This document shows positions 1 through 64,000 of a DNA stretch of 64,000 bases, piece after piece. The DNA is from Idiomarina fontislapidosi (lineage in GTDB: Bacteria; Pseudomonadota; Gammaproteobacteria; Enterobacterales; Alteromonadaceae): positions 186,001 through 250,000 of the forward strand of contig NZ_QJST01000001.1 in NCBI RefSeq assembly GCF_003226255.1, given 5' to 3'. The position numbers and the translations under genes were made by a program. Positions within the stretch are counted from its first letter, which is position 1. Every line of letters starts with the position of its first letter. The notes under the pieces were generated by a model, which was not told where the DNA came from, made no database searches, and worked only from the letters and a program-made list of their open reading frames with translations.

Positions 1-484
1 GGATGACCGTTCATTGGTCGTGCGTGTGTTAGAACATAAACCGCAAGCGGTTAAACCGTTGGACGATGTGAGAAGCCAGATTGTTGAACAGCTGCGAGTT
101 GAAAAAGCACAAGCCTTGGCGCTTGAGCAAGCGGAGACGTGGAAGCAGCAATGGGCCGAGCAAGGTGAGCCAGAAGCGGATTACTTGACGCTCGACGCGG
201 TGTCTATGGATAGTCAAAGTCACCCTCGTGCTATCTTACGTGCGTTGTTTTCAGAAGCACCTGCAGCGGATGGCTCAGCGGCATTGACGACGATTGAAAT
301 GCCAAATGGTGATGCAGCAGTGGTGGCACTGACGCAAGTTAATGAGGCGTCGATCGAAGGCGTTGAAGCAAACCAACAGCTCGTTGAGCAGCTACAAAAT
401 CGCCAGTCGCAGTTGATGCTGCAAGCGTTTGTAGAAACTTTGGTTGAACAAGCGTCTATCACACGCATGCAGTCTGAAGAATAA
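1..484 (+). CDS. ppiD: PpiD-like periplasmic folding chaperone, C-terminal part (5' truncated by window)
   Basis: The reading frame is open from the left window edge (codons from base 2) and ends with TAA at 482-484, so only about 160 C-terminal residues are present. The start of the fragment (VVRVLEHKPQAVKPLDDVR) resembles the end of the parvulin-like PPIase/SurA-type regions of PpiD, where a beta strand is followed by a Pro-Leu-Asp-x-Val-Arg helix start. The rest is a helical Gln/Glu/Ala-rich tail as in PpiD. The family is an inner-membrane-anchored, periplasm-facing chaperone that helps newly exported outer-membrane proteins. The N-terminal membrane anchor and the parvulin domain lie outside the window, so the name rests on the tail alone; another SurA/PpiD-family foldase is possible. 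Confidence 0.7.
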   Translation, partial: DDRSLVVRVLEHKPQAVKPLDDVRSQIVEQLRVEKAQALALEQAETWKQQWAEQGEPEADYLTLDAVSMDSQSHPRAILRALFSEAPAADGSAALTTIEMPNGDAAVVALTQVNEASIEGVEANQQLVEQLQNRQSQLMLQAFVETLVEQASITRMQSEE

Positions 485-498
485 CTCTGCGTGCAAAC

Positions 499-535
499 AA
501 AAAAACCTGACATTTCGATGTCAGGTTTTTTTTTG
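499..535. terminator. Bidirectional intrinsic terminator between ppiD and batD
   Basis: An 8-bp perfect stem CCTGACAT (506-513) / ATGTCAGG (518-525) closes a TTCG tetraloop. It is preceded by a run of A and followed by a run of T (526-534), so it can terminate the rightward ppiD transcript and the leftward bat operon transcript. Confidence 0.93.
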
Positions 536-562
536 GCTATCGTTAAGCGCTTACCGCGCTTT

Positions 563-2293
563 TTAATTGATAGGGTACATTGGTGGCAGAGGAGATGAAG
601 CTGTCCTCGTACTCGACTGCTGTTGCGCGTTTCGAATCGCTTGGTAGAGTTGTTTACCCCGTTGCCAACGGGCACGCTTTTTAGCTGCGTAAAGGGCCGT
701 TTGAAGCTGATTCAATTCGCTGCGTATGGCACTATCATTGGTAGCATTAAGCAACTTTGCTACGTCGCTAAGTGTGTTTACGCGCTGCTGGTACTTTTGA
801 TTAGCCCAACGCTTTAGGCTTTGCGTTGCCTGCTGCGGTTGGTTTTTCGCGCAGGCTTGCTGAAACGCTCGCCATGCTTCGCTTTTCGTCACTGGGTGAG
901 TCGCGTCAGTGGAGGTATTACTAACGTGAGCGACGCGACGCTTGTATAGCCATAGGTTGATCCCTAGGCTAATAAGGAGTGCGACGGCCAGTGCTAAAAC
1001 GACCCACAGCCAGTTATTGGGCTCTTGTTCGGTCGATTTTTGTTGTGTTGGCTCTGGTTTAGCTTCCTGTGTTTGGGGGCGAGGTTGTTCAGGCTGTTCG
1101 GGGATAGCTTTCTGCTGCGATTGGCTCATAGCAATCCCTTCGACATCAAACGAAAGCTCATCGGTGGTAGCGACGGCTCGCTGTTGGGTTTTGGTATTGA
1201 ACCAAGGCACGTCGATGCCTGGCAAGGTGATGTTTCCAGGCTGTTGCGGCACGATCGCGTATTTAATGGTTTTTTGCGCAATATTCACACCATTGCGAAC
1301 AAACTGATCGGTGTTCTCGTTGTCTGGATAAACACGTACGCTGTCTGGATAGTCATAGTCAATATCAGGCAATTGCTCCGGCTTCACGCCGACTGCTGTT
1401 AGCATCAGTGAAATCGAGATGGGTTCACCGACGTCGTATGTTTGTTTTTCAGGTGTAACGGTCTGGCTTATAGTGACTAATTCACTCGGCAACCAATGCC
1501 CCGTCCAATTTTGTGGAATGGGTTTGACCTGAACAGACTTTGTTTCTGCGATGGCGCTGACGGGTTGAGTATTTGAAAATGACGAGAAAATTGAGCGCTG
1601 ACCCGAGGCATAAACTTCACCATCAAAGCGTGCGCCCTCGATCTCAAATTCACCTGATTGGTTTGGGGTAATTTGATAGGTGCGTTGATAGACACGGTAG
1701 CGGCGACCGTTATTCATTTCGCTATATTCTTCGTCTTTACCGATTTGACGAATGTCTGCATTTTCCATCTCGGGTGGAATGAGGTTACCTTTATTCAGGT
1801 CTGCAGCAAGGTACAGCCTCACGATATAGTGAATAGGCTGCTGTAAGAATACACTCGAGGTATCTAGCGATGCATCGACAAAAGCCATTTTATCACTGCG
1901 CTTTGCTGCATCGGAGTCAGGCGCCACAACAGTCATCGTAATGGGATCAGAGTTAGCACCATCAAGACTGAAACTCGGTATTTGATAGTCCCCGGGCGTT
2001 TTTGCCACGAGTACCGTAGTAAACTGCGTGAGTTTCTTTAAATCACCATTCACTAGCGATGTCTGGCGACTGACGCTGGTGCGACCGACAACGAAGTCGC
2101 TCAGTAAAATATCTGGCTGAAATGCCGAGTTTGGCACATCGTCGTTAAATGTCACCGTTAGTACAAACGACTCTTTTGCAATTACAGGGTTCTTATCAAC
2201 GGTACTGGTTATTTTAGTCACCTCGGCGTATGCGGTCGCTGACGTGAACACTAACACTACGATGATACATAGATGATACCAACGACTTACCAT
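563..2293 (-). CDS. batD: BatD-like protein (oxygen tolerance / aerotolerance family)
   Basis: 576-residue membrane-anchored periplasmic protein. It begins with a signal peptide (about 1-24, ending A-Y-A-E), continues with tandem beta-sandwich domains typical of BatD, has one transmembrane helix near residues 424-446 (NNWLWVVLALAVALL), and ends in a cytoplasmic helical domain rich in Gln, Lys and Arg. A Pro/Gln/Glu linker precedes the membrane helix. It is the last gene of the leftward moxR-DUF58-DUF4381-batA-batB-batD operon, and its start overlaps the end of batB by 7 bp. Bat proteins were named for aerotolerance in Bacteroides; their biochemical role is unsettled, and a link to MoxR-dependent envelope stress or metal insertion is usually proposed. 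The family call is firm and the function is not. Confidence 0.85.
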   Translation of the reverse strand: MVSRWYHLCIIVVLVFTSATAYAEVTKITSTVDKNPVIAKESFVLTVTFNDDVPNSAFQPDILLSDFVVGRTSVSRQTSLVNGDLKKLTQFTTVLVAKTPGDYQIPSFSLDGANSDPITMTVVAPDSDAAKRSDKMAFVDASLDTSSVFLQQPIHYIVRLYLAADLNKGNLIPPEMENADIRQIGKDEEYSEMNNGRRYRVYQRTYQITPNQSGEFEIEGARFDGEVYASGQRSIFSSFSNTQPVSAIAETKSVQVKPIPQNWTGHWLPSELVTISQTVTPEKQTYDVGEPISISLMLTAVGVKPEQLPDIDYDYPDSVRVYPDNENTDQFVRNGVNIAQKTIKYAIVPQQPGNITLPGIDVPWFNTKTQQRAVATTDELSFDVEGIAMSQSQQKAIPEQPEQPRPQTQEAKPEPTQQKSTEQEPNNWLWVVLALAVALLISLGINLWLYKRRVAHVSNTSTDATHPVTKSEAWRAFQQACAKNQPQQATQSLKRWANQKYQQRVNTLSDVAKLLNATNDSAIRSELNQLQTALYAAKKRARWQRGKQLYQAIRNAQQQSSTRTASSPLPPMYPIN

Positions 2294-4131
2294 TTCTGTT
2301 CTACTCCTTCTGGGTCACGGACGCCTTGTTGCTGTCTACGCTGACTTTCTAAATACATTTTCCGGCGTAACAATAGGCTCGGATCGTCCGGTACTCGATT
2401 CATCCATTGTTCGAGCTGACGTGCTCGTTCAGGGTCAATGTCGTCACTGAACTCGGTTTGCTGACTGCGCTGCTCGCGTGCGGGGTCGTCCTGCTTCTGA
2501 CGCTGCGCCTCTTGCTGAGCTTGTTCAGCTTGATCGCGTTGTTGTTGCTCTGTTTGTTGCTTTTCCTGAGCCTGCTGTTGCTTATCTTGCTGCGATTGCG
2601 ACGACTGGCCTTGCTGTTGCCCTTGTTGATCACCTGGCTGTTCGCCTTGTTGTTGGCCCGATTGATTCTGACCTTGTCCGTCTTGGCTGTCGTCTTTTTC
2701 TTGCGGTTTTTGGTTTTTGTCGCCTTCCTTTTGCCCTTGTTGTTGTTTCTGCTGCTCGAGTAGCTGTTGCATCAACTGACGATTCGCTTTTGCATCTTCC
2801 CAGTCGGGTCGTTTCAATAACGCCTGCTCGTATGCATCAAGCGCAGCTTGATAGTCTTCTTGTCGCGCAAGACTATTACCCCGGTTATACCACCCGGGCG
2901 CCGTATCCAGTTGTGCAAATTGTTCAGCCGCAGCAGCATAATCACCTAGGCGATAGAAGGCAGCGCCTTTGCGCATGGGTTGTTGAGTCAGCTTTGCCGC
3001 TTCGCGCCACATGCCCGCATCCATGAGCTGTTGAGCTTGTTGTTCGTTATTCAGCCACCAACCGGGACTTTCCGATTGCGTTTGCGCATAGGCGGTATGG
3101 GGTGCCATAGCTGATACAAGCAGGAGGGCGCCGACCAGATAGCCTCCGAGCGTACCGCCCTTGCGCCAACTAAAGAGGACCATCGGAATGAGTAGCAATG
3201 CGAGTATCGGACCCACGTCCTGCCATTGGTCACCTTGCTGTTGACTGTCGCCGTCTTTGCCTTTGCGGGATAAGGGTTCCAGCCCTGTGAGTCGCTCGAT
3301 ATCTTGGTTGGTTGAGGTCGAGGTCGTATAAACGCCCCCTGTTAGCCCAGCTAAATCACGCAGCCGATCGGGGTAGAGTTTGGCTACTATGACTTGGCCA
3401 TATTTATCTTTTGCTAAGGCACCGTCGGCCCCTCGAATAGGTGCACCATCAGCCGTGCCGACTCCGAGAATAGACACTCGGTGTTCGGTGGCGCGCAAGT
3501 AGTTACTCACATCCGCCATATCCTGTGTGTCCACTCCGTCAGTCAGCCAATAAATATCTCCTCGAGAATAGCCCGCATTGGTGAGTAATTGATTGGCATG
3601 CTTGAGCGCCCGTAACGGGTTGTTGCCAGATGCCGGCATAATCTCAGGCGAGAGTGACGGAATCAATGTCAGTAAATTATTATTGTCCTCAGTCAGCGGA
3701 CTGATTGTAAATGCATCGGCGGCATACGCTATCAAACCCGTATCTCCGTCCAAACCGGAGCGCACCAGATCCATTGCTTTAAAACGCAGGCGCGTTAAGC
3801 GGTTAGGATTGACGTCCTCGGCGAGAAGTGAGGGTGACATATCGAGTACCACGACTTGTCCACTATCGAGTTGGTAGACCGGTTGAGGAAGCCGTTCCCA
3901 AGTAGGACCGCTCAGTGCCAGTGTGGCGACCAGCCAAAATAGACCTAAGCGGTGAGCGGACCAAAAGGTCACTTTGCCACCGCTGTTTACTAGTACTTGA
4001 GATAGGTGTTTGGGCAACCACTGATGCCATCCAGATTGGTGCTTTCGTATGAACAAAATACGCCAGTACAGAAAGGCAAGCGGTACTAGCGCGAGTAACC
4101 AAATCGGACGTAAAAAGTGAAAATCAGCCAT
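2287..4131 (-). CDS. batB: BatB-like VWA domain protein with TPR and Gln-rich C-terminal tail
   Basis: 614 residues. Two N-terminal membrane helices (about 9-25 and 60-75) precede a von Willebrand A domain whose MIDAS motif D97-x-S99-x-S101 is intact. Two more hydrophobic segments follow (VGPILALLLIPMVLFSW and GGYLVGALLLVSAMAP). TPR units (AAFYRLGDYAAAAEQF, GWYNRGNSLARQEDYQAAL) come next, then roughly 120 residues dominated by Gln, Glu, Asp and Lys. The arrangement looks like a BatB fused to a BatC-type TPR module. VWA domains with an intact MIDAS bind divalent metal and mediate protein-protein contacts; partners are expected to be BatA and the MoxR ATPase encoded upstream. It overlaps batA by 8 bp, consistent with translational coupling. 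Confidence 0.87.
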   Translation of the reverse strand: MADFHFLRPIWLLALVPLAFLYWRILFIRKHQSGWHQWLPKHLSQVLVNSGGKVTFWSAHRLGLFWLVATLALSGPTWERLPQPVYQLDSGQVVVLDMSPSLLAEDVNPNRLTRLRFKAMDLVRSGLDGDTGLIAYAADAFTISPLTEDNNNLLTLIPSLSPEIMPASGNNPLRALKHANQLLTNAGYSRGDIYWLTDGVDTQDMADVSNYLRATEHRVSILGVGTADGAPIRGADGALAKDKYGQVIVAKLYPDRLRDLAGLTGGVYTTSTSTNQDIERLTGLEPLSRKGKDGDSQQQGDQWQDVGPILALLLIPMVLFSWRKGGTLGGYLVGALLLVSAMAPHTAYAQTQSESPGWWLNNEQQAQQLMDAGMWREAAKLTQQPMRKGAAFYRLGDYAAAAEQFAQLDTAPGWYNRGNSLARQEDYQAALDAYEQALLKRPDWEDAKANRQLMQQLLEQQKQQQGQKEGDKNQKPQEKDDSQDGQGQNQSGQQQGEQPGDQQGQQQGQSSQSQQDKQQQAQEKQQTEQQQRDQAEQAQQEAQRQKQDDPAREQRSQQTEFSDDIDPERARQLEQWMNRVPDDPSLLLRRKMYLESQRRQQQGVRDPEGVEQKW

Positions 4132-5110
4132 GTTGACTTCTCCATGGACGATAGTGCATGACGCTCAATAACGTCAGTAAGATGAGCGCACCGGATAGCG
4201 GCCAGAAAAACAGTGCTTGGCGTGGACGCAATTGCTGTTCGGCACCGCGAACGGGCTCAAGTTCATCCAGTAATTGGTAAATACGTTCGAGCTCCTCGGT
4301 GCTGCGCGCACGGAAATATTCGCCCCCGGTTTCATCAGCCAGTTTTTGCATTAAAGGGACATCCAGATCGCGGGATGGATTCACTTTGCGTTGGCCAAAC
4401 ATGCTGTCAACGACAACTTCTTCTGCGCCCACGGCGATGGGATAGATTCGGACATCAAAGGCTTTGGCAAGCTCTAATGCTTGATCGGGGCTGAGGTTGC
4501 CGGCGGTGTTTTGGCCATCAGTAAGCAAAACTAATACGCGGTTTGTTTCCTCTTTACCTTTAAAACGTTTGACCGCAAGAGCAATCGCGTCGCCAATCGC
4601 GGTACGCTCACCGACTAAACCCAACACCGACTCATCCAACATTTGCTGAACGGTCTTACGGTCGTATGTGATCGGGGTTTGCAAAAATGCGGTATCTGCG
4701 AACAGAATGAGTCCGAGTCGGTCGCCTTTGCGACGCTCAATAAAGTCGCCAAGAACCGCTTTCACCATTTCTAATCGGTCTACATTACGGCCGTCCAGTG
4801 CCATGTCGGCAATCTCCATCGATCCGGATAAGTCGACCGCCAGCATAATCTCACGCCCTTCGTTGCGAACGGGGAGCGGTTCGCCCAGCCACTGCGGGCG
4901 GGCGACCGTTGCGACAACCAGTAACCAGCACAGCCATAATAAAATCCACATGACGGGACGTGAGCGAGCATCACGCTGTCCATCGCTTAATCCGTGTAAA
5001 TTTGGGATACGGATGGCAGAAGCTTGCTGATGAGCGCGTGGTAAAAAATAACGCACAAACAGCGGTAGCGGTATTAACAAAAACAGCCATGGCCAGGCAA
5101 ACTCAAACAT
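4124..5110 (-). CDS. batA: BatA-like VWA domain membrane protein
   Basis: 328 residues. Membrane helices lie at about 5-24 and 53-71, and another is near the C-terminus (about 300-318, FFWPLSGALILLTLLSVM). The central VWA domain carries a complete MIDAS: D93-L-S95-G-S97, a Thr-containing loop in LILFADTAFLQTPIT, and LLTDGQNTAGN. This is the usual BatA plan, placing the VWA domain between membrane anchors. It sits between the DUF4381 gene (8-bp overlap) and batB (8-bp overlap), so the whole set is probably one transcript with coupled translation. The partner is inferred to be the MoxR ATPase of the same operon; no substrate can be read from the sequence. Confidence 0.88.
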   Translation of the reverse strand: MFEFAWPWLFLLIPLPLFVRYFLPRAHQQASAIRIPNLHGLSDGQRDARSRPVMWILLWLCWLLVVATVARPQWLGEPLPVRNEGREIMLAVDLSGSMEIADMALDGRNVDRLEMVKAVLGDFIERRKGDRLGLILFADTAFLQTPITYDRKTVQQMLDESVLGLVGERTAIGDAIALAVKRFKGKEETNRVLVLLTDGQNTAGNLSPDQALELAKAFDVRIYPIAVGAEEVVVDSMFGQRKVNPSRDLDVPLMQKLADETGGEYFRARSTEELERIYQLLDELEPVRGAEQQLRPRQALFFWPLSGALILLTLLSVMHYRPWRSQHG

Positions 5111-5570
5111 GACGGGTTAACCTCCTTGGCGACTGACTAAGCCAATTCTCCACGAGCGCTTGATATTGGTTGACCCATTCTTGGTGACCCGGTTGAAAAA
5201 GCAGGCGGTCGGCATTAGCGAGAAGTTCACCGTGCTGCTGCTCATTGGCGCCGAGGAACTCGAGCCAGGTGCGTCCGCTTAATTGGGCTATTTGACGGCG
5301 CGGGAAATAGACCAATGCTGCGCGCTTAGCGATGAAGGTGATATCTTTCGCCGTAGGTTGTTGAAGTTGATGCAATGACTGTTGTGCATACCGCAAGGGC
5401 TTACGGCGCTGATGCGCTCGCCATAGGTAAATAACCGCCACGCTCAGACCGATTAATACCAGTATCAAAGTCACCCAAACCGGTGTCGCGAGCGGTAAAA
5501 ACGAGGCGCTTTGCGGCTCAACAATATCTTTTAATTGGCTGATATCGGCTTGTTGTTTTAAACCAGACAT
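5103..5570 (-). CDS. DUF4381 family membrane protein of the bat/moxR operon
   Basis: Small protein of 155 residues when started at the ATG at 5570. This start is preferred because a GGTGAT ribosome-binding-like sequence precedes it and it follows the DUF58 stop codon by 4 bases; an upstream in-frame TTG at 5603 would add 11 residues. It has one membrane helix (about 30-50, VWVTLILVLIGLSVAVIYLW), then a basic stretch (RAHQRRK) and a cytoplasmic helical domain containing R-T-W-L-E-F-L. DUF4381 proteins are found almost only between DUF58 and BatA genes in proteobacterial MoxR operons. The function is unknown; linking DUF58 or VWA proteins to the membrane is a guess from context. Confidence 0.8.
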   Translation of the reverse strand: MSGLKQQADISQLKDIVEPQSASFLPLATPVWVTLILVLIGLSVAVIYLWRAHQRRKPLRYAQQSLHQLQQPTAKDITFIAKRAALVYFPRRQIAQLSGRTWLEFLGANEQQHGELLANADRLLFQPGHQEWVNQYQALVENWLSQSPRRLTRHV

Positions 5571-5574
5571 GTGA

Positions 5575-6540
5575 TCACCGTAATTCGGGCCATTGTTGCT
5601 CAAGGGCGACTGCAGAACTTACCAAGGTCATCGGTAAACGATAGTGTTTGAAGCGCTCAGATAAGCGCGTTAATTCATTTGTTGCCTGCTGCTGATAGTC
5701 ACGGCGTTGGCGTACGTTATTAAGATTGACCATGGCTTGCCGCTCACCATCATGAACGCTCAGCGGTTGACTTGAATAACCCTCAGGCAATGTTTGCTCC
5801 ATCGGATCGTATAATTTAAATGTTCGCACAGAACTGCGTGTGTTTAAGCGCGCTAACTGTTCCAATGAGCTGTTATCAAGGTGCTCAAAGTCACTGATTA
5901 GGTTAATCAAACTACCGGGTTTCACCAAGTGCGTAAGGTGCTCAATACTGTCGCTTAATGGTGCCACGTGCGGTGCAGACTGTTGTTGCCACCGTACAAA
6001 GCTGTCTTGATGAATTTCCAGTAATCCACGCAAAAAGTGCATTACCGATTTGTGTTGTAAACTGGGTTTATATTCTTTCTGTAGCCATCCATTGCTAATG
6101 ATACCACCGACTTTGTCACCGCGCTGAAGCGTTTGCCAAGCGAGTGCTGAAGCTAGGTGACAGGCTTGCACCGATTTGAACAGTAACTGGCTACCAAACA
6201 GCTGTGTTAACGCGAGGTCGACCACAATATAGACGGGACGGTCTTTTTCTTCACGGTACAGTTTGGTATGCGCTTTACCGGTGCGAGCGGTGACGCGCCA
6301 ATCAATTGAACGTACATCATCACCAGGTTGATAATGACGCACCTCATCAAACTCCATACCCCGCCCACGGGTCTTACTCAGTAGCGCACCCGACTGCGAC
6401 GAGGCCGGCAGTTGTCGTTGATGGCGTGCAAAAGCAGGCAGTTTAGTGCGGTAGTACATGAGTTCTTGCATACTGGGTCGTAAGCCATCTGTATGCAGTC
6501 GTTCAAGCCATTGCTCTGTGGTTAAACTTTGCATCATCAT
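5575..6540 (-). CDS. DUF58 domain-containing protein
   Basis: 321 residues with no obvious signal peptide or membrane helix. It contains the hallmark DUF58 block GRGMEFDEVRHYQPGDDVR followed by SIDWRVTARTGK and the EEKDRP segment. The C-terminal half resembles a degenerate VWA fold (VYIVVDLALTQLFGSQ) in which the MIDAS serines are not conserved. DUF58 genes almost always follow a moxR gene, and the proteins are thought to act as adaptors for the MoxR ATPase. The start codon overlaps the moxR stop (TAATG), so the two are probably translated together. Family assignment is confident; biochemical role unknown. Confidence 0.88.
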   Translation of the reverse strand: MMMQSLTTEQWLERLHTDGLRPSMQELMYYRTKLPAFARHQRQLPASSQSGALLSKTRGRGMEFDEVRHYQPGDDVRSIDWRVTARTGKAHTKLYREEKDRPVYIVVDLALTQLFGSQLLFKSVQACHLASALAWQTLQRGDKVGGIISNGWLQKEYKPSLQHKSVMHFLRGLLEIHQDSFVRWQQQSAPHVAPLSDSIEHLTHLVKPGSLINLISDFEHLDNSSLEQLARLNTRSSVRTFKLYDPMEQTLPEGYSSQPLSVHDGERQAMVNLNNVRQRRDYQQQATNELTRLSERFKHYRLPMTLVSSAVALEQQWPELR

Positions 6541-7496
6541 TAAGGGGATGGCACGAGTTCGAGAATACGTTCAAGTACGGTATCCGCATTGATGCCATCT
6601 GCTTCTGCTTGATAACTAATGATAATACGGTGACGTAAGGTGTTGAAAAACACCTCGCGAACATCGTCTGGGGTTACAAAATCACGGTCATCGAGCCAGG
6701 CATTTGCACGTGCGCAACGTTCTAATGCGATAGTCGCGCGCGGACTTGCGCCATAGGTCAACCAACTTGCAAGGGTTGCGTCATAGTTAGCAGGTACACG
6801 GGTCGCCATGACCAGTTGCACCAAATACTGTTCAACCGCTTCATCCAAAAATAGCTGTAACACCTGTGTGCGTGCAGCAAATAACTCACTCTGTGTGAGT
6901 GGTGTAGGCATCACGGCTTGTCCATCGATGGCTTCACCACGTGTCAGCCGTAAAATTTTCAGTTCTGTCTCGGCATCTGGGTAGTCGAGGTTGAGATGCA
7001 TCAAAAAGCGATCTAACTGCGCCTCTGGCAATGGATAAGTACCTTCTTGCTCGAGCGGGTTTTGTGTCGCCAACACCATAAATAGATCCGATAATGGATA
7101 ACTACGTTGACCGACGGTGATTTGTCGCTCAGCCATTGCCTCCAATAACGCGGATTGTACTTTCGCGGGTGCACGGTTGATCTCATCGGCAAGAATCAGA
7201 TTATGAAATAGAGGACCTTGTTGAAAATCAAAAGAGCCTGTTTCAGGGCGGTAAATGTCTGTGCCCGTTAAATCGGCTGGCAACAGATCGGGGGTAAACT
7301 GCACACGGTGAAAGTCACCTTCGATGCCTTTTGCCAGTGCCTGTACCGCACGTGTTTTTGCAAGACCCGGTGGCCCCTCAACGAGGAGGTGACCATCAGC
7401 GAGTACCGCGATTAACAAGTTCTTGGTGAACTCCGGCTGTCCCAATACTTGACTATCTAAAAATGCTTGCAGTTGTTTGAATTGTTCAGCAGCCAT
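6540..7496 (-). CDS. MoxR family AAA+ ATPase
   Basis: 318 residues. Walker A is G-P-P-G-L-A-K-T at 41-48, Walker B is LILADEINRAP at about 100-110, followed by sensor-1-like LATQNPLEQEGTYPLPEAQLD and a C-terminal lid domain (YGASPRATIALERCARA, sensor 2). This is a classic MoxR/RavA-group ATPase. MoxR proteins act as chaperone-like motors for VWA-domain partners, and two VWA proteins (BatA, BatB) are encoded downstream in the same operon. It is the first gene of the leftward operon; its promoter must lie in the 201-base gap shared with fadI. All ATPase motifs look intact, so it should be active. Confidence 0.93.
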   Translation of the reverse strand: MAAEQFKQLQAFLDSQVLGQPEFTKNLLIAVLADGHLLVEGPPGLAKTRAVQALAKGIEGDFHRVQFTPDLLPADLTGTDIYRPETGSFDFQQGPLFHNLILADEINRAPAKVQSALLEAMAERQITVGQRSYPLSDLFMVLATQNPLEQEGTYPLPEAQLDRFLMHLNLDYPDAETELKILRLTRGEAIDGQAVMPTPLTQSELFAARTQVLQLFLDEAVEQYLVQLVMATRVPANYDATLASWLTYGASPRATIALERCARANAWLDDRDFVTPDDVREVFFNTLRHRIIISYQAEADGINADTVLERILELVPSP

Positions 7497-7609
7497 GGTG
7501 CTCCCGCTTTGACTATCTATTTTGCGAATGATTTGTACTCAGTTGTATTGTTATGCAGCCTGAGCATGCTATTTTCAATGATGTTCTCTACTTTAACGAA
7601 AACCGAGGT

Positions 7610-7627
7610 TTTAATCTTTAGATTAAA
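7610..7627. promoter_or_regulatory. Perfect inverted repeat in the moxR/fadI divergent region
   Basis: TTTAATCT (7610-7617) and AGATTAAA (7620-7627) form an 8-bp perfect palindrome with a 2-base centre. The core TTAATCTTTA recurs directly just upstream of the fadI ribosome-binding site (about 7677-7686). It could be an operator for either divergent gene; I do not recognise a cognate regulator. Confidence 0.4.
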
Positions 7628-7649
7628 CCGCTAGAATTTGTAACATCTT

Positions 7650-7666
7650 GTGTGGTCAGACCAGTG
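7650..7666. promoter_or_regulatory. FadR-type operator upstream of fadIJ
   Basis: The core TGGTCAGACCA (7653-7663) is a perfect odd-centred palindrome and matches the established gammaproteobacterial FadR operator pattern TGGTCnGACCA, with the 3' flank GT also matching. It ends 34 bases before the fadI ATG, a position suited to repression of fad genes in the absence of long-chain acyl-CoA. Whether this organism encodes FadR cannot be seen here. Confidence 0.75.
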
Positions 7667-7697
7667 TTTGACGCTTAATCTTTAATGGAGAAATCAT

Positions 7698-9008
7698 ATG
7701 TCTGCAACTGAACGGTTGCTAACACCGAAAGGGGACCGCATTGCTTTTGTAGCGGGCTTAAGAACACCTTTCGCACGCCAGGCAACAGACTTTCATGGCA
7801 TCCCCGCGGTCGATCTCGGCAAAATGGTCGTCCAAGAGCTGATCAATCGTACGGGAATTGACGGTAAATTGGTACAGCAATTGGTATTTGGACAGGTTGT
7901 GCAAATGCCTGCAGCACCCAATATCGCCCGTGAGATTGTCTTGGGAACTGAATTACCCGTGTCAACGGATGCATACAGCGTTACGCGTGCCTGTGCCACC
8001 AGCTTCCAATCTGCAGTCAATGTTGCCGAGGCAATGATGACAGGTCATGTGGATATCGGTATTGCGGGCGGTGCCGACTCGTCATCGGTATTACCGATCG
8101 GTGTTAGTCGTAAACTCGGACGCGCGTTAGTTGATTTAAATAAAGCGAAAAGCTTAGGTCAACGCATTGCGATTTTACGCCGCTTGGGACTGAAAGACCT
8201 ATTACCTGTGCCGCCAGCGGTCGCTGAGTATTCGACTGGCCTGAGCATGGGGCAAACCGCGGAGCAAATGGCGAAGAGCCATAATATCTCACGCGAGGAT
8301 CAAGACCAGTTAACGGTGAACTCACACCAGCGTGCACACGCAGCATGGGAAGCCGGTTACCTTAACGATGAGGTGATGACCGCATACCCAGAGCCGTATA
8401 AGAAGCATATTGACCGCGACAATAATATTCGTGGTGATTCTTCGTTAGAGAAGCTTGGTAAGCTCAAACCGGTGTTTGATAGAAAACACGGCACCGTGAC
8501 GGCCGCCAACTCAACACCATTGACGGACGGAGCGTCAGCCGTACTGATGATGACAGAAAGTCGAGCAAAGGCGCTGGGTTATCCGATCCTCGGTTATTTA
8601 CGCAGCTATGCATTTGCGGCGCTTGAAGTCGAGCAAGATATGTTGATGGGTCCAAGTTATGCAACACCGATTGCGTTAGATCGTGCCGGCATGACGCTTA
8701 ACGATCTTACCTTGATTGATATGCATGAAGCGTTTGCAGCGCAAACACTGACCAACCTGAAAATGTTTGCGAGCAAAAAATTCGCGCAAGAAAAACTGGG
8801 GCGTGATCAAGCCATCGGTGAGGTGGATCCAGAGAAGTTTAACGTGCTCGGTGGTTCGATTGCCTATGGACACCCGTTCGCGGCAACCGGTACTCGAATG
8901 ATTACACAAATGCTGTATGAATTGCGTCGTCGTGGCGGCGGAACCGCACTGACAACAGCCTGTGCAGCGGGTGGTTTAGGCGCAGCGATGATTTTGGAGA
9001 GCGAATAA
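7698..9008 (+). CDS. fadI: 3-ketoacyl-CoA thiolase FadI (beta subunit of fatty-acid oxidation complex)
   Basis: 436 residues, the same length as E. coli FadI. It catalyses thiolytic cleavage of 3-ketoacyl-CoA, the last step of the beta-oxidation cycle, in the cytoplasm with FadJ. The nucleophilic cysteine is C99 in [11 protein letters not shown]. The thiolase His is in [16 protein letters not shown] and the second active-site Cys is in [10 protein letters not shown] near the C-terminus. The start ATG follows GGAG (7687-7690) at suitable spacing. It overlaps fadJ by one base (TAATG), indicating a coupled fadIJ operon. The FadI rather than FadA subtype follows from the N-terminal extension ([17 protein letters not shown]), the order thiolase-then-multifunctional enzyme, and total length. 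Probably controlled by the FadR-type operator upstream. Confidence 0.95.
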
Positions 9009-11134
9009 TGACAGACAATAACGCATTTCATCTAGATATTCGGGATGATGGTACTGCCGTGATCACCATTGATGTGCCCGGCGAACGCATGAACACCTTG
9101 AAGGATAGTTTTGCGGACGAGGTGGGACGTTTAATGAACCGCCTTGAAGACAACAGTGATGTAAAAGGTGTGGTGTTTATCAGCGGTAAACCCGACTCGT
9201 TTATTGCGGGCGCTGACATCAACATGATTAATGATTGTGAAACCGCTGCGGATACCGAGAGTTTGGCACGAAAAGGCCAAGCAATGTTTGACCGTATCGA
9301 GCAGTTGAACGTACCTGTGGTTGCCGCTATTCACGGTGCCTGCTTAGGTGGCGGTCTTGAACTGGCGATGGCCTGTCATGTGCGCGTCTGTACCGACAGT
9401 GAAAAGACAGCATTAGGGCTACCTGAGGTGCAATTGGGCTTATTGCCAGGCTCGGGCGGTACCCAACGTTTACCTGCATTGGTCGGTGTTCAGCAGGGCT
9501 TGACAATGATTCTTACGGGTAAACAGCTGCGTGCAAAGCAAGCCTTAAAAGCCGGCTTAGTGCACGAGATCGTACCGCACTCGATCTTGCTAGATGCCGC
9601 CGTCAAACAAGCCAAGAAAGCTAAGGCGAAGCCTGCAAAGGCAAACCTCAAAGGGGTGAGCAAGCTACTTGAGGCTACCGCTTATGGCCGCGGCATTATT
9701 TACAAAAAGGCGGGTGAACAAGCGCAAGCTAAGGCGAAAGGCAATTACCCTGCGATTGATAAGATCATCAAAGCGGTCAAGACGGGTGTTGAAAAGGGTC
9801 GCGATGCCGGTCTCGATTACGAGGCGCGTGCCTTTGGTGAGTTGGCGATGACGCCTGAATCTTACCAGCTTAGACAGATCTTCTTCGCGACCACTGAAAT
9901 GAAAAAGGAAACCGGCGCGGATGGTGTTAAACCAGGCGAGGTAAAGCGAGTCGGTGTCTTGGGTGGCGGCTTAATGGGCGGTGGTATTGCTTTTGTCACG
10001 GCGGCGAAAGCGGGTATTCCAGCACGTATTAAGGACATTAGCCCCGAGGGTATTACCCATGCGCTGCATTACAGTTATGAGCGTTTGAATAAGAAAGTCA
10101 AGCGTCGTCATATGCGCCGCGCTGAGCTTGAGAAGACCATGCTGTCGTTGAGTGGCTCACTCGATTATTCGGGATTTGATCGGGTTGATGTGGTGATTGA
10201 AGCGGTATTTGAAGATCTTGATCTGAAGAAGAAAATGGTCGCTGATGTTGAGAGTCACGGTAAAGAGGGCGTTATTTTCGCAACCAATACCAGCTCGTTG
10301 CCCATTACGCAGATCGCCGAAGGTGCACAATATCCAGAGCGCGTGATCGGCCTTCACTATTTCTCTCCGGTGGACAAAATGCCGCTGGCTGAGATCATCA
10401 CGCACGAACAGACCTCGAAAGAAACCATCGCAACTACGGTGGCATTGGCTAAAAAACAAGGCAAGACGCCTATCGTTGTAAAAGATGGCGCTGGGTTCTT
10501 CGTCAACCGCATATTAGCGCCTTACATGAATGAGGCGGCTCGCCTGCTTATTGGTGGGGAACCTATTGAGCACATCGATAAATCACTGGTTAAGTTTGGC
10601 TTCCCGGTGGGACCCATTACCTTGTTAGATGAGGTGGGTATTGATGTTGCAGCTAAAGTGGCGCCGATTTTGGTTAAAGAATTGGGTACGCGTTTTGAAG
10701 CGCCGGCCGCGTTCGATAAGCTCATCGGTGATGACCGCAAAGGTAAGAAGAACAATAAAGGCTTCTACCAATACGGTAAGGGTGTAAAAGGTAAACCCGT
10801 TGATAAGTCGGTTTACAGTTTGCTTAATATCGAGCCGCAAGCTAAACACGATGGTGAAGAAATCGCGGAACTGTGTGTGCTACCTATGTTGAATGAAGCC
10901 GCTTACTGTTTGCAAGAAGGCATTATTCGCAGTGCGCGTGATGGCGATATTGGCTCTGTCTTTGGTATTGGCTTCCCGCCGTTCCGCGGTGGCCCTTTCC
11001 GCTATATGGATGCCGAGGGTATTGGTAGTATTGTGAAGCGTATGGAGCGCTTGGCTGAGAAGCGCGGTGACCGTTATCAACCGGCTCCGTTACTGAAACA
11101 AATGGCTGAACAGGGCAAACGCTTTTATGAATAA
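9008..11134 (+). CDS. fadJ: Multifunctional beta-oxidation protein FadJ (enoyl-CoA hydratase / 3-hydroxyacyl-CoA dehydrogenase)
   Basis: 708 residues, alpha subunit of the fatty-acid oxidation complex. The N-terminal crotonase domain has the oxyanion-hole segment FIAGADINM (66-73) and the two catalytic glutamates expected in this family, E118 in GGGLELA and E140 in GLPE. The linker 195-260 is very Lys/Ala-rich. The NAD-binding Rossmann motif GVLGGGLMGGG lies at 316-326, and HYFSPVDKMPL carries the dehydrogenase catalytic His. A C-terminal HCDH domain pair completes the fold, with G-I-G-F-P-P-F-R-G-G-P near the end. It hydrates enoyl-CoA and oxidises 3-hydroxyacyl-CoA with NAD+. Its last 10 bases overlap the 3' end of the convergent GGDEF-EAL gene. 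Confidence 0.95.
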   Translation: MTDNNAFHLDIRDDGTAVITIDVPGERMNTLKDSFADEVGRLMNRLEDNSDVKGVVFISGKPDSFIAGADINMINDCETAADTESLARKGQAMFDRIEQLNVPVVAAIHGACLGGGLELAMACHVRVCTDSEKTALGLPEVQLGLLPGSGGTQRLPALVGVQQGLTMILTGKQLRAKQALKAGLVHEIVPHSILLDAAVKQAKKAKAKPAKANLKGVSKLLEATAYGRGIIYKKAGEQAQAKAKGNYPAIDKIIKAVKTGVEKGRDAGLDYEARAFGELAMTPESYQLRQIFFATTEMKKETGADGVKPGEVKRVGVLGGGLMGGGIAFVTAAKAGIPARIKDISPEGITHALHYSYERLNKKVKRRHMRRAELEKTMLSLSGSLDYSGFDRVDVVIEAVFEDLDLKKKMVADVESHGKEGVIFATNTSSLPITQIAEGAQYPERVIGLHYFSPVDKMPLAEIITHEQTSKETIATTVALAKKQGKTPIVVKDGAGFFVNRILAPYMNEAARLLIGGEPIEHIDKSLVKFGFPVGPITLLDEVGIDVAAKVAPILVKELGTRFEAPAAFDKLIGDDRKGKKNNKGFYQYGKGVKGKPVDKSVYSLLNIEPQAKHDGEEIAELCVLPMLNEAAYCLQEGIIRSARDGDIGSVFGIGFPPFRGGPFRYMDAEGIGSIVKRMERLAEKRGDRYQPAPLLKQMAEQGKRFYE

Positions 11135-14100
11135 GCGAGTTGCTGTTTAGCGATGAATTCGATGAGCGCCTCGGCGCTCATCGGTTTTGCGAAGTAATAC
11201 CCCTGAATATACTCGCACTGCAAACGTCGCAATATATCTAATTGTGCTTTCTGCTCGACCCCTTCGGCAACCACTTTAAGCCCGAGATTGTGTGCCATCC
11301 CAATAATCGATTCGACCATTTTGCGATCGCGCTCATCAAAGGTGATATCGTCGATAAACTCTTTATCAATTTTGAGTGTGTGCATCGGGAAGCGTTTTAA
11401 ATATGACAACGACGAGTACCCAGTACCAAAATCATCGAGCGCAAGCTGAACGCCCATGTCTGCCAAGTTTTCAAGCATTGCAATGGCACGTTCTGGATCA
11501 CTCATCACCATACCTTCGGTAATTTCAAACTCGATGTGGCGAGGATGCATCTGTTCTTCTTGTAGAACCTGCTCAATAAACAACGCTAAACTGGACTGAG
11601 TAAACTGTCGCGCTGAAAGGTTTATAGCGACACTGCGAGGCGATCCCTGCAAGGCGAGTAGGTTGCGCATGTCACGACATGCTTGACGTAAAACTTGCTC
11701 GCTCAATGGAATAATAAGTCCGGTATCCTCGCAGAGAGGAATGAATTGAGAAGGACTGATAAATTGACCATACTCGTCACGTATTCGTGCTAGCGCTTCG
11801 ATACCTGATATGTGCCCCGTGGCGATTTCCATTTTGGGTTGATAAAACACTTCAACCTGTTCATTACGGATAGCATGACGCACTTGGCTTTCGAGCACTA
11901 AACGCTGAATGGCATTTTCGTTCATCGGAGCGTTGAAGAATTGGTAGCAATTGCCGCCACGTTGCTTTGCGTGATACATCGCCGTATCAGCCTTTTGTAA
12001 AAGTTCTTGGGAGGTATGCGCATCGTGCGGATAAAGAACAATACCAATTGAACTGCCTAACGCGATTTCATGTCCTTTCACATTGTAAGGCTTTGCAATT
12101 TCTGCATTAACCTGCTGAGCGATGGTGCTGATAACGTTAATGTCAGTGTTGTCTTCTACCAGTATGCCAAATTCGTCACCGCCAAGTCGATACAACGTAT
12201 CTTGACGACGTCCCAGATCAGCTAACCTATCAGCAACACGGCAGAGCAACTCATCACCGACCTCATGACCCAAAGAATCATTGATCCGTTTAAAGTCATC
12301 TAAGTCAAACAGCAACAGCGCATGAGACACACGCTTACGCACTAAGTTAGAATGGCTTACTTGAAAATATGAGCGGTTCGGCAACCCGGTTAAACTATCG
12401 GTGTTTGACAAGCGGCGTAGTTCATTTTCGGTATTACGCCGTTCGGTGATATCGGAGAAACTCGCGACAATGAGCTTAATATCACCGTTATCTGAGCGTA
12501 CCGCGTCAAATGTAAGTTCAAGCAACAGCTCGGAGCCGTCTGCTTTAAAGTCAGTGACTTCGCCCGACCATCGTCCTTGGCGCAGAACAGTGTGTTTTAT
12601 TTGATCAGTAAAATCACGATCGTAATGAGGTAGTGCGAACGCTTGTCCGATAACTTGTGATCGCTCGTAACCCGTAATCCGTTCGTATGCATTATTAATC
12701 TCACGCTTTCTGAAGAAACGATCGAATATACAGATACCATCTGAAATGTTCGTCAGTGACGTTGCAAGCATATCAATACGCTCATCACTATTAATGATAT
12801 CTGAAATATCGCTCAGTACACCGTGAATTGCTCGTGGCGCGCCTTCGGCGTCTTCTTCAGCCACCTCACCACGTTCTAATACCCACACCCACTGAGTTCC
12901 ATTCTTTAATCGATAAGTACACTGATATTGGCGTAATTTGCCGTCCTTAACATGCGCTAAGGTTTGGCTGAGTTGGCGGATATCATCGGGGTGTATATTG
13001 CTGTCTTCATGTTGACCTATGCCAAAACGTACACCATCTAACGGGAACTGACTGCAATTCGGCCAAATGTACGTGCGCTCGACTTCATTTTCGTTAACGC
13101 GCCAGGTCCACAGTTGTTGCTGTGTGCCTTCGAGTAGGCGGTGAAGTGACGCATTCGCTCGTTCGAGCTTGTTAAACGACCTGAGTTTAGCAGTGAACAT
13201 CAGGTAGCCAAGGGTAAGCGCTACGCTTAGCAGAGCAAAAATAATAAGACCGACCTGTAGCGAAGAAAAACCAGTCGATCGCATGACAAAAGTTTGTTGG
13301 CTATTTATCCACTCGCCTTGTTCTAACGATAGGGCTCGGACTGACAAAGTGAACTGTCCGTCAGATAAGTTCGAGACTTTAATTTTTTGCAGCGGCTGGA
13401 GCGTTTTTTGCCACTCTTGTTGCAAAGGCTCGATGCGATATTCAAAGGCTTGTGGTTTTGCCTGATTGAACGCAGGCAATGAGTAATCAATATAAACCGT
13501 GCCTGAATTGGTGGGTTGAGTGTTTAACCATAATGCATTCGGCGTTTGCCCCGGTGCTTCAACTACTTCAAGTTGGCCTCGCTGGTTGATAAGTACACTA
13601 AACCCACCTTCAACATAATGCTGGCGCCAAGGGGGATTAATATGTCGGTTGTTGTTGAGTGCGTTTAACTCAAACGCGCCGTCAGACCTTTTTTGAAGTT
13701 GGTATAGTTGGTTGGAGGCTAGCAACGCGAGTTTGCCCGAGGGCAATTTATTGAGCTCTAACGGCGCTCCTGAAATGTCGAGCGTGTCTAACGAGAGTTG
13801 ATTAACTAATCGATAGCGGTTGTCCAACTGAACGAGAGTTTGACGATAGAGCAAAAACAGTCCTTCATCCGTTCGCTCAATATCGATTAATTGTCCTTGA
13901 GGCAGTTGTTCGGTGACCGGGTTTTCGATCGTCAATTTAAATAGATTACTTCCCAAACCATCCCAAACATAAATCTCTTGTCCTTCTGCAAGCCAGATCC
14001 AGTCGCCTACAGACTTAATGAAGCGGATATTTTGTACTGGTTCGTCGTCATACTGCAGTGGTTGGGGTAACAGTTCATCTTGGTGCTGAATTAATAGTGA

Positions 14101-14532
14101 GTTTTCATTTTGCGCCACCAAAGGTGAGCCCGTTATCGAAGTAATATGCTGAATACCACTGTCTAAAAGGTGTTTACTCTGAAGTAAGAGTGATGCTTCA
14201 AGTTCTGCAGACTTAAACGGTAACGCGAGGATGCCAATGCTACTACCAATCAGTAGCGCCTGATCTTGTCTATTTGTAAGACAGTGAACGTCGGTTGGTA
14301 GTTGCGATGTAGAAAGCCTGGGAAGCTTTACTTTACGTAGACTAGAGCCATCAAACCGATATATCGCTTGGGGTGTCGCTATCCAAAGAAAGCCTAAGGG
14401 ACCCGCCTCGATATCGATAATCGGCGCATTGAGCTGTGCCGTCGAGTGAGGCGTATCGTGCGACACACAATAAGGACTGAAAGTAGCCAAGGCAAAAACA
14501 AGGCAAACTAAGGTGATGATTGATACACGCAA
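11125..14532 (-). CDS. Membrane-bound sensory GGDEF-EAL protein with periplasmic propeller
   Basis: 1135 residues. Order: signal peptide (1-24); periplasmic propeller-like ligand-binding region (about 30-330; repeats such as GPLGFLWIATPQAIYRFDG); Y_Y_Y-like beta domain (about 345-405); membrane helix 424-446; two PAS/PAC domains (about 465-580 and 585-700); GGDEF 705-870; EAL 880-1130. GGDEF is intact at 784-788 with the RxxD product-inhibition site R775-D778 five residues upstream. EAL residues look complete: E912-A-L, NLSARQF, EITEG, DDFGTGYSS and AEGVE. It could both make and break c-di-GMP in response to a periplasmic signal. The start is TTG (14530-14532), chosen because it directly precedes the signal peptide and no nearby ATG exists in frame. 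It stands alone, 3' overlapping fadJ. Confidence 0.92.
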   Translation of the reverse strand: MRVSIITLVCLVFALATFSPYCVSHDTPHSTAQLNAPIIDIEAGPLGFLWIATPQAIYRFDGSSLRKVKLPRLSTSQLPTDVHCLTNRQDQALLIGSSIGILALPFKSAELEASLLLQSKHLLDSGIQHITSITGSPLVAQNENSLLIQHQDELLPQPLQYDDEPVQNIRFIKSVGDWIWLAEGQEIYVWDGLGSNLFKLTIENPVTEQLPQGQLIDIERTDEGLFLLYRQTLVQLDNRYRLVNQLSLDTLDISGAPLELNKLPSGKLALLASNQLYQLQKRSDGAFELNALNNNRHINPPWRQHYVEGGFSVLINQRGQLEVVEAPGQTPNALWLNTQPTNSGTVYIDYSLPAFNQAKPQAFEYRIEPLQQEWQKTLQPLQKIKVSNLSDGQFTLSVRALSLEQGEWINSQQTFVMRSTGFSSLQVGLIIFALLSVALTLGYLMFTAKLRSFNKLERANASLHRLLEGTQQQLWTWRVNENEVERTYIWPNCSQFPLDGVRFGIGQHEDSNIHPDDIRQLSQTLAHVKDGKLRQYQCTYRLKNGTQWVWVLERGEVAEEDAEGAPRAIHGVLSDISDIINSDERIDMLATSLTNISDGICIFDRFFRKREINNAYERITGYERSQVIGQAFALPHYDRDFTDQIKHTVLRQGRWSGEVTDFKADGSELLLELTFDAVRSDNGDIKLIVASFSDITERRNTENELRRLSNTDSLTGLPNRSYFQVSHSNLVRKRVSHALLLFDLDDFKRINDSLGHEVGDELLCRVADRLADLGRRQDTLYRLGGDEFGILVEDNTDINVISTIAQQVNAEIAKPYNVKGHEIALGSSIGIVLYPHDAHTSQELLQKADTAMYHAKQRGGNCYQFFNAPMNENAIQRLVLESQVRHAIRNEQVEVFYQPKMEIATGHISGIEALARIRDEYGQFISPSQFIPLCEDTGLIIPLSEQVLRQACRDMRNLLALQGSPRSVAINLSARQFTQSSLALFIEQVLQEEQMHPRHIEFEITEGMVMSDPERAIAMLENLADMGVQLALDDFGTGYSSLSYLKRFPMHTLKIDKEFIDDITFDERDRKMVESIIGMAHNLGLKVVAEGVEQKAQLDILRRLQCEYIQGYYFAKPMSAEALIEFIAKQQLAYS

Positions 14533-14632
14533 GTTAAGGACCTGATTAATGGCTGCTCTACAGCTCTTATAATTTGTTAACTGAGTGTTACGCTAACGCA
14601 TAGACCAAAATCTGTCAAAGCTATTATAACGC

Positions 14633-17356
14633 CTATTGTTGACGGGATAACAATACAATTTGTCTTGGTTGTTCAATAATTAAGCGTTTGATTTCATTAA
14701 GCCAATCAGAGAGCTGCAGCCGTTCAAGCGCTTGGTTTAACTCATAGTTGCGGTCGAAGTCTGTTTCTCCCATTTGGATGGCGCCCCAAAAGCGCTGACT
14801 GCGCGTTCGTAGGCTACGATCGCTGACGGTTAACTGTTCTGCAAGCGTGTGTTTAGCGTGCTTCCAGCGTTGTAAAGTGAGGAAGTCATCTAATTGCTCG
14901 ACTTTTTCGGACAATACGCTGGAAATGGCTTCTTGTAATGACTCAGCTTGATGAGTTGGCGACTGCACAAATGCCATAAAGCCGGGCAGACGTCGCACGG
15001 GAAAGTATTGGCTGCCGACCACATAGCCAAGCTGGCGCTGTGTTCTCAATTCATCGAATAAACCGGCATTGAGTAGCTGTTGAGCCAACATCCACGTGAT
15101 TTGTTGTTCCGCACTATCATCCTCGCCTTGGAAGTAGATCAGCGCTGCATTGTCGTCGGTTGCTTGTGCAACAGAAAGTGTAAGCACCTCATTGGGCGGC
15201 ACTCGTTTAGGCTTCAGGTGTGGAGGCTGCGCCGTGAGTCGTTCACCTGCACTTTCACGAATCAATTCATGTAGCTCAAGTGCTGTTTCGGACTGCCAGT
15301 CGCCATGAATCAATGCTGAGACTGTCATTGAGCTAAAAAGGTCATTACTCATCTGAGAAAACCGTTTGTAACTCAGCTTACTCAAACCCTCAGCCATATC
15401 ATGCAATGGGAACAAGCGAGGTTGTAAGGTCAGATTGAGCTCAGCAAAGAGTCGATTAAGCGGCTGGTTTTTATGGGCCGATTGCCAGTTCTGTTGCAGT
15501 TGCTGAGCGACGGCCTCAAAGCGTGATCGTTGAAACTTAACTTTCCACGCTTGTTTCATTAACTGCTTGAGTAAAGGCAATTGACCCGCTGATAAGCCCA
15601 TTGTATGAATCGTCATGCCGGATTGCGTTGGATAAATATTAAAGTGTAACCCTGCGACTTCGGCGTCATACAGAGACTCATTTAACGAATCGATCAACAA
15701 CTCTGACCAAAGCCGTGCAGCGGCAAAGTGGGTCGCTGACTCATTCACTTTAGGCGACTCTAAATTAAGATAGATATGGCCCTTAGGCACTCGAAAGTCA
15801 GGGTCTTGATAGTGCCAAATGGTAACCGCATTTTTATTGATGACCGCTTTTGGTTCGTTCAGCCTACGCTCAAGCGGATAGGGCTCAACATGATCGGTAA
15901 TATAGGGGTTCTGCTCTGGAAGTCGAGCATCAGAGTCATTAGGCTCGTCGTTGAGTATGGCAAGCTCAGTCGCTGATAACGAGCGAATACTGTAGGGCGT
16001 ATGATATAAGTCTGTTTGCTGATCGGTTGTTACGTCACAATGAATTAATGTGATGCGCGCACGTTCAGGTATCATGAGGTCGAGCGTGCTCTCAGCACGT
16101 TCTAAAGCAAGACCATCCATGCGGTAATCGCCATAAACGATATCGTAAATAGGATAGTGATGCGCATTAACCGCCAGTTGTGGTGCTAGTTCACCCGCGG
16201 GCGGTGTTTCCTGAAAGTGAAACGACAGCTCGGACGTGAGCCGCTTTTCCTCATAACGCCAGTCTGCTAAACCTTCGCGTTTGATCTGCCGAATATAGCT
16301 AAATACAGTTTGTGCAACAAACAGTGCGTTTTTGACGCCTTCTTCGGTGAGCTGGATATTGATATTAAAATCTTTATAGCCACTGCCACTCATTCCACCG
16401 CCCGCTGAGAGGCTATTGACCCAACCTTGCGACCTGAGTGTGGCATAAAGACTGTAAGGCCCCTCATAACCTAGAATATGCGCAATGAAACTGGTTGTTT
16501 TGTTCTTATAGTCGTCGTCGATACCAGGCAAAGGCAGTGTAATAATGAGTCGGCGAGCAGGGTTAACCGGCTTAACTTGGATATATACGCCGATTTGTGA
16601 TGGCAAATAGAGCGGCAAATCTTCCAACGGCTTCGAGCTGCTAGGGGTTCCACTCGGTATATCGGCAAAGAACTGTTTTGCAAGCCGCGCCAATTCGTCC
16701 ACAGGCTGAGCACCGACAATGGTTAAACGCATATTGTTGGCATTAAAATAGGTATTAAAGAAAGCCCACAGCTGATCTTGTAACGTATAGCTATCGTTTT
16801 CCACCAGCGTGTCTAAATTGCCGACGGAAAACTTACTAAATGGATGCGCTGGGTTGCAGGTTGTTTTATGCACTTGGTACAACCGTCTTAGTTCATCTTT
16901 TTCTTTGAGCCTAAATTCAGAATCGATGGATTGCCGCTCTTTATTGATCAACGTTTCGTCGAATAGCGGTGTTTTGAACATTGCCGAGAAATAATCTAAA
17001 GCGCGCGATAGAGCGCGTGTTTGGCAATCAAAGAAAAAGCTACAAAACTCTGACCCTGTCCATGCGTTTTGCTGACCACCATACGCACTTAAAAACTCAG
17101 AAAACTCATTCGGATCGGGGAACTGCTCATTACCCAAAAAGAGCATATGTTCGAGAAAATGTGCGAGGCCTTGCGTTTCAAGCGGGTCGTTAAAATGACC
17201 GGCCCTCACTGCGAGAGCCGCAGAGGCCTTTTTGCTGTTCGGGATCTGTACGCACAAAACTGACAATCCATTTTGCAGTTTTATCGCGCGGAAGATCCGC
17301 GAGTCTTTGGGGCTCTTTAAAACTTCACCGAGCTCTTCTATGAGCGGCTGCGCCAT
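14633..17356 (-). CDS. Insulinase-family (M16) zinc metallopeptidase, pitrilysin/IDE-like
   Basis: 907 residues, close to pitrilysin (protease III). The inverted zinc motif HxxEH is present as H66-F-L-E69-H70, with a downstream acidic helix (NKERQSIDSEFRLKEKDELRRL) supplying the third ligand. The four-domain M16A architecture is suggested by length, and the C-terminal half retains the LFDELRTQRQLGYVVGS segment typical of insulin-degrading enzymes. The family degrades peptides that fit inside its closed chamber. Unlike E. coli PtrA, no signal peptide is visible at the N-terminus (MAQPLIEELGEVLKSPKDSR), so a cytoplasmic location is inferred. It follows bamE in the same direction with a 14-base gap. 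Confidence 0.88.
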   Translation of the reverse strand: MAQPLIEELGEVLKSPKDSRIFRAIKLQNGLSVLCVQIPNSKKASAALAVRAGHFNDPLETQGLAHFLEHMLFLGNEQFPDPNEFSEFLSAYGGQQNAWTGSEFCSFFFDCQTRALSRALDYFSAMFKTPLFDETLINKERQSIDSEFRLKEKDELRRLYQVHKTTCNPAHPFSKFSVGNLDTLVENDSYTLQDQLWAFFNTYFNANNMRLTIVGAQPVDELARLAKQFFADIPSGTPSSSKPLEDLPLYLPSQIGVYIQVKPVNPARRLIITLPLPGIDDDYKNKTTSFIAHILGYEGPYSLYATLRSQGWVNSLSAGGGMSGSGYKDFNINIQLTEEGVKNALFVAQTVFSYIRQIKREGLADWRYEEKRLTSELSFHFQETPPAGELAPQLAVNAHHYPIYDIVYGDYRMDGLALERAESTLDLMIPERARITLIHCDVTTDQQTDLYHTPYSIRSLSATELAILNDEPNDSDARLPEQNPYITDHVEPYPLERRLNEPKAVINKNAVTIWHYQDPDFRVPKGHIYLNLESPKVNESATHFAAARLWSELLIDSLNESLYDAEVAGLHFNIYPTQSGMTIHTMGLSAGQLPLLKQLMKQAWKVKFQRSRFEAVAQQLQQNWQSAHKNQPLNRLFAELNLTLQPRLFPLHDMAEGLSKLSYKRFSQMSNDLFSSMTVSALIHGDWQSETALELHELIRESAGERLTAQPPHLKPKRVPPNEVLTLSVAQATDDNAALIYFQGEDDSAEQQITWMLAQQLLNAGLFDELRTQRQLGYVVGSQYFPVRRLPGFMAFVQSPTHQAESLQEAISSVLSEKVEQLDDFLTLQRWKHAKHTLAEQLTVSDRSLRTRSQRFWGAIQMGETDFDRNYELNQALERLQLSDWLNEIKRLIIEQPRQIVLLSRQQ

Positions 17357-17370
17357 AGGGTTCTATCCCT

Positions 17371-17730
17371 TTAAGGTTCTAGCGGTGTATCGAAGTTTTC
17401 TGGCTTATCAAAATCACCGGATAAACTGGCTAACTTCTCATCATTAAAGTCGAGCACCAGTTCTTTGCGGAAGGGTTCACCCTCATTCGGGTTCATATCG
17501 TACACGTAAACCCAGCGGTCGCTGTCAAAGCTATTTTCTGCAACAGGACGTCCAAGCACGAACGCGACTTGTTCCTGCGTCATATCTACACGAAGTTTAT
17601 CGACGTCACGTTGTTCAAGGTAATTACCTTGCGGGATATCAATACGATAAACCCAGTCGTTTAATACAGAGCATCCAGATAGTCCTGCGACGACCGCGAC
17701 GGCGGCCAATGTATTTGCGATTTGTTTCAT
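17371..17730 (-). CDS. bamE: Outer membrane assembly lipoprotein BamE (SmpA/OmlA)
   Basis: 119 residues. A lipoprotein signal peptide ends in the lipobox L-S-G-C with C20 as the predicted lipidated residue. The mature part begins with YRIDIPQGNYLEQRDVDKL, the characteristic BamE signature, followed by VDMTQEQVAFVLGRPV and the DRWVYVYDMNPNEGE segment. BamE is a small outer-membrane lipoprotein of the BAM complex that supports folding of beta-barrel proteins. Location between recN and an M16 peptidase, all leftward, fits the frequent recN-bamE neighbourhood in gammaproteobacteria. Confidence 0.95.
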   Translation of the reverse strand: MKQIANTLAAVAVVAGLSGCSVLNDWVYRIDIPQGNYLEQRDVDKLRVDMTQEQVAFVLGRPVAENSFDSDRWVYVYDMNPNEGEPFRKELVLDFNDEKLASLSGDFDKPENFDTPLEP

Positions 17731-17808
17731 TAACTACTCTTACCGTTAAATGTTGTCACCGATGATAAACAAACAAAACCGAGTTAGCTAGCATTGCCGC
17801 AGGAAAAC

Positions 17809-19473
17809 TTAGTGAATAAGTAACTCCCGCGCATTATCTTTCGTTTTCTCGGTGATGCTGTCGCCGCCTAAGAGGCGAGCCAGTTCATCGATTCGTTGTT
17901 CTTCATTAAGCTGCCAAACCTGTGTTTCTGTTTGTGCGCCATCGGTATGCTTTAAAACCTGCATTTGGTGGTGCCCTTTGGCAGCAACTTGCGGTAAGTG
18001 GGTAACACAGATAATTTGGCACTGCTCACCTAAGCTACGCAACATTGAACCTACAACAGCTGCCGTGGGACCACTGACGCCTACGTCGACTTCATCGAAC
18101 ATCATGGTCGGCACCGTATTCTGGTTGGCACACATGACCTGTATGGCAAGGCTAATGCGTGATAGTTCCCCACCCGAGGCAACTTTACTGAGCGCTTGGA
18201 GCGGTTGGCCAGGGTTTGTTGTCACGGTAAAGCAGATTTCATCGGTGCCCCACAGTGTAGCTGTCGCTTTATCGTCATGGTCAACTCGAATAACGAACTC
18301 GCCGTGCGGCATATTCAGTTTATGCATCGCACGTGATATCTCTTTACCCAGTTTATCGGCCGCCTTTTGACGGCTGTTTGATAATTTAACCGCAGCTTCA
18401 CGATACAAACTACGTAACGCCTGGCGTTGCTCGGCGAGTTGCTCGTTATCTTCCTCGGCGCGCTCGAGTTCATCTAATTGCTGTTGTAGCTGCTGATGGT
18501 GAGCGTACAGATCGATTGGGGCAACATGGTGCTTTTTGGCAAGCGCAATGGCTTGGCTCATGCGTTTTTCCGTGGTCTCAAGTTGCTCAGGATCAATATC
18601 GAGCTGCTCTTGATAACTACGCAACTCGAGCGCTGTCTCCTCAATGTGAACCTTAGCCTGCTCAAGTAACGCTAAAATGGGTTGTATTTGCTCGTCCAGC
18701 TCGGCTGACTCTTCTAAGCGACCATGCGCCGCCTGAATGAGTCCTGATACATTGTTGTGTTCACCGTCATACAGCGCATTTAATGCGAACGCGCTGTTTT
18801 CTGTGAGCGCTCGGACATGAGTTAAACGTTTATGATCGCTTTCGAGTTGCTCAAACTCGCCATCACCGATATTAAACTCATTGAGCTCTTTCACTTGATA
18901 CGTTAACAACTGCTTTTGGGCGGTGAGCTCTTCCTTACGCTGTTGGTGCTGACGAAAGCGTTTTTCGGTCATCGCCCAATTGCGGTAGCTCGTTTGCACA
19001 TCCTCAATCAGGGGCGCGTGCTGCGCGAACTGATCTAAGAGCTCACGTTGATGCTCTTCTTTCACCAACAGCTGATGTTCATGTTGGCCATGGATATTAA
19101 CCAAGGTGGGGGCGAGCGCTCGCTGTTGAGTCAGCGTGACAGGCGCGCCGTTGACCCAAGCGCGTGATCGACCATCTTTGCTGATCGTGCGACGTAATAC
19201 ACATTCCAAATCGTCATCGAGCTCGTTGTCGATAAGCCACTGATGAGCAGGGCTGCCTTTGTTAATCGTAAAACGAGCACTGATATCGGTTTTGTCACAG
19301 CCCGGTCTAACCCAGTTTGCGTCGGCGCGACCGCCAAGGCACAGTCCAAGCGCATCAAGGGCAATGGATTTACCCGCACCGGTTTCGCCCGTGATGGCTG
19401 TCATTCCATTTTTAAATTCAATATCTAACTGCTTGACGATTGCAAAATTGCGAATGTGTAACTCAGTCAACAT
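17809..19473 (-). CDS. recN: DNA repair protein RecN (SMC-like ATPase)
   Basis: 554 residues from the ATG at 19473, about the E. coli length. The frame also opens at a GTG at 19488, but that codon overlaps the Shine-Dalgarno GAGGAG, so the ATG is the better start. Walker A is G29-E-T-G-A-G-K-S36. A long coiled coil fills the middle (about 150-360), the ABC signature is VASGGELSRIS, and Walker B is MMFDEVDVGVSG. RecN is a cohesin-like protein recruited to double-strand breaks to hold DNA ends for recombination. Expression is expected to be SOS-dependent, because a consensus LexA box lies 35 bases upstream of the start. Confidence 0.97.
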   Translation of the reverse strand: MLTELHIRNFAIVKQLDIEFKNGMTAITGETGAGKSIALDALGLCLGGRADANWVRPGCDKTDISARFTINKGSPAHQWLIDNELDDDLECVLRRTISKDGRSRAWVNGAPVTLTQQRALAPTLVNIHGQHEHQLLVKEEHQRELLDQFAQHAPLIEDVQTSYRNWAMTEKRFRQHQQRKEELTAQKQLLTYQVKELNEFNIGDGEFEQLESDHKRLTHVRALTENSAFALNALYDGEHNNVSGLIQAAHGRLEESAELDEQIQPILALLEQAKVHIEETALELRSYQEQLDIDPEQLETTEKRMSQAIALAKKHHVAPIDLYAHHQQLQQQLDELERAEEDNEQLAEQRQALRSLYREAAVKLSNSRQKAADKLGKEISRAMHKLNMPHGEFVIRVDHDDKATATLWGTDEICFTVTTNPGQPLQALSKVASGGELSRISLAIQVMCANQNTVPTMMFDEVDVGVSGPTAAVVGSMLRSLGEQCQIICVTHLPQVAAKGHHQMQVLKHTDGAQTETQVWQLNEEQRIDELARLLGGDSITEKTKDNARELLIH

Positions 19474-19505
19474 GGCTGGGCTCCTCACAATAAAAAGAAC
19501 AGTAA

Positions 19506-19550
19506 TACTGTGTGCTTATACAGTTTATACAGTAGTTATACAGTATTATT
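19506..19550 (-). promoter_or_regulatory. LexA (SOS) box and tandem half-sites at the recN promoter
   Basis: CTGT-N8-ACAG is present exactly at 19508-19523, the gammaproteobacterial LexA consensus, with TA on the distal flank. Read on the minus strand, three further copies of the half-site pattern (T/A)ACTGTATAA follow one another at about 11-base spacing through 19545. An AT-rich recN promoter must overlap this block. recN is a known strongly SOS-induced gene, often with more than one LexA site. Confidence 0.88.
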
Positions 19551-19589
19551 GTTCAATTGCAATGCAGTGAGTGATTTTTTTTTAGTCAG

Positions 19590-20471
19590 TTAGAACAGAC
19601 GGCTACCCCAGCCTAGCTTATTGCGCAGTACATGGTAGTAGCTATGGGTTGTTGGGTGCACCATGGTCAGCGTGTGAGGATGTTTTTCGATAATGACTTC
19701 GTCACCGGGCAACACATCAAGCCGACCATGACCGTCGCAACTTATCTGCAGGTGGTCGTTATCTTTGGCAGCACGCAGGCGCACCTGCGAATTGGCATCC
19801 AGCACAATAGGGCGACTACTGAGTGTATGCGGAAACATGGGAACCAGCGTTATGGCGTTCAAGTTGGGGTGTAAAATAGGCCCACCACCAGATAATGAGT
19901 ATGCCGTAGAGCCCGTCGGGGTAGCGACGATCACGCCGTCGGAGCGTTGTGAAAATACGAATTGGTCGTCAACATACAGTTCAAACTCAATCATGTGGGC
20001 GACTTTGTCGGAGTGCAATACGATTTCGTTGACTGCCACGCCTTGCTGTTTGACGGTTTCACCCTTAACCGATGCAGAGAGCAAAAAGCGCTCCTCCTTG
20101 ACGTATTCTCCTGCTAAAACATCCATTAATGCACTGACGGCATCTTCGGGCGCCAAGTCGGTAAGGAAACCCAAGTTGCCACGATTAACACCGATCACGG
20201 CAACATCATGATCACACAAGGCGCGGGCAGCACCGAGCATGTTGCCATCGCCCCCAACAACCACGGCTATATCGGCCCACTCACCGAGCTTGTCCAGTGA
20301 GCCGGTCTCAATGCAACTGCCGGGCTTAACTTGCGCGGCGCAGCGTTGTTCGAGACAGACTTCATACTGACTTTCGCACAAGGCACTAATGAGCGCCTCA
20401 AGCGTGTGACGGGTACCAGTATCATTTATTTTTCCAAGCAGCGCGACGCGCTTAAATGCGGGTTGTGTCAT
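19590..20471 (-). CDS. nadK: NAD kinase
   Basis: 293 residues, near the E. coli length of 292. It phosphorylates NAD+ to NADP+ using ATP in the cytoplasm. The family motif GGDG is at 73-76 (VVGGDGNML). The NE/D motif is in [16 protein letters not shown], and the glycine-rich conserved domain is [21 protein letters not shown]. The start ATG is followed by a short basic strand (FKRVALLGK) as in E. coli. It is divergent from grpE and sits upstream of recN, an order (recN-nadK-grpE) common in gammaproteobacteria. No irregularities seen. Confidence 0.96.
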
Positions 20472-20545
20472 AGGGTTTAACGCTATCCTTCAGTCTTTAG
20501 TTAACGCTACGTGTTGCGTTAATTTTTATCAAGCTAAATAAAGGT

Positions 20546-20574
20546 CTTGAATCTTAATCCGACTATCCCCACAT
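20546..20574 (+). promoter_or_regulatory. Heat-shock (sigma-32) promoter of grpE
   Basis: CTTGAAT (20546-20552) is the -35-like element and CCCCACAT (20567-20574) the -10-like element, with 15 bases between CTTGAA and CCCC. This closely follows the RpoH consensus CTTGAA-N(12-15)-CCCCATnT. It lies 42 bases upstream of the grpE ATG. Confidence 0.82.
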
Positions 20575-20615
20575 AACAACGCATACGTTCATTGGACATT
20601 TAAAGAGTATGGGTT

Positions 20616-21290
20616 ATGAGTGATAAGCAATCTAAGCAAACAACTGAAAACTTTGAGCAGCAGGCACAAGAGGCGGCTCAACAAGAAGCCGCTCAACAGG
20701 CTGCTGAACAAGCAGCTGAGCAAGCGCTCGGCAGTGATGAGCAGCCAGAGACCCAGCAACAGACAGCTGCGGCAGCTGATAGTCAAGCGGACCGTATCGC
20801 TGAACTCGAGCTCGCGTTGACTAAGGCCGAAGCCCGAGTTAACGAGCAAAAAGAGTCGGTGTTACGTAGCCAAGCTGAAATGGAAAACGTACGTCGCCGT
20901 GCCAGTCAAGATGTCGAAAAAGCGCACAAATTTGCGTTAGAGAAGTTCGCCAACGAACTCCTCACCAGTGTCGATAATCTCGAGCGCGCGATGCAAGCAG
21001 CGGATACCGACAATGCAGAATTGAAAAGCTTCTTAGAAGGCATCGAGCTGACTTACAAGAGCTTGACCTCAACACTAGAGAAATTTGGTGTTAAAGCGGT
21101 GGGTGAAGAAGGCGAGGTCTTTAATCCGGACCTTCACCAAGCGATGTCGATGCAGGAGTCGGCGGAGCATAAAAACAACACCATTATCGCGGTGATGCAG
21201 AAAGGTTATGAACTGAACGGCCGTTTGCTGCGCCCTGCGATGGTTATGGTTGCACGTAATAGCAACGGCAGTGTGGATACAAAAGCATAA
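20616..21290 (+). CDS. grpE: Nucleotide exchange factor GrpE
   Basis: 224 residues, slightly longer than E. coli GrpE (197) because of an N-terminal Gln/Ala/Glu-rich segment (about 8-55) that is probably disordered. The long coiled-coil helix contains [21 protein letters not shown], and the C-terminal beta domain contains [12 protein letters not shown] and [17 protein letters not shown], both diagnostic. GrpE stimulates ADP release from DnaK and acts as a thermosensor in the cytoplasmic chaperone cycle. It precedes dnaK and dnaJ and has its own heat-shock promoter. Confidence 0.96.
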
Positions 21291-21316
21291 TTTGTAAGAG
21301 AAATTATGTTTTAGGG

Positions 21317-21345
21317 CTTGTAATTTTAGATAGAGCCCCCAAATA
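21317..21345 (+). promoter_or_regulatory. Second heat-shock-like promoter upstream of dnaK
   Basis: CTTGTAA (21317-21323) and CCCCCAAATA (21336-21345) resemble the -35 and -10 elements of a sigma-32 promoter, with 13 bases between CTTGTA and the C-run. It would let dnaK-dnaJ be heat-induced independently of grpE. The match is weaker than the grpE promoter because the third A of TTGAA is replaced by T. Confidence 0.6.
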
Positions 21346-21368
21346 ACAGTTATCGAAATCATTAACGC

Positions 21369-21387
21369 TCAAACCAGAGCGGTTTGA
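21369..21387. repeat. Perfect 7-bp inverted repeat in the dnaK 5' leader
   Basis: TCAAACC (21369-21375) and GGTTTGA (21381-21387) flank a 5-base loop. It lies between the predicted sigma-32 promoter and the dnaK ribosome-binding site (GGAG, about 21404-21407), so it would be transcribed as a small hairpin in the mRNA leader. Confidence 0.5.
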
Positions 21388-21414
21388 ACAGAATAGAAGT
21401 AGTGGAGACTAATT

Positions 21415-23340
21415 ATGGGTAAAATCATCGGCATTGACTTGGGTACAACAAACTCATGTGTCGCGGTTTTAGACGGCGGCAAACCTCGCGTTATCGAAAA
21501 CGGTGAAGGGGATCGTACGACCCCATCTGTAGTTGCATTTACAGATGACGGCGAAACTTTGGTAGGTGCACCGGCGAAACGCCAGGCAGTGACTAACCCG
21601 AACAAAACATTGTTCGCTATCAAGCGTTTGATCGGTCGTCGATTCCAAGATGACGAAGTCCAGCGTGACATTGGCATCATGCCTTACAACATTGTCAAAG
21701 CAGACAATGGCGATGCGTGGGTAGAAATTGATGGCGACAAGAAAGCGCCACCACAAATTTCTGCTGAAGTATTGAAGAAAATGAAGAAAACAGCTGAAGA
21801 ATTTCTCGGTGAGAAAGTTACCGAAGCTGTTATCACTGTACCTGCATACTTCAACGATGCTCAGCGTCAAGCAACTAAAGATGCGGGTCGTATCGCTGGT
21901 TTAGAAGTGAAGCGTATCATCAACGAGCCAACCGCAGCTGCACTTGCGTACGGTATGGACAAGAAGTCGGGCGACAACGTTATCGCGGTCTATGACTTAG
22001 GTGGTGGTACATTTGATATCTCGATCATCGAAATCGACGAAGTCGAAGGCGAGCACACTTTTGAAGTACTTGCGACCAATGGTGACACGCACTTAGGTGG
22101 TGAAGACTTTGATAACCGTTTGATCAACTACTTGGTTGAGCAGTTCGAGAAAGATCAAGGCATTGACTTACGTAAAGATCCGCTAGCGATGCAGCGTTTG
22201 AAAGAAGCGGCTGAGAAAGCGAAGATTGAGTTGTCTTCTGCACAACAAACTGAAGTCAACTTGCCATACATCACAGCGGATAACACCGGTCCTAAGCACT
22301 TAGCGATTAAAGTAACACGCGCTAAATTAGAATCGTTGGTTGAAGACTTGATTAAGAAGTCGCTTGAACCATTGAAGCAAGCACTTGCCGATGCGGACAT
22401 GTCAGTAAGTGATGTGAAAGACATCATCATGGTAGGTGGTCAAACACGTATGCCTAAAGTTCAACAGGCTGTGACTGACTTCTTTGGCAAAGAGCCTCGC
22501 CGTGATGTTAACCCTGATGAAGCCGTTGCACTGGGTGCAGCTGTTCAAGCGGGTGTTTTACAAGGCGACGTGAAAGACGTATTGCTACTTGACGTTTGTC
22601 CTCTGTCCTTAGGTATTGAGACCATGGGCGGTGTGATGACCAAGCTGATCGAGAAAAACACCACGATTCCAACGAAAGAGTCGCAAACATTCTCGACTGC
22701 AGAAGACAATCAGTCAGCGGTAACGATTCATGTGTTGCAAGGTGAGCGTAAGCGTTCAAGCGATAACAAGTCGTTAGGTCAGTTTAACTTAGAAGGTATT
22801 CGCGCAGCGGCACGTGGTGTTCCGCAAATCGAAGTGACCTTTGATATCGACGCCGACGGTATCCTGCACGTGTCAGCGAAAGACAAAGACACTGGTAAAG
22901 AGCAGAAGATCACCATCAAAGCTTCATCAGGTCTTGATGAGGACGAAGTCGAAAAAATGGTTAAAGACGCTGAAGCGCACGCTGAAGACGACAAGAAGTT
23001 TGAAGAGTTAGTGCAAGCGCGTAACCAAGCGGACGGCTTAGTGCACGCAACGCGTAATCAGTTAAAAGAAGTCGGTGAAGCCTTATCAGAAGATGATAAG
23101 AAAGCCATCGAAACGGCCTGTGACGAACTGGAGCAAGCTTCTAAAGACGGCGACAAAGACGCTATCGAAGCGAAGTCTCAAGCGTTGATGGAAGCTTCGC
23201 AGAAACTGATGGAAGCAGCTCAGCAACAGCAAGCACAGCAAGGTGGTGCAGAAGCCGGTGCTGAACAAGCAAAATCATCAAAAGATGATGACGTTGTTGA
23301 CGCTGAGTTTGAGGAAGTGAAAGACGACGATAAGAAGTAA
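21415..23340 (+). CDS. dnaK: Molecular chaperone DnaK (Hsp70)
   Basis: 641 residues, standard DnaK length. The ATPase domain starts with [13 protein letters not shown] (about 5-18); the phosphate-2 and adenosine motifs are [13 protein letters not shown] and [13 protein letters not shown]. The substrate-binding domain follows the linker ([15 protein letters not shown]). A Gln/Ala-rich helical lid tail precedes the acidic C-terminus [16 protein letters not shown]. It binds exposed hydrophobic peptide stretches in an ATP-dependent cycle with DnaJ and GrpE in the cytoplasm and controls sigma-32 level. Context: grpE upstream, dnaJ downstream, with a hairpin between dnaK and dnaJ. Confidence 0.99.
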
Positions 23341-23365
23341 GCTTAACTAGGCAACTTCGATATCA

Positions 23366-23404
23366 ACACGGGTGTTGCCGCAAGGTAATGCCCGTGTATT
23401 TATT
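23366..23404 (+). terminator. dnaK-dnaJ intergenic hairpin (partial terminator or processing stem)
   Basis: ACACGGG (23366-23372) pairs with CCCGTGT (23391-23397). Inside it, TTGCC and GGTAA can pair (one G-U) around a GCAA tetraloop, with a TG/TG internal mismatch. Only a broken T-tract (ATTTATTTTAG) follows, so it probably lowers readthrough or protects the dnaK mRNA end rather than stopping transcription completely. Confidence 0.55.
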
Positions 23405-23441
23405 TTAGACAGGTGTTAAATCACAAAAGAAGATTACGGTT

Positions 23442-24590
23442 ATGGCGCAGGATTATTATCAGATTTTAGGTGTCGGCAAAGACGCCGATGAGAGAGATAT
23501 TAAGAAAGCCTACAAGCGGATGGCGATGAAGTATCACCCCGACCGCACAAAAGGTGATAAGGAACTGGAAGTCAAGTTTAAAGAGATTAAACAGGCTTAC
23601 GAAGTATTATCGGATCCACAAAAACGCCAGATGTATGATCAATATGGGCACGAAGCGTTTCAACAGGCGCGCCAAGGTGGCGGTGCTGGCGCCGGTGGTT
23701 TCGGTGGCGGTGGTGCCGATTTTGCTGATATCTTTGGCGATGTTTTTGGTGATATTTTTGGTGGCGGTCGCCGTCAGCAAGCACGTCCCCAACGTGGCGC
23801 GGACTTGCGTTACAACTTAGAAATGTCGCTAGAAGATGCTGTGAAAGGCAAAGAAGTTGAGCTGCAGATCCCGACCATGGTGGAGTGCGGGGACTGTGAC
23901 GGTTCAGGCGCTAAAAAAGGCACGCGGCCAGAAACCTGTAGCCATTGTCATGGCGCGGGTCAAATTCAAATGCGCCAAGGCTTTTTCGCGGTGCAGCAGG
24001 CATGTCCGCATTGTCGTGGTACCGGGTCGATTATCAAAGATCCGTGTAATAGTTGTCATGGACAAGGGCGTGTCGAGAAAACCAAAAAGTTATCGGTTAA
24101 GATCCCGGCAGGCGTTGATACGGGCGATCGCATTCGCTTAGCGAATGAAGGTGAAGCGGGTGAAAAAGGCGCACCTGCAGGCGACTTATACGTGCAAGTG
24201 CACGTACGTGAACACCCGATCTTTGCTCGCGACGGAAACAACTTGTATTGCGAGGTACCCGTTAGCTTTACTAAAGCGGCCCTTGGCGGTGATATCGAAG
24301 TACCGACTTTAGAAGGCAAAGTGAAACTTAAAGTGCCAAAAGAAACCCAAACCGGCAAACATTTCCGTCTCCGTGGTAAAGGCGTGAAGTCTGTGCGTAC
24401 CGGTGCGGTCGGTGACTTAATTTGTAAAGTGGTGATTGAAACGCCTGTCAACTTGTCATCGCGTCAGCGCGAGTTGCTCGATGAGCTTGAGAGTTCGATG
24501 GGACACGGTGACGAGGCCGCTAAGTTCAGACCGAAGGAAAAAGGCTTCTTTGACGGTGTTAAACAATTTTTTGATGACTTGCGTAGCTAA
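23442..24590 (+). CDS. dnaJ: Co-chaperone DnaJ (Hsp40)
   Basis: 382 residues. The J domain has HPD at 32-34. A Gly/Phe-rich segment covers about 75-110 ([20 protein letters not shown]). The zinc region has all four CxxCxGxG repeats ([32 protein letters not shown]), and the C-terminal peptide-binding domains end in a dimerisation helix. It delivers substrates to DnaK and stimulates its ATPase. The gene follows dnaK by about 100 bases. No missing residues. Confidence 0.98.
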
Positions 24591-24640
24591 GACTAATATC
24601 GTTAGTAGCCATTAATATTGTTTTGCCTTAAGGAGGCACT

Positions 24641-25456
24641 ATGCGGGCTTGGAAAATAGCAGCTTTGACACTCGCCACGCTCACCGTGGTGAGCTGCTCA
24701 AAGTCGCCGACAGGACGGTCTCAGTTGGCATTTTTGCCTGAGGGCCAATTGAACCAAATGGGCGAGCAGTCTTATGAGCAGATGAAGGCCGAAACGCCCA
24801 TCAGCGACGACGCTGCTATTAATGCATACGTGCAATGTGTCAGTCATGCATTAATTGAGGTATTGCCCGAGCCCTATAGCCAAGCCGATTGGGACATCAC
24901 AGTATTTGATGAAGATACTGTCAACGCATTCGCGTTGCCCGGTAACAATATTGGCGTATACCGTGGTTTGTTAGGTGTTGCCGAAAACCAGCACCAACTC
25001 GCTGCCGTGATTGGTCATGAGATTGGACATGTGATAGCCGAGCACAGTAATGAACGGGTTTCGAGTAATATGGCAGTAGGCGCGGGGTTACAGCTCGGTG
25101 CCATTCTTGCCAATAAAGAACTCGAGAGTGAAAACGCAGCGCTGTTGATGAGTGCACTCGGTATTGGTGCGCAAGTGGGTATCTTACTCCCGTACAGTCG
25201 AACCCATGAATCTGAGGCGGACCAGTTGGGCTTAGATTATATGGCAGATGCGGGTTTTAAGCCGATTGAAGCGGCTGATTTGTGGCGCAATATGGCGAAA
25301 GAATCAAAGGGTGCACCACCTGAGCTACTATCGACGCACCCGTCACCTCAGACACGTATCGATGCGATTGAAGCTTACGCACCTCGTTTAGATAATCGAG
25401 TGCGGCAAGCGCATCAGCAAGGGCGAAATCCTTCCTGTAGCAAACCCACGATTTAA
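24641..25456 (+). CDS. M48 family metallopeptidase lipoprotein (LoiP/YggG-like)
   Basis: 271 residues. A lipoprotein signal peptide ends V-V-S-C with C19 as the predicted lipid site. The zinc-peptidase motif H126-E-I-G-H130 is followed about 60 residues later by ESEADQLGLDYM, which supplies the third ligand, as in M48 peptidases. The protein is a single soluble domain without the multiple membrane helices of HtpX, so it resembles the outer-membrane-associated LoiP/YcaL group that acts in envelope quality control. A strong ribosome-binding site AAGGAGG precedes the ATG. It follows dnaJ in the same direction and ends in an intrinsic terminator. The substrate is not known. Confidence 0.87.
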   Translation: MRAWKIAALTLATLTVVSCSKSPTGRSQLAFLPEGQLNQMGEQSYEQMKAETPISDDAAINAYVQCVSHALIEVLPEPYSQADWDITVFDEDTVNAFALPGNNIGVYRGLLGVAENQHQLAAVIGHEIGHVIAEHSNERVSSNMAVGAGLQLGAILANKELESENAALLMSALGIGAQVGILLPYSRTHESEADQLGLDYMADAGFKPIEAADLWRNMAKESKGAPPELLSTHPSPQTRIDAIEAYAPRLDNRVRQAHQQGRNPSCSKPTI

Positions 25457-25460
25457 CCCA

Positions 25461-25490
25461 AAAGACCAAGCCGATGGCTTGGTCTTTTTT
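25461..25490 (+). terminator. Intrinsic terminator after the M48 peptidase gene
   Basis: A 12-bp perfect stem AAAGACCAAGCC (25461-25472) / GGCTTGGTCTTT (25476-25487) with a GAT loop, followed by T residues to 25490. It closes the dnaJ/M48 transcription unit. Confidence 0.94.
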
Positions 25491-25574
25491 AGTTATATGC
25501 TAGTCAAAAATTATCTTTAACCTGCAGAATAAATAGCGCTACATTAGCGTCATTTTTCTTGACGCGGACGTTCT

Positions 25575-26813
25575 ATGTTTAAACTCTGGTTTAGTATTCC
25601 ATTTTGGCAACGCGTACTCGGTGCATTCGTTGTGGGTGCCCTGATGGGTGCGTTTTTCCCAGAAGTAGGGCAAGCGCTTAAGCCATTAGGCGACCTCTTT
25701 ATTCGTGCGATTAAAATGTTGGTCGCACCGCTCATATTCTGTGCCATTGTGAGTGCAATCACCGACTTAAATGACGGTCAAAAATTAGGACGGTTGGGTG
25801 CTAAAACGATCGGTATGTTCATGCTTACGGCGGTTATCGCCAGTGCGATTGGACTGACCTTAGGCACACTGATTGATATGAGTCCAGCGCAAGCACTCAC
25901 GGCAACTGACGCTTCTGAGAAAGTGATTCCGAGCGTCTCACAGGTATTACTTAACTTTGTGCCAACCAACCCGTTTGCCGCCCTGAGCGAAGGTAATGTT
26001 CTGCAAATCGTAGTCTTTGCAGCAATTATCGGTATCGCTATCCAAAAATTAGGTGAGCCTGCGCAACCGCTCCGCCGCGTCATTAAGTCGGGTGCGGAAG
26101 TGATGTATCAAGTCACTCGCATGGTGTTACAGCTAACGCCGATTGGCGTGCTGGGGTTAATGGCATGGGTCATTGGCGAGTACGGCATTGGCAGCTTATT
26201 GCCGTTGGCCAAATTTGTTGGTGTCATTTACTTAGCGCTACTTATTCATATTGTCGTGGTGTATGGGAGTTTTGTTCGCACCCTGGGTGGGATGAGTCCA
26301 TGGCAGTTTTTCCGTGATGTATTCGATGCGCAAGTGGTGGCATTTACGACCTGCAGTTCGTTCGGCTCTTTGCCAGCCGCGCACCGTGCGGTAACAGAGC
26401 GCTTGGGCGTTTCTAAAGACTACGCAAGCTTTGTATTACCATTGGGCGCGACCATTAACATGGACGGTTGTGGTGGCATTTATCCTGCGGTCGCGAGTAT
26501 CTTTATCGCTAACCTGTATGGGATTCCATTGGACTGGATGGATTACGGTTTGATCATGATGACGGCGACGCTGGCTTCGGTTGGCACTGCGGGTGTACCT
26601 GGCACGGCACTGGTGATGTTAACGGTGACGTTAAATGCGGTTGGATTACCGTTAGAAGGTATTGCCTTTATTGCGGCGATCGACCGTATCATCGATATGG
26701 CTCGCACGCTGACAAACGTAACCGGCGACATGATGGTGGCACGTGTTGTTGCACGCAGCGAGAACTTGTTGCAGGATAACAGCCCATCGGAGGCGGTAAG
26801 AGAGAGCGCATGA
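25575..26813 (+). CDS. Dicarboxylate/amino acid:cation symporter (DAACS/SLC1 family)
   Basis: 412 residues, multi-pass inner membrane protein. Family signatures are clear: the serine-rich hairpin-1 region FTTCSSFGSLPAAHRAV, the TM7 motif ATINMDGCGG, and the hairpin-2/TM8 region TATLASVGTAGVPGTA. These place it with GltP, DctA and GltPh, which co-transport dicarboxylates or acidic/neutral amino acids with sodium or protons. The exact substrate cannot be read; the position matching the Asp/Glu side-chain-binding Arg near the C-terminus is not obvious in GDMMVARVVARSE. It overlaps dapB by 4 bp (ATGA), which is unusual for a transporter. A 6-bp hairpin at 25547-25565 lies just before the start. 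Confidence 0.9.
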   Translation: MFKLWFSIPFWQRVLGAFVVGALMGAFFPEVGQALKPLGDLFIRAIKMLVAPLIFCAIVSAITDLNDGQKLGRLGAKTIGMFMLTAVIASAIGLTLGTLIDMSPAQALTATDASEKVIPSVSQVLLNFVPTNPFAALSEGNVLQIVVFAAIIGIAIQKLGEPAQPLRRVIKSGAEVMYQVTRMVLQLTPIGVLGLMAWVIGEYGIGSLLPLAKFVGVIYLALLIHIVVVYGSFVRTLGGMSPWQFFRDVFDAQVVAFTTCSSFGSLPAAHRAVTERLGVSKDYASFVLPLGATINMDGCGGIYPAVASIFIANLYGIPLDWMDYGLIMMTATLASVGTAGVPGTALVMLTVTLNAVGLPLEGIAFIAAIDRIIDMARTLTNVTGDMMVARVVARSENLLQDNSPSEAVRESA

Positions 26814-27598
26814 AACTAGGAGTATTAGGTGCCAGCGGGCGCATGGGACAGCAGATCATTCAATACGCGGAGTCATTCGGGTTTGAGGTATCGCATGCCT
26901 TTGTCAGTGAGCAGAGTCAGTTTCTCGGACAATCGGTTGCCGGCACGCATTACCGTCACCTCGCCGAGGCTGATGACGCACCCGATGTGCTGATTGATTT
27001 TAGTTTGCCCCATGCGTTGCATGAGAACCTTGCCTACGCAGAAGCGCACCAATGTCCGATTGTCGTTTGTACGACAGGGCTGGATGCCGAACAGCAACAA
27101 CGGCTACGAGATACGGCGAGCCAGGTGCCCACCTTGCACGCGCGGAACACCAGTTTGGGTGTGGCACTGATGGAGCAATTAACGCGCATCGCGGCCGGTG
27201 CATTCAAAGAGGCCGACATCGAGATTTTCGAAGCGCACCATCGACATAAGAAAGACGGGCCTTCGGGTACCGCACTGGCGCTCGGTGAGGCGGCGGCTCG
27301 GGGGCGACAAGTGCAGTTTGAAGCGATTAATGACGGTGTGCGCGGCGATGGTGAGCGCAGCGCACACGGGATTGGTTTTAGTGTTGTCAGAGCGGCGGAT
27401 ATCGTAGGTGAGCACCAAGTATGGTTAGCACAAGCGGGTGAGCGCATTGAGCTTTCACACCGGGTGAGTGACCGCCGTATCTTCGCCGAAGGAGCGTTGC
27501 GCGCGGCAAACTGGTTAACGGCTCAGACACCGGGTGAATGCTATCAAATGGCGGATGTACTGGATTTGAAAAAGCAGCTGGCGCAACTACTGGATTAA
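26810..27598 (+). CDS. dapB: 4-hydroxy-tetrahydrodipicolinate reductase
   Basis: 262 residues. It reduces the dihydrodipicolinate-pathway intermediate with NAD(P)H in the lysine/diaminopimelate route. The N-terminal Rossmann motif G-A-S-G-R-M-G is at 7-13. The catalytic block EAHHRHKKDGPSGTAL (about 141-155) holds the conserved His pair and Lys148. Length is slightly below E. coli DapB (273). The start ATG overlaps the symporter stop (ATGA), suggesting coupled translation. It lies directly upstream of carA, as in Pseudomonas. No missing residues. Confidence 0.96.
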   Translation: MKLGVLGASGRMGQQIIQYAESFGFEVSHAFVSEQSQFLGQSVAGTHYRHLAEADDAPDVLIDFSLPHALHENLAYAEAHQCPIVVCTTGLDAEQQQRLRDTASQVPTLHARNTSLGVALMEQLTRIAAGAFKEADIEIFEAHHRHKKDGPSGTALALGEAAARGRQVQFEAINDGVRGDGERSAHGIGFSVVRAADIVGEHQVWLAQAGERIELSHRVSDRRIFAEGALRAANWLTAQTPGECYQMADVLDLKKQLAQLLD

Positions 27599-27607
27599 AA
27601 ACAGCGC

Positions 27608-27636
27608 TGGACGCTGCGTAAAAAAAGACGTACAAT
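27608..27636 (+). promoter_or_regulatory. Putative sigma-70 promoter of carAB
   Basis: TGGACG (27608-27613) and TACAAT (27631-27636) are separated by 17 bases, matching 4/6 and 5/6 of the consensus hexamers. Transcription would begin near 27643, giving a leader of about 120 nt before the carA start codon. Confidence 0.55.
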
Positions 27637-27704
27637 ACGGTCAATTTGCCTGATGTTAGTCATCTGCTGATTTCAGTGAGCAAAGAACGCGCGGTAAGGA
27701 CCTT

Positions 27705-27745
27705 AAACGGGGAAGTCAACTTTGTATTGATTCACCCGTTTTTTT
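27705..27745 (+). terminator. Terminator-like hairpin in the carA leader (possible attenuator)
   Basis: AAACGGG (27705-27711) pairs with CCCGTTT (27735-27741); an inner TCAA/TTGA pairing (27716-27719 with 27727-27730 region) can extend it. Seven T residues (27739-27745) follow. It ends only 17 bases before the carA start codon and precedes its ribosome-binding site, so it would cut off transcription before carAB unless antiterminated. Confidence 0.6.
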
Positions 27746-27762
27746 ATGTACGGAGGTTGCCC

Positions 27763-28908
27763 TTGAGTATTTTAGCGAGTCAATCCGCTAACCGAGCCAT
27801 ACTGGTGTTAGCCGACGGCACCATCTTTCATGGCACAGCGATTGGAGCCGAAGGCTCTGCTGTTGGAGAAGTCGTTTTTAACACAGCCATGACAGGCTAC
27901 CAAGAAATTCTAACTGACCCCTCATACACTGAACAACTCGTCACCCTGACATACCCCCACATTGGCAATACTGGCACCAATAACGAAGATGAAGAATCTC
28001 CCCATGTATGGGCGAAAGGTTTGATCATTCGTGATAACACATTAAAAGCCAGTAGTTTTCGCAAGCAAGAAACCTTGACGGAGTATTTACAACGTCACAA
28101 TGTGGTAGGTATTGCTGACATCGATACACGTAAATTAACGCGAATTTTGCGCGAGAAAGGTGCGCAAAATGGTTGTATCATGGCGGGCCCAATTGACGAA
28201 GAACAAGCGCTTAAGTTAGCTCGTGATTTCCCAGGTCTTAAAGGCATGGACTTGGCTAAAGTGGTCTCGTGTAAAGAGACGCATGCTTGGACTGAGGGAA
28301 GCTGGCAGCTTGGCGAAGGACACACCTCACCTGCGCAAGACAAGTTCCATGTGGTGGCATATGACTACGGCTGTAAACAGAATATCCTGCGTCTGCTCGC
28401 CGACCGAGGTTGCCGAATTACCGTGGTGCCCGCGCAAACATCGGCTGATGAAGTGATGGCGCTAAATCCTGATGGCGTATTCTTATCCAATGGCCCCGGT
28501 GATCCAGAGCCCTGCGATTACGCGATTGAAGCGATTAAAACCTTACTTGATAAAGACATCCCTATTTTTGGTATCTGTCTAGGTCACCAACTGCTCGGTA
28601 TCGCCAGTGGCGCTAAGTCGAGCAAAATGAAGTTTGGTCACCATGGTGCCAACCATCCAGTACAGGATGTGCGTACCAAGCGAGTGATGATTACCAGCCA
28701 AAACCATGGTTTTGCGGTTGATGAGTCCAGCTTACCAGACACCATTGAGGTGACACATGTGTCGTTGTTTGATGGCACATTACAGGGTATGCGCAGAACC
28801 GATAAGCCGGCATTTAGCTTCCAAGGTCACCCGGAAGCAAGCCCCGGTCCACATGATGCGGATGCGCTCTTTGATCACTTTATCGAATTAATGCAAGCAC
28901 GCGCTTAA
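27763..28908 (+). CDS. carA: Carbamoyl-phosphate synthase small subunit (glutaminase)
   Basis: 381 residues from the TTG at 27763, almost the E. coli length (382). This start is preferred because GGAGG lies six or seven bases upstream and the homologous N-terminus ([13 protein letters not shown]) follows directly; the frame is open further upstream through the leader but that part has no homology. The class I glutamine amidotransferase triad is C272 ([10 protein letters not shown]), H356 and E358 ([11 protein letters not shown]). It releases ammonia from glutamine for the CarB subunit, which feeds arginine and pyrimidine synthesis. carB follows after 29 bases. Regulation probably involves the terminator-like leader hairpin. 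Confidence 0.95.
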
Positions 28909-28937
28909 GCTGTTGCAGCAAAGGATAGAACGAAACT

Positions 28938-31900
28938 ATGCCAAAACGTACTGACATAAAAAGCATTCTGATTCTTGGTGCAGGACCGATAGTTATCGGT
29001 CAGGCCTGTGAGTTTGATTACTCGGGTGCACAGGCATGTAAGGCGCTGCGCGAAGAGGGTTACCGAGTGATTTTGGTCAACTCGAACCCAGCTACAATCA
29101 TGACCGACCCAGAGATGGCGGATGCGACTTATATCGAGCCGATTCATTGGGAAGTGGTCGAGAAAATTATTGAGCGCGAACGTCCCGATGCGATTTTGCC
29201 AACAATGGGTGGCCAGACCGCATTGAACTGCGCGCTTGATCTTGACCGTCATGGTGTCTTAGAACGCTTTAAAGTTGAGATGATCGGTGCTAACGCTGAT
29301 GCAATCGACAAAGCAGAAAACCGTGATCGCTTTGATAAAGCGATGAAGAAAATCGGTTTAGAAACGCCGAATGCGGAAATGGCACACAGCATGGAAGAGG
29401 CGTTTGATGTACTCGAACGTCTAGGCTTCCCTTGTATCATTCGACCCTCTTTCACAATGGGTGGAAGCGGTGGTGGTATCGCTTATAACCGCGAAGAATT
29501 TGAAGAAATTTGCCGTCGTGGTCTTGACCTGTCGCCGACTAACGAGCTGCTAATTGATGAGTCGTTGTTGGGATGGAAAGAGTACGAAATGGAAGTGGTA
29601 CGTGATAAAAGCGATAACTGCATTATCGTTTGTACCATTGAAAACTTCGACCCGATGGGTATTCACACCGGTGACTCGATCACTGTTGCACCTGCGCAGA
29701 CCTTAACGGATAAAGAATTTCAGTTGATGCGTGATGCGGCGATGGCAGTATTGCGCGAAATTGGCGTAGAAACCGGTGGGTCAAACGTACAGTTTGGTTT
29801 AAATCCGGACACTGGGCGTATGGTCATTATTGAAATGAACCCGCGTGTGTCGCGCTCGTCTGCGCTCGCATCAAAAGCGACGGGTTTCCCGATTGCGAAA
29901 GTTGCTGCCAAGCTGGCAGTGGGTTACACCTTAGATGAACTTGAAAATGAAATCACTGGCGGTGTGACGCCGGCGTCGTTTGAGCCTGCATTGGACTACG
30001 TAGTTACTAAAATTCCACGCTTTAACTTTGAAAAGTTTGCCAACTGTAATGACCGCTTAACGACCCAGATGAAGTCGGTCGGTGAGGTGATGGCGATTGG
30101 GCGTAACTTCCAAGAGTCGATGCAAAAGGCGTTGCGCGGCCTTGAGCTTGGCGCTAATGGTTTCGATAGCATGGTCGACTTGGACAGCGATGAAGCACGC
30201 GGCAAAGTGATTCGTGAGCTCAAAGAACCTGGCGCCGAGCGAATTTGGTATATTGGCGACGCGTTCCGTCTAGGTATGACCGTACGTGAAGTGTTTGAGC
30301 TAACGCGCATCGACGAATGGTATCTGATCCAAATTGAAGAGCTTATTAAGCTTGAAGAAGAGATGGATGCGTTGGGACTCGCGGGGATGAATGAACACGT
30401 TATGCGCGCGCTGAAACGCCGAGGTTTCTCGGATGAGCGGATCGCCGATGTGCTTCATGTAAGCCAGTCAGAAGTGCGTAAACGTCGCCATAAATTAGGT
30501 ATCCACCCAGTTTACAAACGCGTGGACACTTGTGCCGCTGAGTTTGCCTCAAGCACCGCGTACATGTACTCGACCTATGACGAAGAATGCGAGGCCGATG
30601 TCTCTGACCGTGATAAAATCATGGTTATCGGTGGTGGCCCTAACCGTATCGGCCAAGGTATCGAGTTTGATTATTGCTGTGTTCATGCAGCATTGGCATT
30701 ACGCGAAGATGGTTACGAGACCATTATGGTTAACTGTAACCCAGAAACTGTATCAACCGATTACGACACATCTGATCGTCTGTATTTCGAACCGATCACT
30801 TTGGAAGATGTACTCGAAATCGTGCGTATCGAACAGCCTAAGGGCGTTATTGTGCAGTATGGCGGTCAGACACCGCTGAAACTTGCACGCGCACTTGAAG
30901 CCAATGGTGTGCCTATTATTGGTACTTCGCCTGATGCGATTGACCGTTCGGAGGACCGCGAGCGTTTCCAAGCAGCGGTTAACCGCCTGAAACTGAAGCA
31001 ACCTGAGAACTCAACGGTAACAGGGATTTCAGAGGCACTGACCGAAGCGAAACGCATTGGCTATCCGTTGGTCGTTCGTCCGTCGTATGTACTCGGTGGT
31101 CGTGCCATGGAAATCGTTTATGATGAGCAAGACTTAACACGTTATTTGACCGATGCTGTGAAAGTATCCAACGATGCGCCGGTATTGCTCGACCGTTTCT
31201 TAGACAACGCGATTGAGGTTGACGTCGATGCGATTTGTGACGGCGAAGACGTATTGATTGGCGGCATTATGCAGCATATCGAGGAAGCGGGTGTTCACTC
31301 AGGTGACTCGGCATGTTCGCTGCCTCCGTACTCACTCAGTGACATCATCCAGGCTCAATTGCGCGAGCAGATCCGAAAATTAGCGTTCGAGTTGAACGTT
31401 AAGGGACTGATGAATGCTCAGTTTGCGGTCAAAGACGACGAAATTTACCTTATCGAGGTGAACCCTCGTGCAGCACGTACCGTACCTTTTGTTTCGAAGG
31501 CGACAGGTGTCCCTCTTGCAAAAGTAGCCGCGCGCGTGATGGTGGGTCAATCGTTAAAAGAGCAAGGCTACACCAGCGAAGTGATTCCACCTTACTACTC
31601 AGTGAAAGAGGTCGTAATTCCGTTCGCTAAGTTCCAAGGTGTTGATCCTATCCGTGGTCCAGAGATGCGTTCAACAGGCGAGGTCATGGGCGTCGGTGAG
31701 AGCTTTGAAGAAGCTTACGCGAAGGCTAACCTCGGTGCAGGTGCAGCGCTTGCTAAGAAAGGAAAAGCGTTGATTTCTGTACGCGACAGCGATAAGCGTC
31801 GTCTGATGGATTTGGCGCGCGGTCTACTGGCGCTTGGGTTTAAATTGGAAGCGACGCGCGGTACTGCTAAAATGTTAGCGGAAGAGGGTATCGACTGTAC

Positions 31901-32162
31901 GGTGGTCAATAAGCTACAAGAAGGTCGTCCGAATATCGTGGATGCGATTAAAAACGGTGAGTATAGCTATATTATTAATACCGTCGAGGGTCGTCAGGCT
32001 ATCGAAGATTCGGTATATATCCGTCGCGAGGCGTTGTTAAACAAAGTGATTTATACCACGACACTGAATGCGGCATTCGCGACCGTGAAAGCCAATACGG
32101 CCGATGACCGCGCACGTGTCAGTTCGGTACAAGAATTACATAAAAGGGTTGCATTAGTATGA
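28938..32162 (+). CDS. carB: Carbamoyl-phosphate synthase large subunit
   Basis: 1074 residues (E. coli 1073). Two homologous ATP-grasp halves are visible: [17 protein letters not shown] near residue 15 and [19 protein letters not shown] near 560, each starting a synthetase unit. The oligomerisation domain lies between them, and the C-terminal allosteric domain ([24 protein letters not shown] onward) is where effectors bind in E. coli. It makes carbamoyl phosphate from bicarbonate, two ATP and CarA-derived ammonia. Its stop overlaps the greA start (ATGA), so greA translation is probably coupled. Confidence 0.99.
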
Positions 32163-32635
32163 ACCAGATTCCAATGACGGAACGTGGCGCAGAGCAACTG
32201 CGCCAAGAACTTAAAAGGCTGAAGACAGAAGATCGTCCACGTATCGTGGAAGCAATTGCTGACGCTCGTGAGCACGGCGATTTAAAAGAAAACGCTGAGT
32301 ATCATGCGGCACGTGAGCAACAGGGCTTCTGTGAAGGTCGCATACAAGAAATCGAATCAAAATTATCGAATGCGCAAATCATTGATGTCACTAAAGTCCC
32401 TAATAACGGTAAAGTTATTTTTGGCTCAACAGTTACGGTGTACAACACCAAGACTGACGAGGAAGTGACCTATCAAATCGTAGGCGATGACGAGGCCGAC
32501 ATTAAGTCGAATTTGATTTCTGTGAACTCACCGATAGCGCGAGCGCTTATTGGTAAAGAGATCGACGACATCGCTACGGTGACTACACCGAACGGTGAGG
32601 TTGAATACGAAGTTGTTGAAGTGAAGTATATATAA
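32159..32635 (+). CDS. greA: Transcription elongation factor GreA
   Basis: 158 residues, same length as E. coli GreA. The N-terminal coiled coil ([16 protein letters not shown] ... [23 protein letters not shown]) carries the acidic tip residues D-L-K-E-N-A-E-Y that reach into the RNA polymerase secondary channel; the C-terminal FKBP-like domain ends [13 protein letters not shown]. It rescues backtracked polymerase by stimulating transcript cleavage. The start codon overlaps carB (ATGA) without a strong ribosome-binding site of its own, implying coupling to carB. A strong terminator follows. Confidence 0.98.
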
Positions 32636-32656
32636 CTTCTTACGTAGCTTTAAGCG

Positions 32657-32689
32657 AAAAACCCAGCCTAGTTAGGCTGGGTTTTTTTA
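32657..32689 (+). terminator. Intrinsic terminator after greA
   Basis: Stem AAACCCAGCCTA (32659-32670) / TAGGCTGGGTTT (32673-32684) with a T-tract to 32688. Ends the dapB-carAB-greA unit. Confidence 0.95.
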
Positions 32690-32764
32690 TGCTTAAGGGT
32701 TGCAAAACACTTTGTTTTTTTAGAAAGTATTAAAGCTATGTTAATAATATGTAATGGAGGTTTC

Positions 32765-33286
32765 ATGGAAAGAAACGCTGTATTCGCCCCTAACTATGCA
32801 TGGGGTGAACCTACAATCAGGGAATTGATGGAACGTCTTAAACCGATTGCTCGCGCGCAGACGATAAAGGGGGTTGTCGAGTGGTTAGGTGTAAGCTATC
32901 ACGACTATAAAAACTGGCGTTACCGCAAAGTCATCCCCTATAAACTGCTGATCAGAAAACTTATGAATGAGGGGATATCGATTGACTGGCTTCTTGCTCC
33001 GGGCGTAAAGCTCTTATATCCAAAGACCACCCCAGAGCTTGCTGAAAACTTGAGTTCACTCACCAGCGAACAAGACTATCGTTTTTATTGGAAAGCCATG
33101 CAAATGGTCGAGCCGACATTGAAAAAACATTATCTGGAGAACTCTGAGGCCCATCGTAACGAGCTGCTGAATGTGTATTTTTTAGCGCAAGAAGGTTGGG
33201 TCAAGACCGAAGTCGCGATGGGGTGCGTAGCACGGGCAATGAGACGCGTCTCATGCCCTGCTGCGCAAGAACGTGAATATGGTTAG
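32765..33286 (+). CDS. Orphan CI-repressor-like helix-turn-helix protein
   Basis: 173 residues from the ATG at 32765, chosen because TGGAGG lies four bases upstream; an in-frame ATG at 32738 lacks such a site. Residues 22-80 resemble the N-terminal HTH of phage CI-type repressors: LGVSYHDYKNWRYRKVIPYKL followed by GISIDWLL, which is a hallmark ending of that domain. The remainder (81-173) is helical and has no LexA/CI-type peptidase motif that I can recognise, so it is not a self-cleaving repressor. No other phage genes lie nearby. It is alone between greA and the convergent yhbY, overlapping yhbY by 4 bp at the 3' ends. DNA binding is inferred; the target is unknown. Confidence 0.7.
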   Translation: MERNAVFAPNYAWGEPTIRELMERLKPIARAQTIKGVVEWLGVSYHDYKNWRYRKVIPYKLLIRKLMNEGISIDWLLAPGVKLLYPKTTPELAENLSSLTSEQDYRFYWKAMQMVEPTLKKHYLENSEAHRNELLNVYFLAQEGWVKTEVAMGCVARAMRRVSCPAAQEREYG

Positions 33287-33579
33287 GCTCTAGGCAAACG
33301 CATACGCGGCTCTTTGGCTGGGCGGAACAATATTTGTGTTTTACCAATCACTTGAACTTGTTCTGCGCCAGTCTCACGCACGATCGCAGCCATCATTTGT
33401 TGACGCAACTCACGCTCTTCCTCTGGCACTTTTACTTTAATCAGTTCATGATCTTCTAACGCTTGTTCGATTTCTGCAACCACGCCCTCAGTTAGCCCGT
33501 TGGCGCCTAAAAGTACAACAGGTTTAAGCGGGTGTGCTTCACCTTTTAAAAACTGTTTTTGCTTATTGGTTAACGACAT
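33283..33579 (-). CDS. yhbY: Ribosome assembly RNA-binding protein YhbY (CRM domain)
   Basis: 98 residues, E. coli YhbY is 97. The single CRM domain is complete: LTNKQKQFLKGEAHPLKPVVLLGANGLTEGVV at the start, with the conserved GANG/GxxG loop, then HELIKVKVPEEEREL and the end of the domain QVIGKTQILFRPAKE. It associates with pre-50S particles. It is divergent from rlmE, the common gammaproteobacterial arrangement. Its 3' end overlaps the HTH gene by 4 bp. Confidence 0.95.
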   Translation of the reverse strand: MSLTNKQKQFLKGEAHPLKPVVLLGANGLTEGVVAEIEQALEDHELIKVKVPEEERELRQQMMAAIVRETGAEQVQVIGKTQILFRPAKEPRMRLPRA

Positions 33580-33608
33580 ATGATAATAATCCTGTAATTT
33601 AAGCTTGA

Positions 33609-33614
33609 ATTATA
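33609..33614 (-). promoter_or_regulatory. Candidate -10 element for yhbY
   Basis: On the minus strand the hexamer TATAAT sits about 30 bases upstream of the yhbY ATG, in the 96-base gap shared with rlmE. The matching -35 (CCATTA, 17 bases away) is poor, so only the -10 can be supported. Confidence 0.4.
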
Positions 33615-33675
33615 CGTATTGTAACGCCATCTAATGGGTACACGCTAGTTTAATCAGACAGTCTGGATAGTATTA

Positions 33676-34302
33676 ATGGGTAAAAAGCGCAGCGTCAGCA
33701 GCCAACGTTGGTTAAAAGAACATTTTGATGATCCTTTTGTGCAAAAGGCACAGAAACGTGGATTGCGTTCACGCGCCGTATTTAAAATAGAAGAAATTCA
33801 ACAGCGTGATAAATTGATCAAAAAAGGTCAAACCGTTGTCGATTTGGGAGCAGCGCCGGGTGGCTGGTCACAGTATGTGGCAGACTACTTTAATGGTGAT
33901 GGGCAAATTATCGCTTGTGATATTTTACCGATGGACCCAATCGCTGGTGTCGATTTTCTGCAAGGCGACTTCCGAGAGCAAGCAGTTTTAGAGGCATTAT
34001 TGAGCCGAATTGGCGGAAAGAACGTAGATGTAGTGTTGTCGGATATGGCACCGAACATGAGCGGTAACGATAACGTCGATCAGCCAAGAGCCATGTATTT
34101 AGTGGAACTGGCGCTTGATATGTGTCATCAAGTATTGAAACCTGGCGGCAGTTTTGCGGTCAAAGTGTTTCACGGACAAGGTTTTGAAGAGTTTTTGAAG
34201 GATGTCAGGGCAGCATTTAAAACTGTGAAGACGCGCAAGCCAAATTCGTCGCGATCGCGTTCGCGCGAAGTATACTTGGTAGCGACAGACTACAAGTTGT
34301 AG
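33676..34302 (+). CDS. rlmE: 23S rRNA (uridine-2'-O)-methyltransferase RlmE (FtsJ/RrmJ)
   Basis: 208 residues (E. coli 209). It methylates U2552 in the A-loop of the 50S subunit using S-adenosylmethionine. The AdoMet-binding motif is [15 protein letters not shown]. The K-D-K catalytic residues are seen in [17 protein letters not shown] and FAVKVFHGQ, completing the family tetrad with the Glu of SRSREVYLV. It is heat-inducible in E. coli together with ftsH, which follows here after 51 bases. No anomalies. Confidence 0.97.
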
Positions 34303-34353
34303 TACCCTGATATTCAAAGATTGATAATTTAAATACACTAGAGGTAATAGGCT

Positions 34354-36300
34354 TTGAGCGATATGGCAAAAAATCTCATCTTGTGGCTCGTCATAGCCGT
34401 TGTGTTGATGAGCGTTTTTCAGAGCTTTAGCCCTGGCGAAAACGCTGGGTCTCGCATGGCGTATAGCGAGTTTCTAAAGCAAGTGGACAACGGCAATGTG
34501 CGACGCGCCGATTTTGGTGAAGATGGTCGCACCATCACGGTGATGACACGAAATGGCCAGTCGTATAAGACAGTCATTCCCACTCAATCTGATCCTAAAA
34601 TTGTGGACCAGTTAGCGAACAAAAACGTTGAGTTCTCGGGTACGCCACCTGAAGAGCCAAGCATCTTGACGTCTATTTTCATTTCTTGGTTCCCGATGTT
34701 GTTGTTGATCGGTGTGTGGATATTCTTCATGCGACAAATGCAAGGCGGCGGTGGTCGTGGCGCAATGTCGTTTGGTAAGAGTAAAGCGCGCTTGATGAGC
34801 GAAGACCAGATTAAAACGACGTTCCGTGATGTTGCTGGCTGTGACGAAGCAAAAGAAGAAGTCACTGAGTTGGTTGATTATCTTAAAGACCCATCAAAAT
34901 TCCAGCGCCTCGGTGGTAAAATCCCGAAAGGTGTATTGATGGTGGGGCCGCCGGGTACAGGTAAAACCTTGTTGGCTAAAGCCATCTCGGGTGAAGCAAA
35001 AGTACCTTTCTTTAGCATCTCGGGTTCTGACTTTGTCGAAATGTTCGTCGGTGTGGGTGCCTCGCGCGTCCGTGACATGTTCGAACAAGCGAAAAAATCA
35101 GCGCCTTGCATCATCTTTATTGATGAGATTGATGCAGTCGGTCGCCAACGTGGCGCAGGCCTCGGCGGTGGACACGATGAGCGCGAGCAAACATTGAACC
35201 AAATGCTGGTTGAAATGGATGGCTTTGAAGGCAACGAAGGTATCATCGTTATTGCGGCGACTAACCGTCCAGACGTGCTTGACCCTGCGTTGTTGCGTCC
35301 TGGTCGCTTTGACCGCCAAGTCGTGGTGGGCTTACCTGACGTGCGTGGCCGTGAGCAAATTATCAAAGTGCACATGCGTAAAGTGCCGTTAGGAGACGAT
35401 GTACGTGCTGACTTAATTGCACGCGGTACACCAGGCTTCTCGGGTGCGGACTTAGCTAACTTAGTTAACGAAGCGGCACTGTTTGCAGCACGCGGTAACA
35501 AACGTGTTGTTTCGATGGAAGAATTCGACAAAGCAAAAGACAAGATCATGATGGGCGCAGAACGTCGCTCGATGGTAATGACTGATGATGAGAAAGCGAT
35601 GACGGCGTACCATGAAGCAGGACACGCTATCGTGGGTCGTTTGGTGCCAGAGCATGATCCGGTTTATAAAGTGTCGATTATTCCACGTGGTCGTGCGTTA
35701 GGTGTAACCATGTACTTACCTGAGCAAGACCGTGTCAGTCACTCTAAGCAACACCTAGAGAGCATGATCTCGAGCTTATTTGGTGGTCGTCTAGCTGAGC
35801 AGATTATCTACGGTGCCGATAAGGTCACGACCGGTGCATCGAACGATATCGAGCGTGCGACTGAAATTGCCCGCAAGATGGTGACTCAGTGGGGCTTGTC
35901 AGAAAAAATGGGGCCATTGTTATACGCTGAAGATGAGAACGAGGTGTTCCTAGGACGCTCGGTGACTCAGCATAAACACATGTCCGATGATACGGCGCGT
36001 GCTATCGATCAGGAAGTGAAGTCGTTGATTGACCAGAACTATCAGCGTGCTAAGAAGATCTTAGAAGAAAACATCGATATCTTGCATGCAATGAAAGACG
36101 CCTTGGTTAAATATGAAACCATTGACGCCGGTCAGATTGATGACTTGATGAACCGCCGTGATGTGCGTCCACCTAAAGGCTGGGATGACCATAACGGTAA
36201 CGACAATGGCACGAGTGGAGGCACTGCTGAAAAGGCAGACCAAGAAGAGCGACCGGAGCGTCCAATTAATGTGGATAAACCCGGCGACGCCACGTCGTAA
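34354..36300 (+). CDS. ftsH: ATP-dependent zinc metalloprotease FtsH
   Basis: 648 residues, inner membrane AAA protease. The N-terminus gives [19 protein letters not shown] as the first membrane helix; a second helix is at about 107-125 ([17 protein letters not shown]), with a periplasmic loop between. Walker A GPPGTGKT, Walker [13 protein letters not shown], the second region of homology ([21 protein letters not shown]) and the zinc site HEAGH are intact. It degrades misfolded membrane proteins and, in E. coli, sigma-32 and LpxC. The TTG at 34354 is nine bases after GAGG and is a better-spaced start than the ATG at 34363, which gives the E. coli-like N-terminus three residues shorter; either is possible. 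Confidence 0.98.
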
Positions 36301-36313
36301 CAATTAAACATTG

Positions 36314-36342
36314 AAAAGCCACCAATTGGGTGGCTTTTTTTT
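36314..36342 (+). terminator. Intrinsic terminator after ftsH
   Basis: Stem AAAAGCCACC (36314-36323) / GGTGGCTTTT (36329-36338), loop of five bases, T-tract to 36342. Confidence 0.93.
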
Positions 36343-36380
36343 GTCAGTAGCTTGAGTAACAAGGATGCGAGGAATAAACC

Positions 36381-37196
36381 ATGGGTAAGCTTGCTCGTCC
36401 GCTGAGCGTAATGGGAATTTTAAACATTACTCCTGATTCATTCAGCGATGGAGGACAGTATAATAACGTCGATGATGCACTGCGACGTGCTGAAGCGATG
36501 ATAGAGGCGGGCGCAACGTGGCTCGATATCGGCGGGGAATCGACGCGCCCAGGCGCGGAGGCCGTCGCTGAAGCTGAAGAGCTTGACCGAGTGATACCTG
36601 TATTAAGTGCGATTAAACAACGATTAAAAGTTCATGTTTCGGTCGACACAACCAAACCGGCCGTGATGCGTGCAGCAGTCGATGCAGGCGTAGACATGAT
36701 TAATGATGTTAACGCATTGCGCGCGCCCGGTGCGATTGAAGCCGTGGCAGACAGCGATGTCGATGTGTGCTTAATGCACATGCAAGGAGAGCCTCGCACC
36801 ATGCAGCATGATCCGCGCTATGAAGATGTGGTGTGCGAAGTGAAAACCTTTTTAGAGGATCGCATTCAGCAATGTGCACGTGGTGGTATTGAGCAGTCAC
36901 GAATTTGGCTTGATCCAGGTTTTGGGTTTGGTAAGTCACAACGTCACAATTATCAAATGTTGCAGCGACTACAAGCGTTCCACGAGCTGCGCTGCCCGCT
37001 ATTAATCGGTGTCTCGCGCAAATCAATGATAGGGCATGTTACCGGCAAATCTGTTGATGAACGCTTGTCAGGAAGCATCGCAGCGGCCACAATAGCCGCC
37101 TATAAGGGTGCGCGCATGATTCGTGTGCATGATGTGGCAGAAACAGTCGATGCGATGCGTATCGTATCAGCAACGCTGGAAGGAGATTTTTTGTGA
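36381..37196 (+). CDS. folP: Dihydropteroate synthase
   Basis: 271 residues. It condenses p-aminobenzoate with 6-hydroxymethyl-dihydropterin diphosphate in folate synthesis and is the target of sulfonamides. The two signatures [15 protein letters not shown] (about 11-25) and [12 protein letters not shown] (about 49-60) are intact, as is the C-terminal pterin/phosphate region [11 protein letters not shown]. The stop overlaps the glmM start (GTGA), a conserved folP-glmM coupling. The residues corresponding to common sulfonamide-resistance sites look ordinary. Confidence 0.97.
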
Positions 37197-38533
37197 CAGA
37201 AAGGAAATACTTCGGTACCGACGGTGTACGTGGCTTAGTCGGAGAGTATCCCATTACTCCCGAGTTTGCAGTCAAACTTGGATGGGCGGCAGGTAAAGTG
37301 TTGGCTGCTAAGGGTACACGCAAGGTTCTCGTGGGTAAGGATACCCGGATTAGTGGTTATATGCTTGAGTCTGCGCTTGAGGCGGGATTGTCGGCGGCGG
37401 GGGTCAATGTCGACTTCCTAGGACCGATGCCGACACCGGGTATTGCCTATTTAACGCGCACGTTCCGTGCGGCCGCTGGTATTGTCATTAGTGCTTCACA
37501 TAATCCTTATTACGATAATGGCATCAAATTTTTTGCGGACAACGGACATAAGTTGCCGGACCATGTTGAACTCGAAATCGAGCGTTTAATTGATGAGCCA
37601 ATGGATTGTGTGGCGTCCGAACATTTAGGTCGTGCTAATCGGATTAACGATGCCGCTGGCCGGTACATTGAATTCTGTAAAAGTGTATTCCCGAGCCATT
37701 TATCACTCACGGGCATGCATATCGTGGTTGATTGTGCTCATGGCGCAACTTACCACATTGCGCCGAATGTATTCCGTGAACTGGGTGCGAAAGTTACTGA
37801 AGTAGGTACACGTCCCGATGGTCTTAACATCAATGAAGGCTGTGGTGCGACCCATTTAGATGCGTTGCAGCAAGAAGTACTAAAACAAAAGGCGGATGTC
37901 GGTATTGCGCTAGATGGTGACGGTGACCGCATTATGATGGTGAGTGATAGAGGGCGTATCCTTGATGGCGACGAGATTCTGTATATATTGATGACCAATG
38001 CGTTGCGCAGTGGCACGTTAAAGGGCGGCGTAGTCGGTACGTTAATGAGTAACTTTGCCTTAGAGCAAGCCTGTGAATCACTTGATATTCCGTTTATTCG
38101 CGCCAAGGTTGGTGATCGTTACGTCATTGAGCAGTTAAAAGAAAACGATTGGGCACTCGGTGGTGAGAGCTCAGGGCACATCATCAATCGTAATTACCAC
38201 ACCACCGGTGACGGTATCTTAGCGGGTTTACAGGTACTCGCTGCAATGATGGCCGAAGAGCGTGATATTGAGTCATTACTCGATGGCTTTAAAAAGCTAC
38301 CGCAAACGCTAGTGAACGTTCGTTACACGCCTGGCGCAGATCCGTTAGAAACTGAGCAAGTGAAAGCCGTCGTGGCAGAAGTTGAAACTGCGCTCGCGGG
38401 TCAAGGTCGTGTTTTGCTGCGTAAGTCGGGAACCGAACCGGTCATTCGTGTTATGGTCGAAGGTGCCGACAAACGTATTGTTAAGACCTTTGCACAGCAG
38501 ATTGCTAACGAAGTCGAGTCGGCTACAAATTAG
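37193..38533 (+). CDS. glmM: Phosphoglucosamine mutase
   Basis: 446 residues (E. coli 445). It converts glucosamine-6-phosphate to glucosamine-1-phosphate on the way to UDP-GlcNAc, supplying peptidoglycan and LPS. The active-site phosphoserine is S102 in ISASHNP, at the same number as in E. coli; the metal loop is DGDGDR and the sugar-binding loop GGESSGH. The start is GTG at 37193, overlapping the folP stop by four bases, with AAGGAG upstream at suitable distance. Confidence 0.97.
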
Positions 38534-38619
38534 GCAGTCAGTGCGCGGGAATGAAATTGGTGCTTGTAACTTTGGTTTGCATCAGCTAATATTCCCGCGC
38601 CTTAAAGAGAGGAGCTCAA

Positions 38620-39378
38620 ATGTCTAACGCATCACTGGTTATTGCCAATTGGAAGATGAACGGTAACCGAGCACTTACTCGTGAAATGAGTGAGATCCTG
38701 CGTGACAATCAAGCCGACTTTAAAGGTGTTAAAGTAGTCGTGTGTCCACCTTATACGCTACTTGCCGATATGGCGGGGCACATTTACTACGATGAAATAG
38801 CATTGGGTGCACAGAACGTGAGTCAGCATGAAAATGGTGCTCACACGGGTGAGATCTCCGTTGCAATGCTGCAAGAACTTGGTGTTGAATATATACTGCT
38901 CGGTCATTCTGAGCGTCGCGCCGAGCAGCAAGAAAGCAACGACTCGATCGCAGCAAAAGCTGCCGCCGTTACCCAAGCTGGATTGACTGCCGTTGTATGC
39001 GTAGGTGAGGATAAGTCACAACGCGAAGCAGACAAGACGTGGTCAGTTATCCAAGCTCAGCTAGAGCAGAGTCTAGCCGGCTTAAGTGCTAAGCAAATGG
39101 CTCGCGTTGTCGTTGCCTATGAGCCTATATGGGCGATTGGTACAGGCGAGACAGCTTCGCCAGCGCAAGCGCAAGAAGTACATGCAAAAATTCGTGGTTG
39201 GTTAGTTGAGAACTACCAACAAGTTGGAGCGCGAGTTCCACTATTATACGGTGGTTCGGTGAAAGCAAATAATGCTGAATCATTGTTTTCAGAAGCAGAT
39301 ATAGATGGCGGTTTGATTGGTGGCGCTAGCCTTAAAGGCGAAGAGTTTAGCGCAATCTGTCGAGCAGCCAAGGGATAG
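38620..39378 (+). CDS. tpiA: Triosephosphate isomerase
   Basis: 252 residues. It interconverts dihydroxyacetone phosphate and glyceraldehyde 3-phosphate. Catalytic residues are K12 (NWKMNG), H96 (GHSERR) and E168 (AYEPIWAIGTG), with the loop-6 region directly after E168 and the phosphate-binding YGGSVK near the end. AGAGGAG lies just upstream of the ATG. Cotranscribed with glmM (86-base gap) and secG (5-base gap), as in Pseudomonas. Confidence 0.98.
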   Translation: MSNASLVIANWKMNGNRALTREMSEILRDNQADFKGVKVVVCPPYTLLADMAGHIYYDEIALGAQNVSQHENGAHTGEISVAMLQELGVEYILLGHSERRAEQQESNDSIAAKAAAVTQAGLTAVVCVGEDKSQREADKTWSVIQAQLEQSLAGLSAKQMARVVVAYEPIWAIGTGETASPAQAQEVHAKIRGWLVENYQQVGARVPLLYGGSVKANNAESLFSEADIDGGLIGGASLKGEEFSAICRAAKG

Positions 39379-39383
39379 AGTTT

Positions 39384-39713
39384 ATGTTTGAAGTATTAAT
39401 GGTGATGTTTCTCATTGTAGCCATTGTTCTTGTTGGCTTCATCATGATACAGCAGGGTAAAGGCGCAGATATGGGCGCTTCATTTGGCTCAGGTGCATCA
39501 AACACAGTGTTTGGTTCATCAGGTTCAGGTAACTTTTTGAGCCGTACTACTGCTATTTTGGCTGTTATCTTTTTTATCTTGGCTCTTGTCTTAGGTAATT
39601 TGTCGACGGCTACGTCAGATACAGCTGAAGACTTTTCTGACTTGAGCGCGCCAGAGCAGCAAACGCCTCCGGTTGAAGAGCAAGAAGGTCAGCAGGTACC
39701 GCCAACTAACTAA
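39384..39713 (+). CDS. secG: Preprotein translocase subunit SecG
   Basis: 109 residues. Two membrane helices (about 2-22 and 53-72) flank the conserved cytoplasmic loop QQGKGADMGASFGSG and SNTVFGSSGSGNFLSR. The tail is acidic and rich in Gln, Pro and Glu. SecG assists SecYE-mediated export. It starts five bases after tpiA and is followed 27 bases later by tRNA-Leu, the arrangement of many gammaproteobacteria. Confidence 0.96.
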   Translation: MFEVLMVMFLIVAIVLVGFIMIQQGKGADMGASFGSGASNTVFGSSGSGNFLSRTTAILAVIFFILALVLGNLSTATSDTAEDFSDLSAPEQQTPPVEEQEGQQVPPTN

Positions 39714-39740
39714 TGAGTAGTTAGCGGGCAAACGATTTAC

Positions 39741-39825
39741 GCGGATGTGGTGGAATTGGTAGACACGCTATCTTGAGGGGGTAGTGCTTTCGGGCGTGCG
39801 GGTTCAAGTCCCGCCATCCGCACCA
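39741..39825 (+). tRNA. leuU: tRNA-Leu (anticodon GAG)
   Basis: 85 nt including encoded CCA. Acceptor arms GCGGATG / CATCCGC pair fully, discriminator A. Anticodon stem CTATC/GGTAG encloses the loop TTGAGGG, giving anticodon GAG at 39775-39777. A long variable arm (TGCTTTCGGGCGT region) and a T-arm GCGGG-TTCAAGT-CCCGC mark it as a class II leucine tRNA. Gene name by analogy with the secG-leuU order in E. coli. Confidence 0.98.
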
Positions 39826-39845
39826 ATAATAATCGCGCTCAACGC

Positions 39846-39873
39846 TTGAAATGAGCGCAGAAATCCCTATAAT
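39846..39873 (+). promoter_or_regulatory. Sigma-70 promoter for tRNA-fMet and the rimP operon
   Basis: TTGAAA (39846-39851), 16 bases, TATAAT (39868-39873), just upstream of tRNA-fMet. The -35 hexamer lies in the loop of an inverted repeat GCGCTCA (39835-39841) / TGAGCGC (39852-39858). Confidence 0.82.
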
Positions 39874-39890
39874 ATCAAGCAAGTTTCGGA

Positions 39891-39967
<77 letters not shown>

Positions 39968-40018
39968 GTTTCGAATGCCATAAGTTGGCGTTTGAAATAG
40001 ACAAAGGGTCCAGTGTTT

Positions 40019-40048
40019 AAAAAGCCCCGCAGAAGCTCGGGGCTTTTT
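40019..40048 (+). terminator. Leader terminator 1 (after tRNA-fMet)
   Basis: Stem AAAAAGCCCCG (40019-40029) / CGGGGCTTTTT (40038-40048) with an 8-base loop. It follows tRNA-fMet and precedes rimP, so some readthrough is needed for the downstream operon. Confidence 0.9.
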
Positions 40049-40062
40049 GCTATGTGGCCTTA

Positions 40063-40079
40063 ACTATCTTAAGGATAGT
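40063..40079 (+). repeat. Small hairpin between the two rimP leader terminators
   Basis: ACTATC (40063-40068) / GATAGT (40074-40079), loop TTAAG. It lies between the two leader terminators and lacks a T-tract of its own. Confidence 0.45.
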
Positions 40080-40088
40080 CACAACACT

Positions 40089-40109
40089 GGGCGCTCGCGC
40101 CCTTTTTTT
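40089..40109 (+). terminator. Leader terminator 2 immediately upstream of rimP
   Basis: GGGCG (40089-40093) pairs with CGCCC (40098-40102) around CTCG, followed by seven T (40103-40109). It sits directly before the rimP ribosome-binding site AGGAGG (40115-40120). Confidence 0.85.
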
Positions 40110-40124
40110 GTTTTAGGAGGCAAT

Positions 40125-40583
40125 TTGGCACGTATAGAAGAACGTTTATCGGACATGCTTCGCCCGGCTGTAGAGGCCTTGGGATTTGAGTTATGGGGCG
40201 TCGAATTTGTCCGTGCGGGCAAGTTTTCAACGTTACGTATCTACATTGACAAAGACGAAGGTATCAGCGTTGATGATTGCGCCGATGTCAGCTATCAAGT
40301 GAGTTCGGTCCTTGATGTAGAAGATCCGATTAATACGGAATATAACCTGGAAGTATCCTCTCCAGGTATGGAACGTCCGTTCTTCTCGATTGCACAAATG
40401 CAGCCATACATTGGCGAAACGGTTGCGTTTGAGCTCACCGTTGCTAAACAAAATAAGCGGAAGTTTCAAGCGGTTCTGGAAGGAATTGAAGATGACCAAC
40501 TGCAACTGAGCGTTGGTCAAGAGTCGTTGACGGTGGGCATGCACGAAATCAAGAAAGCCCACTTAGTACCGTCATTTGATTAA
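40125..40583 (+). CDS. rimP: Ribosome maturation factor RimP
   Basis: 152 residues from the TTG at 40125. This start is set by AGGAGG five bases upstream and by homology beginning at ARIEERLSDMLRPAVEALGFELWGVE; the open frame upstream runs through a terminator and is not coding. RimP helps early 30S assembly. The N-terminal alpha/beta domain and the Sm-like C-terminal domain (PFFSIAQMQPYIGETVAFEL) are both present, including LEVSSPGMERPF. First protein gene of the nusA-infB operon, 25 bases before nusA. Confidence 0.95.
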   Translation: MARIEERLSDMLRPAVEALGFELWGVEFVRAGKFSTLRIYIDKDEGISVDDCADVSYQVSSVLDVEDPINTEYNLEVSSPGMERPFFSIAQMQPYIGETVAFELTVAKQNKRKFQAVLEGIEDDQLQLSVGQESLTVGMHEIKKAHLVPSFD

Positions 40584-40608
40584 CGATTTGCGTTGGTGAG
40601 GCAGAATC

Positions 40609-42102
40609 ATGAGTAAAGAAATCCTGTTGGTAGCAGAGGCTGTTTCCAACGAGAAAGCAGTACCTCGAGAGAAAATTTTTGAAGCGCTGGAGTCAGCGTT
40701 AGCACATGCAACCAAGAAAAAGTATGACGGTGATATTGACGTACGCATTGATATCGACCGTGCGACGGGTGAATTTGACACATTCCGTCGCTGGTTAGTA
40801 GTCGAAGACACGGACACTGGGTTAGAGCACCCGTTCCGTGAAATCAGTTTATCAGCGGCACAGTATGAAAACCCTGAGTTGCAACTGGGCGATTACGTTG
40901 AAGAACAAATTGAGTCAATTCAGTTTGACCGCATCACCACCCAAACGGCTAAGCAAGTGATCGTACAGAAGGTACGTGAAGCTGAGCGTGCGCAGGTAGT
41001 GGATGAATATCGCGATCAAGTGGGCGAGTTAGTCACTGGCACAGTGAAACGTGCGAACCGTGAACATGTTATCCTAGACTTAGGTAACAACGCGGAAGCG
41101 ATTATTTATCGTGAAGAAATGTTGCCGCGCGAATCGGTTCGCCCAGGTGACCGTGTACGTGGTTTGCTTTACGATGTGCGTCCAGAAGCACGTGGTGCGC
41201 AATTATTTGTTACGCGCTCTCGTCCTGAATTCTTGATGGAGCTGTTCCGTATTGAGGTGCCAGAGATTGGCGAGGAAATGATAGAGTTGAAAGGCGCAGC
41301 CCGCGATCCTGGATCACGTGCTAAAATTGCTGTGAAAAGCAACGACCGCCGCATCGACCCAGTCGGCGCCTGTGTTGGCATGCGTGGCGCACGTGTACAA
41401 GCGGTTTCAGGTGAACTCGGCGGTGAGCGTGTTGATATTGTGCTTTGGGATGATAACCCAGCACAGTTCGTGATTAACGCGATGGCACCTGCAGAAGTGG
41501 CTTCTATCGTAGTGGATGAAGACGCGCATACGATGGATATCGCGGTTGCAGCCGATAACCTAGCGCAAGCGATTGGTAAAAGTGGGCAAAACGTTCGCTT
41601 AGCAAGTCAATTAAGCGGTTGGACACTGAACGTGATGACCGTCGATGACTTCAACGAGAAGAACGAAGCGGAAACCAATCGTTTATTAAACTTATTTATA
41701 ACCAGTCTCGATATCGACGAAGATTTCGCAGCGGTACTCGTAGACGAAGGTTTCTCTTCACTTGAGGAAGTCGCTTACGTTCCTGTAGCGGAGTTCCTTG
41801 AAATCGAAGGGATGGATGAAGATATTGTTGAAGAATTACGTGGACGCGCACGTGCTTATTTAACAACTAAAGCACTGGCTGACGAGGAATCTCTTGAGTC
41901 AGCAGAGCCGGACGAATCATTACTTGGGCTTGAAGGAATGGACCGCCACTTGGCGTATGTTCTTGCCAGTCGCGGAGTCACCTCGCTCGAGGAACTCGCG
42001 GAGCAAGGAATTGATGACTTAGCCGGAATCGAAGAGCTGGATGAACAGCAAGCTGGCGACTTAATCATGAAAGCCCGCAATATTTGCTGGTTCAGCGAAT
42101 AA
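40609..42102 (+). CDS. nusA: Transcription termination/antitermination factor NusA
   Basis: 497 residues (E. coli 495). The N-terminal RNAP-binding domain starts [24 protein letters not shown]. An S1 domain ([24 protein letters not shown]) and two KH domains ([26 protein letters not shown]) follow. Two acidic C-terminal repeats cover about 360-430 and 435-497, as in enterobacterial NusA. It modulates pausing, intrinsic termination and antitermination. In E. coli NusA represses its own operon through leader terminators; matching terminators are found upstream of rimP here. Confidence 0.98.
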
Positions 42103-42129
42103 CCACGATCAGCGGAGGTACAACAGACT

Positions 42130-44820
42130 ATGGAAGAAGTAACGCTCGAAAAGCTGGCCAAAGATGTCGGTACAACAGTTGATCGTCTGATTCAGCAATT
42201 TGCTGAAGCGGGCATTAAAAAAACGCCTGATGATGGCGTGACAGAAGATGAGAAGCAAAAACTATTGGCACATTTGAATAAGCAGCATGGCGGCGGTGGC
42301 TCTTCTGAGCCGAGCAAAATGACATTAAAGCGTAAAACCAAAAGTACGCTGAGTGTCGGTGGTGGCCGTGACGCCAAATCAGTACAAGTCGAAGTACGTA
42401 AGAAGCGTACATATGTAAAACGTTCAGCTGCTGAAGAGCAAGAACGTGAAGAGCAAGAGCGTCTTGCCGCAGAAAAAGAAGCGGAAGAAGCGAAGCGTCG
42501 TGAGGAAGAAGCTAAAGCCAAGGCGGAAGAAGAGAAACGTCAACAGGCTGAAGCAGAGGCGAAAGCTCAAGCGGCTCGCGAAGCAGAAGAAAAAGAGAAA
42601 GCGGCTCGTAAAGAGAAAGAAAAAGCGAAACAAAAAGCTGAAGCTGAACGTCGCGCAGCGATGACGCCAGAAGAGCGTGAAGCTGCTGACAAAGCAAAGC
42701 AGGAAGCAGACAAGCTACGTATGCAGCAAGAAGAAGAAGCACGCAAGAAAGCCGAGAAAGAGGCTGAGAAGCAAGCTGAGGAAGCACGTCGTTTAGCCGA
42801 AGAAAATGCCAAACGTTGGGAAGAAGAAGAGAAAGAGCGTAAGAAAGCGGAACAAGAAGAAGTTCACTTTACCACCTCTTCAACAGCCCAAGAGGCAGAA
42901 GACGCGCAAGATTATGACGAAGAGCGCAAGTCGCGTCGTCGTAGCAAAAAACGTCGTCGCAAAGATGAAGAAGCCGATGAGCGTACACCACGTCGTGAAA
43001 AACGTCGTAAAGGTGGTCGCCGTGGCTCAAGCTTGCAACAGGGCTTTAATAAGCCAGCACAACCTGTTGAGCGTGAAGTTAAAATTGGTGAGACCATCAC
43101 CGTAGGCGAACTGGCAAGCCGTATGGCGGTTAAGGCGAGTGAGCTGATCAAAACCATGATGAAGATGGGCGAGATGGTGACGATTAACCAGATTCTCGAC
43201 CAAGAAACAGCAGCATTAGTGGTTGAAGAGTTAGGTCACAAGCCGGTTGTTGTTAAAGACAACGCGCTTGAGGAAGAGGTGCTATCGGATCGCTCTGAAG
43301 GTGGCGAAGAAGAGCCACGCGCGCCGGTTGTTACTGTAATGGGTCACGTTGACCATGGTAAAACCTCACTGCTTGATTACATCCGTAAGGCGAAAGTTGC
43401 CTCGGGTGAGGCGGGTGGTATTACCCAGCATATTGGTGCGTATCACGTTGAGACCGACCATGGCATGATCACCTTCTTGGATACTCCAGGTCACGCGGCG
43501 TTTACTTCGATGCGTGCACGTGGTGCAGGCGCAACGGACGTAGTTATCCTTGTGGTTGCAGCGGATGATGGTGTGATGCCACAGACCAAAGAGGCTGTAC
43601 AGCACGCTAAGGCAGCGGGCGTTCCTATCGTGGTCGCTATCAATAAGATGGACAAAGAAGAAGCGGATCCGGACCGTGTTAAAAATGAATTAGCACAACT
43701 TGATGTCATCCCTGAAGATTGGGGTGGTGATGTGATGTTCATTCCTGTATCTGCGCACAGCGGTATGGGTATTGACGAACTTCTTGAAGGTATCTTACTA
43801 CAATCAGAAGTACTCGACTTGAAAGCCGAAAAAACAGGTATGGCGTCGGGTATTGTTGTCGAGTCACGTCTCGACCGTGGTCGTGGTCCGGTTGCTACGG
43901 TATTGGTACAGCGCGGCTTATTGCGCCAAGGTGATATCGTATTGTGTGGTCTTGAGTATGGTCGTATTCGTGCAATGCGCGATGAGACAGGTAAAGAGAT
44001 CAAGGAAGCGGGTCCTTCGATTCCTGTAGAGATTCTCGGTTTGTCTGGTGTCCCACAAGCGGGTGATGAAGCAACGGTTGTTAAGGACGAGCGTAAAGCA
44101 CGTGAAGTTGCTAACTACCGTCAGGGCAAATACCGTGAAGTGAAGCTAGCGAAACAGCAAAAAGCGAAACTCGAGAACATGTTTGCGAACATGGCCGAAG
44201 GCGATGTGTCTGAACTCAATATCGTATTGAAGTCAGACGTACAAGGCTCGTTGGAAGCTATCTCGGATGCGTTAGTGAAATTATCGACGGATGAAGTGAA
44301 AGTAAACATCATCGGTAGCGGTGTTGGTGGTATCACTGAAACCGATATCTCACTGGCAAGCGCATCGAACGCTATCGTTGTTGGCTTTAACGTACGTGCG
44401 GAAGCGGCTGCGAAGAAACTGGTCGAGCAAGAAAATGTAGACTTACGTTATTACAGCGTTATCTATGACTTGATCGACGAAGTTAAGCAGGCGATGACGG
44501 GTATGTTACGCCCAGAATTCAAGCAGCAGATTATCGGTCTCGCTGAAGTCCGTGATGTATTCAAATCGCCTAAACTGGGTGCGATTGCGGGCTGTATGGT
44601 GACTGAAGGTATCGTTAAGCGTTCAGCGCCTATCCGTGTACTGCGTGACAACGTGGTTATCTATGAAGGTGAGCTTGAGTCATTACGCCGCTTTAAAGAT
44701 GACGTGCAAGACGTCCGTAACGGCATGGAATGTGGTATCGGTGTTAAGAACTACAACGATGTCAAAGAGGGCGACCAAATCGAGGTGTTCGAAACGGTAC
44801 AGGTTGAACGTACACTGTAA
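42130..44820 (+). CDS. infB: Translation initiation factor IF-2
   Basis: 896 residues (E. coli 890). An N-terminal IF2_N module ([21 protein letters not shown]) is followed by a long Glu/Lys/Ala/Arg-rich segment (about 95-300), a second IF2_N module ([20 protein letters not shown]) and the GTPase domain with G1 GHVDHGKTS at 405-413, DTPGHAAF (G3) and NKMDKEEAD (G4). The C-terminal C2 domain that binds fMet-tRNA is complete. It brings initiator tRNA to the 30S subunit; the initiator tRNA gene lies at the head of this same operon. Internal starts giving shorter IF2 forms are possible but not judged here. Confidence 0.98.
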
Positions 44821-44849
44821 ACCTCAATGGTTTGTTTTCGATTATGATA

Positions 44850-44876
44850 AAACCGCGGGCGTCCTGTCCGCGGTTT
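44850..44876 (+). repeat. Perfect 9-bp hairpin between infB and rbfA
   Basis: AAACCGCGG (44850-44858) and CCGCGGTTT (44868-44876), loop of nine bases, without a T-tract beyond TTT. It ends 15 bases before rbfA and may be an mRNA processing or weak termination site. Confidence 0.6.
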
Positions 44877-44891
44877 CAGTTTGGAAGGGTT

Positions 44892-45269
44892 ATGGCACAA
44901 GAATTTAGTCGTACAGAGCGTGTTCGCCATCAGTTGCAACGCGAAATCGCGATGATTTTACAACGTGAGATGAAAGATCCACGCGTGAGTATGGTAACCG
45001 TATCAGACGTCGAAGTTTCACGAGACTTGGCGTATGCAAAAGTGTTCGTTACCTTTTTGCATGATGACGATGAACAAGTTAAGGGTGGCATTAAAGTATT
45101 GAACGAAGCTGCAGGTTTTATTCGCTCATTACTTGGCAAGCGCATTAAAGCGCGCGTAGTACCCGAACTTAAATTTCAACACGATGGCTCGTTAAACGAG
45201 GGTATTCGTATGAGCCGCTTGGTGGATGAAGCTCGTAAGCGAGATAAGAACGGATCTGAGGGTGAATAA
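44892..45269 (+). CDS. rbfA: 30S ribosome-binding factor RbfA
   Basis: 125 residues from the ATG at 44892 (GGAAGG upstream); an earlier in-frame start at 44832 would read through the hairpin and has no homology. The KH-like fold is seen in [38 protein letters not shown] and the helix ... [21 protein letters not shown]. It assists 16S rRNA 5'-end maturation and cold adaptation. truB follows immediately (TAA then ATG). Confidence 0.96.
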
Positions 45270-46229
45270 ATGGGTCAGGCACGTCCGCGTAAAGGTCGTC
45301 CGATAAACGGCGTACTGTTACTCGATAAGCCCAAAGAAATGACATCTAACCGCGCAATCCAAGTGATTAAGCGGTTATATGAAGCGCAAAAAGTCGGTCA
45401 TACGGGTGCACTTGATCCATTGGCTACGGGGTTGTTACCTGTCTGCTTAGGCGAGGCAACTAAGTTCTCGCAGTATTTATTGGATGCCGATAAAGCGTAT
45501 CGGGTTGAAGCACAACTGGGCGTTCGTACCAGCACCAGTGATGCCGAAGGTGAGGTGGTTGAACAAAACCCGGTGCAGGTTTCCGATGCGCAGTTGGATG
45601 ATATCATCGAACAGTTTATTGGCGAACAAGCCCAGACACCGTCTATCTATTCAGCGCTGAAGTATGAAGGTAAGCCTCTCTATTATTACGCACGGCGGGG
45701 CATTGAAGTGCCGCGTAAGACGCGCACTATTAGTATCCGTGGAATTGAACTGCTGCGTCGTGATGGCGATTTTATTACCTTACAAGTCGCCTGTTCGAAA
45801 GGGACTTATATTCGTACGCTCGTCGATGACATGGGTCAAGCCCTCGGTTGCGGCGCCCACGTGCGCGATTTGCATCGCACCCACGTAGCCAATTTAACCG
45901 ATGATCAACAGTGGTCACTTGATGCACTCGAAGCGTTGTCGGATGAGCAACGATTAGCGTGCCTTCACCCCGTTGATACGTTACTCAATGCTTTGCCCAC
46001 TCAGGCGATTAGTCAGTCTGAGGCGCGTGATGTGATGCACGGGCAACCCGTATTTAACCGTACACTGGATACCATGGCAGTGGGCGATGAATGCCGTTTG
46101 TGTGCTGAAAGTAACGACGGTGAAACGGTGTTTGTAGGCGTTGTAGCGCTACGTAAAGACGGCAAGCTGTGGCCCAAGCGCGTGCTCGCGCTGGATTATT
46201 GCGGGTTTCAGTTGTCCGATTTGAAATAG
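45270..46229 (+). CDS. truB: tRNA pseudouridine(55) synthase TruB
   Basis: 319 residues. It makes the universal pseudouridine 55 in the T-loop of tRNAs. The catalytic aspartate is D49 in HTGALDPLATG. The neighbouring family motifs GVLLLDKPKEMTSN, KAYRVEAQLGVRTSTSDAEG and CSKGTYIRTLVDDMG are intact, and a PUA-like C-terminal domain is present. The gene abuts rbfA with no spacer. No anomalies. Confidence 0.97.
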   Translation: MGQARPRKGRPINGVLLLDKPKEMTSNRAIQVIKRLYEAQKVGHTGALDPLATGLLPVCLGEATKFSQYLLDADKAYRVEAQLGVRTSTSDAEGEVVEQNPVQVSDAQLDDIIEQFIGEQAQTPSIYSALKYEGKPLYYYARRGIEVPRKTRTISIRGIELLRRDGDFITLQVACSKGTYIRTLVDDMGQALGCGAHVRDLHRTHVANLTDDQQWSLDALEALSDEQRLACLHPVDTLLNALPTQAISQSEARDVMHGQPVFNRTLDTMAVGDECRLCAESNDGETVFVGVVALRKDGKLWPKRVLALDYCGFQLSDLK

Positions 46230-46232
46230 TCA

Positions 46233-46260
46233 TTGAAATATTCGCTGAGCGCCTTATAAT
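46233..46260 (+). promoter_or_regulatory. Strong sigma-70 promoter of rpsO
   Basis: TTGAAA (46233-46238), 16-base spacer, TATAAT (46255-46260). The start site would be near 46267, giving a leader of about 58 nt that contains a TCCGCT/AGCGGA inverted repeat, in line with S15 translational autoregulation known from E. coli. Confidence 0.85.
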
Positions 46261-46324
46261 ACGCGCTCTCTCCGCTGCTGAATTAGTGATCGGAAGCGGA
46301 TCATTTAAAACTTAAGGAGTTATT

Positions 46325-46594
46325 ATGTCACTAACTGTTGAGCAAAAAGCAGAAATCGTAAAAGAATTTGGTCAAGGCGAGAACGATACCGGTTCTCCAG
46401 AAGTGCAAATCGCTTTGTTGACTAAAAACTTGGCGGAATTGCAAGGTCACTTTAAAGCGCACAAGAAAGATCACCACTCACGTCGTGGTTTGTTGCGTAT
46501 GGTAAGTCAGCGTCGTAAATTGCTAGACTACCTGAAGAAGAAAGACCAAAGCCGTTACGTAGCGGTTGTAGAAAAGCTTGGCATCCGTCGTTAA
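46325..46594 (+). CDS. rpsO: 30S ribosomal protein S15
   Basis: 89 residues, standard length including initiator Met. All-helical S15 fold: [11 protein letters not shown]-type first helix, GDTGSPEVQ-like segment here [17 protein letters not shown], the rRNA-binding [12 protein letters not shown] and the C-terminal [12 protein letters not shown]. It binds 16S rRNA h20-h22 and organises the platform. AAGGAG is 8 bases before the ATG. Own promoter upstream, strong terminator downstream, though transcription to pnp is likely to continue partly as in E. coli. Confidence 0.98.
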
Positions 46595-46608
46595 GTTAAA
46601 AGATTTCG

Positions 46609-46637
46609 AAAAAAGGGCCCATCAGGGCCCTTTTTTT
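46609..46637 (+). terminator. Intrinsic terminator after rpsO
   Basis: Stem AAAAAAGGGCCC (46609-46620) / GGGCCCTTTTTT (46625-46636) with loop ATCA and seven T in total. Confidence 0.96.
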
Positions 46638-46716
46638 ATGCTTATTTTTTGTTAAGGGGTCTTAATTCTGTCATCTATGCCTTATACTATGTGGCGATTG
46701 AAAATAGATAGAAAAC

Positions 46717-46736
46717 GAACACCAATCCGGGTGTTC
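46717..46736 (+). promoter_or_regulatory. Hairpin in the pnp mRNA leader
   Basis: GAACACC (46717-46723) / GGTGTTC (46730-46736), loop AATCCG. It lies 30 bases before the pnp start and downstream of a possible -10 (TATACT, 46683-46688). In E. coli a leader stem in this place is cut by RNase III and lets PNPase autoregulate; the present stem is shorter. Confidence 0.5.
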
Positions 46737-46765
46737 ACATTCAGTTAGGTAAAGGAAAGCAAAAC

Positions 46766-48907
46766 GTGAATCCAATAACTAAACAATTTCAGTATGGTCA
46801 ACACACAGTTACATTGGAAACTGGCGTTGTAGCCCGTCAAGCGACTGCGGCTGTTATGGCCAGCATGGACGATACAACCGTACTTGTCACAGTAGTAGCG
46901 AAGAAAGAAGCGCGTGAAGGACAAGACTTTTTCCCGCTGACGGTTAACTACCAAGAAAAAACCTACGCAGCAGGTAAAATTCCAGGCGGTTTCTTTAAGC
47001 GTGAAGGCCGTCCAAGCGAAAACGAAACATTGACATCACGTCTTATCGATCGCCCGATTCGTCCATTGTTCCCTGAAGGGTTCATGAACGAAGTACAAGT
47101 GGTCGCTACCGTTGTTTCGGTAAACCCACAAGTTAATCCAGATCTCGTGGCAATGATTGGTACCTCGGCAGCGCTAGCAATTTCTGGCGTGCCATTTAAT
47201 GGTCCAATTGGTGCTGCTCGCGTTGGTGTAATCAACGACGAATATGTACTTAACCCGACTCAAGATGAGCTTGCTGAATCACGCCTAGACCTCATGGTCG
47301 CGGGTACTCAACAAGCCGTATTAATGGTTGAGTCAGAAGCAAACCTATTATCAGAAGACACCATGCTAGGTGCGGTTATGTTTGGTCACGAATCGATGCA
47401 AGTTGTTGTCGATGCGATCAATGAATTCGCACAAGAAGCAGGTAAAGAAAAGTGGGATTGGCAGGCGCCGCAAAAAGACGCGACTTTGGTCGAAAAAGTG
47501 AAGTCACTTGCCGAAGCGGGTATTGGCGAAGCCTATCGCATTACTGACAAAGCAGAACGTTACGGCAAGATCGCTGAAGTTAAACAAGCGATGATCGAGC
47601 AACTGATCGCTGAAGATGAAAACGTGGATACCGACGAAGCCGGTAAAATCTTCCACGACGTTGAAAAAGACATCGTACGTAGCCGCATCTTAGCGGGCGA
47701 GAAGCGTATTGATGGCCGTGACCCAGATATGGTCCGTGCTATCAGCGTAGCGACCGGCGTATTACCTCGTACTCACGGTTCAGCGTTGTTTACGCGTGGT
47801 GAGACTCAGGCGTTGGTGACAGCGACCTTAGGTACTGACCGTGACGCGCAAATGATTGACGAGTTAACAGGTACCTCGACAAGCCGTTTCTTGTTGCACT
47901 ATAACTTCCCTCCGTACTGTGTGGGTGAAACCGGTATGGTCGGCGCGCCTAAACGCCGTGAAATTGGTCATGGACGTCTTGCTAAGCGCGGTATCCAAGC
48001 GGTTATGCCAAGCCATGAAGAATTCCCGTACACTGTGCGTGTCGTGTCTGAAATCACAGAGTCAAACGGCTCTAGTTCAATGGCATCTGTCTGTGGTTCT
48101 TCATTGGCGTTGATGGACGCAGGCGTTCCAATCAAGTCTTCAGTGGCGGGCATCGCAATGGGTCTTGTCAAAGAAGGCGATAAGCATGTTGTCTTGTCAG
48201 ACATTCTTGGCGACGAAGATCACCTAGGTGATATGGACTTTAAAGTAGCGGGTAACAACGAAGGTATCACTGCGTTGCAGATGGATATCAAAATCGATGG
48301 TATTACGCGTGACATCATGGAAAGCGCATTAGGCCAAGCTAAAGCAGCACGCTTACACATCTTGTCTGTGATGGACGAAGCGATTGGCGAGCACCGCGAT
48401 GAGCTTTCTACTTACGCACCACGCTTCACCACTATCAAAATTGATCAAGACAAGATCAAAGACGTGATTGGTAAAGGCGGCGCAGTCATCCGTGAGTTGA
48501 CCGAGTCAACGAACACCAATATCGAGATTGGCGATGACGGTACCATTAAAATTGCGGCAAGCGATCAAAATGACGCAGACGCAGCGATTAAGCGTATTAA
48601 AGAGCTGACTGCTGAAATCGAAGTAGGTAAAATCTACCAAGGTAAAGTCGCGCGCATCGTAGACTTTGGCGCATTCGTTACTGTATTGCCGGGTAAAGAT
48701 GGTTTGGTACACATTTCACAAATCGCTGAAGAGCGTGTGAATGACGTTAACGACTATCTGAAAGTTGGCGACACGGTGCCAGTTAAAGTCCTTGAGATTG
48801 ACCGTCAAGGTCGTGTTCGTCTGAGCATGAAAGAAGCGGCTGAAAAGCCCGCTGAAGCAGGCAGCGAACAAGCCGCTGAGCAAACTGAAGAGAAAAACGA
48901 AGACTAA
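46766..48907 (+). CDS. pnp: Polyribonucleotide nucleotidyltransferase (PNPase)
   Basis: 713 residues (E. coli 711). Two RNase PH domains (about 1-140 and 310-545) flank an alpha-helical linker; the KH domain ([15 protein letters not shown]) and S1 domain ([15 protein letters not shown]) follow. The active-site region of the second core ([15 protein letters not shown]) is present with its aspartates. It degrades RNA 3'-5' phosphorolytically and is part of the degradosome. The start is GTG at 46766, preceded by AAAGGAAAG. The C-terminal tail is Glu/Ala-rich. Confidence 0.98.
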
Positions 48908-48929
48908 TCGTTTATCTTTACTCAGTAAC

Positions 48930-48963
48930 AGCCCTGTTGAGCTAGCTCAACGGGGCTTTTTTT
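48930..48963 (+). terminator. Intrinsic terminator after pnp
   Basis: Stem AGCCCTGTTGAG (48930-48941) / CTCAACGGGGCT (48946-48957) with one G-T wobble, loop CTAG, and T-tract to 48963. Closes the rimP-pnp unit. Confidence 0.93.
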
Positions 48964-48997
48964 GCTCTAATGGAATAAATTCTTAAGGGTATGTTCT

Positions 48998-49879
48998 ATG
49001 CGATTACTTTCTTTGGCGGCGTTGCTTACCTTCAGCTTATCTGGGTGTGCTACCCAATCCGCGAATCAAGCAAACGAAGCGGCCGCTCCAACGCCTAATG
49101 TCGTGCTGGCAGAGCCTGAGCAGGCGGAATTTCGCTATGAAATCGAGATCGCGCGTATTAATCAGTTACTGAGCGACGAGTCGCTATCGGACGAGGAATT
49201 AGCCTTCGCTTATTATCGCCGCGGTGCACTTTTTGATGCCTTAGGTTTGCGAACTCTATCACGCATGGACTTTATGCGTGCGATTGAAATTAAACCGCGG
49301 TTGGCTGATGCATACAATTATCTCGGTATACAGTATACCGAGCTAGGCGAATTTGACTTTGCTTTTGAGGCACTCGATTCTGCCCTCGAGCTTGACCCTG
49401 AGCATCCTTACGCGTTGCTGAATCGAGGCATTGCCGAATATTACGATAACCGCATCAAATTTGCCGTCAATGACTTTCAGCAACACCTCAAGAACGATCC
49501 GAGTGACCCATATCGCGTGATTTGGCTATTCTTGGCACAATACCGTGAGTCACCCAACGAAGCTTTGAATGCACTGGCGAGCAATAAGCAAGCGATTGAT
49601 GAAGATGACTGGGCAAACCGAATCATTGAGCTCTACTTGGGCGAATTGAGTGAAGTCGAATTTCTCGAACAGCTTACGACTCAGTTGCGTGGCGACGAAA
49701 CCTTGGCTGAACGGTTGTGCGAGGCTTATTTTTATCTCGGAAAATACAGCCAGCGACAACAGCAATGGAGTAAAGCAGCCAATTATTTTAAGCTCGCACT
49801 CACTACCAATGTGCATGAGTTTGTTGAGCACCGTTACGCTGATATTGAGTTGGAGCAGACGCGTAAACAACTGCAATGA
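48998..49879 (+). CDS. nlpI: Outer-membrane lipoprotein NlpI (TPR adaptor)
   Basis: 293 residues (E. coli 294). The lipoprotein signal ends L-S-G-C with C17 lipidated. TPR units are clear: EELAFAYYRRGALFDALG, ADAYNYLGIQYTELGEFDFA, PYALLNRGIAEYYDNR and a C-terminal repeat YFYLGKYSQRQQQWSKAANYF. In E. coli NlpI is an adaptor that presents the endopeptidase MepS to the protease Prc and organises peptidoglycan enzymes. It lies downstream of pnp as in Enterobacteria, behind the pnp terminator. Its last four bases overlap the next gene (ATGA), so the downstream metallopeptidase is likely made with it. Confidence 0.93.
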   Translation: MRLLSLAALLTFSLSGCATQSANQANEAAAPTPNVVLAEPEQAEFRYEIEIARINQLLSDESLSDEELAFAYYRRGALFDALGLRTLSRMDFMRAIEIKPRLADAYNYLGIQYTELGEFDFAFEALDSALELDPEHPYALLNRGIAEYYDNRIKFAVNDFQQHLKNDPSDPYRVIWLFLAQYRESPNEALNALASNKQAIDEDDWANRIIELYLGELSEVEFLEQLTTQLRGDETLAERLCEAYFYLGKYSQRQQQWSKAANYFKLALTTNVHEFVEHRYADIELEQTRKQLQ

Positions 49880-51054
49880 AGCGAATTGTTGCTTTCATCG
49901 GAGTCGCCCTTGGGGTGACTCTCATCCCTCACGACTCTCACCGTACTGCAGTACAAATTCGTTGGGCCCATGCACTATCGAACAACGCTGACGCCCAATT
50001 CGAAGTTGCCGAGGCGTACTGGCAGCAACAGCACGCCAGCGCCGCCTTGTATTGGTGGGAGAAAGCCGCAGTCGGGGGCTCAGCCGCTGCTTTAGCGCAG
50101 CTGCGAGCTAGGTTTCCTCAGCACCAAAAGCGATGGCTCGAGATTGCTGCAGAGCAGGGCAGTCCCACGGCAAAGCAGCAACTCGCCTCACTGGCGTTAA
50201 ATGATGCGACGCTGTCTTGGGCTGATTGGCAGCTTCGTTTCTCGGCGCATGCGATGTCGGATGCAGCGTATGCTCTGTTGAGCAGTAACCAACCCCAGCG
50301 CTGTGATGTCACGATACCTGTGATTGCCCGTTCGAACAGCGATAAAGCACGCTACGTCACCTTGCTCGAGGCTGTTTCTACGATGCAACCTGAGACGCCA
50401 CAGTATAGGCTCTGCTTTGCATGGCAAACACGCGCTGAACAGCACTGTACCGTGAAAGATAATCAGCAGGCAGAGTGCAAGGTGAGCTCTGACACCACGT
50501 CGCCACGTATTATTTTAGCGGCAGCAGGACGTTCCTACACGCGCCCGCACATGATGGTACTTGGACGAGGCGCCACGGCTGAGGTTATTCGGCACGAGTG
50601 GGCGCACTGGCTTGGATTTGCAGATGAATACGCAATGCGGATGCCTTATGCACAGAATTTTTGTATGGGACGTTATGCGAATGACCCCGTCAATGTGGTT
50701 GTCACCCACCAAAAAATCGTTTCTACAGACGCATTAAAGGCGCTTTGGCAAGGTTTGCCATGGCGTGCTCATGTGGATGATTGGCGTGATTTAGCGCAGC
50801 CATTAGGTGACCATCGGTGGCAACTGGGGTCGGCGGATACGCAGGCGGTCGGGTTATTTGCTACGGACACCTGTGCCGCTGTCTCGGGTCACTATGCCTG
50901 GAAACCCGTGGCGCAGGAAACCTTGATGGAGCGCCACCAATCCGATGTGTGGCCGAGCGTATACCGCTTATTACAGCAACCGCAGCTATTGTTGGATAGC
51001 CAATTGGGCGAGCATCAAAACCGGACACAAGAACGCAAAGAACCACACCAGTGA
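49876..51054 (+). CDS. Putative exported Sel1-repeat / metzincin-like metallopeptidase coupled to nlpI
   Basis: 392 residues; I do not recognise a named family for the whole. An N-terminal hydrophobic segment (KRIVAFIGVALGVTLI) suggests export or membrane anchoring. Residues about 36-108 look like Sel1-type repeats (ADAQFEVAEAYWQQ, AALYWWEKAAVGG, RWLEIAAEQGSPTAKQQL). The C-terminal half has H240-E-W-A-H244-W-L-G247-F-A-D250-E-Y, an HExxHxxGxxD zinc motif resembling metzincins and the ADEY ending of M64 peptidases. Six cysteines after residue 140 suit disulfides in the periplasm. It overlaps nlpI by 4 bp (ATGA), and its 3' end overlaps the convergent MAPEG gene by 69 bp. A role in proteolysis with NlpI is inference. 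Confidence 0.72.
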   Translation: MKRIVAFIGVALGVTLIPHDSHRTAVQIRWAHALSNNADAQFEVAEAYWQQQHASAALYWWEKAAVGGSAAALAQLRARFPQHQKRWLEIAAEQGSPTAKQQLASLALNDATLSWADWQLRFSAHAMSDAAYALLSSNQPQRCDVTIPVIARSNSDKARYVTLLEAVSTMQPETPQYRLCFAWQTRAEQHCTVKDNQQAECKVSSDTTSPRIILAAAGRSYTRPHMMVLGRGATAEVIRHEWAHWLGFADEYAMRMPYAQNFCMGRYANDPVNVVVTHQKIVSTDALKALWQGLPWRAHVDDWRDLAQPLGDHRWQLGSADTQAVGLFATDTCAAVSGHYAWKPVAQETLMERHQSDVWPSVYRLLQQPQLLLDSQLGEHQNRTQERKEPHQ

Positions 51055-51378
51055 GCGCAGCTTATCCCAGTTAAGTAGGTAAAGAATGTTGTAGGCGATA
51101 CGCAGTGCAATAAAACTCACCGCTAAAGTGACTGCATGCGGACTGACCTGTTCACTTGCGAGGTTAGCGAGTATCGCAGCAGCATAAAGAGGAAAGGCTT
51201 CATAGGCATTGTAATGGGCAGCCACCGCACGCGCACCTGCGCCTGTCAGACGTGATTGCTGAGCCCGTGGATGGTGATTGTCATAGCGGCTTTCGCGGTT
51301 TTGAAAAAACACCACAGGTGCCTTAGCCAATACTGGCAAGACACCTGCAATTAACAAACACCACAGTAATGTGCTCAT
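50986..51378 (-). CDS. MAPEG family membrane protein
   Basis: 130 residues with four hydrophobic segments (about 3-22, 60-75, 82-98 and 108-127). The motif between helices one and two, [26 protein letters not shown], is the recognisable MAPEG signature (R-A-x-x-A-x-x-N-x-x-E). MAPEG proteins include glutathione transferases and peroxidases of eukaryotes, while bacterial members of this short type mostly have no assigned activity. Its start overlaps lipA's end by 4 bp, placing it last in the leftward lipB-lipA unit. The 3' end runs 69 bp antisense into the preceding metallopeptidase gene. Confidence 0.85.
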
Positions 51379-52340
51379 CGTACGGTCTCACCTGCTGCTT
51401 GCAGATCCGCATGGTATGAAGAACGTACCAATGGTCCACTGGCAATATGGCTAAAGCCCATTTCTACGCCAGCCACTCGGAGCTCTTCAAACTCGTCCGG
51501 GTGGACGTAGCGCGCCACTGGAATATGATGACGACTTGGTTGCAAATACTGACCAATCGTCAACATATCGCAATCATGCGCGCGTAGGTCGCGCATCACT
51601 TCAAGAATCTCTTCTTTAGTTTCACCTAAACCGACCATAAGACCCGACTTGGTGCGCACGTCAGGACGCGCTTCTTTATACTTCTTCAGTAAGTCCAAAG
51701 ACCACTGATAGTTTGCGCCTGGGCGTGCCGCTTTATATAAGCGTGGCACTGTCTCGAGGTTATGGTTAAAGACATCAGGTGCTTCATCAGACAAAATATC
51801 TAACGCCACTTTCATGCGGCCGCGGAAGTCTGGGACCAAGATCTCGACTTTAATTTCTGGTGTGTACTTACGGATCTCACGTACACAGTCAGCGAAATGT
51901 TGAGCACCACCGTCACGTAAGTCATCGCGGTCTACTGAAGTAATAACCACGTACTTAACACCCATATCATGAATGGTTTTACCCAGCTTGACGGCTTCCT
52001 CTGGATCGGGCGGTAAAGGGCGACCGTGAGCAACGTCGCAGAATGGGCAGCGGCGTGTACAAATATCGCCGAGGATCATAAAGCTCGCTGTACCATGATT
52101 GAAGCACTCTGGTAGGTTAGGGCACGACGCCTCTTCACAAACAGAGTGTAGACCGTGACTACGCATGGCTTGTTTAATTTCGTCAATACGTTGCGTGTTT
52201 GAAGGCAGTTTAACCTTCAGCCAAGATGGTTTGCGCAACATTTGCTCGCGTTCAGTCGGAACGATCTGAACAGGAATAAGTGCCATTTTGTCGGCATCAC
52301 GCATTTTGACGCCGGGTTCCACTCTAACTGGCTTTGACAT
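51375..52340 (-). CDS. lipA: Lipoyl synthase (radical SAM)
   Basis: 321 residues from the ATG at 52340, exactly the E. coli length; an upstream in-frame TTG at 52385 would add 15 residues without homology. All cysteines fall at E. coli numbers: C68, C73, C79 for the auxiliary 4Fe-4S cluster and C94, C98, C101 (CTRRCPFC) for the radical SAM cluster. It inserts two sulfurs into octanoylated lipoyl domains. The ATG lies 17 bases inside the 3' end of lipB, so translation is coupled. The C-terminal R-S-S-Y closes the fold as usual. Confidence 0.97.
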
Positions 52341-52989
52341 AAGCTTCTGCAAGTCCTGTTTCCGATTGAGTATTTCGGTAGCCAACGCGCTGAATAAAGC
52401 GTTGCGTTACCCTCTCTGCTGCTTCTTCGAAGCTCTGCGGACCGCCTAAGTCCGCCGTTTGAATCATTTTAATGCCGGTTAATCCACATGGATTAATACG
52501 GCTAAATGGCTCCATATCCATGTTGACGTTGAGCGCCAAACCATGAAACGAACAGCCTTTGCGAATGCGTAAACCGAGTGAACAGACTTTATCACCATTC
52601 ACATAGACACCGGGTGCATCGCGACGCGGTGCGGCTTCAATACCATAGTCTTGTAATACGTCGACGATGGTATTCTCGATCTCGTTTACCAGTTGACGAA
52701 CGCCTAAACTTAACCGTCTTATATTAAGCATAAAGTAGACGACTAACTGGCCCGGACCGTGATAGGTCACTTGTCCACCGCGATCGACGGGAACTACTGG
52801 AATATCCCCAGGTGCCAGCAGGTGTTCTTCTTTGCCCGCTTGACCTTGGGTAAATACCGGTGCGTGCTCGACAATCCAAAGCTCATCGGGTGTCGAGTCA
52901 TCGCGTGTATCGGTAAATGACTGCATGGCACGCCAGATAGGCTCATATGCCTGACGACCCAAGTCACGAATAATAATTTTATCCATCAT
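52324..52989 (-). CDS. lipB: Octanoyl-(acyl carrier protein) transferase LipB
   Basis: 221 residues. It moves octanoate from ACP to lipoyl domains, the step before LipA. The catalytic pair is C168 ([12 protein letters not shown]) and K134 ([12 protein letters not shown]), one residue from the E. coli numbers. The substrate loop [14 protein letters not shown] is intact at 68-81. It precedes and overlaps lipA by 17 bases. ybeD lies 56 bases upstream in the same direction, the standard dacA-ybeD-lipB-lipA order of gammaproteobacteria. Confidence 0.97.
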
Positions 52990-53045
52990 CGACCTATTAT
53001 AACGAGATGAGATTGTGGCGGCTAGCGTTGCTTTATTACGAGCAG

Positions 53046-53312
53046 TTATAGCACATAGCGGACATCATCGATGTCGGCTAGCGAACGGTAGAGGGTTTCG
53101 ATATGTTCTTGGCTCTCGACACGAACAGACACCGACACAGAGTGATAGTTGCCTTTGCTACTCGGTTTGACCGAGGGACTGTAATCCCCCGGTGCGTGCT
53201 GCTGTAATACTTCAACGACTTGATCAGGGAGCGTAGGCGTGGCCACACCCATCACTTTAAAGGTAAAGTGAGATGGAAAATCGACTAACTGATCAAAACG
53301 TGTTTTTTGCAT
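53046..53312 (-). CDS. ybeD: YbeD/DUF493 family small regulatory-like protein
   Basis: 88 residues (E. coli YbeD 87). The fold is a small ACT-like alpha/beta domain; conserved parts are [14 protein letters not shown] at the start and [34 protein letters not shown] at the end. It sits between dacA and lipB in nearly all gammaproteobacteria and has been suggested to sense or regulate lipoate synthesis; no biochemical function is established. A nine-base gap separates it from dacA. Confidence 0.92.
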
Positions 53313-53321
53313 ACTGACTGC

Positions 53322-54488
53322 TTATTCCTCAGAGAACTTACGTTTAATATAGTCCATTGCACGTTTAAAGAAACCACCTTCTTCGACACTCTGTAACGTT
53401 ACGAGTGGGAAAGATGCGACATCTTCACCTTCAAGCTGAAGATAAACGGTGCCGACGTTCTCACCTTGTTGCAATGGTGCTTCTAACTCTTGATTGAGTT
53501 CAAAATTGGCCTTCAGTTTGTCGCGTTGTCCACGCGGCAAGGTAATTACGACATCTTCGCTGATACCCAGCTCGACTTGATCTTTGTCGCCACCCCAAAT
53601 GCGTTGAGAAACAAAGCTCTCACCGGCTTCATAAGCGGTGACGGTTTCGAAGTAACGGAAGCCGTAGTTAAGTAATTTTTTACTCTCGATTTTTCGTGCT
53701 TGCTCACTTGTCGTGCCAAGCACCACCGAGATAAGCCGCGTGTCGCCCTCATAGGCGGAAGTGACCAAACTGTAGCCTGCTTCGCTCGTGTGACCCGTTT
53801 TGATGCCGTCGACATTCATACTGCGGTCCCACAAGAGTGCGTTGCGGTTGTACTGTTTTATATTATTGTAAGTATACGACTTTTGCGCATAAATTTCATA
53901 CTCTTCAGGCGTTTCGTCAATCAACGCACTGGCAAGTTTACTCATGTCGCGGGCTGACACATACTGATCCGGATCAGGCAAGCCATGACTGTTAGCAAAA
54001 TGACTGTTGGTCATGCCAATTTCTTGCGCGTAGGTATTCATCAGGTCAGCAAAAGCACCTTCACTGCCGGCAATGTATTCCGCCATAGCAACACAGGCAT
54101 CGTTACCCGATGAGATGATGATGCCGTGGTTGAGGTCCGATACGCTGACTTCGGTACCAACTTCAATAAACATCTTTGATGATTCGGGAAAGTTCTTAGC
54201 CCATGCGTTTTCGCTGATGGTGACCATATCGGAGTTATTAATACGACCGGCTTGAATTTCTTTGCCGATAATATAGCTCGTCATCATCTTGGTCAGACTG
54301 GCTGGCGGTAAGCTCTCGTCGGCGTTACCCTCAGCTAGCACTTTACCCGTTTTGTGATCAATAAGAATAAACGCTTTGGCATTGACCTGAGGTGGGTTAG
54401 GTACAAGTGACTGAGCACTTGCAACACCAAAGGAAAACACAGCAACGAGTGTAACGAGTGGTTTTATCATCTTGTTAGCTATCTTCAT
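53322..54488 (-). CDS. dacA: D-alanyl-D-alanine carboxypeptidase (PBP5-type)
   Basis: 388 residues from the ATG at 54488, chosen because it puts the signal peptide (MIKPLVTLVAVFSFGVASA, cleavage after A25) at the N-terminus; an earlier start at 54563 only adds a charged extension. The serine-peptidase motifs are S64-L-T-K67, S127-G-N129 and K-T-G in VDGIKTGHTSEAG. The C-terminal PBP5 domain ends in an amphipathic helix (EEGGFFKRAMDYIKRKF) that anchors the enzyme to the outer face of the inner membrane. It trims the terminal D-Ala of peptidoglycan pentapeptides. Confidence 0.96.
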   Translation of the reverse strand: MKIANKMIKPLVTLVAVFSFGVASAQSLVPNPPQVNAKAFILIDHKTGKVLAEGNADESLPPASLTKMMTSYIIGKEIQAGRINNSDMVTISENAWAKNFPESSKMFIEVGTEVSVSDLNHGIIISSGNDACVAMAEYIAGSEGAFADLMNTYAQEIGMTNSHFANSHGLPDPDQYVSARDMSKLASALIDETPEEYEIYAQKSYTYNNIKQYNRNALLWDRSMNVDGIKTGHTSEAGYSLVTSAYEGDTRLISVVLGTTSEQARKIESKKLLNYGFRYFETVTAYEAGESFVSQRIWGGDKDQVELGISEDVVITLPRGQRDKLKANFELNQELEAPLQQGENVGTVYLQLEGEDVASFPLVTLQSVEEGGFFKRAMDYIKRKFSEE

Positions 54489-54525
54489 GGTTATCGCTTT
54501 AACATCTTTTGTGGTGTGGATTATA

Positions 54526-55332
54526 TCAATTTTGATTGTTAGAGTCAGTCGCTTCTGCTTCATTCGCGGTAATTTTGACTCTAAATGCGTTAGGAAATCC
54601 TTCCGCTCTCACTTGCTGTAACCATTTATTGGCTTCAACTTGTGGTAAAGGACCTAAAAGCAACTTATGTAGACTCGCATTCGTCTCAGTAGTTGCATGG
54701 GATTGCCAACTTTCTGGCAGTTGCTCGCGCAGCTGTGCAATTTTGTCAGCGTCTTCACTGGCAAATAATTGAACATAATAGCGGTGCTCGATAGCCGGCG
54801 AGAGGAACTCAATGGCTTCTACTTTTACCGGCGCCGTGCCATTGCCAATCATGTCCAACTTATACGCAGCGGCAAACGACAAATCGATTAAACGATCGGG
54901 ATGAAAGGGACCACGGTCGTTCACGCGCACAATCACCTTTTTTTGATTATCAAGATTGGTCACGCGCACATAGGTTGGCAATGGCAGACGTGTGTGGGCT
55001 GCCGTCATACTGTACATGTCGTAGTATTCGCCGTTTGATGTCAGATGACCATGAAACTTATTACCGTACCATGAGGCCGTACCCGTCTGTGAGTAACCTT
55101 TTGCGCTGTCCATTACATCGTAGAAGATACCGTTAATTTGGTAGTCTTGGTTTCCTTGACGGCTCAACGGCTCTTGGATAGGTGTTGCATTTTGCAATTC
55201 CGCCATCGTAGGCATTCGCGTGGGCGCGCTATCATGAGCTTGCTGATAGCGCCCCGAAGGCTGAGAGGTACAGCCTTGCAAAACGGCCAAACTCATCACC
55301 AGCGCGCCAAGACGAAACGGTGCTTTAGTCAT
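54526..55332 (-). CDS. rlpA: Septal-ring/rare lipoprotein A (RlpA), DPBB and SPOR domains
   Basis: 268 residues from the ATG at 55332, which overlaps the mltB stop (ATGACTAA) and gives a compact lipoprotein signal with C21 (V-L-Q-G-C). The ATG at 55344 is an alternative, while the frame opens still further upstream within mltB without homology. The double-psi beta-barrel shows GTASWYGNKFHGHLTSNGE and VNDRGPFHPDRLIDLSFAAA, with the catalytic Asp of the latter; the C-terminal part (YYVQLFASEDADKIAQL) is a SPOR domain that binds denuded glycan. RlpA is a lytic transglycosylase in Pseudomonas. Genes mltB and dacA on either side fit an envelope role. Confidence 0.92.
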   Translation of the reverse strand: MTKAPFRLGALVMSLAVLQGCTSQPSGRYQQAHDSAPTRMPTMAELQNATPIQEPLSRQGNQDYQINGIFYDVMDSAKGYSQTGTASWYGNKFHGHLTSNGEYYDMYSMTAAHTRLPLPTYVRVTNLDNQKKVIVRVNDRGPFHPDRLIDLSFAAAYKLDMIGNGTAPVKVEAIEFLSPAIEHRYYVQLFASEDADKIAQLREQLPESWQSHATTETNASLHKLLLGPLPQVEANKWLQQVRAEGFPNAFRVKITANEAEATDSNNQN

Positions 55333-56329
55333 CGTGGTTTTCATAAGCTGACGCAATTTGCTCACTGAGTTGATAGGCGACCATGGCATACAGCGGGCTG
55401 TGGTTGTAGCGAGTGATGGTGTAGAAGTTGTCAAAGGCTAACCAATAGGTATGCCCGTTTTCCGTTTCAAATGCGAGTACTTTTACCGCCAGTGTATCAG
55501 CGTAATTAGCGTTAATTTGATAGCCTTGCTGACGCAATTCGCCAACGGTTGTATCGGGTTTCATCCCTTTTGATGCCACGGCGGCCCAATCTTGGTTCTG
55601 TTCAGGCTGATAGGCGATCGGTGCGCCGGCTTGCCAACGATGTTCGGCAAAGTAATTGGCGACGCTACCAATGGCGTCCGTTGTATTATTGATGAGGTCG
55701 CGCTTCCCGTCACCGTCAAAATCCACAGCATAATGACGATAGCTGGAAGAAATAAATTGCCCGTAACCCATTGCGCCGGCATATGAACCAACGGGTTGGG
55801 TAATATCCCAGCCTTGTTCCGCGGCGAGACTAAAATATTCAGCGAGCTCGGATGAAAAGAAGGAACTGCGCGGCGGGTAATAGAAACCCAGGGTATACAA
55901 CGTATCTAGGACGGAGTATTTACCAAGGTATTCGCCATAAAACGTTTCAATACCAATAATCGCAACAATTATTTGTGCCGGTACCCCAAATTGCTCAGCG
56001 GCGCGCTCAAGCTGTGCTTGATGGGTCTGCCAAAAGCGAACACCGGCCTCGCGGCGTTTGTCGGTCAGAAAAATAGGGTAGTACTGATACCAAGGCTTGG
56101 CTTCCCATGGTTTTTGAATAGCAGCAAGCACGTCTTCATTGCGTTCAGCTTGGGCTAACCACTGTTTCAGCTGTTGTTGTTCGATACCCAGCTCAACGCT
56201 TTGTTCAGCAATAAATGCGTCGATACGTTGTTGTGCTTCTGCATCCGTGGTTTGCGCTTGCGCGCTGGCAAACGGAGAAGAAAACACGGCCCACAGCAAG
56301 CTTGAGCTAATAATCGCTGATTTAATCAT
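55325..56329 (-). CDS. mltB: Lytic murein transglycosylase B-like protein
   Basis: 334 residues. The catalytic glutamate is E128 in IIGIETFYGEYLG; the MltB-specific segments YYPPRSSFFSSEL, SYAGAMGYGQFISSSYRHYAVDFDGDG (an EF-hand-like calcium loop) are complete. It cleaves the MurNAc-GlcNAc bond with 1,6-anhydro product formation. The signal peptide (MIKSAIISSSLLWAVFSSPFASA) has no lipobox cysteine, unlike E. coli MltB, so the protein should be a soluble periplasmic enzyme. It lies between rodA and rlpA in one leftward run. Confidence 0.94.
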   Translation of the reverse strand: MIKSAIISSSLLWAVFSSPFASAQAQTTDAEAQQRIDAFIAEQSVELGIEQQQLKQWLAQAERNEDVLAAIQKPWEAKPWYQYYPIFLTDKRREAGVRFWQTHQAQLERAAEQFGVPAQIIVAIIGIETFYGEYLGKYSVLDTLYTLGFYYPPRSSFFSSELAEYFSLAAEQGWDITQPVGSYAGAMGYGQFISSSYRHYAVDFDGDGKRDLINNTTDAIGSVANYFAEHRWQAGAPIAYQPEQNQDWAAVASKGMKPDTTVGELRQQGYQINANYADTLAVKVLAFETENGHTYWLAFDNFYTITRYNHSPLYAMVAYQLSEQIASAYENHDD

Positions 56330-56347
56330 ACTGCACCTACGTTATTA

Positions 56348-57487
56348 TTATTGATAACCATCTCGGATAATCAGTCGATGGTGAGTCGCTGCCGACATAA
56401 TAATGCCAAAGCCAGCCATCAGTGTGACCATCGACGTGCCGCCATAACTAATTAACGGCAACGGTACCCCGACCACGGGGAGTAATCCAGAGACCATACC
56501 AATATTTACAAAAACATACACAAAAAAGGTGAGGGTGAGCGCAGCGGCGAGTAACTTGCCGAACATATCTTGTGTGCGCAACGCAATGATAAGACCACGA
56601 ATAATGATGAAGGTGTAAAGTGCCAGTAGTAGCGTGACACCAATGAGACCAAACTCTTCACTAATGACCGAAAAGATGAAATCAGTATGGCGTTCGGGTA
56701 AAAACTCAAGTTGTGATTGCGTACCCTGTAACCAGCCTTTGCCATCAATACCACCAGAGCCAATCGCGATTTTAGACTGAATAATATGATAACCAGAACC
56801 CAAAGGATCAAGCTCTGGGTTTAAAAAAGTAAGTACCCGCTGACGCTGATAGTCATGCATCAGGTAGATCCAAAGCACTGGTAGGAAGGCGAGCACAAGC
56901 ATCACAGCTGCTAGGATCAGTCGCCAACTCAGTCCTGCAAAAAAGATGACGAAAAGACCTGCGCTGGCGACCAATAATGAGGTCCCCAAATCCGGTTGCT
57001 TAGCGATGAGTAAGGTCGGTAACAACACCAATGACAGTGCAGCGACGATGCGAAGAAACCGAGGCGGTAATGCGCGTTGATTAATAAACCAAGCGATCAT
57101 CAGTGGCATCGCCAGTTTCATTATCTCGGAAGGCTGAATGGTAACAGGACCCAAATCGAGCCAACGTTGGGCGCCTTTGCCGACTTCACCGAAAAGCAGC
57201 ACCGCAATGAGCAATAGCACCCCGCTACTATATATGAGTGGCGAGATTCGTTGGTAAAACCGAGGTGGCAATTGCGCTACTACAAATAAAGTTGCCAATG
57301 CTGCACCAATACGAATCGCCTGTCGCACGACCATATCCATATTTTGCCCGCTCGCCGAATAAACGATGAACAGACTGGCTACGCACAGGGTCAATAGGCC
57401 GAGTAGCAAAGGACCATCTAAATGCAATTTCTTGAGCAACGGGTGACGTTGACGTTCTTCAGTTGTTAGCACGTTCGGCTTCCTCAT
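56348..57487 (-). CDS. rodA: Rod shape-determining protein RodA (SEDS glycosyltransferase)
   Basis: 379 residues from the ATG at 57487; the frame is open upstream to 57559 but that part lies inside mrdA and has no homology. About ten membrane helices are visible. SEDS signatures are [27 protein letters not shown] near residue 100, [11 protein letters not shown], and [20 protein letters not shown] at the C-terminus. With PBP2 it polymerises peptidoglycan for cell elongation. It overlaps the mrdA 3' end by 29 bp, as in the conserved mrdA-rodA pair. Confidence 0.96.
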
Positions 57488-59351
57488 ATTGCTCAGGGTG
57501 ATAGCGCTGGTGCCACGTATCGAGTAATCTGCGTGCGGCAGGCGCGGCGATACTGCCACCGCCGCCGACGACGTTTTCGATTGCGACCGAAATCACCACT
57601 TCAGGAGACTCTGCGGGCGCATAACCAACATACATCGCGTTATCGCGGTACTTCTCTGCCACATCCTCGGCAACATATTCCTCATCTTCGCCTAGGTTTA
57701 CTACCTGAGCGGTGCCGGTTTTGCCAGCAGAGGTATAGGTAGCATCTCGAAACGCCGAGTGCGCGGTCCCATGTGCATCTGACGTCACCGATACCATGGC
57801 TTCATGGATGACTTGCCAATAGCTTGGCTTATCGACCTGAACCGGCTGTTTATACTCCGGTTCAACGACGTTTAGGCTGTCGAGCGTGCCATATCCTTTT
57901 AGTAGGCGAGGCACGACAAACTCACCATAATTAGCCATTACGCCTGTTGCTGCCACCAGTTGCATCGGAGTGGCGGTCCAGTAGCTCTGACCAATACCGA
58001 CCGAGAGTGTTTCGCCGGCGTACCAGGGTTCACCGTATCGTGCACGTTTCCAACCTGTATTGGGCATAATGGCAGGGATTTCTTCGGCTATATCGATACC
58101 GGTTTTCTCGCCAAAGCCAAACTGTTGCATAAATCCTGAGATTTGGTCGACCCCCAGTTTCAGCGCTAGGTCATAATAAAATGTGTCACAACTTTCGGTA
58201 ATTGCTTTACTCACATTCACCCAACCGTGGCCCCACGCGAGCCAATCTCGATAGCGTCGGTCAACACCCTTAATTTCAAACCAGCCTGGGTCCCAAATTC
58301 GGGTTGTCGGCGTGATTTCGCCTGACTGTAAGCCGAGCAGTCCAAGTTGTGGCTTAATCGTCGATGCGGGGGGGTATCCACCTTGTGTTGCCCGGTTCAA
58401 TAACGGACTGTGTCGAGAATTAAGCAGTGAGCGGTATCGGTCTACTGAGATGCCGCTGACAAACCAGTTAGGGTTATAGCTCGGCGTACTTGCCATAGCG
58501 AGAATGCCACCCGTTTTGGCATCCATCAAAATGATTGAGCCTCGATTTTCGCCAAGAATTTCAGTCGCCTTTTTCTGCAACTCAACATCCAATTCTAATA
58601 CAATGTCTGAGCCGGGAGTCGGCGGTTCTGTGCTGAGGGTACGGACTACGCGACCACGGTTATTGACTTCGACACTGCGATATCCAACTTCTCCGTGTAA
58701 CTGTTCTTCGTAATATTTTTCGATTCCCAACTTACCGATCGTGCGGCTTGCAGCATAATTGGCAAGGCGCTCTTGCTCATCCAAGCGTTGTACGTCGCGG
58801 CGATTGATTTTTGCGACATAGCCAACCACATGTGTGAGTAGTTCATTAAACGGGTAATGACGAACCAGCCGAGCTTCAATGGAAAAACCAGGAAATTTAT
58901 GTTGCTTAGCTGCAAATCGGGCAATTTGCTGCTCGGTCATCTCATCTAGTACCGTCACATGATTAAAGCGACGTTGTGATTTTACATTGCGTTCGAAGTC
59001 TTCAATTGCAGCAGGTTCAATATCCAGTAACTGAGCGATTTCACTGACCTGTTGAGTGAGATTCGTGACTTCCTCAGGAATCACTTCGAGACTATAAACG
59101 GGTAGGTTTTCGGCGAGAATAACGCCATTGCGGTCATATATTAAACCGCGATTAGGGGCGATGGGCACGAGCTTAATGCGATTATCGTTGGAGCGCGTCT
59201 GTAGATCAGCGTACTCATCCACCTGCAGGTGATAGAGGTTGCCCAGAATCAACGAAAACAATCCAATAATGACGACAATGGCAAAGATCACGCGTCCAGC
59301 GAAGAGGCTCGACTCAGATTCATGGTCTCTGATTGGCGTGCGAGTGCGCAT
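57459..59351 (-). CDS. mrdA: Penicillin-binding protein 2 (peptidoglycan transpeptidase)
   Basis: 630 residues (E. coli 633). One N-terminal membrane helix (about 21-43) precedes the PBP dimerisation domain. The transpeptidase domain has S330-T-I-K333 (same number as E. coli), S-C-D in [13 protein letters not shown] and K-T-G in [10 protein letters not shown]. It cross-links peptidoglycan during elongation with RodA. Genes rlmH and rsfS precede it, the conserved rsfS-rlmH-mrdA-rodA order. Start ATG at 59351. Confidence 0.97.
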
Positions 59352-59374
59352 CTAGCTTCACTACCTTTTTATTG

Positions 59375-59845
59375 TTATTCCCGATGATACGGGTGGTTAT
59401 TATTGAGGCTCCAAGCACGGTACAAACTTTCTGCGACGATCACGCGAACAATGGGGTGTGGCAACGTTAATGGCGATAAAGACCAACGCTGCTCTGCCGC
59501 GGCTAAACATGCATCCGATAGCCCCTCGGGACCACCGATTAGCAACGATACATTGCGCCCGTCCATTTGCCAACCAGCCATTTGCTGGGCGAGTTGCGGT
59601 GTAGTCCAAGGCCGCCCGTGGACTTCGAGTGTCACAATGCGGTTTCCCTTAGGAACCGCTGCCAACAAGGCTTCGCCTTCTTGGTTTTTAATTTTTCCTA
59701 ATTCAGCCTTCTTTCCCCGTTTCTGAGGCGTGATCTCGATGAGATCGAGGCTCATATCGCGGGGAAAACGCTTCTGGTACTCTTCAAAGCCGCTGCTAAC
59801 CCAAGCTGGCATTTTATTGCCAACGGCGAGCATTTGAATTTGCAC
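59375..59845 (-). CDS. rlmH: 23S rRNA (pseudouridine-1915 N3)-methyltransferase RlmH
   Basis: 156 residues (E. coli 155). SPOUT-class methyltransferase; the trefoil-knot AdoMet site is [45 protein letters not shown]-terminal [11 protein letters not shown] matches the family. It modifies the helix 69 loop of 23S rRNA in 70S ribosomes. The start is GTG at 59845, directly after the rsfS stop codon with no spacer. Confidence 0.97.
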
Positions 59846-60166
59846 TTATTGACTCCAAAGCTTCTCGAGCTGATAGAAGTCGCGCATTGATTCTTGCATA
59901 ACGTGTAACACCACGTCACCTAAATCAACTAATACCCACTCGCTCTGCTCTCCACCCTCTACACCTAAAGGCGGGATGCCAGCATGCTTGGCTTGAGTGG
60001 CTACGTATTCAGCAATACTTTTAACATGTGTCTTAGAGTTACCAGAACAAACAATCATATAATCGGCAACATCTGTTTTACCATGCACATCAAGGACTTG
60101 GATATCACGTCCTTTCAAATCATCGACTTTATCAATGACAAATTCGCGCAGTTGTTCAACTTGCAA
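59846..60166 (-). CDS. rsfS: Ribosomal silencing factor RsfS (YbeB)
   Basis: 106 residues (E. coli 105). DUF143 fold: FVIDKVDDLKGRDIQVLDV, the strongly conserved VADYMIVCSGNSKTHVKSIAEYV, and EWVLVDLGDVVLHVMQESMRDFYQLEKLW. It binds L14 on the 50S subunit and blocks subunit joining under starvation. The start is TTG (60164-60166), with GGGAG nine bases upstream; no ATG fits. It abuts rlmH, with nadD 66 bases upstream. Confidence 0.96.
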   Translation of the reverse strand: MQVEQLREFVIDKVDDLKGRDIQVLDVHGKTDVADYMIVCSGNSKTHVKSIAEYVATQAKHAGIPPLGVEGGEQSEWVLVDLGDVVLHVMQESMRDFYQLEKLWSQ

Positions 60167-60232
60167 GTGCTATTACTCCCATCGGGTTTGACAAAAGTTA
60201 GAGTGTACCAGATTATTGCGCTATAAACAGCA

Positions 60233-60868
60233 TCACAATGGGCTCGAATACAAATCATGGTGTTTGATATAGGCCATCACCGCAGCCGGGATTTCGGTAT
60301 CCGAGCCCGATGCCAACGCATCTCTCACTGCTGTCGATGAAACATCAGTAAGCGTGGTATCAGCAATATATATACGACCACAGGATGCGTCATTGAGTTC
60401 ACTCGGTGATGTAACTTTGCGCTCGTTGAGCAACTGCGCAATAGTCGCGTTGGCGTCAGATAACTGATAGCCGGGCCTTGGTAGCACAATAAGGTGTGCA
60501 GTGGCAAGGATGTCGCGCCACTCATACCACTGGTCAAAACTTAATAAAGAGTCCATCCCCATCACAAACGCGAGTCGGTCATTTGGGTATACGTGCTGCA
60601 TAGCAGCAAGGGTTTTGGCGGTGTATGACGGACTGGCTTGATTAAGCTCGAAGGGTTCGGCGCACAGCTGGGGCTGTTGCTCAATCGCACACTTGATCAT
60701 TGCCAAACGATGAGCACCGTCTGCCCGTGGTTGAGGGCGGTGTGGAGGCACGGCATTGGGCATAAGATGAATGGTGACGTGATTAAGCTTTTCGATAAGG
60801 TCACGAGCGGCGTTTAAATGACCCCGATGGATAGGATCAAAGGTGCCGCCAAAAATCGCTCTCAACAT
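60233..60868 (-). CDS. nadD: Nicotinate-nucleotide adenylyltransferase
   Basis: 211 residues (E. coli 213). It adenylates nicotinate mononucleotide in NAD synthesis. The nucleotidyltransferase motif is GGTFDPIHRGHL (about 7-18), and the C-terminal ISSTxxR-type motif appears as TDVSSTAVRDAL. MPNAVPPHRPQ is the substrate loop. The gene starts 32 bp inside the end of holA; this start is fixed by homology from residue 2 onward. Together with nadK at 19590 the window encodes two steps of NAD(P) synthesis. Confidence 0.96.
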   Translation of the reverse strand: MLRAIFGGTFDPIHRGHLNAARDLIEKLNHVTIHLMPNAVPPHRPQPRADGAHRLAMIKCAIEQQPQLCAEPFELNQASPSYTAKTLAAMQHVYPNDRLAFVMGMDSLLSFDQWYEWRDILATAHLIVLPRPGYQLSDANATIAQLLNERKVTSPSELNDASCGRIYIADTTLTDVSSTAVRDALASGSDTEIPAAVMAYIKHHDLYSSPL

Positions 60869-61922
60869 GGCTAAATATACCTAACTGTTGACGTGTTGAT
60901 ACCGGTAGCTGGGGTGACGATAAGAGCACCACAAGATGATACAGCAACACATCTAAGGGTTCATCGCGGTCAACTTTAGCGGCACGCTCGATACGCTCGG
61001 CTAATGCGAGCATTTGTCTAACCGTATCGTCACCGTATTGGCTGGCGCGACTTGCGTAGCCAGACTGCTGTGAACTCCACACTGCAAACTGTTTAAATAC
61101 TGACTGATGGTTTAAACCATGCTTCGCATTGCTATGCAGCTGGCTAATAATTTGTACTTCTCGCTGCAACATCCAGTTGAGAATATTGACTTCAACTTCA
61201 TTCTCTAACAAGCGTTCTAATCGGTGAATGGCTTGTTTGAGATCCTGTGCTGCAATGCTGTCTTGTAGGGCAAATACGTCAAATTGACTGTTATCTGCTA
61301 CACGTTCATAAATCTGTTGTTCATCCAATTCACCGAGATTCGGTAATAAAGACCACTTGATAAGTTCTTGCTCGAGTGCAAACAAATTCCCCTCAAACCA
61401 GCTAGATAATAGCTCAGCGGCTGACTGAGACAGTTGCAACTGATGGCGCTGGGCACGTTGCATAATAAAACGAGGAAGTTGGCTGCGCTTGGGGGTAAAT
61501 AGTTTTACTTGCAACGCTTCTGCGGCAAGTGCTTTAAACCATCGACTATTAAGCTGCTCTTTCTTGAGCTTAGGTCCTTTTAGAATGAGTAATTGGTCGG
61601 GGTTTGCCTGTTGGATGTATTCAACTAACGCATCCGATCCCGATTTACCGGGTTTTGCTTCTGGCAACTCAATATCAAGAACGGTAAAGCTACCAAATAA
61701 ACTCATGGACTGCTGTTGTTGTGCCAAAAGACCCCAGTCAAACTCGGAATCGGCACGCCAGCGCTGGTACTCGGGTGGGTTAGATAACTGTTGATTAAGA
61801 CTATGGCGGATCATGTCGTCACAGTCCTGTTGCAGTAATAGTTCATCGCCAAACAGCAAAATTACAGGCGGAATGCGTTGCTGCAAACTGCTTGTAAGCT
61901 GCTCAGGGAAGATAGCCTGCAT
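60837..61922 (-). CDS. holA: DNA polymerase III delta subunit HolA
   Basis: 361 residues, a little longer than E. coli delta (343). It begins PEQLTSSLQQRIPPVILLFGDELLLQQD, matching the family N-terminus; the AAA-like region has LLILKGPKLKKEQLNSRWFKAL, and the collar domain contains LFALEQELIKWSLL and FDVFALQDSIAAQDLKQAIHRLERLL. No Walker A is expected in delta. It opens the beta sliding clamp in the clamp-loader complex. The gene follows lptE (2-base gap) and overlaps nadD, the conserved leuS-lptE-holA-nadD order. Confidence 0.95.
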   Translation of the reverse strand: MQAIFPEQLTSSLQQRIPPVILLFGDELLLQQDCDDMIRHSLNQQLSNPPEYQRWRADSEFDWGLLAQQQQSMSLFGSFTVLDIELPEAKPGKSGSDALVEYIQQANPDQLLILKGPKLKKEQLNSRWFKALAAEALQVKLFTPKRSQLPRFIMQRAQRHQLQLSQSAAELLSSWFEGNLFALEQELIKWSLLPNLGELDEQQIYERVADNSQFDVFALQDSIAAQDLKQAIHRLERLLENEVEVNILNWMLQREVQIISQLHSNAKHGLNHQSVFKQFAVWSSQQSGYASRASQYGDDTVRQMLALAERIERAAKVDRDEPLDVLLYHLVVLLSSPQLPVSTRQQLGIFSHVESDFWRHL

Positions 61923-61924
61923 CG

Positions 61925-62428
61925 TTAATCCGAAAACTCTGAAATCAGTTGCCGTACTAAACGACGAGTCGCTTCATCGCGCATCTCGGATACCAGAAGC
62001 TCGCGTTCGCGCGTTTTCGCCAAGGCAAAGTTAGGATCGTCTTGATAGTCGCGTGCAACTTCAACCTGGCCGTCATATTCGGTTTGACCTTCGCGAACGA
62101 CTTGATAGTTAATCTGGTATATCAATTCGTATTCTGCGACCTGACCACTCTCAAACAATGACAGCGTGCGGCGCTCCAGTCCATCGGATAGCACGCGGAT
62201 GACGGTTGTCGATGAGCGGGTGCTCGCATCAACCACCTGAATTCCCGCTGTAAGTAGGCGTTGTGTCAGGCTTGCTTCCAACTCTAAAGAGTCAATACTA
62301 TCAAGGCGAACCGCTTGTAAGTTGGTCGGCAATTGATAACTGTCTCGAAGTTGGAAACTACAGCCATTGAGCCCGCTTAACATAAGCAGGCTCAACAGTA
62401 GGGCTGTGATGCGTTGCAGTGAGGTCAT
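61925..62428 (-). CDS. lptE: LPS-assembly lipoprotein LptE
   Basis: 167 residues. The lipoprotein signal ends L-N-G-C with C23 lipidated, directly followed by SFQLRDSYQLPTNLQAVRLDS, the typical LptE beginning. The end is acidic and helical (RRLVRQLISEFSD). LptE plugs the LptD barrel and helps place lipopolysaccharide at the cell surface. It starts one base after the leuS stop and is followed by holA. Sequence conservation in this family is low, so the context adds to the call. Confidence 0.94.
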   Translation of the reverse strand: MTSLQRITALLLSLLMLSGLNGCSFQLRDSYQLPTNLQAVRLDSIDSLELEASLTQRLLTAGIQVVDASTRSSTTVIRVLSDGLERRTLSLFESGQVAEYELIYQINYQVVREGQTEYDGQVEVARDYQDDPNFALAKTRERELLVSEMRDEATRRLVRQLISEFSD

Positions 62429-62429
62429 A

Positions 62430-64000
62430 TTAACTCACCACGATATTGAAGATTTTACCAGGCACGTAAATCTTCTTACGAATCGTTTTGCCATCGGTGT
62501 ACTTCTGCACCGCTTCGTCAGCCAACACCAATGATTGAACTTCTTCCTCACTTGCGGTCGCAGAAATGGTCAGTTTTGCGCGCACTTTACCGTTAACCTG
62601 CACGACGATAAGCTTTTCATCTTCGACCAACGCACTGTCATCCACATGCGGCCAGTCTGCGAAAATCAGACTGTCTTGGTGGCCCAATTGCTCCCATAAG
62701 TGTTCGCAAATGTGCGGTGTAATCGGTGCGAGCATACGGACCATGGCATCAATGGCTTCGCCCATTACCACGCGGTCCGATTCGCTTTGCATCGGCGCCT
62801 TTTGCAAGTGGTTGAGTAATTCCATGATCGCTGCAATCGCGGTATTAAAATGCTGTCGACGACCCATGTCATCGCTGACTTTAGCGATCGTCTTGTGCAG
62901 TTCGCGGCGTAATGCTTTTTGATCTTTACTCAGATCAACGTCTGAGTCGTGATAGCCGCCTGCCTCAATGAAATCATACGCCAGCTTCCAAACTCGACGG
63001 AGGAACCGTTGAGCGCCTTCGACACCTGAGTCTGACCATTCAAGGGTCATCTCGGGTGGTGCAGCAAACATCATAAATAAACGGACCGTGTCAGCGCCAT
63101 AACGCTCGACCATGGTTTGCGGGTCGATACCGTTATTCTTCGACTTTGACATTTTGCTCATGCCAGCGATTTCAACAGGTTGCCCATCTTCTTTATGACG
63201 TGCAGAAATTACGCCACCCTTGTCATCTTTTTCGAGTTCGACATCGAGTGGAGAGATCCATTGCTTACCACCTTTCTCGTCTTCGCGGTAGAAGCTGTCG
63301 GCGAGTACCATGCCTTGACATAGCAAACGTTTAAACGGCTCGTCAGACTCGACTAGACCGGTATCACGCAATAGTTTGTGGAAGAAACGCGCGTACAATA
63401 AGTGCAGAATCGCGTGTTCAATACCGCCAATGTATTGGTCAACAGGCAACCAGTAGTTCGCTTTTTCAGGATCCAGCATGGCATCATCAGTTTGCGCGCT
63501 ACAGTAGCGGGCGTAGTACCAAGACGACTCCATAAAGGTGTCAAACGTATCTGTCTCATGCTCAGCAGGCTGACCTTGATACTCGGTTTTGCGCCATTCA
63601 GGATCCGCTTTAATCGGCGAGGTAACACCATCCATTGTGACATCTTCTGGTAAGCGCACAGGGAGCTGGTCTTCAGGGACAGGCACTGATTCGCCGTTGG
63701 CTAAATTAAGCATAGGGATAGGCGTTCCCCAATAACGCTGACGTGATACGCCCCAATCGCGTAAGCGATAGTTAACGCTACGCTCACCGACACCACGCTG
63801 TTCCAGTACGTCGGCAATTGCGTCAAATGCTTGCTGCGAAGACATGCCGTTGTACTCAGCCGAGTTAATGACTTTGCCTTTTTCCGTGATAGCAGCTTGG
63901 CTGATATCACCTTCACCACTAAAGGGTTCAATAACCGGTACGATAGGGAGCTGATACTTGCTCGCGAACTCCCAGTCGCGTTGGTCATGTCCTGGTACTG
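62430..64000 (-). CDS. leuS: Leucyl-tRNA synthetase, C-terminal part (5' truncated by window)
   Basis: The frame is open to the right window edge; about 523 residues are present of a usual 860. The first readable segment [19 protein letters not shown] belongs to the CP1 editing domain, followed by the connective region ([21 protein letters not shown]). The KMSKS signature is in [13 protein letters not shown], and the anticodon-binding and C-terminal domains end in [18 protein letters not shown]-type sequence. The catalytic HIGH motif is outside. It charges tRNA-Leu; an internal ATG at 63845 is not the start. lptE follows after one base. Confidence 0.97.

Follow-up and report, generated by a model that had tools for sequence, protein, structure and literature searches.

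A family-wide nlpI-linked gene encoding a putative metzincin-like zinc protease in Alteromonadaceae

Introduction

The gene that directly follows nlpI in Idiomarina fontislapidosi raises the question of whether its product is a zinc protease and whether this protease works together with NlpI. In the available text of two studies, NlpI of E. coli is presented as an adaptor of peptidoglycan hydrolases (endopeptidases) and of Prc (PMC7049810, PMC11211486). The window, that is, the whole stretch of 64,000 nucleotides analysed here, had been described in a preliminary way as containing a gene translationally coupled to nlpI, the product of which, with Sel1-like repeats and a combination of domains not recognised as a described family, was proposed to be a putative periplasmic metallopeptidase and a lineage-specific partner of NlpI. 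Here we follow this gene and its product, referred to below as the candidate protease, through the genomes of the GTDB family of the window (Alteromonadaceae).

Results

Gene pair and protein anatomy

The features of the locus are collected in Table 1. The assignment of the upstream gene as nlpI was borne out by model NF008391 (E 2.9e-104), and the overlap of its stop codon with the start codon of the downstream gene is present in the window as described. The reading frame of the candidate protease is intact and starts with ATG. Since a terminator-like hairpin separates nlpI from the preceding gene, which we take to be pnp, nlpI and the protease gene may form a predicted two-gene unit; terminator-like sites in this region number five, against 3.3 expected in shuffled sequences. 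No promoter-like site directly 5' of nlpI was listed in the scan of the region.

Table 1. Features of the nlpI locus, with positions counted from the first nucleotide of the window
Feature	Position	Strand	Evidence
nlpI, TPR lipoprotein adaptor, 293 aa	48998..49879	+	NF008391, 348.7 bits vs. cut-off 250; ORF list
ATGA shared by the nlpI stop and the start of the downstream gene	49876..49879	+	ORF coordinates
Putative NlpI-linked zinc metallopeptidase, 392 aa	49876..51054	+	ORF; family-wide conservation
Hydrophobic segment at the N-terminus, residues 4-17, probably a signal anchor or signal peptide	49885..49926	+	Hydropathy 2.76; some relatives with a lipobox near the N-terminus
Sel1/TPR-like helical solenoid, residues 25-108	49948..50199	+	Profile match to solved Sel1/TPR proteins; model helices, confident at 31-100
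Metzincin-like peptidase domain, residues 136-374	50281..50997	+	Domain alignment; genome profile searches
Zinc motif HEWAHWLGFADEY, H240-Y252	50593..50631	+	H240, E241, H244, D250, E251, Y252 invariant in 101/101
M351, candidate Met-turn methionine	50926..50928	+	M in 66/101, L in 35/101
Terminator-like hairpin plus T run in the presumed pnp/nlpI gap, possible upstream limit of a two-gene unit	48930..48957	+	12 pairs; consensus match only

The hydrophobic N-terminus noticed earlier in the window protein is distinct (best 14-residue mean hydropathy 2.76), and a strongly hydrophobic stretch of 14 residues occurs between residues 1 and 90 of the open frame in 91 of 101 relatives, the remaining 10 frames lacking one at the threshold used. 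About seven of the 101 (L023, L024, L043, L051, L054, L060, and L133), as judged by eye, contain a plausible lipobox in the form LAGC, LSAC, LTGC, or VAGC, followed in six of these seven by E, Q, or S. These hydrophobic N-termini and lipoboxes make the predicted export of the protease likely.

In the case of the Sel1-like repeats, the earlier proposal is supported by the profile of the group and only weakly by the single sequence. While the window protein alone scores 10 bits with the Pfam Sel1 model, under the cut-off of 30.7, the profile built from 28 relatives finds solved Sel1/TPR proteins with a best E-value of 2.6e-9 over profile positions 41-119. In the full-length AlphaFold model, residues 31-100 form confident helices (means of 10-residue blocks 79-91). 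The mean pLDDT of this model and of a domain-only model, both built from only two input sequences (the window protein and L061), amounts to 44.1 and 34.7, respectively; nearly all of the peptidase domain lies below 50 in the former, as do 217 of 246 residues in the latter. By profile, the candidate protease thus shares a helical solenoid with Sel1-like repeat proteins, but its solenoid is short, some members lack the region, and conservation resides in the peptidase domain. The N-terminal region varies among relatives, with fewer than 80 residues ahead of the position of C143 in 12 of 101. Members from genus g27 (L009-L013, L015) are short, about 275-313 aa, and have no clear Sel1-like region.

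All six cysteines that had been counted in the window protein (C143, C180, C191, C201, C263, and C333) fall within residues 136-374. C191 and C201 occur together in 93 of 101 relatives and are jointly absent from eight, and never does one of them occur alone; the pair C263 and C333 is complete in 100, and the pair C143 and C180 in 98. This pattern suggests three disulfides, of which only the 191/201 pair is well supported, through its joint loss, because a disulfide in an oxidising compartment would give such a pattern.

Zinc motif and comparison with known peptidase families

The zinc motif at H240-Y252 is confirmed, and its HExxH part together with D250, in agreement with the metzincin motif HExxHxxGxxH/D, is found in all 101 relatives. 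Outside the motif, C263 and N273 are likewise invariant. G247 is conserved in 99 of 101 relatives, which is also the number with the full HExxHxxGxxDEY; in L124 and L134 the motif glycine is lost (HEFLHIFRFMDEY and HEVGHWLNLYDEY, respectively) and all candidate ligands are retained. Such constancy of the motif residues, set against a median pairwise identity of the peptidase domain of 26% (97 of the relatives), indicates that the motif is more than a chance occurrence, an explanation that we reject. The catalytic capacity of the protease is well supported by this conservation.

No described family was found for the candidate protease, nor any Pfam or NCBIfam model that claims it, in line with the preliminary description of its domain combination. 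The window protein matches nothing in Pfam but Sel1 and nothing in NCBIfam at E of at most 5, and gives no match to the models of M64 (PF09471) or M6 (PF05547, TIGR03296). At E of at most 1, eight of the 28 relatives match Pfam M64 and six match Pfam M6, and the NCBIfam M6 domain model is matched by 22. Matches to M64, M6, and reprolysin models lie under the curated cut-offs, and none of the 27 relatives scored out of the 28 (L024 left out) reaches a Pfam metallopeptidase cut-off. The best single Pfam metallopeptidase score, 22.5 bits for L030 over about 86 residues, is to M64, with a cut-off of 26; PF05547 comes narrowly short with 21.6 bits for L010 against 22, and TIGR03296 reaches 23.0 against 110.8 among ten members scored. 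Nor is the snapalysin model, with its cut-off of 300, matched at that level.

Alignments of the domain profile with solved metallopeptidase chains are confined to the surroundings of the motif. The M6 chain 4yu5, which reads HAxxH, and snapalysin (M7) 1c7k have the HExxHxxGxxD spacing of the candidate protease, but these matches span only about 20-40 positions around the motif and remain below the cut-offs. M64 (IgA peptidase), the family named in the preliminary description for comparison, is resembled in the ADEY that follows the histidines; however, the M64 chains 4df9 and 3p1v have one residue more between the second histidine and G-x-x-D-E-Y. On these scores and alignments, we place the protease outside M6, M7, and M64 and term it metzincin-like. 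A putative new family of zinc proteases, likely to be remotely related to M6 or M64, is the best reading of its sequence. Our search of the literature on NlpI and metallopeptidases, a scope outside which most subscription papers lay, found no description of the gene; the available text of PMC7327166 concerns rhizobial proteins and not the nlpI-linked protease gene.

Distribution across genomes

The peptidase-domain profile matches 193 of the 196 genomes of the family, including all 184 of good quality (completeness of at least 90%, contamination of at most 5%), and the single window protein used as a query detects relatives in 161 of the 196. The NlpI model matches all 196 and exceeds its cut-off in 191. 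The three genomes without the protease (G029, G048, and G092) are 81-85% complete; given that nlpI itself is only weakly matched in them (best E-values 1.9e-7, 9.6e-40, and 1.4e-6, respectively), a single assembly gap probably accounts for both genes. In G018, a second locus away from the first copy (C1:984130-984573) aligns with peptidase-profile positions 6-152 at 48 bits within a frame of 825 residues, a partial domain which indicates that the peptidase domain is not strictly tied to nlpI.

In the order sample (394 genomes), the domain profile matches 35 genomes of the family itself, while among the 359 others 31 match at E of at most 0.01, each over no more than 48 positions and nearly all around the zinc motif. 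No genome of the family stands at the head of the misses listed, beyond which there are 308 further genomes without a match. The full-length profile matches 222 of the 394 genomes, and those listed from beyond the family fall largely within the Sel1 part of the profile. The class sample (369 genomes) yielded matches in three genomes of the family and in five others at 18.9-23.2 bits. These five loci (L097-L101) were considered as relatives and rejected as other proteins with metzincin-like motifs; no nlpI match was found in the stretch fetched around them, and L097, L099, and L100 reach no Pfam cut-off. L099 aligns weakly with the domain profile (about 107 positions, 21 bits). Its 248-aa open frame (1336-2079, minus strand), from another gammaproteobacterial family, contains HECGHLLGAYDEY and later SIMG, and may belong to a further undescribed group of metzincins. 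A genome scan with the single protein returned one locus, in Idiomarina baltica (60% identity), and no relative was found in the viral contigs scanned with a closer alignment.

Linkage to nlpI

Of 101 distinct loci, 100 have the protease gene preceded by nlpI in the same orientation, a count that leaves small intervening ORFs possible at individual loci; in the exception, L136, the locus starts at a contig end. This set, from which the five weak class-level loci had been dropped beforehand, is a non-random one of best matches or loci picked by genus, and covers 51 of 52 sampled genera according to genus labels. The gap between the two frames, counted from the nlpI end up to the first base of the following one, ranges from -263 to +272 and is within 100 bases in 98 loci. 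The survey of nlpI neighbourhoods proposed earlier thus found the pairing across the family, and together with the 193 of 196 family genomes this rules out an oddity of one genome and agrees with a lineage-specific putative metallopeptidase linked to nlpI. The proposed translational coupling stands for the window and its close relatives and does not extend to the family, since the four-base ATGA overlap is found in only four of the 61 distinct loci with listed starts (L001, L002, L003, and L061); in the others, the nearest start codon overlaps in another way or sits up to some tens of bases downstream.

The genes downstream of the pair vary, the two largest ORF clusters accounting for 24 and 22 of 97 loci (about 1.5 kb fetched). 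Pairwise identities of NlpI and the protease are correlated (r 0.80, a value reached in 0 of 999 permutations; 97 pairs), as is to be expected because shared descent alone would yield this, and NlpI is more conserved than the protease domain (median identity 43% vs. 26%). By its linkage, the protease is a strong candidate for a partner of NlpI.

Prc and MepS-type proteins

Prc (PF11818) was found in the genome of the window and in 57 of the 59 family genomes sampled. The genome of the window, despite having NlpI and Prc, gave no NlpC/P60 match; such matches occur in 29 of 98 family genomes. A strong match in a short frame of MepS/MepH type is limited to one of these 98 (G012, E 9e-31, 164 aa); 25 have NlpC/P60 in frames of 443-576 aa, a single genome has it in a 379-aa frame, and weak matches in frames of 163-204 aa are seen in five, three of them among the 25. 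In the non-family genomes of the order, NlpC/P60 matches below 1e-20, counted by eye, are present in 46 of 84 and missing in 38. Loss of MepS was considered as the driver of the protease and rejected, since it is also common outside the family and so does not explain the protease.

Discussion

Our preferred reading, which we hold at a probability of about 0.5, is that the gene encodes an envelope-anchored, metzincin-like zinc protease of an undescribed family that works with NlpI. We infer its export, zinc binding, activity, a transcript shared with nlpI, and contact with NlpI. The exported protease would be held at the envelope by the N-terminal hydrophobic segment, in some genera by a lipid anchor, and braced by up to three disulfides. 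The N-terminal region that precedes the catalytic domain in most members, Sel1/TPR-like in the window protein, may act as a docking arm. Zinc would be bound by H240, H244, and D250, and water would be activated by E241. Made together with the outer-membrane adaptor NlpI, the protease would most likely work with it: NlpI would gather envelope clients, at least one of which the protease would cut, forming a second proteolytic arm next to Prc. That cell-wall hydrolases are among these clients is our guess.

The proposed arrangement resembles the NlpI-Prc-MepS system of E. coli in that family genomes possess NlpI and, in nearly all of those sampled for it, Prc, and in that an envelope protease is tied to a TPR lipoprotein adaptor, here as judged from linkage. 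It differs in that the nlpI-linked gene encodes a protein with a zinc motif and not Prc, and in that a strong short MepS-type match is confined to a single family genome and missing from that of the window. A further analogue is the LbcA-CtpA pair of Pseudomonas aeruginosa, where CtpA is a carboxyl-terminal processing protease of the serine type. In this pair, according to the available text of PMC12569750, an envelope protease with a TPR-containing partner controls cell-wall endopeptidases, and LbcA is not homologous to NlpI.

An operon passed on by descent could also account for the adjacency and the correlated identities, with no physical partnership involved. An active envelope metalloprotease may merely be co-transcribed with nlpI and have an unrelated job, such as quality control of lipoproteins or outer-membrane proteins; we regard this as a serious possibility, if still a doubtful one, to which the restriction of the four-base overlap to one clade adds some weight. 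Neutrality is, however, hard to invoke where the junction with nlpI is kept in 100 of 101 loci and the downstream gene varies between groups. It is improbable that the protein is non-catalytic or regulatory, with an HExxH helix retained solely for structural reasons or for binding metal. The candidate Met-turn residue is indeed not strict, and the fold is a putative one at the low pLDDT of the models, but E241 and the three candidate ligands are unchanged in every relative at the low domain identity given above. Pseudo-enzymes often lose the catalytic glutamate or the metal ligands, which counts against such a role.

Known zinc peptidoglycan hydrolases have other folds (M15, M23, and M74), and a motif of the HExxHxxGxxD type is that of protein-cutting metzincins. 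Motif and fold class argue against a zinc endopeptidase for peptidoglycan that docks on NlpI and replaces the mostly missing MepS. We consider such an enzyme unlikely, even though NlpI of E. coli docks peptidoglycan endopeptidases, in the available text of the two studies (PMC7049810; PMC11211486), and a strong short MepS-type match is so rare in the family. Hardly any likelihood is left for a secreted nutrient or host-directed protease of M6/M64 type: the HExxHxxGxxDEY spacing is that of a solved M6 chain and the best scores approach the M6 and M64 cut-offs, but none of the 27 members scored out of 28 reaches these cut-offs, the gene is present in nearly the whole family and linked to an envelope housekeeping gene, and some members have a lipobox.

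Under our preferred reading of an NlpI-associated zinc protease, a wider proposal can be advanced only tentatively. In this one large marine gammaproteobacterial family, NlpI might act mainly as a docking platform for a zinc protease of its own, a second NlpI-directed proteolytic arm alongside Prc that is retained despite the nearly general absence of MepS, the classical client. The gene occurs in nearly every sampled genome of a bacterial family, yet we found no Pfam or NCBIfam model that covers it. Its fixed place beside nlpI offers a testable lead on the role of NlpI where MepS is missing, and a lead on the diversification of envelope proteolysis around TPR lipoprotein adaptors.

As for the surroundings of the pair in the window, a convergent ORF of 130 aa (50986-51378, minus strand), which we assume to resemble a MAPEG-type membrane protein, shares 69 bases with the 3' end of the protease gene, and a cluster of similar ORFs is present in 13 of 97 loci. 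The segment 51375-54563 on the minus strand presumably comprises lipA- and lipB-like genes, a small ybeD-like ORF, and a D-Ala-D-Ala carboxypeptidase-like gene; a cluster of lipA-like ORFs is found near the protease gene in 22 of 97 loci.
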